A program made the position numbers and the translations under genes. From positions 1 through 21,222 of the IMG/VR virus record IMGVR_UViG_3300007513_001128: a stretch of DNA of 21,222 bases; one strand, written 5' to 3'. Shown here one piece after another: positions 1-21,222 of the stretch (position 1 is the stretch's first letter; every line of letters starts with the position of its first letter). This DNA is from a virus. Below the pieces are notes generated by a model. That model was not told the origin of the DNA. It did no database searches and saw only the letters and a program-made list of their open reading frames with translations.

Positions 1-624
1 TATTATGATATAGTTCACACAGGACAAACAGGTTCTGTTTCAAATACAATGTTGGGAGGTAGTATAGCTAATAGTAAACTAGCTAATGATAGTGTTACTG
101 TTGGAAGTACAGAGATAGACTTAGGTGCTTCTTCTACTACTCTTGCTGGATTAACAGCAGTTACCATTGCAGGAACAGCAGGTGGTGGAGGAACTGGAAC
201 TACAGCATTGAATATTACAGGTGGTAATTCAAGCGCCACTAACCCCGCAGTTAGTATTACAGGACATTTAACTGCATCTACTAAGTCATTTAATATTCCA
301 CATCCTATACACGACGATAAGAGATTAATATATGGAGTATTAGAAGGGCCTGAATTCGGAGCATATAATAGAGGTACTGTTGAATTAGACGTTGTGCCAG
401 ACCGTATTGCTGTAGATTTACCTGATTATTGGTGGAAACTAATAGGAGATGATTATACTATCACATTAACCCCTTATGGACCATATAACTTATGGGTAGA
501 TGAAAAGCTAGAAGACGGATTCTTCGTTTGTACTTCAGCGACTGACCATGTTAAGTTTGATTGGATAGTTACAGGTGGTAGGAAAGACGCAGTTATTCCG
601 GAGGTAGAGCCACAGGCTCCATAG
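1..624 (+). CDS. Fiber-like structural protein, 3' part (5' end outside window)
   Basis: The frame is open to the left edge, so the gene starts upstream; 207 codons are visible and it ends with TAG at 622-624. The N-terminal visible part is low-complexity Ser/Thr/Gly/Ala-rich beta sequence with 'SKLANDSVTVGS', a pattern common in viral fibers. The C-terminal half carries the recognisable stretch KSFNIPHP, then LIYGVLEGPEFGAYNRG, about residues 94-122 of the visible part. This motif recurs at the C-terminal region of many marine phage tail or appendage proteins, often near self-processing chaperone domains; no such domain remains after it here. The likely role is a trimeric appendage. It sits directly before a collagen-like gene, so the two may form one appendage. 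It lies upstream of neck genes rather than after the tail genes, so a head- or neck-attached fiber is as possible as a tail fiber. Confidence 0.7.
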   Translation, partial: YYDIVHTGQTGSVSNTMLGGSIANSKLANDSVTVGSTEIDLGASSTTLAGLTAVTIAGTAGGGGTGTTALNITGGNSSATNPAVSITGHLTASTKSFNIPHPIHDDKRLIYGVLEGPEFGAYNRGTVELDVVPDRIAVDLPDYWWKLIGDDYTITLTPYGPYNLWVDEKLEDGFFVCTSATDHVKFDWIVTGGRKDAVIPEVEPQAP

Positions 625-628
625 ATTT

Positions 629-2107
629 ATGCCATCAGAAAGAATAATAATTAAAGGTAATAAAGGAAGTATATTCTTCGAAAAAGATACTGATGATTCT
701 GGTACATATGATGTATCTAAAGAATTAGCGATGAATAGTGGTAATACTGCTATAGAGTTTGATGGTTCAGCATTAGAGGGTACTAAAGGTATTCATGGAG
801 AAAAGGGTATTAAAGGTGCAACAGAATTCATAGATGGTGCAGCAGGAGCTAAAGGTATAGCTGGTGATTCAGGACCTAAAGGTGTTAAAGGTATTAAAGG
901 AGGAAAGGGTGATACAGGTGCAGGAGGTGCTGACCATCCGGGTTCTCAGGGTCCTAAAGGAATTAAGGGTATAAAGGGTATAAAGGGTACAGGCGGTGAC
1001 GATAGTATTGGAGATTCTGGCGCTCTCGGAGGAGATGGTGGAGAAGGTTCTAAAGGAATAAAGGGTATTAAAGGTATAAAAGGTATAAAAGGTATAAAGG
1101 GAGAATCTGGAACTACAGGAGATGGTGGTCCTTCAGCAGAAGCAGGTGAAAAAGGTATTCACGGTACTACAGCTGCTGGTGATAAAGGAGCTGAAGGTGA
1201 AAAAGGTATCAAAGGTATAAAGGGTGTACACGGTGATAAAGGTGAAGATGGACCTACTGCCACTGCTGGAGAGAAAGGTATACATGGTTCTTTACCTTCT
1301 GCTGGTTCTAAAGGAGCTGCTGGTGAAAAAGGTATCAAAGGTATAAAGGGTATACACGGTGATAAAGGTGGAGAAGGACCTACTGCCGTTGATGGAGAGA
1401 AAGGTATACATGGTTCTTTACCTAGTGCTGGTGATAAAGGAGCTGCTGGTGAAAAAGGTATCAAAGGTATAAAGGGTATACACGGTGATAAAGGTGGAGA
1501 AGGACCTACTCCCGTTGATGGAGAGAAAGGTATACATGGTGATAGTGTAAATGGTACTACTGGAACTGGTGGAGAAAAAGGTATAAAAGGTATTAAAGGT
1601 GCTGCTGGAGCTAAAGGTATAGCAGGAACAAAGGGTACTGGTGGTGGAGGCGAAGGTGGCGAAGGTGGCGACGGTGGTGTTGGTACTAAAGGTCAGAAAG
1701 GTGAAGTAGGTTCTGGCGGCGGTGGCGGAGGAGTATCAATAGCTTCTGGAGATACAAATAATTATGTAATGACTTCTGACGGAACTGGAGATTCTATTCT
1801 TGGTGAATCAGAATTGACATATTCTTCCCCAACATTAACTTTAAGTAACGCTAGTGCAGCACTTGTACTTTCAGGAGAGCGTTCAGGAATAACAATAGGT
1901 TCTTCTAGTGCTTCAAATGTCAATACAGCTTATCGAATTTATGAACATGGTGGTACATCATTAAAAACTGGTTCAAATGCAGACCAGCAAGTAGTAGAAT
2001 TAGTAACTCCTGTAACTGACCCATTCGGAGTCATTATAGACTTAGATGTTACACTTAAAGTTATGGAACACGCAGGAGGTATACTCCATACAATTTCGGA
2101 CCCATGA
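629..2107 (+). CDS. Collagen-like (Gly-X-Y) virion protein
   Basis: This 492-aa protein has three parts. Residues 1-50 form a short non-collagenous head. Residues 51 to about 367 are Gly-X-Y sequence dominated by GIK, GIH, GEK and GDK triplets, grading into a Gly-rich run (KGQKGEVG, then polyglycine). Residues 370-492 form a beta-rich C-terminal domain, a probable trimerisation or binding tip. Lys is strongly favoured in the Y position, and the sequence is almost free of the Pro-rich triplets of animal collagen. Viral collagen-like proteins usually form trimeric rods in fibers or decorations, and that role is inferred here. DNA repeats inside the gene are listed separately. The start ATG lies 4 bases after the previous stop; the nearest GGAGGT (600-605) is too far for normal pairing, so initiation may depend on coupling. 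The gene ends in TGA. Confidence 0.85.
   Translation: MPSERIIIKGNKGSIFFEKDTDDSGTYDVSKELAMNSGNTAIEFDGSALEGTKGIHGEKGIKGATEFIDGAAGAKGIAGDSGPKGVKGIKGGKGDTGAGGADHPGSQGPKGIKGIKGIKGTGGDDSIGDSGALGGDGGEGSKGIKGIKGIKGIKGIKGESGTTGDGGPSAEAGEKGIHGTTAAGDKGAEGEKGIKGIKGVHGDKGEDGPTATAGEKGIHGSLPSAGSKGAAGEKGIKGIKGIHGDKGGEGPTAVDGEKGIHGSLPSAGDKGAAGEKGIKGIKGIHGDKGGEGPTPVDGEKGIHGDSVNGTTGTGGEKGIKGIKGAAGAKGIAGTKGTGGGGEGGEGGDGGVGTKGQKGEVGSGGGGGGVSIASGDTNNYVMTSDGTGDSILGESELTYSSPTLTLSNASAALVLSGERSGITIGSSSASNVNTAYRIYEHGGTSLKTGSNADQQVVELVTPVTDPFGVIIDLDVTLKVMEHAGGILHTISDP
1055..1099 (+). repeat. 9-bp GIK-coding tandem repeat (5 copies)
   Basis: Five consecutive Gly-Ile-Lys codon triplets run through 1055-1099, with units such as GGTATAAAA and GGTATAAAG. 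A shorter run of three lies at 959-985. Such short in-frame repeats can expand or contract by slippage and would change rod length in steps of three residues. Confidence 0.85.
1196..1543 (+). repeat. 126-bp in-frame tandem repeat (42 aa) in the collagen-like gene
   Basis: Near-identical units start at 1196, 1322 and 1448, exactly 126 bases apart; the third is partial and diverges after about 1540. Each unit encodes GEKGIKGIKG, then a VHGDKG or IHGDKG segment, a GPTA-type segment and GEKGIHGSLPSAG. The unit is a multiple of both 3 and 9 bases, so copy-number change keeps the frame and the Gly-X-Y register. The units differ at only scattered bases, which suggests recent duplication or ongoing homogenisation. 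Confidence 0.9.
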
Positions 2108-2119
2108 TGAGGTAGTTTT

Positions 2120-2308
2120 ATGGCAATAACAAAAGAACAAATAATAGAAGAATGTGATAATTATATAACAACTTATACAGCACTAGTGAATGAAGTATTA
2201 GCTGATGGAGATATTACTGTAGACGCTGATAAAGCTAAATGTCTTACTAATATTACCAATATAGTTAGAGTCACAAGAGTAAAAGAATATGCAGAGGCGA
2301 ATCTATAA
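2120..2308 (+). CDS. Small protein of unknown function (62 aa)
   Basis: I do not recognise this protein. It is 62 aa, largely helical in appearance, with acidic N-terminal and central parts (EQIIEECDNY, LADGDITVDADKAK) and no membrane segment. A good ribosome binding site, GAGGT at 2109-2113, lies 6 bases before the ATG and supports translation. Its stop overlaps the start of the next gene (TAATG), so the two are probably translationally coupled. The first 13 coding bases match those of the adaptor-like gene at 2523 (both start MAIT), although the proteins diverge at once. Position between the appendage genes and a small membrane protein does not settle its role. Confidence 0.7.
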   Translation: MAITKEQIIEECDNYITTYTALVNEVLADGDITVDADKAKCLTNITNIVRVTRVKEYAEANL

Positions 2309-2523
2309 TGGACGATTGGGAAAGAGAAGAATTAATGATTCGAGTAGACGAGAGAGTTAAGACTATCTTTAATAGAATGGAAAAATTCGAAACTCTTTTC
2401 ACAAACCATTTAGCGCACCACGAAACGTGGGAGAACGATATTAAAGCGCATATGCGATGGTGGATTGGTGTAGTAGTTACAGCAGCTACTGGTAGCGGCG
2501 CAATGTTAATGGGAGTAATATAA
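2308..2523 (+). CDS. Small coiled-coil/transmembrane protein (holin- or XhlA-like candidate)
   Basis: The 71-aa product has a charged helical N-terminal part (residues 1-48, including ERVKTIFNRMEKFETLF) and one C-terminal hydrophobic helix at about residues 49-71, starting RWWIGVVV. This layout resembles XhlA-type and other small phage membrane proteins that act with holins in host lysis. The similarity is one of architecture only; I cannot see a diagnostic motif. It overlaps both neighbours by one base (TAATG at 2306-2310 and 2521-2525), so it is tightly coupled in the operon. A structural or anchoring role is an alternative. Confidence 0.65.
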   Translation: MDDWEREELMIRVDERVKTIFNRMEKFETLFTNHLAHHETWENDIKAHMRWWIGVVVTAATGSGAMLMGVI

Positions 2524-2993
2524 TGGCAATAACAAGAGACTCAACATTAGATTTAGACCAAGTAGGAACAAGAACAAGAATTCTTACAGGTATAGAGGCT
2601 ACTGAGATTGATGATAGTAATATGTCAGAATTAATAAGTATGGCTATTGAATGGTTTGAAGTTCAATCAGGACTAACTTATACAGTTAATACTGACGATG
2701 CATATGACAATTCAGTGATATTTTATACCTCTTATTTGGCAAGTATAGCACAGAATGGTATGGGAATAGAAAATTTAAAGATAGGAGATATATTTATATC
2801 TTATAATGACGATGAACCATATCTTAAATTCAAAGAAATGGCGATGGACGCTTTAAACTCAAAAATAACAACGAGTATTAAGACAACAACTTATAACGCC
2901 GATTCATCTTCTGGTGCAGTAAACTGGAAGAAAAACATAGACGGGTCAGGTGGTACACTCAATGTACGACAGAAACCCCGTAATATAGGATAA
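2523..2993 (+). CDS. Putative head-tail connector/adaptor protein
   Basis: The 156-aa product begins with a short extended segment. It is followed by helices at residues 30-50 (MSELISMAIEWFEVQSGLTY), about 60-80 (DNSVIFYTSYLASIAQNG) and about 98-112. Two or three helices with a 'tG' turn after the first are typical of gp6-like adaptor proteins that bind below the portal. The assignment rests on this pattern, on size and on position before the neck and tail genes. The C-terminal 45 residues are Ser/Thr/Gly-rich and probably flexible or exposed. A GGGAG ribosome binding site lies about 8 bases before the ATG, and the start overlaps the previous stop. Confidence 0.45.
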   Translation: MAITRDSTLDLDQVGTRTRILTGIEATEIDDSNMSELISMAIEWFEVQSGLTYTVNTDDAYDNSVIFYTSYLASIAQNGMGIENLKIGDIFISYNDDEPYLKFKEMAMDALNSKITTSIKTTTYNADSSSGAVNWKKNIDGSGGTLNVRQKPRNIG

Positions 2994-2995
2994 TT

Positions 2996-4012
2996 ATGGC
3001 AAACACGGTAAAACTAGGTACAATCAACATGCCTAAACTTTTAAGACATGTATCACATCGCACAAATCAAGTGCGTAATCTAGTTTTCCAAAGAGACGCT
3101 ATTTATAATAAAGAAGTAATGACGACTAAGGCTTCTAGCACTTCAGGTAGAGGCGGAGGAACAACCTCTTTAACAGGTCCTTCTGTAAGTTTTGGTTATG
3201 AAAGTGACACCAACACTACAATCGACGGTACTGCCGCGAACACAGCTTACCATGTTACCACTCCAGAATTATTATTTCCGGGCTTACAGGCGCTTCAAAG
3301 CCCTATTACGAGCCGTTCTGGTAACCTAGAGAGAACGGGACATAGAATTTCAGGAGAATGTACATTTTATTTACCAAATTTAGACACTATAAGAGCTCTT
3401 GATAATTTTAGTGAAAATACTCAATTTGATGAATTTGAATCTCATGATAAATTTTTAGATATGGAAAGAATTATACAAAATCCAGCAGATGTTACATCTA
3501 CAGGACAACAAACTATAGATTTGTCACCGGGCTCTACTTATCCCGCAGGATATGAGATAGATAGAATTCAATTTAAAATTAAAACCGATACTACTAGTGG
3601 TGGTGATTTAGTATACTTTAAACTTACAGGTATAGATACCACTGAAAAACATATAACTTGGACAGCAACTGATACATTCTCACCTACTAATTGGGTAACA
3701 GTAGATTTACCACTTAGAGATGTAAGTACAGATGACACAAAGGAAATATACATCGGAGGAGCAGCTAAGACATTTACGGCTACTTCTACGCTAGACTTAG
3801 ACAGACTTAAAGGTGGAGTATCTACATCTTATCTAAGCTCCCTTATAATAGATATATCAGGCTCTGCCTCAGTAGAGCTTAAAGATATATATCTATATAA
3901 GAGTGCTGAATGGAGCATAGAGACTATTAGAGACTATAGAGATGAATATATACAAGTAGAAGCCCTAAGAGTCCGTGGAGATAGAACAAGTAGGAGAAGA
4001 GCATATGGCTAA
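2996..4012 (+). CDS. Neck-region structural protein with carbohydrate-binding-like beta domain
   Basis: I cannot name a family for this 338-aa protein. Residues 1-150 are mixed, with a Gly/Ser/Thr-rich loop at about 45-60. Residues 172-303 read like a beta-jelly-roll of the carbohydrate-binding or galactose-binding type: alternating strands around IDRIQFKIKT, a central FSPTNWVTVDLPL, and a final SSLIIDISG...VELKDIYLYK. In that fold such a closing segment is typical. The last 35 residues are charged and Arg-rich (DRTSRRRAYG). Placement between the adaptor-like and terminator-like genes suggests a neck or connector protein with an inserted surface domain, or an adhesin. Its end overlaps the next gene by 8 bases. 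Confidence 0.5.
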   Translation: MANTVKLGTINMPKLLRHVSHRTNQVRNLVFQRDAIYNKEVMTTKASSTSGRGGGTTSLTGPSVSFGYESDTNTTIDGTAANTAYHVTTPELLFPGLQALQSPITSRSGNLERTGHRISGECTFYLPNLDTIRALDNFSENTQFDEFESHDKFLDMERIIQNPADVTSTGQQTIDLSPGSTYPAGYEIDRIQFKIKTDTTSGGDLVYFKLTGIDTTEKHITWTATDTFSPTNWVTVDLPLRDVSTDDTKEIYIGGAAKTFTATSTLDLDRLKGGVSTSYLSSLIIDISGSASVELKDIYLYKSAEWSIETIRDYRDEYIQVEALRVRGDRTSRRRAYG

Positions 4013-4517
4013 AGATTATCTTAATGTAGTAGAAAGAGCCCTAATGATGGGTATAAGTGATAAAGTAAATACAGCTACGTCTTCAGAAAACGTTCATGTA
4101 TTTGGTGAATTTCCCGAGACAGAAGATTTAAAATTCCCAGCAGTAATTGTTCAACTTCTATCATCAGGTTTTGAAGAACAGGTGATGGGACAGAGTGTTA
4201 CTTTTGGAGATGATGGAACATCAGGTACGGGTGAAGTATATGGTTGTCAATATATGATACATATAATCATCGACAGAGAAACTACTATAACACCAGACGG
4301 TTCATCACCTTACAAACAGAGAAGGGCTTTGAATTGGTTAATGTTAAATATAGCTAACGCTGTTATGGATATAGATTGGACTATTTATGAAGAAGAAGAA
4401 TTAGAAATATTAGAAAGACATTTAGTTCAATGGCAAGATATTGGTTATTTAGACCAATTTAAATGGTATGGTGCTTCTGCTATATTCCAAGTAAACTTTA
4501 AAAATTATAGGACTTAA
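4005..4517 (+). CDS. Putative tail terminator/completion protein
   Basis: This protein is 170 aa from the ATG at 4005 (MAKDYLNVVERAL). I prefer this start to the in-frame GTG at 3975 because AGGAGA at 3992-3997 lies 7 bases before it. It has an N-terminal helix, a 'FPAVIVQLL' strand at about residue 45, a beta hairpin with YGCQYMIHIIIDRE, then long helices and a final strand (AIFQVNFKNY). An N-terminal helix with a mixed sheet is the layout of lambda gpU / SPP1 gp17-type terminators, which cap the tail tube and join it to the head. Size and position agree; no single residue proves it. Confidence 0.45.
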   Translation: MAKDYLNVVERALMMGISDKVNTATSSENVHVFGEFPETEDLKFPAVIVQLLSSGFEEQVMGQSVTFGDDGTSGTGEVYGCQYMIHIIIDRETTITPDGSSPYKQRRALNWLMLNIANAVMDIDWTIYEEEELEILERHLVQWQDIGYLDQFKWYGASAIFQVNFKNYRT

Positions 4518-4519
4518 AT

Positions 4520-6031
4520 ATGGCTTATGAACGCACTGTAAAACAATTACATGTTGGGCGTTATCCATCTTATGGAACTAGGATGGCTGGTACTTTTAGA
4601 ACACAACAGTCAAGACACGGTTTTGTAGATGTAGAAGCTGTTAGTAGTAAGGGACCTGCTGAATATAGACTATTAGGAAACAATGTATGGCATCAATATG
4701 CTATAAATTATGATAGGCGTAAAATTCAGAATTTAGATGATGAGATTTTAAAATGGTATGTAGATACTGAATTTCCTAAACATATGCCTCAAGATGCTCT
4801 CAAAGGAGCAGCTGAGGTTGTGGGTATGGATTTAGAAAAAATATCAAAGAAAACATTTGATAAGACAGAATCTAAAGCAGATGTACCTGAAGAACATTGG
4901 AAGGTTTTACCCGGAGGTATGGAACCTGAAGAGGCAGAAGGTAGAACACAGAAAGTTGATTTAAAAGTAATGATTGCTGGTAAAATAAATTATTTTGAAG
5001 TAACAGAAAAAACTGTTTACGAACGAGACCATCACGGTATAAGTAATACTCCTATAATGTCTAAGGAAGAGGCCGAATCATTATCTGATGAAGATATTAT
5101 TGAAAAGGTTCGTGATTATTTTAATAAACAAATAGAAGAGAAATATAATCCCGATATTAGAATTCTTAAAAGATTGGCCGCTAAGAAACATAAAAAACCT
5201 CAAAAAGACTTAACAGATAAAGAAATGAGAGGTATAGGTAATGTTGACCAAGTACAAAAACTTCTACATATTAAAACAGGAGGCGAACGTATAAGTAAAT
5301 CAGTTGTTAGTATGATTTTACACGCTTTGGGTAATATAGGACCTTATACTGCTGGTGTTGCTAACACGATGAAAGTAAAAGATGGGACTTATGTAGCAGC
5401 TCCTTTAGAAATATTAGATGAACCTCCTAGGTCTAGATTTCTATTTAAACATCCTATCGACGACCCTTATGTTGTTCACGGTCCTAGTTTTATTATAGGA
5501 TTATTAAGAGACCAAAAAATTTTAGGACCTAGACAATTTGCTTTAACTCACCGTAAACAAGTAGCTGCCCATTTAACAGCTATAGCAGGAAATAATAGTG
5601 ATAAGGTAGTAATAGGAGAAGCAACTGAGTTAGCTTTAGGGAATTTAGCTAATAAAGCAGGAGCAGAGTTTGCTTCTACAGTGTCTATTATAGCAGACGT
5701 TGCTCAGGGAAAGGTAATAGATAAATTTATTAAGAAAATGGCAAAAGGAGATAAAATAACTAAATCTGCTGTTGAGAGTGAATTAAGGACTTATGAAAAG
5801 AGGTCAGTACCACCAAAGAGTCTTATTACTAAACTCAAGGCCAGATATTTTGCTAAAATGGCAGTGGCTACAGCAATGGGAGGTGCTGCTTTAGGGGCAG
5901 GAGTTTTAACAATGGATAGAGGTTTTGGTTTACAACAAATAGGGGTGGGTAAAAGCTGGAATCCGTTTTGGGATGATAAATATTCTTTCTGGGCGACACC
6001 TTATATGGGTGTAAGTAAGCGCGGAGACTGA
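4520..6031 (+). CDS. Unrecognised 503-aa protein in the tail module
   Basis: I do not recognise this protein. The N-terminal 75 residues are basic and aromatic (LHVGRYPSYGTRMAGTFRTQ, SRHGFVDVEAV). The middle has charged helices (residues 170-245). Residues 260-420 mix helices with conserved-looking loops (LGPRQFALTHRKQVAAHLTA). One hydrophobic Ala/Gly-rich segment lies at about 446-465 (KMAVATAMGGAALGAGVL), followed by an aromatic tail (WNPFWDDKYSFWATPYMG). Its place before the tube gene is where contractile viruses keep a sheath gene and its size would fit, but the sequence does not read as a sheath. The hydrophobic segment and the lack of repeats or collagen-like sequence leave minor virion protein, maturation factor or ejected protein open. 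It ends in TGA before the only real intergenic gap. Confidence 0.75.
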   Translation: MAYERTVKQLHVGRYPSYGTRMAGTFRTQQSRHGFVDVEAVSSKGPAEYRLLGNNVWHQYAINYDRRKIQNLDDEILKWYVDTEFPKHMPQDALKGAAEVVGMDLEKISKKTFDKTESKADVPEEHWKVLPGGMEPEEAEGRTQKVDLKVMIAGKINYFEVTEKTVYERDHHGISNTPIMSKEEAESLSDEDIIEKVRDYFNKQIEEKYNPDIRILKRLAAKKHKKPQKDLTDKEMRGIGNVDQVQKLLHIKTGGERISKSVVSMILHALGNIGPYTAGVANTMKVKDGTYVAAPLEILDEPPRSRFLFKHPIDDPYVVHGPSFIIGLLRDQKILGPRQFALTHRKQVAAHLTAIAGNNSDKVVIGEATELALGNLANKAGAEFASTVSIIADVAQGKVIDKFIKKMAKGDKITKSAVESELRTYEKRSVPPKSLITKLKARYFAKMAVATAMGGAALGAGVLTMDRGFGLQQIGVGKSWNPFWDDKYSFWATPYMGVSKRGD

Positions 6032-6040
6032 TATTACAGG

Positions 6041-6078
6041 GAAAGCTTTATATACTAAGGCGTTATATAATAAGTAGC
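6041..6078 (+). promoter_or_regulatory. Promoter before the tail tube genes
   Basis: GAAAGC followed by TTTATATA (6041-6054) matches the archaeal BRE plus TATA-box pattern. A start about 25 bases downstream would fall near 6077. A bacterial-type TATAAT hexamer at 6066-6071 would give a start at nearly the same place, but it has no recognisable -35 box. The element lies in the only intergenic gap upstream of the most abundant expected tail protein, so an internal promoter is plausible under either system. Confidence 0.6.
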
Positions 6079-6101
6079 TTTACGCCATCGCGAGGCGTAG
6101 A
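6079..6101 (+). ncRNA. 5' leader hairpin of the tail tube mRNA
   Basis: TACGCC (6081-6086) and GGCGTA (6094-6099) form a perfect inverted repeat. It extends by a T-G and a T-A pair to 8 bp (6079-6086 with 6094-6101), with the 7-base loop ATCGCGA. It begins where both promoter readings put the transcript start and ends just before the ribosome binding site GGAG (6103-6106). No U-tract follows, so it is not an intrinsic terminator. A 5'-terminal mRNA-stabilising hairpin or translational control element is the likeliest reading. Confidence 0.6.
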
Positions 6102-6113
6102 CGGAGATAAAAA

Positions 6114-6743
6114 ATGGCTTATTACCTAGGTAGAGATGTCTCAGTCGCCATTACCACAGAGGACGCTGATTACGGAGTAGAAGTAAATGGTGTCACTAAA
6201 GGAACTTTCGCGGATGAAGCTGGAACCGCTAATACAGTATTTGCTGGACCACTTCTTGCGCAGAACGGTAGTTCAGTATTTGGTACACAAGCAGATGGAG
6301 CAGGAACTGATTATTCTAATGAAGTTTCGGACTTAACTGGAGTGGACCTTGGGATTGGTGTAACAGACGAAGATATAACATATATAGGACAACGTTCAGT
6401 CCTTAAAGCAGAAATTAAGAAAGAAACAACAGTGTCACTCACAAGAAAAAAGAGTAATGCAAGTTGGGACGTTATCTTTAATGATGGCGCACGATGGGGT
6501 ATCACTGATACTTCATTTTACACAGGTCTAGAGGACCCAGCAGTTAGTACGTTTGGTTATAGAGTGCATGTGCAGTTAAAATCAGGTGAGGAAGTTTTAA
6601 CAATTAGAAACGCCTGTATTCAAGCACACAGTGTATCTCTAAATGGTGACGGAACTACAGAAGAAACATTGGAATTTATGTCCTATGTTGACCCAGTAAT
6701 TGGAACAGCATCTAACGTTACTCCAACGGCGAGTGGACTATAG
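6114..6743 (+). CDS. Major tail (tube) protein, copy 1
   Basis: This 209-aa protein is a paralog of the next gene. Shared blocks are MAYYLGRDV at the start, a central DLTGVDL...DEDITY..GQRSVLKAE..KKETTVSLTRKKS, then GARWG, FGYRV.VQL..GE, and GDGTTEET.EF near the end. Size, beta-rich character, tandem copies and location before the chaperone pair and the tape measure gene point to the tube-forming major tail protein. It has a private promoter and leader hairpin and a GGAG site 7 bases before the ATG, fitting high expression. The N-terminal 70 residues differ most from copy 2. The family call is by position and pattern; no database match was available. Confidence 0.7.
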   Translation: MAYYLGRDVSVAITTEDADYGVEVNGVTKGTFADEAGTANTVFAGPLLAQNGSSVFGTQADGAGTDYSNEVSDLTGVDLGIGVTDEDITYIGQRSVLKAEIKKETTVSLTRKKSNASWDVIFNDGARWGITDTSFYTGLEDPAVSTFGYRVHVQLKSGEEVLTIRNACIQAHSVSLNGDGTTEETLEFMSYVDPVIGTASNVTPTASGL

Positions 6744-6754
6744 GGAGATAAAAT

Positions 6755-7417
6755 ATGGCATATTATTTAGGAAGAGATGTAAAAGTTATGATTACTACAG
6801 AGAGCACTATACGTGGTGTAAAACTTGGTAGTAGCAACACACTAGAAATGACAGCTGATTTAGCAGCAGCTAATTTTGCAAATGAGATGACAACAGACGG
6901 TGCAGGAACAACTTACGCATTAACAGATTTAACTGGTGTTGATTTAAGTATTGGTACAGTCGATGAAGACATTACCTATGTTGGACAACGTTCGGTATTA
7001 AAAGCAGAAGTTAAGAAAGAAACAACTGTTTCACTTACAAGAAAAAAGAGTGACATGGTGTGGGATATTGTATTCAATGGTAACGTAGAAGACGGAAATG
7101 AGTTCGTTGACGGAACACACAGCCATGGCGCAAGATGGGGTCTATCAGATGATTCAACTGGTGCAGTTAAAATTTCAAACGGATTATTAGCACCTAAAGA
7201 CCACACTAACGGAACTAAATGTACATTTGGTTACAGAGTGTATGTACAATTAGCTACAGGGGAAACTGTAAGTCTTCCAAATTGTCAAATAACAGGACAC
7301 ACAGTTACGCTTAATGCAGACGGAACAACCGAGGAAACAATGGAATTTATATCTCACGTTACTCCTCTAATAAACACCGCTATAGATGTAACAGCAACTG
7401 ATTTTAGTTCAGTATAA
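6755..7417 (+). CDS. Major tail (tube) protein, copy 2
   Basis: This 220-aa paralog of the preceding protein is aligned along nearly its whole length. It differs by about 15 extra residues between the FN and GARWG motifs (NVEDGNEFVDGTHSH) and by a segment after GARWG. Even the start region is duplicated: GGAGATAAAA precedes both ATGs, and both reading frames start MAYYLGRDV. Third-base differences across the conserved core (6369-6455 against 6964-7051) show the duplication is not very recent. The two proteins may co-assemble into one tube, or one may form a special ring at the neck or tip. It reads through from the upstream promoter, with no terminator seen in the 11-base gap. Confidence 0.7.
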   Translation: MAYYLGRDVKVMITTESTIRGVKLGSSNTLEMTADLAAANFANEMTTDGAGTTYALTDLTGVDLSIGTVDEDITYVGQRSVLKAEVKKETTVSLTRKKSDMVWDIVFNGNVEDGNEFVDGTHSHGARWGLSDDSTGAVKISNGLLAPKDHTNGTKCTFGYRVYVQLATGETVSLPNCQITGHTVTLNADGTTEETMEFISHVTPLINTAIDVTATDFSSV

Positions 7418-7419
7418 AT

Positions 7420-7596
7420 ATGGCTAAGAAAGACAAAAAGGTTATGAAAGTAGAAATAGAGGAAGAGGTTCTTGAAGAAGAGCCTGTTCCTGAACCTACT
7501 CCAGTAGCCCCGCAATTAGATTATAAGGTGGTTATGACACCAAGAGGAGCTATGAAAAGATACTCTGACGGTACTATGACCCCTCATACAGAATAA
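7420..7596 (+). CDS. Small Pro/Glu-rich protein (58 aa)
   Basis: A 58-codon frame starts with ATG 2 bases after the tail gene stop and ends in TAA at 7594-7596. It reads MAKKDKKVMK, then an acidic and Pro-rich stretch (EEEVLEEEPVPEPTPVAP, residues 15-31), then a compact basic end (YKVVMTPRGAMKRYSDGTMT). It fills almost the whole gap between the tail tube and chaperone genes and has codon use like its neighbours, so it is probably real. I do not recognise a family. A tail-assembly accessory or a tube-binding peptide would fit the position, but this is inference. No clear ribosome binding site precedes it, so expression may rely on coupling to the tube gene. Confidence 0.6.
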   Translation: MAKKDKKVMKVEIEEEVLEEEPVPEPTPVAPQLDYKVVMTPRGAMKRYSDGTMTPHTE

Positions 7597-7610
7597 AGGA
7601 GAAGAAAAAA

Positions 7611-7973
7611 ATGGATGAAACGCAAACCGAGTTTTGGACGTTAGAAGAACTAACAGCCCTTACAGATACGGTACAAAGTAAAGAAATAGACTATCAAGGA
7701 AAAAAGATAAAAGTTCAATGGATGGAACTTTCAGAACTTGAAGAACCAAAGAAAATCATACCAGACGAAAATATGGATGAAGATTCAAAAAATGAGTTCT
7801 TTCAAAATTTGGCTAAGGAAAGAGTTACAAGAATGATAAACAAGGCTAATGAAAAAAATCCAGAAGGAACTTTTTTAACAGACGAAGTCTGGGATAAATT
7901 ACCAACAACTATAAAATGGACTATTTCAGGTTCGATATTACAAACAAACGCTGGTGATTCTGAAAATTTTTAG
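7611..7973 (+). CDS. Tail assembly chaperone, short form (gpG-like)
   Basis: The 120-aa product is acidic and soluble, starting MDETQTEFWTLEEL, with a likely small beta part (IDYQGKKIKVQWMELSELEE) and helices after it. The gene lies directly between the tail tube genes and the tape measure gene. In long-tailed phages that place holds the chaperone that binds the tape measure protein before tube assembly, as with lambda gpG. A GGAG site (7598-7601) lies 9 bases before the ATG. Its last codons, GAA AAT TTT TAG, form a slippery site, so a share of ribosomes should shift into the next frame instead of stopping. Assignment rests on position and this recoding signal more than on sequence motifs. 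Confidence 0.75.
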   Translation: MDETQTEFWTLEELTALTDTVQSKEIDYQGKKIKVQWMELSELEEPKKIIPDENMDEDSKNEFFQNLAKERVTRMINKANEKNPEGTFLTDEVWDKLPTTIKWTISGSILQTNAGDSENF

Positions 7974-8278
7974 AATGGATGGGTGAGTCCCCCATCCCAG
8001 TTTATGTTTATTTGCCCCTAATGAAAGATTTAGGAATGTCATGGAATGATATAAAGAGCACACCTAGAAAGGAGTTAGATGGACTTCTTTATGCACTATC
8101 TAACTATAATGTAATACATCGCTTTGATGGTTACGATGAAAGTGATATAAGTGAAATGGCTAAGAACAAACCTTCAGTCCGTAATCAATGGATGAAGACA
8201 ATGGAAACAAAGGAAAAATTTGAAAGAAGAGCAGGAAAAGAAAAGGAGAAAAAAACATTTAAAGGATTAATTAAATAA
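7611..8278 (+). CDS. Tail assembly chaperone, -1 frameshift fusion (gpGT-like)
   Basis: If ribosomes slip back one base after TTT (7968-7970), translation continues TTA GAA TGG ATG GGT, joining ...DSENF to LEWMGESPIP. The fused product would be 222 aa: 120 from the first frame, three linking residues (LEW) and all 99 of the second frame. In lambda and many long-tailed phages the minor fusion form is needed with the major short form, and the extension contacts tail tube subunits. The reading frames here are related by exactly -1, and the join leaves a smooth helical sequence. The shift frequency cannot be judged from sequence. Confidence 0.75.
7964..7997 (+). promoter_or_regulatory. -1 programmed ribosomal frameshift signal
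   Basis: The heptamer A AAT TTT (7964-7970) has the X XXY YYZ form in the correct register, just before the TAG stop (7971-7973). After a 6-base spacer, GGATGGG (7977-7983) pairs fully with CCCATCC (7991-7997) around a 7-base loop, giving a GC-rich 7-bp stem at the usual distance for stimulating -1 slippage. All three elements and the frame relation agree. Confidence 0.8.
7979..8278 (+). CDS. Tail assembly chaperone extension frame (gpT-like)
   Basis: The 99 residues from ATG 7979 begin MGESPIPVYVYLPLMKDLGM and go on with SWNDIKSTPRKELDGLLYAL, typical helical chaperone-extension sequence, then end in a highly charged Lys/Glu tail (KFERRAGKEKEKKTF). No ribosome binding site precedes this ATG, which lies 5 bases past the previous stop and inside the base of the frameshift stem-loop. 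The frame is therefore more likely translated by the -1 shift than on its own. Its stop overlaps the tape measure start (TAATG, 8276-8280), coupling the chaperone to its client. Confidence 0.75.
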   Translation: MGESPIPVYVYLPLMKDLGMSWNDIKSTPRKELDGLLYALSNYNVIHRFDGYDESDISEMAKNKPSVRNQWMKTMETKEKFERRAGKEKEKKTFKGLIK

Positions 8279-11124
8279 TGCCATCAGTACCCGGTATCGC
8301 ATATAGCATTGAGTTCTTTGCAGGACGAAGGTCTAGAGACCAAGCTATCAGTACCGTTAAACAAACGGCAGAAACTGTTTTAGGTATAGCTAATAGAAAT
8401 GCTAAGAAGGCACGCGAAGTTAGACAAAAAGAACATGAAAAATCCTTACAAGATTTACGCCAATCATCTGAAGACGCTGAGAAGGAAAGAGTAGAAGGTG
8501 TAAAAAAAGCTTCTGAACAGGCTGCAAAAGCTTCAGCTAAAGCTGTAGAACCGTTATCTGATAAGGTACTCGAGAGGACATTAGATACCTCAGATATTGA
8601 AGCATATGGTAAAGCTGTAAAGAAACAAACAGATATAGCTACAAAAGCATATCAGAAATATGTTGATAGAGCTTCAAAATTAGATATTAAAGTTGGTAAA
8701 AGCGCTAAAACATGGGCTAAGCCCGGACAAGGTAGAAAAGGAGCTATTAAAGCCTTTGGTGAAGATGGCGAGGGTATGACCCGTAATAGGGAAAGAGCTA
8801 TTAATTTAACTAAGAAATTAATTCAAGAGATAAAGGAAGAGATAAAGGTAAAACAAAAGTTAGGGATAGAAGATGAAGACTTAAACTTAACGTTAGAAGA
8901 ATATGAAAGACAATTAAAAGACCAGATTAACTTACAGTCTGATATTATCGAAATGGAGAAAAAAGAAGCTAGTATTAAACGTAAAAATGCTCAAGCTGAA
9001 AAGGAACTTAATAGGAAGCAGGAGAAGGAAGATAAGGAGGAGGCTGAACGACAAAGAGAACTAAATAGGTTGATGAGGGAATATGCTCAACACGTAGAAG
9101 ACGCAGCGAATAGGATAAAAGGGACACTAAAGAACGCCTTTGTTGTAGGAACGGCCGCAGCAGCAGCATTCTTTTATAAATTAAACGGCGTTGTCCAAGA
9201 ATTCTCTGCTTTTGAAAATGAGATTATTAACGCTCAATCTATATGGCAAGTTTCAAATGAACAATTATTCGCATTAAGTGACCAAGTTATACAGTTTGGA
9301 TTACAATATGGTATATCCATGCAAGATGCAGCTCAAGGTCTTTATCAATATGCATCGGCAGGTGTTGACGCTAATGATGCTATGGAGATGTTAACACATA
9401 CTATGACTTTAGCTATGGCTGTTCAAGGAGACCACGCTACTTTAGCTAAACTAACCACACAGATTATTAAAGGTTATGGTATGGCGTTTACTGAAGCCCA
9501 GAATATCACTGATAAATTAGCACACGCTATTAATTTGTCTTTAATTGAATGGGATGACTTAGCAAGCTCTGTTAAGTTCGCTTTACCCTTCTTTACAGCT
9601 ACAAATCAAAGTTTAGACACCTTATTAGGTGCTTTATCTGTCTTGACAGATAGAGCTTTAGAAGCAGGTATTGCAGGTCGTGGTTTAAGACAGGGTCTAG
9701 CAGAGTTTGCTGAAGGTGCTATGGATAGTTCAGCCAGATTCAGAGAGATGGGTATAGAAATTCTCAATGCTGAAGGCCAAATGAGACCATTGACAGATAT
9801 AGCAATGCAATATAAGAATCATATGGATGAAACCGGAGACTCTATGGAAGTTATGGTTTCTTTGATGGAAGATTTAAACATACGTGGTGCTACCGCGTTT
9901 ATGCACTTGGTGGATGGTGCTGAAGAATTTCAACAAGCTACTTTGGATATAGCAGGTTCAAGTGGAGAAGCTATGGAAATGGCTGACATTATGAATCAGA
10001 GTTTAGAGAAAACTATGATTAGAGTAAAGACCGCTATGTTAGCTCCACTTTTTTTATCCGATGAGATGGTAGAAATAAATGGACATATGAATACTTTTAG
10101 TGCTCATTTACATAATATAGCAGAATTATTTTTAGATATATTTGTTACTCAATTAGAAGACGGAACTTATCAGTTGACAGCCGCTGGAAAAACTTTACAA
10201 GAAACTGTAATAGTAGCGTTGGAAGAATTTTATTTCTTATTAGTAGATGTAAAAGGTATATGGGAGGATTTATCAGCAGGAGGTGCTGATTTAGCTTCTA
10301 TATTAAAGGCATTTATGGCCCCCTTACGTCTTGTTACTAAATTAATAAATATTTTTGGCGACGGGTTTATAGAAGCAGTAATATTATGGAAGTTGATGAA
10401 TCAACTTATACCAATTAATTCTGCGGTAATGTTGGTTAATATTCAATTGCAGATGGCTAGTGTTCTACAGAGTAAGGACCTTCAGGAAAACACCCAACGA
10501 TTAGCTAAAACAATGCAAGGAATGACAACAGTATATTGGAAAGTGGCAGCAGCTCAGATGGGAGTTCAGGCTGGTTTGTTAGGTATGATGATTTTGTCTC
10601 AAAAGATGCCCGAACACGCAAGACTATGGGGTCAACTTGCAGGTATGATAATGGGTGCTGTTCTCGCTATGAACGCATGGAAGACTTTACAATCTATTGG
10701 TTGGCTTAATCCATGGGCAGCGGCAGGAATCATTATTGCGACCTCAGCAATACTAATGGGAGAATATAATAAATGGATGTCTGATTTAATGAAACCAGTA
10801 GAGATTGATAATTCTGAATTATACACAAATCTACCACTTGCAGAGGGTGGTGGAAGCACGGCTTCTACAGATTATGGAGTGAGAGCATTCGATACAGGTG
10901 GATTTATATATGCCGATACTGGTTTAGCAGCAGGTCCAAGTCACCGTATGGTAATGGTAGAACCCGGTGAAAGGGTACTATCCAGAGGTGAAACAAGTAT
11001 GGGTGGAGGCATAACTTTAAATATAGGCGATGTCTATGCTAATGATGGAACTGACTTTGCAGAGAAAGTAGCAGAGGCTTTACCATTAGCTTTAAGGAAT
11101 ATAGATGATGTGGGAGGAATATAA
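8278..11124 (+). CDS. Tail tape measure protein
   Basis: This 948-aa protein has a highly charged coiled-coil N-terminal third (about residues 25-285). A short hydrophobic stretch follows (about 286-300, FVVGTAAAAAFF). A TP901-1-type core lies at about 305-650, recognisable from FSAFENEIINAQ, ALSDQVIQFGLQYGISMQDA and LYQYASAGVDANDAMEML. Hydrophobic helices lie at about 785-801 and 811-828 (GQLAGMIMGAVLAM; AAAGIIIATSAILMG), and the C-terminus has the usual VEPGERVLSRGE followed by GGG and NIGDVYAND. The protein sets tail length and is ejected with DNA. At about 0.15 nm per residue its length predicts a tail near 140 nm. It is coupled to the chaperone frame by a TAATG overlap. Confidence 0.9.
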   Translation: MPSVPGIAYSIEFFAGRRSRDQAISTVKQTAETVLGIANRNAKKAREVRQKEHEKSLQDLRQSSEDAEKERVEGVKKASEQAAKASAKAVEPLSDKVLERTLDTSDIEAYGKAVKKQTDIATKAYQKYVDRASKLDIKVGKSAKTWAKPGQGRKGAIKAFGEDGEGMTRNRERAINLTKKLIQEIKEEIKVKQKLGIEDEDLNLTLEEYERQLKDQINLQSDIIEMEKKEASIKRKNAQAEKELNRKQEKEDKEEAERQRELNRLMREYAQHVEDAANRIKGTLKNAFVVGTAAAAAFFYKLNGVVQEFSAFENEIINAQSIWQVSNEQLFALSDQVIQFGLQYGISMQDAAQGLYQYASAGVDANDAMEMLTHTMTLAMAVQGDHATLAKLTTQIIKGYGMAFTEAQNITDKLAHAINLSLIEWDDLASSVKFALPFFTATNQSLDTLLGALSVLTDRALEAGIAGRGLRQGLAEFAEGAMDSSARFREMGIEILNAEGQMRPLTDIAMQYKNHMDETGDSMEVMVSLMEDLNIRGATAFMHLVDGAEEFQQATLDIAGSSGEAMEMADIMNQSLEKTMIRVKTAMLAPLFLSDEMVEINGHMNTFSAHLHNIAELFLDIFVTQLEDGTYQLTAAGKTLQETVIVALEEFYFLLVDVKGIWEDLSAGGADLASILKAFMAPLRLVTKLINIFGDGFIEAVILWKLMNQLIPINSAVMLVNIQLQMASVLQSKDLQENTQRLAKTMQGMTTVYWKVAAAQMGVQAGLLGMMILSQKMPEHARLWGQLAGMIMGAVLAMNAWKTLQSIGWLNPWAAAGIIIATSAILMGEYNKWMSDLMKPVEIDNSELYTNLPLAEGGGSTASTDYGVRAFDTGGFIYADTGLAAGPSHRMVMVEPGERVLSRGETSMGGGITLNIGDVYANDGTDFAEKVAEALPLALRNIDDVGGI

Positions 11125-11126
11125 AT

Positions 11127-14100
11127 ATGGGAAAATTTTACAGAAGAGCTGATATAACACATTCTACAGTTTTAAGCCAACATTACGGTGATTTATCTAA
11201 TAATCTTACATCGGCCGAAATAAGGTCAGGTGCTGGAAATAATGCAATGTTGATGTCTTTTGATTTAGATGACACCCCTCCTTATGGAGAAGCGAATATG
11301 ACAGGATTATCTCTTTATATGTATGCTTCTTCAGTAGCAGCTCATATTAATACTTCTGCACCTAAATTAAAATATTATAAGATGAATGTAGATGTAGGTA
11401 GTAATACATCATCTGTTACTTCTCAGGACCTTAATACTTATGTGATGTCTTCTCAACCCAAATTTGGGGTATTCAAAAAAGAGATATTTGATGGGTATGG
11501 AGGAACTGAAGACGACACAATAGACATAGATGTGATGTATATTGACGCTTATAATTATGATATAAAATATGAAGGACAGAAGGATATAGTATGGGTCTTG
11601 TTATCAGAGGTTGATGGAATATGGGAGGAAACGATAGCTGGTGGACCACCTTGGAATAACTATAATGCTTGGCAAATGGCTCGCACCAGCCCTGACGGTG
11701 TGAGATTTGTTCCATTCTTTAAAGAAGTAAACAGCTCAGGTTGGGAACACCCTGTTTATGGACCTGCTTCATATAACTATCGGTTTGCTGATGAAGCTAC
11801 GGCTGGTATGCACTTAACAGATTACACCGATATGGAAAGAATAGAACAACTTGGTTATACTCCGGGAACTGTTGTTTTTCCCGGCGGCGTATGGGCTCAT
11901 CATAATCTCGACCGGTACTGCGTTAATTACCATGAGATGATGGGAATACCGTCTAGGAAACCAAATAGGGGGGACCTCAAAGATGTTAAAATATTTACTG
12001 TAGATAATGTACCGATGGTAAACAAACAAAATTCAGTATTTTGGACGTTAGGGACAAGATATATAGGTTGGAATACTGGAGGTATAGATAATTTTGACCC
12101 AGATGATTTTTATACTAGCACAGAACAACAAGAATTTGGAGTGAAATATAAGATTTCGTCTGCGAATGTATTTATTCCTTCTAAAGAAGGGTTTGGATTG
12201 TTACAAAGTAATAATTGGAGTTCATCCGGCAAAGACGATGTTGCAGAAAAATCTAATACAGGTTGGACTTATAGTAATTTTAATACATATGCAGACTGGG
12301 ATATACAGAATACAATGGCTCAGACATATAATTATCCAGTTGCAAAATTAGATGCTGTGGGTGGTATAGATACAGATATAGTTCCATTAAAGACAGGGGT
12401 GGCTCAAGTTGTAGAGATTACTTGGGGAGCTAACGAACTTGGTGGCGCAAGTGGTGGTATAGCAGATGGAGATTATATAGTTCTTCATGATGGAGATAAT
12501 AGACCACATATATTTTGGTTTGATGTGGATGGTGGTGGTTCTGCTCCAGCTGCGGCAGATACAAAGATTTATTCGGGTTCAGTGAATGAGGTAGATATAA
12601 CTACAGGTGGAGGTGTTGCGGGAAACGCAGGAGCTTTAAGAACAGCTATTGCTGCAAAGAGTGAATTCGCTTGTGGCACTCTCACTGATGGTGTTTTCAC
12701 TGTTACAAATGATGATAATGGTTTTGCAGAAGACCCATGGGACGGTGGTATATTAGGAGCCGCTCCTACGACTTTATCTTTTTGGGTTAAAACAAGAGGT
12801 AGAGGAAACACTTATGAACATAATACAGGTTCTAAGATTACTTTGGATGTTAATTTTAAGAAATTAGGTGATTCAGTACAGCAATACTTAACTCTAAATG
12901 ATGGGGCACCTCTTGCCAATGGCCTATATACAAGTTTTAAAAGGTCATTTATATTATGGTTTGGTAATACAAAAATGAGTGGAACAGGATTAAATGGTAC
13001 TATTATAGACTACGGTACAACTGCTAGACCACCAATAATTAATACAATAAAGAATGATAAAGAAGAGGGAGAATCTGCTTTTGGTTGGATGTTTTATAGA
13101 GCTCCATACTTTACCGCAGACTCTGCTATTATGAAAGTTATCCCTATAATATATAACTCCGGAGATGTTCCAACGGCTGCTTCAAATACAGTAATATTTT
13201 GTGCTCCTGATAATGAAGCAAATCGCACGAACCAAAAAGGGTTATTTGTGTTAGACGAAGCTGTCGCTAACCATACTGACCAACAATTCCATGTGGATTA
13301 TGAAGCAGGTAATTTATTAGAAGTTCATTTCGACCCAGAAGAAGGAGGGGCAAAATTACTAATTACTAATCAAGACCATAATATTCTTGCAGTATCTCAT
13401 GCTCCTAATAATAAAAAAGTAAGTAATGGGTATGAGGATGCTCCTGCTTATATGACACTTTCCACTACTAATATAGGTAGAGTTAGGGCGGAAGATGCTA
13501 GTGGACCTAATTCAGCAGGAGAATATGAAAGTGATTTTGGAGAAGGTCACACTGCTACTCCGGGGGTTACTTTCTCTAAGTCACATGAGAGTAGTATGCT
13601 TATTGATAGTGTATTATGGTCTAATTATAATTATGATGTTCAGAGTGCTACTATGAATAATGATAATACTATAACAGAAGGAATAAAAATTGAAGGTGGT
13701 GCTAATTTAAGACGTCCTTATAGTTCTGGGGGTGTTGATACATTATCAGTTGGAGATGCATCAGTTGGTGCTCAAGCTCCTAGTTATATATCTTTTGGTT
13801 ATTCAGCAAAAAATAAAATATTAGATGGTAATACACATTATCAACTATGGAATGGTTTTGTTAATAGTGCAAGTCAGAGTGTAGGGATGATTCGAGATGA
13901 AAATATTAGAGTAGGTTTTATTGATGATGCGTCTAGACATGGTAGATATATAGGTAAGACATCTTTTAATGATGCTGCTACATACGAATATGGTTTAGGG
14001 GTTAATACTGACGATGAAGTAGTTTTTACAGGTAGTGGATATATAAGGAATTTTTGTATGAAGGGATTTGTGAATTATGATGTTGATGCAGCAGCAGTAG

Positions 14101-16145
14101 GCCCATCATCCGGAAATAGAGATATAGTAAAAAGAGAGAATCATTTAGTAGCCGGTAGAGTTATTAAGATAGATAATATAGGTCGAAATACTGTAGTATA
14201 TGCAAAAGGTTGTAGATGGGCTAATAAACTTCTAACTTATGACACAACGGCAGAATTAACACAGAATACTTCTCAAACTGATAATTACTATTCTTCAGGT
14301 CCGTGGGGTATTGATACTGGTATGCAGAAGGTAAGATTATATGAATATGGAAAACCTTATACAACCTCTTATTATAATGGTAATTTGACACCACACAAAG
14401 TTTCTTATGATTTAACTACAGACATTACAACTTTTACCTTTTATCATGACATTAAGAAAAACGATGCTGGAGCTGATTGGATTACGGCATATAATGTCCA
14501 TAATAAGAATATATGGATATCACCTGAGGCATTTTGGGTAATATGGCAAATTCTTCCATATAACCCTGCTGATGAAGCTATTTCACAAAGACTTTATAGT
14601 GCGGTTTGTCCTGTTTCTGGTGATTCAGGTATGGTAGGTATGTCTTGGAATGAATCCTCAGTTTCAAATGATTATACGGTTGGTACTTTATATTCTAATA
14701 GGTGGGCATTAGCTAAAACAGGTGGTGCTATTTATGAACAAAATACTGATTATGGTTACGGAGTTTATATAGAACCTACAGATACAGAACCGGGTATGCC
14801 AGATGGTGGGTATTGTGGTATAGAAATGATATCCGAAGGGGTATATAATCCTATTTTAATGGACGGTTTAGTTGATTCAGGGGATGTTCAACCAGATATG
14901 ACACTAGGTTTGTTAGGACAGGCACACGACCCTAACTTAATAAACAGAATAACTGTAGATTTAGCAGGAGGGACAAACGCACCATTTATACTTCAGACAT
15001 TTGAAGATGAAGTTCCAGAACCAATTATAGATTTCAAAGCCACTCCAAATGAAGACAATCCTTTCCTAGTAGATTTTACATGGACAGCGGATGCGGAAGA
15101 CTTGTGGTATGGTTTCCTTCAAATAGGAGATACCACACTCGACAACCAATACACTAATTCGTTGGTACACATACCATTAAACGAAGATGGCAGTAAAACA
15201 CCAGCGGCTTCAGCTATATCTTCTAATGCTGGTATAATACAATATCAATTATTTACATTATCCAACAGTGTAATTAAAGCGTATGATTATGCTAATAATA
15301 CTTCTTATAGTGCAAATGCTTTGGGTGCGAGTGTAACTAATGATATAGAAGGGTTATCAGGTTATGCTAAACGCTTCACCAACAGTACTACTGATATTAC
15401 TATGAATACTTCTTATATAGAATTTGACAATAGTGACATACAAACAGGTGGAGGTTATTCTAATTGGTCTATAGTGGTGCATATTATACCTGACGATAAA
15501 CCTGCTCTCGATGAATTTATAATTTCCAAAGAAGGAGAATATGATATATGGTTAGACACGTCTGGTCAGGTAAATGCTAGAGTTTTCTTGAGTGATGGAG
15601 TTGAAGCTGCACCAAATACAACTATACCTCCTGTTGAACTAAGAGGAACAGCAATTATACCTATGGATGCAACAACACCAACTTGTATTATACTTACAGT
15701 AGATGCAAATTTAAGGGCCAATAATGTTAAATTATTTATAAATGGAAAAATAGAAGACCAAAGCGGTCTTGCATTATCTTCAGGAACCTCTAATAATTGG
15801 CAGATAGATTCTGTGATAGCTAATACCACGGCTCATTTAAACATAGGTAGGAAAAATTATGCAACACTTAACCCTACATCAGCTAAAAACGCATATGATG
15901 GACTAATAGAGGAAATAGTAATATACGGAACAACTTTATATCCAATTTCACCAGCAAACAACACATTTACACTAAATCCCCTTCATAATGAGATGACTAC
16001 GGCAACATCAGGTTCATCAAAATCGTACGTTGCTAGGTTGTTTATGAAGGATTATCATAATATAAGAGGTAAAACTAGAGATACTGTATGTGCATCTGGA
16101 CAGATATCTTTCAGAAAAGCGGGGTTTTCACTTGATACAAGTTAG
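11127..16145 (+). CDS. Giant tail protein with LamG-like domain (tail-tip/host contact)
   Basis: This 1672-aa, beta-rich protein has few Cys and no signal peptide. The N-terminus (residues 1-80) has a pattern like DNRLRE/CBM-type carbohydrate-binding domains (AEIRSGAGNNAMLMSFDLDD, then GLSLYMYAS); this is tentative. A module at about 446-535 (DGDYIVLHDGDNRPHIFWFD onward) is shared with the next protein. A short Ig/FN3-like segment lies near 1300-1340 (ATPNEDNPFLVDFTWTA). A concanavalin/LamG-like domain lies at about 1345-1600, with LFINGK, LNIGRK and GLIEEIVIYGTTLYP. Such domains bind glycans, so it probably makes up part of the tail tip or side receptor-binding structure. GGGAGG (11112-11117) lies 9 bases before the ATG. 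Confidence 0.7.
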   Translation: MGKFYRRADITHSTVLSQHYGDLSNNLTSAEIRSGAGNNAMLMSFDLDDTPPYGEANMTGLSLYMYASSVAAHINTSAPKLKYYKMNVDVGSNTSSVTSQDLNTYVMSSQPKFGVFKKEIFDGYGGTEDDTIDIDVMYIDAYNYDIKYEGQKDIVWVLLSEVDGIWEETIAGGPPWNNYNAWQMARTSPDGVRFVPFFKEVNSSGWEHPVYGPASYNYRFADEATAGMHLTDYTDMERIEQLGYTPGTVVFPGGVWAHHNLDRYCVNYHEMMGIPSRKPNRGDLKDVKIFTVDNVPMVNKQNSVFWTLGTRYIGWNTGGIDNFDPDDFYTSTEQQEFGVKYKISSANVFIPSKEGFGLLQSNNWSSSGKDDVAEKSNTGWTYSNFNTYADWDIQNTMAQTYNYPVAKLDAVGGIDTDIVPLKTGVAQVVEITWGANELGGASGGIADGDYIVLHDGDNRPHIFWFDVDGGGSAPAAADTKIYSGSVNEVDITTGGGVAGNAGALRTAIAAKSEFACGTLTDGVFTVTNDDNGFAEDPWDGGILGAAPTTLSFWVKTRGRGNTYEHNTGSKITLDVNFKKLGDSVQQYLTLNDGAPLANGLYTSFKRSFILWFGNTKMSGTGLNGTIIDYGTTARPPIINTIKNDKEEGESAFGWMFYRAPYFTADSAIMKVIPIIYNSGDVPTAASNTVIFCAPDNEANRTNQKGLFVLDEAVANHTDQQFHVDYEAGNLLEVHFDPEEGGAKLLITNQDHNILAVSHAPNNKKVSNGYEDAPAYMTLSTTNIGRVRAEDASGPNSAGEYESDFGEGHTATPGVTFSKSHESSMLIDSVLWSNYNYDVQSATMNNDNTITEGIKIEGGANLRRPYSSGGVDTLSVGDASVGAQAPSYISFGYSAKNKILDGNTHYQLWNGFVNSASQSVGMIRDENIRVGFIDDASRHGRYIGKTSFNDAATYEYGLGVNTDDEVVFTGSGYIRNFCMKGFVNYDVDAAAVGPSSGNRDIVKRENHLVAGRVIKIDNIGRNTVVYAKGCRWANKLLTYDTTAELTQNTSQTDNYYSSGPWGIDTGMQKVRLYEYGKPYTTSYYNGNLTPHKVSYDLTTDITTFTFYHDIKKNDAGADWITAYNVHNKNIWISPEAFWVIWQILPYNPADEAISQRLYSAVCPVSGDSGMVGMSWNESSVSNDYTVGTLYSNRWALAKTGGAIYEQNTDYGYGVYIEPTDTEPGMPDGGYCGIEMISEGVYNPILMDGLVDSGDVQPDMTLGLLGQAHDPNLINRITVDLAGGTNAPFILQTFEDEVPEPIIDFKATPNEDNPFLVDFTWTADAEDLWYGFLQIGDTTLDNQYTNSLVHIPLNEDGSKTPAASAISSNAGIIQYQLFTLSNSVIKAYDYANNTSYSANALGASVTNDIEGLSGYAKRFTNSTTDITMNTSYIEFDNSDIQTGGGYSNWSIVVHIIPDDKPALDEFIISKEGEYDIWLDTSGQVNARVFLSDGVEAAPNTTIPPVELRGTAIIPMDATTPTCIILTVDANLRANNVKLFINGKIEDQSGLALSSGTSNNWQIDSVIANTTAHLNIGRKNYATLNPTSAKNAYDGLIEEIVIYGTTLYPISPANNTFTLNPLHNEMTTATSGSSKSYVARLFMKDYHNIRGKTRDTVCASGQISFRKAGFSLDTS

Positions 16146-16153
16146 GAGGAATA

Positions 16154-19100
16154 ATGGCATTATACGCAGATTATCACACAGACGTTAGAGCATATAACGA
16201 TACAGCAGATATAACAGCTGATTCTACACCATTAGGTGATTTAGGATGGTATTGGCAGAATATGTTATATAATAGTTGTTTTGAGGTAACAGGTAGTACG
16301 GTGACTACAGATAATTCAGGACTTACTACGACAGGCACTACAAGTTGGGTTCTCAGTTCAGGTGGTGTATTACATGTAGACAGTGCTGACGGTTATTTAA
16401 GGTTTAATTCAGGCGGTGTTGGTTATGATGAAACTGCTATTACTTATTTACCCGGTTCAACGAGTAGTGCTCTATGGTCTGGTGGTGGTGTAGTATATAA
16501 CCAAGATATTCAGGCAATAGATTATTATGAAGGAGTAACTTGTAAAATATCAATAAGGTCAGCTACAGCCGCAGCAAACCGTAGTATAACTGTTGATGGT
16601 AAATGGCAGAGTGGAACAACTTCATGTAAAGGTGCTGGGGTTGAAATTAATAGTTGGCAGCCTGATTTTTCCAGTGGAGCTGGGTATAAAACTACATCTT
16701 TCACATTACCATCAGATATGTCCACTACAAGTAATAATTTTCAAATTTGTATAAATTATACAGGTGAAACAGTTTTAGATTTACAAACAGTAGTTGTTTT
16801 AGTACCTCGTACACCCACACTTACTGGGTTCACAGCTAGTAAGACTTCAGGAAAAATAGGTGATACTATAACTTTTACTCCAACCCAAACATATAGAACA
16901 TCTTCAGACTGGACATATGGAGATGGAGGAACAGGTACTAGTAGTACTGGTACACGTACCTATAATACAAGAGGAACATTCGATGTATCCTGTACAGTGT
17001 ATAATGGAGAGACTAGTAATAATGGTTGGAACAACACACCAGCTGGTAATTCCAAGGGAGAGGCAACATATACTAGAACAGGTTATATCATAATAGACGA
17101 TATAGATTTAATATTTAATATATACGGTTCAGAAGAAGATGCGATTGCTAATACTAATAATTTTACGACAGATGTAGATGGTACTATAGATAATGGTTCT
17201 CAAGCTACAAATTCTTATTATGTTTTTGAAAAATTATGGTATAGGATAGATTCTAATGAGCCTGTTAAGAAATTTTATATAGATTGGGATGACGGTGAAG
17301 ATAACTCACCAGAAAAGGCTAATTATAGTTTAATAGAACTTGATAGTCCTAGCTTTTTTGGTGTTACCCCCCATGTTTATACCTCTCATAAAAGATTTTT
17401 CCCTAAAGTCAGGGCCTTTAGTACGGATGGATACTGGTCTAAATATTACACACCTTATGTTAACACTGCACATGTTCAGACTATGACATTTGTAGCAGAT
17501 ACCTCAGACGATTATGACGGTAAGTATTTCATTATTTACGATGGAAACGATAAACCCTACGCAGTTTGGTTTGATAATGACAATTCAGGAACGACCGCTC
17601 CTTATCCTACAGGAGAAGGATTAACAAGTGTAGAAATCAATCCTGCAACAGGAGCAACAGGAGCCAATATTGCGGGGTTAGTGGGAACGGCTATTCATGC
17701 TTTAGATGGTTTTAGTGCTACCCCTGTTGATGGAAGTTCGGCAACTGTTACTATTACTAATGCTATTGCTGGTAGAGGTAAAGATATAGATTTGGCTACA
17801 ATGAATAAAGGACCTGCCTTAACAGCTGGGACAGTTGTTTATACTACTACTACATTAGGTAGTGCTAACGATTATAGTGCATTGGATGATAGAGATTTAT
17901 CTACAAATCAAAACACCTCTTCTATAGTTTCAGTTGAAAAATCAGGCTCTCCTAGGTTACCTATTTTTGAACCTGCGAATAAACCACCAGAAGCTATATT
18001 AAAAATAGATAGGAATGAGGTTTTTAGTGGTATAGATAATGCAGGTCTTATACGTTCAGGACTCAGTACAGGTGATACAGACACTGAAGAAGTTAGAGCT
18101 TATTGTACTAATTCTACAAAAAATTCAGCTTCGGAAATTAAACTATTGGTTACTTATAAAACTAATTCTGAGGCAGCAGCGGGTGCTTCTGCTCCATATG
18201 GTGATACAGAACCTAATGTGATACAGAAAAGAATTTTAAAGGTAGGAACATCGACAGGTTCTTTAGATACATCAACAACACCACCTACATGCCCTGCTTT
18301 AAAGAATGTAGATGAAATATTAGAGGTAGAATTATTAAATTTATTAGAAGGAACTGCTAATTCAAAATTAGCAGGTGATGAGAGAGTATATTTAAAGACA
18401 GAAAATGATTTTATTATATGTTATGTTTCTTTAGGTAACCCTTTGATAAACAATTTAAAACCCGGTTATAATATATTAATGGATGGTTCTGAAAGTATGA
18501 CCAGAGCTTCTAACGTAGATATAGCACGTTATATCTTTGATGACGGAAAGTATTTTTCATCAAATGGTGGAATAACAGCAAGTGATACAGCAGCTAATAC
18601 TTATCCAAATACACCAACAACAACAGTTTATCAAAATGCTGGTTCTTCACCTGCTTTAACTTACGACTCTGTCACCAACACATCTTCATGGACGGCTCCA
18701 ACACTACAAGTTAGTGATATTTTTAATATAACAGACACTGCAAGTAATGTGGATTCTTCAATCAACTCTTACGCTCAACAAATATCTCCTTCAAAAACCG
18801 TAACATATAGGCATAGCCACTTGGAAGGTGATTTTTTAGATTCACACGGACGTTTTTTGGATACTTATAGGTTACTAAGACTACAAGTTAGAGATGATTC
18901 ATATAAGGATAGATATGATACTGATGGTGATAAGATAGAGTTTTCAGGTATAGAACATTGGGATGAAACTAAATACAGTGATTCTCTTATTAGACCAGCA
19001 CATATGAAATCTAAAGCCTATTTAGGAGCTCATAATGACGGGCTTGCAGGAACACCAACGTGGTTTACAGATGTAACATCAAACAATAAAAATATGAATT

Positions 19101-20149
19101 ATGTTTATAATGGTCTTGGTACACCAGATTGGACTGGTTCTGACGAAGATGGATTAATAATGAATTGGTGTTTAGCAGTACAACAACGTCAATTTAAGGG
19201 TTTATTTTTAAGAATGGCTAACGGACCTGCCAGCAGTTCTTCTAGTGGAAATACAGATGCTGGTAATACAGGTGGAGTACCTTATTCCCCTACTTACGGT
19301 AGTGATTTTGCTAAGGTGAGATTACAGGTTTGGTATAGTGCCCCTGCTGGGGGTAATGATACTAGTGGTCCTTCGAGTGCAGGAAGTTATGTATGGAAAC
19401 CTTTAGCGTATACAGATTATACTGATTATAACGGTGAAGAATATTCTTCTTTAATTAACAGCGGTGCATTACATTGGAATATACCAGAAGATTGGGAATC
19501 AGTAACAGCATCACAATTAACATGGCCGTCTACTAATTTTGCTGGTAGTGGTGGTAGTAGTCCTACTGCCAAATGGACATTTCCGGGATATGGTATATTA
19601 ATAGGAATGGCTATTAAGATAAATCCAGAGGGTGATGCAGCACTTGATTCTGCCAATCCTAATATATTTAATATTTTACCTTTCGATAATTCTCATTCTC
19701 AAATAATTAAAATTAAAGACCCACACCATATTTCCTTAAGTGATATAAATGTATCTCAAAATATTGGGTGGCAACGTAAAGGTAAATTTGTTGAATTAAA
19801 AGATAGAATGGGAAGAGCTGAATGGAGAAAAATATCTGCTGAAGGAGGAAAACTTAAATTTGGAGGAGTCGATTTAGCAGGTTCAACCATAAGAAAAACG
19901 TTAACAAACTATCAGAAAGATAACGTCCCTGTTTATTTAACAGTAGAAAGACCGAATGGAGAATTTATTAGGTTTTACGGAGTTATCGAACAGTTAGCAG
20001 AAGACCAACCTACTGGGGGTAGAATCCCTAAGTGGAATATATCATTAGCTACTTCTTACGTCCAAGAATTCGATGCTTCAGGTAATAAATTAACAGACTT
20101 AATAGCTTTGGGTGGAGATATAGGTAATGAGCAGAAGTATGTATTGTGA
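16154..20149 (+). CDS. Giant tail protein with PKD-like domains and C-terminal tail-tip domain
   Basis: This 1331-aa protein has a PKD-like domain at about residues 220-285 (FTASKTSGKIGDTITFTP; WTYGDGG; FDVSCTVYNG). A second PKD-like segment lies at about 355-430 (FYIDWDDGEDNS; HVYTSHKRFFPKVRAF). The module shared with the previous protein lies at about 455-545, and a PKD-like domain with a long insertion at about 772-920 (LMDGSESM; YIFDDGKYF; LRLQVRDD). The last 100 residues (LKDRMGRAEWRKI; PVYLTVERPNGEFIRFYGVI) look like a compact barrel as in distal-tail or hub-linked proteins. Genes for Dit/Tal-type proteins usually follow the tape measure gene, which fits. AGGAGG (16144-16149) lies 4 bases before the ATG. 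Its stop lies inside the next gene. Confidence 0.7.
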   Translation: MALYADYHTDVRAYNDTADITADSTPLGDLGWYWQNMLYNSCFEVTGSTVTTDNSGLTTTGTTSWVLSSGGVLHVDSADGYLRFNSGGVGYDETAITYLPGSTSSALWSGGGVVYNQDIQAIDYYEGVTCKISIRSATAAANRSITVDGKWQSGTTSCKGAGVEINSWQPDFSSGAGYKTTSFTLPSDMSTTSNNFQICINYTGETVLDLQTVVVLVPRTPTLTGFTASKTSGKIGDTITFTPTQTYRTSSDWTYGDGGTGTSSTGTRTYNTRGTFDVSCTVYNGETSNNGWNNTPAGNSKGEATYTRTGYIIIDDIDLIFNIYGSEEDAIANTNNFTTDVDGTIDNGSQATNSYYVFEKLWYRIDSNEPVKKFYIDWDDGEDNSPEKANYSLIELDSPSFFGVTPHVYTSHKRFFPKVRAFSTDGYWSKYYTPYVNTAHVQTMTFVADTSDDYDGKYFIIYDGNDKPYAVWFDNDNSGTTAPYPTGEGLTSVEINPATGATGANIAGLVGTAIHALDGFSATPVDGSSATVTITNAIAGRGKDIDLATMNKGPALTAGTVVYTTTTLGSANDYSALDDRDLSTNQNTSSIVSVEKSGSPRLPIFEPANKPPEAILKIDRNEVFSGIDNAGLIRSGLSTGDTDTEEVRAYCTNSTKNSASEIKLLVTYKTNSEAAAGASAPYGDTEPNVIQKRILKVGTSTGSLDTSTTPPTCPALKNVDEILEVELLNLLEGTANSKLAGDERVYLKTENDFIICYVSLGNPLINNLKPGYNILMDGSESMTRASNVDIARYIFDDGKYFSSNGGITASDTAANTYPNTPTTTVYQNAGSSPALTYDSVTNTSSWTAPTLQVSDIFNITDTASNVDSSINSYAQQISPSKTVTYRHSHLEGDFLDSHGRFLDTYRLLRLQVRDDSYKDRYDTDGDKIEFSGIEHWDETKYSDSLIRPAHMKSKAYLGAHNDGLAGTPTWFTDVTSNNKNMNYVYNGLGTPDWTGSDEDGLIMNWCLAVQQRQFKGLFLRMANGPASSSSSGNTDAGNTGGVPYSPTYGSDFAKVRLQVWYSAPAGGNDTSGPSSAGSYVWKPLAYTDYTDYNGEEYSSLINSGALHWNIPEDWESVTASQLTWPSTNFAGSGGSSPTAKWTFPGYGILIGMAIKINPEGDAALDSANPNIFNILPFDNSHSQIIKIKDPHHISLSDINVSQNIGWQRKGKFVELKDRMGRAEWRKISAEGGKLKFGGVDLAGSTIRKTLTNYQKDNVPVYLTVERPNGEFIRFYGVIEQLAEDQPTGGRIPKWNISLATSYVQEFDASGNKLTDLIALGGDIGNEQKYVL

Positions 20150-21173
20150 TGCTAAATGTTATATAGATGGTAAAGAAATACCTTATCTATCAAAAGCCTC
20201 TGTGGTATTTTCAGGAAATAATAAATTAAATTCATTAAATGCTACTTTTAATACTCCTGATTTAGAAACACATTCTTTATATAATAAAAAGGTAGAATTT
20301 TATTTAAATGAAAGTACAGTAGAGAGTGTACCTTATTTTACAGGATATATAAAGGATATAAATCCTAGTCCCTCAGATGTAAAAATTAAAGCACTAGACC
20401 CCAGAACTTTCTTAAGTGGTAAAGAAGCTAAAACAATATCAATATCAGACGAGAAGAATTATGATGGTTATACCTTAGTGCAGTTTCTTTATGATGTGGT
20501 CTCGGATAAACGTATACCAATGGGAGTTGAACATCTAAGAGAGACCTCTATTCCTATATTGATGAAAGGAGAAAGAGGAGATGTAGCTCCTTATGATTTA
20601 ATACAGAAAAAAATAAAGAAATTATTGAATGATAAAACATTAGAAAAACCTAAAAACTTTAATATAGATGTATCTGAATCAGAGCATGGTCCTCAAATAA
20701 AAATAAGAGAGAAGTTATCCATTGATGAGGTTCCTTCTTTACGACTTAGTTATGTAGATGGTATTAGAGATTTATCATATAATAAAAGAGCTGTTCCTTC
20801 TTATGGGGTAGCAAAGGTAAAAGGTAAAGGTAACTCAAAGAAAACAACGAAGTCGGGAGAATTTCAAGATGGAAATATGCCTTTAGGTTATAGAGGTATT
20901 AAAGTAAGTGGAGATTTTAAAGATACAGACACTGCTAAATATTATGCAATGTTGGAAGTATATAGTGGTAAAGATAAGGGATTGGATATAAGTGTGGATA
21001 GTAATAAAGGTTTCAAAACTCCTTTAGGTTCTATTGTTTATTTAGATGTAGATGATATGAAAATTAGAGGTAATCATTTATTAGTATCAAAACGCTGTAA
21101 TTGGTCAGATGGAACTGTTAAACTCAAATTATCATTAGGTAGACCTGCACCAGTGGTTTCAGACTATATCTAA
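20127..21173 (+). CDS. Baseplate hub / tail protein (gp27/Gp37-like)
   Basis: This 348-aa protein reads as a hub protein. Its first barrel (residues 5-115) holds CYIDGKEIPYLSKASVVF, the PYFTGYIKDINPS motif and KIKALDPRTFLSG. A helical and mixed middle follows (YTLVQFLYDVVSD; APYDLIQKKIKKLL). A last barrel has LGSIVYLDVDDMKIRG and TVKLKLSLGRP. This order is that of T4 gp27, phage late-control protein D and ReqiPepy6 Gp37-like tail proteins, which form the ring at the tail end through which the tape measure and DNA pass. I keep the ATG at 20127 because GGAG (20114-20117) lies 9 bases upstream. It overlaps the end of the previous gene by 23 bases, a sign of coupled expression. No cell-wall hydrolase domain is visible. 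Confidence 0.65.
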   Translation: MSRSMYCDAKCYIDGKEIPYLSKASVVFSGNNKLNSLNATFNTPDLETHSLYNKKVEFYLNESTVESVPYFTGYIKDINPSPSDVKIKALDPRTFLSGKEAKTISISDEKNYDGYTLVQFLYDVVSDKRIPMGVEHLRETSIPILMKGERGDVAPYDLIQKKIKKLLNDKTLEKPKNFNIDVSESEHGPQIKIREKLSIDEVPSLRLSYVDGIRDLSYNKRAVPSYGVAKVKGKGNSKKTTKSGEFQDGNMPLGYRGIKVSGDFKDTDTAKYYAMLEVYSGKDKGLDISVDSNKGFKTPLGSIVYLDVDDMKIRGNHLLVSKRCNWSDGTVKLKLSLGRPAPVVSDYI

Positions 21174-21222
21174 TAATTATTTTTTATAGATGCTTTTTTA
21201 TATCTATCAGTTCCAGCTAAAC
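21170..21222 (-). CDS. Possible C-terminal end of a converging gene (partial)
   Basis: On the minus strand one frame is open from the window edge to a TAG at 21172-21170. It reads LAGTDRYKKASIKNNY, a plausible charged protein end. Its stop would overlap the stop of the hub gene, typical of converging viral genes. At 16 residues this can be chance, and a short plus-strand frame (ATG at 21190) is also open to the edge. Confidence 0.25.
   Translation of the reverse strand, partial: LAGTDRYKKASIKNNY
21174..21199 (+). terminator. T-rich possible terminator after the tail operon
   Basis: Two six-T tracts (21180-21185 and 21194-21199) follow the last stop. Archaeal termination commonly uses such T-runs without a strong hairpin; only a weak A/T-rich dyad (21186-21191 with 21202-21207) is present. 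The T-runs could instead just be Lys/Asn codons of a converging gene. Confidence 0.35.

Follow-up and report, generated by a model that had tools for sequence, protein, structure and literature searches.

A programmed -1 ribosomal frameshift of the lambda G/GT type very probably joins two short reading frames, TAC1 (ORF1) and TAC2 (ORF2), into one tail assembly chaperone in a tailed virus from IMG/VR. This is the best reading of a 21,222-base virus record, the whole of which we analyzed and call the window (Table 1), and of 81 related loci. ORF1 ends in the codons GAA AAT TTT TAG. The first-pass annotation, made on the window's letters, had placed an A_AAT_TTT heptamer in register right before this stop, followed by a 6-base spacer, a perfect 7-bp stem-loop and a downstream frame in -1. 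The heptamer was found at exactly 7964–7970, the 6-nt spacer occupies 7971–7976, the stem has 7 bp and is mismatch-free, and ORF2 (7970–8278) was confirmed to be in -1. Its first ATG, at 7979, lies 5 bases past the TAG.

Table 1. Coordinates of the shift site and neighboring genes in the window.
Feature	Position	Strand	Remarks
Tube-like gene, copy 1	6114–6743	+	by position
Tube-like gene, copy 2	6755–7417	+	by position
Shine-Dalgarno (SD) sequence AAAGGAG	7595–7601		before ORF1's ATG
ORF1 = TAC1, short tail assembly chaperone	7611–7973	+	gpG-like by position; 120 aa, ends DSENF*
SD-like GGTGAT	7953–7958	+	upstream of heptamer; possible second stimulator (putative function)
Slippery heptamer A_AAT_TTT (-1)	7964–7970	+	register correct
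ORF2 = TAC2	7970–8278	+	in -1; position suggests gpT-like; 102 codons counted from shift
ORF1 stop TAG	7971–7973	+	abuts heptamer
Stem-loop 5' arm GGATGGG	7977–7983	+	
Stem-loop 3' arm CCCATCC	7991–7997	+	
Tail tape measure protein	8278–11124	+	PF10145 (PhageMin_Tail) E 5e-25; PHROG tape measure E 1e-43

A heptamer by itself says little, because the window's 16 genes (6775 codon positions) hold 50 in-frame X_XXY_YYZ heptamers. Only one of these 50, that at 7964, has a perfect 7-bp stem with at least 4 G/C starting 4–10 nt downstream, a definition chosen once the feature was known; stems of this description follow 21 of the 21,222 window positions. When 40 nt were folded, the window's sequence had a z of -2.3, with 5 of 200 dinucleotide shuffles equally stable; over 90 nt the z was -1.4 (17 of 200). 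Against synonymous-codon shuffles the stem was not significant (z -0.64, 51 of 200). Taken singly, the window's stem is moderate evidence, and conservation among relatives is the stronger argument.

Searches with ORF1, the tube-like protein and the tape measure protein yielded three contigs. Two are near-identical to the window, and the one of them that spans the shift site (L002 and L022, the same contig) has the same sequence there. The third, L004, is distant and syntenic (tube-like protein 45%, TAC2 45%, TAC1 50%), with ORF2 in -1 and G_GAT_TTT at the matching place. A profile of the neighboring 338-aa protein added two loci in which the region is present (L010 and L011), and TAC2 profiles found 35 and 80 loci, a union of 81 IMG/VR loci that makes 82 records with the window. 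Grouped at 85% identity of the joined protein, these form 47 clusters. The records are related, and therefore counts over them are not independent.

TAC2 lies in -1 relative to TAC1 in all 82 records and in +1 in none, and ORF1's stop falls 0–4 codons past the site in every record. Relatives with an intact single frame, which the first-pass annotation had named as evidence that would refute a frameshift, number 0 of 82; no record shows a fusion, since the open stretch of TAC2's frame reaches back no more than 136 nt from TAC1's stop. The site sits in a homopolymer-rich stretch, where a sequencing or assembly error might have broken a single ORF in two, but the same -1 arrangement recurs in 82 of 82 records, many of them strongly divergent and none fused, and the near-identical L002/L022 reads the same at the site. 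Chance, placing a heptamer and a hairpin between unrelated neighboring genes, could draw on the abundance of canonical heptamers (50 in the window's genes), yet frame, site and structure are conserved and only 1 of the 50 heptamers carries the stem. Given the comparison of relatives, both explanations appear very unlikely, to the point that we give each of them next to no weight.

As the first-pass annotation had anticipated, relatives keep the heptamer along with the -1 frame: a shift-prone heptamer stands at the corresponding place in 81 of 82 records. The tally is A_AAT_TTT in 60 records, A_AAT_TTG in 1, G_GAT_TTT in 8, C_CCA_AAC in 3 and A_AGT_TTT in 9, with one deviant record, L052 (A_GTT_TTT); by cluster it is 31, 1, 7, 3 and 4, with 1 deviant. 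The strict X_XXY_YYZ pattern holds in 64 records and a relaxed one in 17, so that 18 of 82 fall outside the strict rule (G_GAT_TTT 8, A_AGT_TTT 9, and L052). Sites were looked up from a list of these heptamers, which L052 alone of the 47 clusters did not fit. At L052:2184–2205, the sole record without an accepted heptamer has five T and has no ATG at codon 4 past the shift either; it would reflect a base error or another kind of slip, involving one tRNA.

The base ahead of the P-site codon is uniform within each of these classes: A in 31 of 31 AAT TTT clusters, G in 7 of 7 GAT TTT, C in 3 of 3 CCA AAC and A in 4 of 4 AGT TTT. Because this base is the third position of a preceding codon that varies (GAA 23, GCA 5 and GTA 4 before AAT; TCG 6 and GCG 1 before GAT; GAC 2 and AAC 1 before CCA), its conservation is not readily explained by protein constraint. 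Of 154 Asn-Phe pairs at other places in these loci, 18 use A_AAT_TTT, and canonical heptamers in frame are found at 0.69% of codons; a p-value of 1e-29 obtained with these counts ignores relatedness and was set aside. UUU is the A-site codon in 77 of 82 records, leaving L052 and the TTG and AAC sites uncounted. The window's A4T5 run (GAAAATTTTTAG) could also suggest transcriptional slippage, by which a base would be inserted or deleted in some mRNAs. However, C_CCA_AAC and G_GAT_TTT relatives have the same arrangement without long runs, known transcriptional slippage requires longer runs, and a downstream structure would not be expected; we see only a faint chance that this explanation is correct.

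Across the 47 clusters, the mean folding energy of 45-nt segments reached its minimum, -10.7 kcal/mol, for segments starting +2 to +6 after the heptamer; it was -10.1 at offset 0 and between -2.9 and -7.8 at the other coarse offsets. Compared with synonymous-codon shuffles of the same sequence, 43 of 47 clusters were more stable than the shuffle mean (mean z -1.7), and z lay above 0 in 4. Many relatives of the TGATG type, in which stop and start overlap, have weak structures, and stems differ from lineage to lineage. A few compensatory stem changes, which the first-pass annotation had proposed looking for, were seen among the relatives. Between L050 and L100 an A-U pair within the stem is replaced by G-C, a change both synonymous and compensatory; between L049 and L055 C-G is replaced by G-C. 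The covariation count for the L050/L100 pair corresponded to 249 of 500 shuffles, a control that is uninformative with two sequences.

Pairing in a long stem common to the relatives, GGATG...CATCC, was scored in 10 representatives chosen by hand from the 47 clusters, after an eleventh, L048, had been dropped as identical to L053 in this region; the structure was taken from L058, one of the 10. At its true position 82% of cells were paired, compared with 39–50% when the structure was slid, and the covariation score of 0.167 was equaled in 1 of 500 shuffles. Two-sided pair changes were as many in 59 of 500 shuffles, and one of the slid placements gave more cells with two-sided changes than the true position (10 vs 8). 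This stem alone is no proof, because it derives from L058, five of its 14 pairs are invariant, and GGATG and CATCC encode conserved residues.

Upstream of the heptamer lies a stretch able to pair with the anti-SD sequence; in the window the duplex is -7.8 kcal/mol for the 10-mer at 7950–7959. In a scan of the last 200 nt upstream of the site, averaged over the 47 clusters, pairing with the 3' end of 16S rRNA was strongest for 10-mers starting 14–20 nt before the heptamer. The mean best value there was -5.8, whereas six control positions gave -2.0 to -3.9; relative to synonymous shuffles the signal had a mean z of -0.78, and z was negative in 37 of 47 clusters. Weak SD-like pairing tends to accompany strong stems (Spearman -0.28, p 0.054, 47 clusters; -0.28, p 0.097, 36; -0.42, p 0.034, 26; -0.46, p 0.047, 19). 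The relation is weak and suggestive only, and one of the six control positions likewise gave -0.29.

How ORF2 begins bears directly on the choice between frameshifting and restarting. The duplex before the window's ORF2 ATG is -0.7 kcal/mol, which confirms the first-pass statement that ORF2 has no ribosome binding site of its own. Anti-SD pairing before TAC1's ATG averaged -6.9 kcal/mol and was below -5 in 33 of 42 clusters; 5 of 47 clusters had no usable ATG by script, and some of the starts picked may be internal. Before ORF2's first ATG the mean was -1.2, with 0 of 43 below -5 and the strongest value, -5.0, in L055. In 39 of 47 clusters codon 4 past the shift is an ATG, frequently within TGATG, and another start codon precedes the site in frame in 4 clusters; these leave room for an extra coupled or independent start. 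Ribosomes might thus finish TAC1 and reinitiate at the nearby ATG, making a separate TAC2 with no frameshift, and both the frequent stop-start overlap and the 5-base distance in the window would suit such a restart. It leaves unexplained, however, the conserved heptamers and the base preceding them, as well as a structure peak placed relative to the heptamer. The SD-like stretch, about 20 nt before the window's ATG, is too distant to serve it, and the codon-4 ATG is absent from 8 of 47 clusters. Four of 47 have no ATG before a conserved PLM motif: L025 and L100 offer GTG only, and L027 and L050 none of ATG, GTG and TTG. A shift is therefore the mechanism that is able to serve nearly all clusters. 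Reinitiation in place of frameshifting is unlikely, with a small chance of being right, and it could coexist with frameshifting as the source of an additional minor product.

The conserved frame, site and structure thus support the first-pass proposal of a frameshift joining two chaperone frames; the slippage would run as follows, and the chaperone role is assigned by position. Most ribosomes would stop at the TAG at 7971 and release the 120-aa TAC1. A minority, with tRNA-Asn on AAT and tRNA-Phe on TTT, would be detained by the downstream stem-loop, perhaps with help from an SD-like contact on the upstream side and from the stop codon in front. Both tRNAs would then re-pair one base further back, with AAA and TTT, and reading would go on through TTA GAA TGG ATG to give a 222-aa TAC1-TAC2 fusion with the junction peptide DSENF-LEWMGESPIPVYVYLPLMK. 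The sequences show the frame relation, the site and the structure with their conservation, the gene order, and the lack of a ribosome binding site for ORF2; slippage itself, its efficiency, the ratio of products and the part taken by each stimulator are predicted. In this scheme the balance between short and fused chaperone would serve to load tube protein onto the tape measure protein. A role in tail assembly, a set chaperone ratio and an influence on tail length are predicted by analogy.

The neighborhood of TAC1 and TAC2 is the lambda G/GT arrangement. In every record with over 800 nt of room (79 of 79; 79 of 82 overall) the gene after TAC2 is a tape measure gene, and a tube-like homologue precedes TAC1 in 78 of 82. 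The first-pass placement of the pair between tube and tape measure genes held on the tape measure side, where Pfam PhageMin_Tail matched at E 5e-25; "tube" is a designation by position, the tube-like genes having no family match over the cut-off in Pfam or PHROG. The two tube-like genes of the window (6114–6743 and 6755–7417) are related and in tandem, and two copies are also present in L008, L010 and L011. Between the second copy and the chaperone, at 7420–7596, is a small acidic ORF of 58 aa whose first 83 bases are 87% identical to L004, where the neighboring tube-like protein and TAC1 stand at 45–50%. A collagen-like protein with glycine- and lysine-rich repeats (KGIKGIKGIHGDKG) is encoded at 629–2107.

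The chaperone role is assigned by position, because TAC1 and TAC2 have no confident family or fold match. An alignment of 29 TAC1 homologues gave no convincing Pfam or PHROG match across its members; one member touched the PHROG "tail assembly chaperone" at E 0.075. The top Pfam match for TAC1, DNA_ligase_OB_2 (best E 4e-4, 3 of 29 members), was taken as chance. TAC2 had no confident match when its members were compared with PHROGs and the window's TAC2 with Pfam. PDB sequence profiles likewise gave no confident match. AlphaFold2 predicts an all-helical TAC2 (pLDDT 88) and a TAC1 made of a helix, two strands and helices (pLDDT 86). Foldseek returned no match at E ≤ 0.001 for either model against BFVD or for the TAC1 model against PDB. 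Chaperone ORFs have low similarity between phages, according to PMC5009743.

An archaeal host is somewhat more likely than not, on mixed evidence that comes largely from a 67-kb relative (L015, L016, L017). Its helicase-like protein matched 53 phage records, all haloarchaeal viruses; 22 of 40 records from the group carry this helicase family, and of 14 control genomes Methanocaldococcus was the sole carrier. G005, the one near-identical relative tested, has no helicase, as fragments may not. All 10 matches of the portal were haloarchaeal, and weak (E 2e-4 to 4e-3). The terminase TerL had its best match in Halogranum tailed virus 1 (HGTV-1), with only 2 of 12 records archaeal by name. PolB of the 67-kb relative matched 38 records, none archaeal by name; its class II RNR found bacterial phages among the matches listed and also lies near two Nomurabacteria bins (47–49%); and its nuclease matched 24 records, 15 from Campylobacter and 6 haloarchaeal. 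The window's own tape measure matched 96 records, and the organisms were bacterial among the matches listed. For the capsid protein of the 67-kb relative there was no match.

PCNA and TFB were found in 0 of 40 records, and MCM and thermosome in 0 of 22, among records that may be fragments; many archaeal viruses lack genes of these types. A search for AmoC was uninformative, as the controls gave no match, and searching genome contigs with the TAC2 profile gave no provirus. The 67-kb relative also carries PolB, class II RNR and GP88, a PD-(D/E)XK nuclease that matches Cas4 more weakly, and an ATPase matching the PHROG "porphyrin biosynthesis", which we take to be CobS-like, near a VWA protein with a CobT_C match.

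The lambda-type -1 frameshift in the G/GT tail assembly chaperone was reportedly described by Xu et al. in 2004, and the lambda site is G_GGA_AAG. In contrast to lambda, neither TAC1 nor TAC2 could be matched with confidence, by sequence or by fold, to a known chaperone family, the sites here mostly consist of an Asn, Asp or Ser codon followed by UUU in the A site, and the stop codon lies 0–4 codons past the site in 82 of 82 records. E. coli dnaX shares the combination of elements, with an A_AAA_AAG site, an SD-like sequence about 10 nt before it and a stem-loop after it, but is a cellular gene. SD-like stimulators of frameshifting are mentioned in PMC8211752. The pea enation mosaic virus site, G_GAU_UUU_UGG_UAG (PMC5009743), has the heptamer of the G_GAT_TTT lineages with a stop codon shortly downstream, although this is a plant RNA virus and the gene is unrelated.

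Closer parallels come from haloarchaeal viruses. The chaperones of HVTV-1 and HCTV-1/2/5 are reported to use -1 and that of HSTV-2 +1 (PMC5009743, PMC8211752), the Hardycor1 chaperone has a -1 site, G GGA AAT (PMC7911831), and HF1-like viruses would need +1 (PMC7230728). HVTV-1, HCTV-1/2/5 and Hardycor1 have in common with the present group that they are tailed viruses with the same gene position and -1 heptamers; the sites differ, those of the present group being chiefly A_AAT_TTT and G_GAT_TTT, while three of its records have C_CCA_AAC. In the Hafunaviridae HRTV-25, HRTV-27 and HSTV-2, a joined chaperone gene lies between tube and tape measure, as here. The portal of the 67-kb relative matches HRTV-25 and HSTV-2, and its helicase matches HRTV-25, HRTV-27 and HSTV-2. 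Profile comparison detected no homology between TAC1 and the proteins of HRTV-25 and HSTV-2. The HRTV-25 and HRTV-27 chaperones (L113:10357–11044 and L115:10064–10904) are annotated with a putative -2 shift, unlike the -1 here. Archaeal viruses may thus use different shifts at one gene pair.

Our search of a paper library with few subscription papers, on chaperone frameshifting in archaeal viruses, found no description of this group's signal, and a search there for AAATTTT with tape measure gave one paper, on a Wolbachia phage hydrolase region and not this signal. The first-pass annotation had regarded the case as notable recoding if the host were archaeal. That view holds only in part: the host may indeed be archaeal, but an archaeal host would not be a first, because frameshifts in archaeal-virus chaperones, including those of haloarchaeal viruses, have already been published. 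What we describe is, from the comparison of sequences, a well-conserved -1 frameshift signal of a type familiar from numerous phages and from some archaeal viruses, in a virus group that is possibly archaeal. Less ordinary are the frequent UUU codon in the A site and a possible exchange between two stimulators.

According to PMC8037382 and PMC8211752, demonstrated archaeal -1 frameshifting amounted as of 2021 to one Saccharolobus gene, and the archaeal-virus cases are predictions. Whatever the host, annotators can treat as one gene a pair of ORFs that might else pass for two independent hypothetical genes. With an archaeal host, the 47 clusters, which differ in heptamer, stem, SD-like element and start codon, would form a comparative set for testing the requirements of archaeal ribosomes. 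We speculate further, and tentatively, with the odds against it, that an archaeal virus group has kept one -1 site, mostly with tRNA-Phe on UUU, while SD-like contact and hairpin are balanced between lineages, the hairpin being weaker where the other is strong. If that is true, archaeal ribosomes would respond to both signals, the SD-like contact and the hairpin, and the group would provide a natural series of tens of sites for testing archaeal -1 frameshifting.
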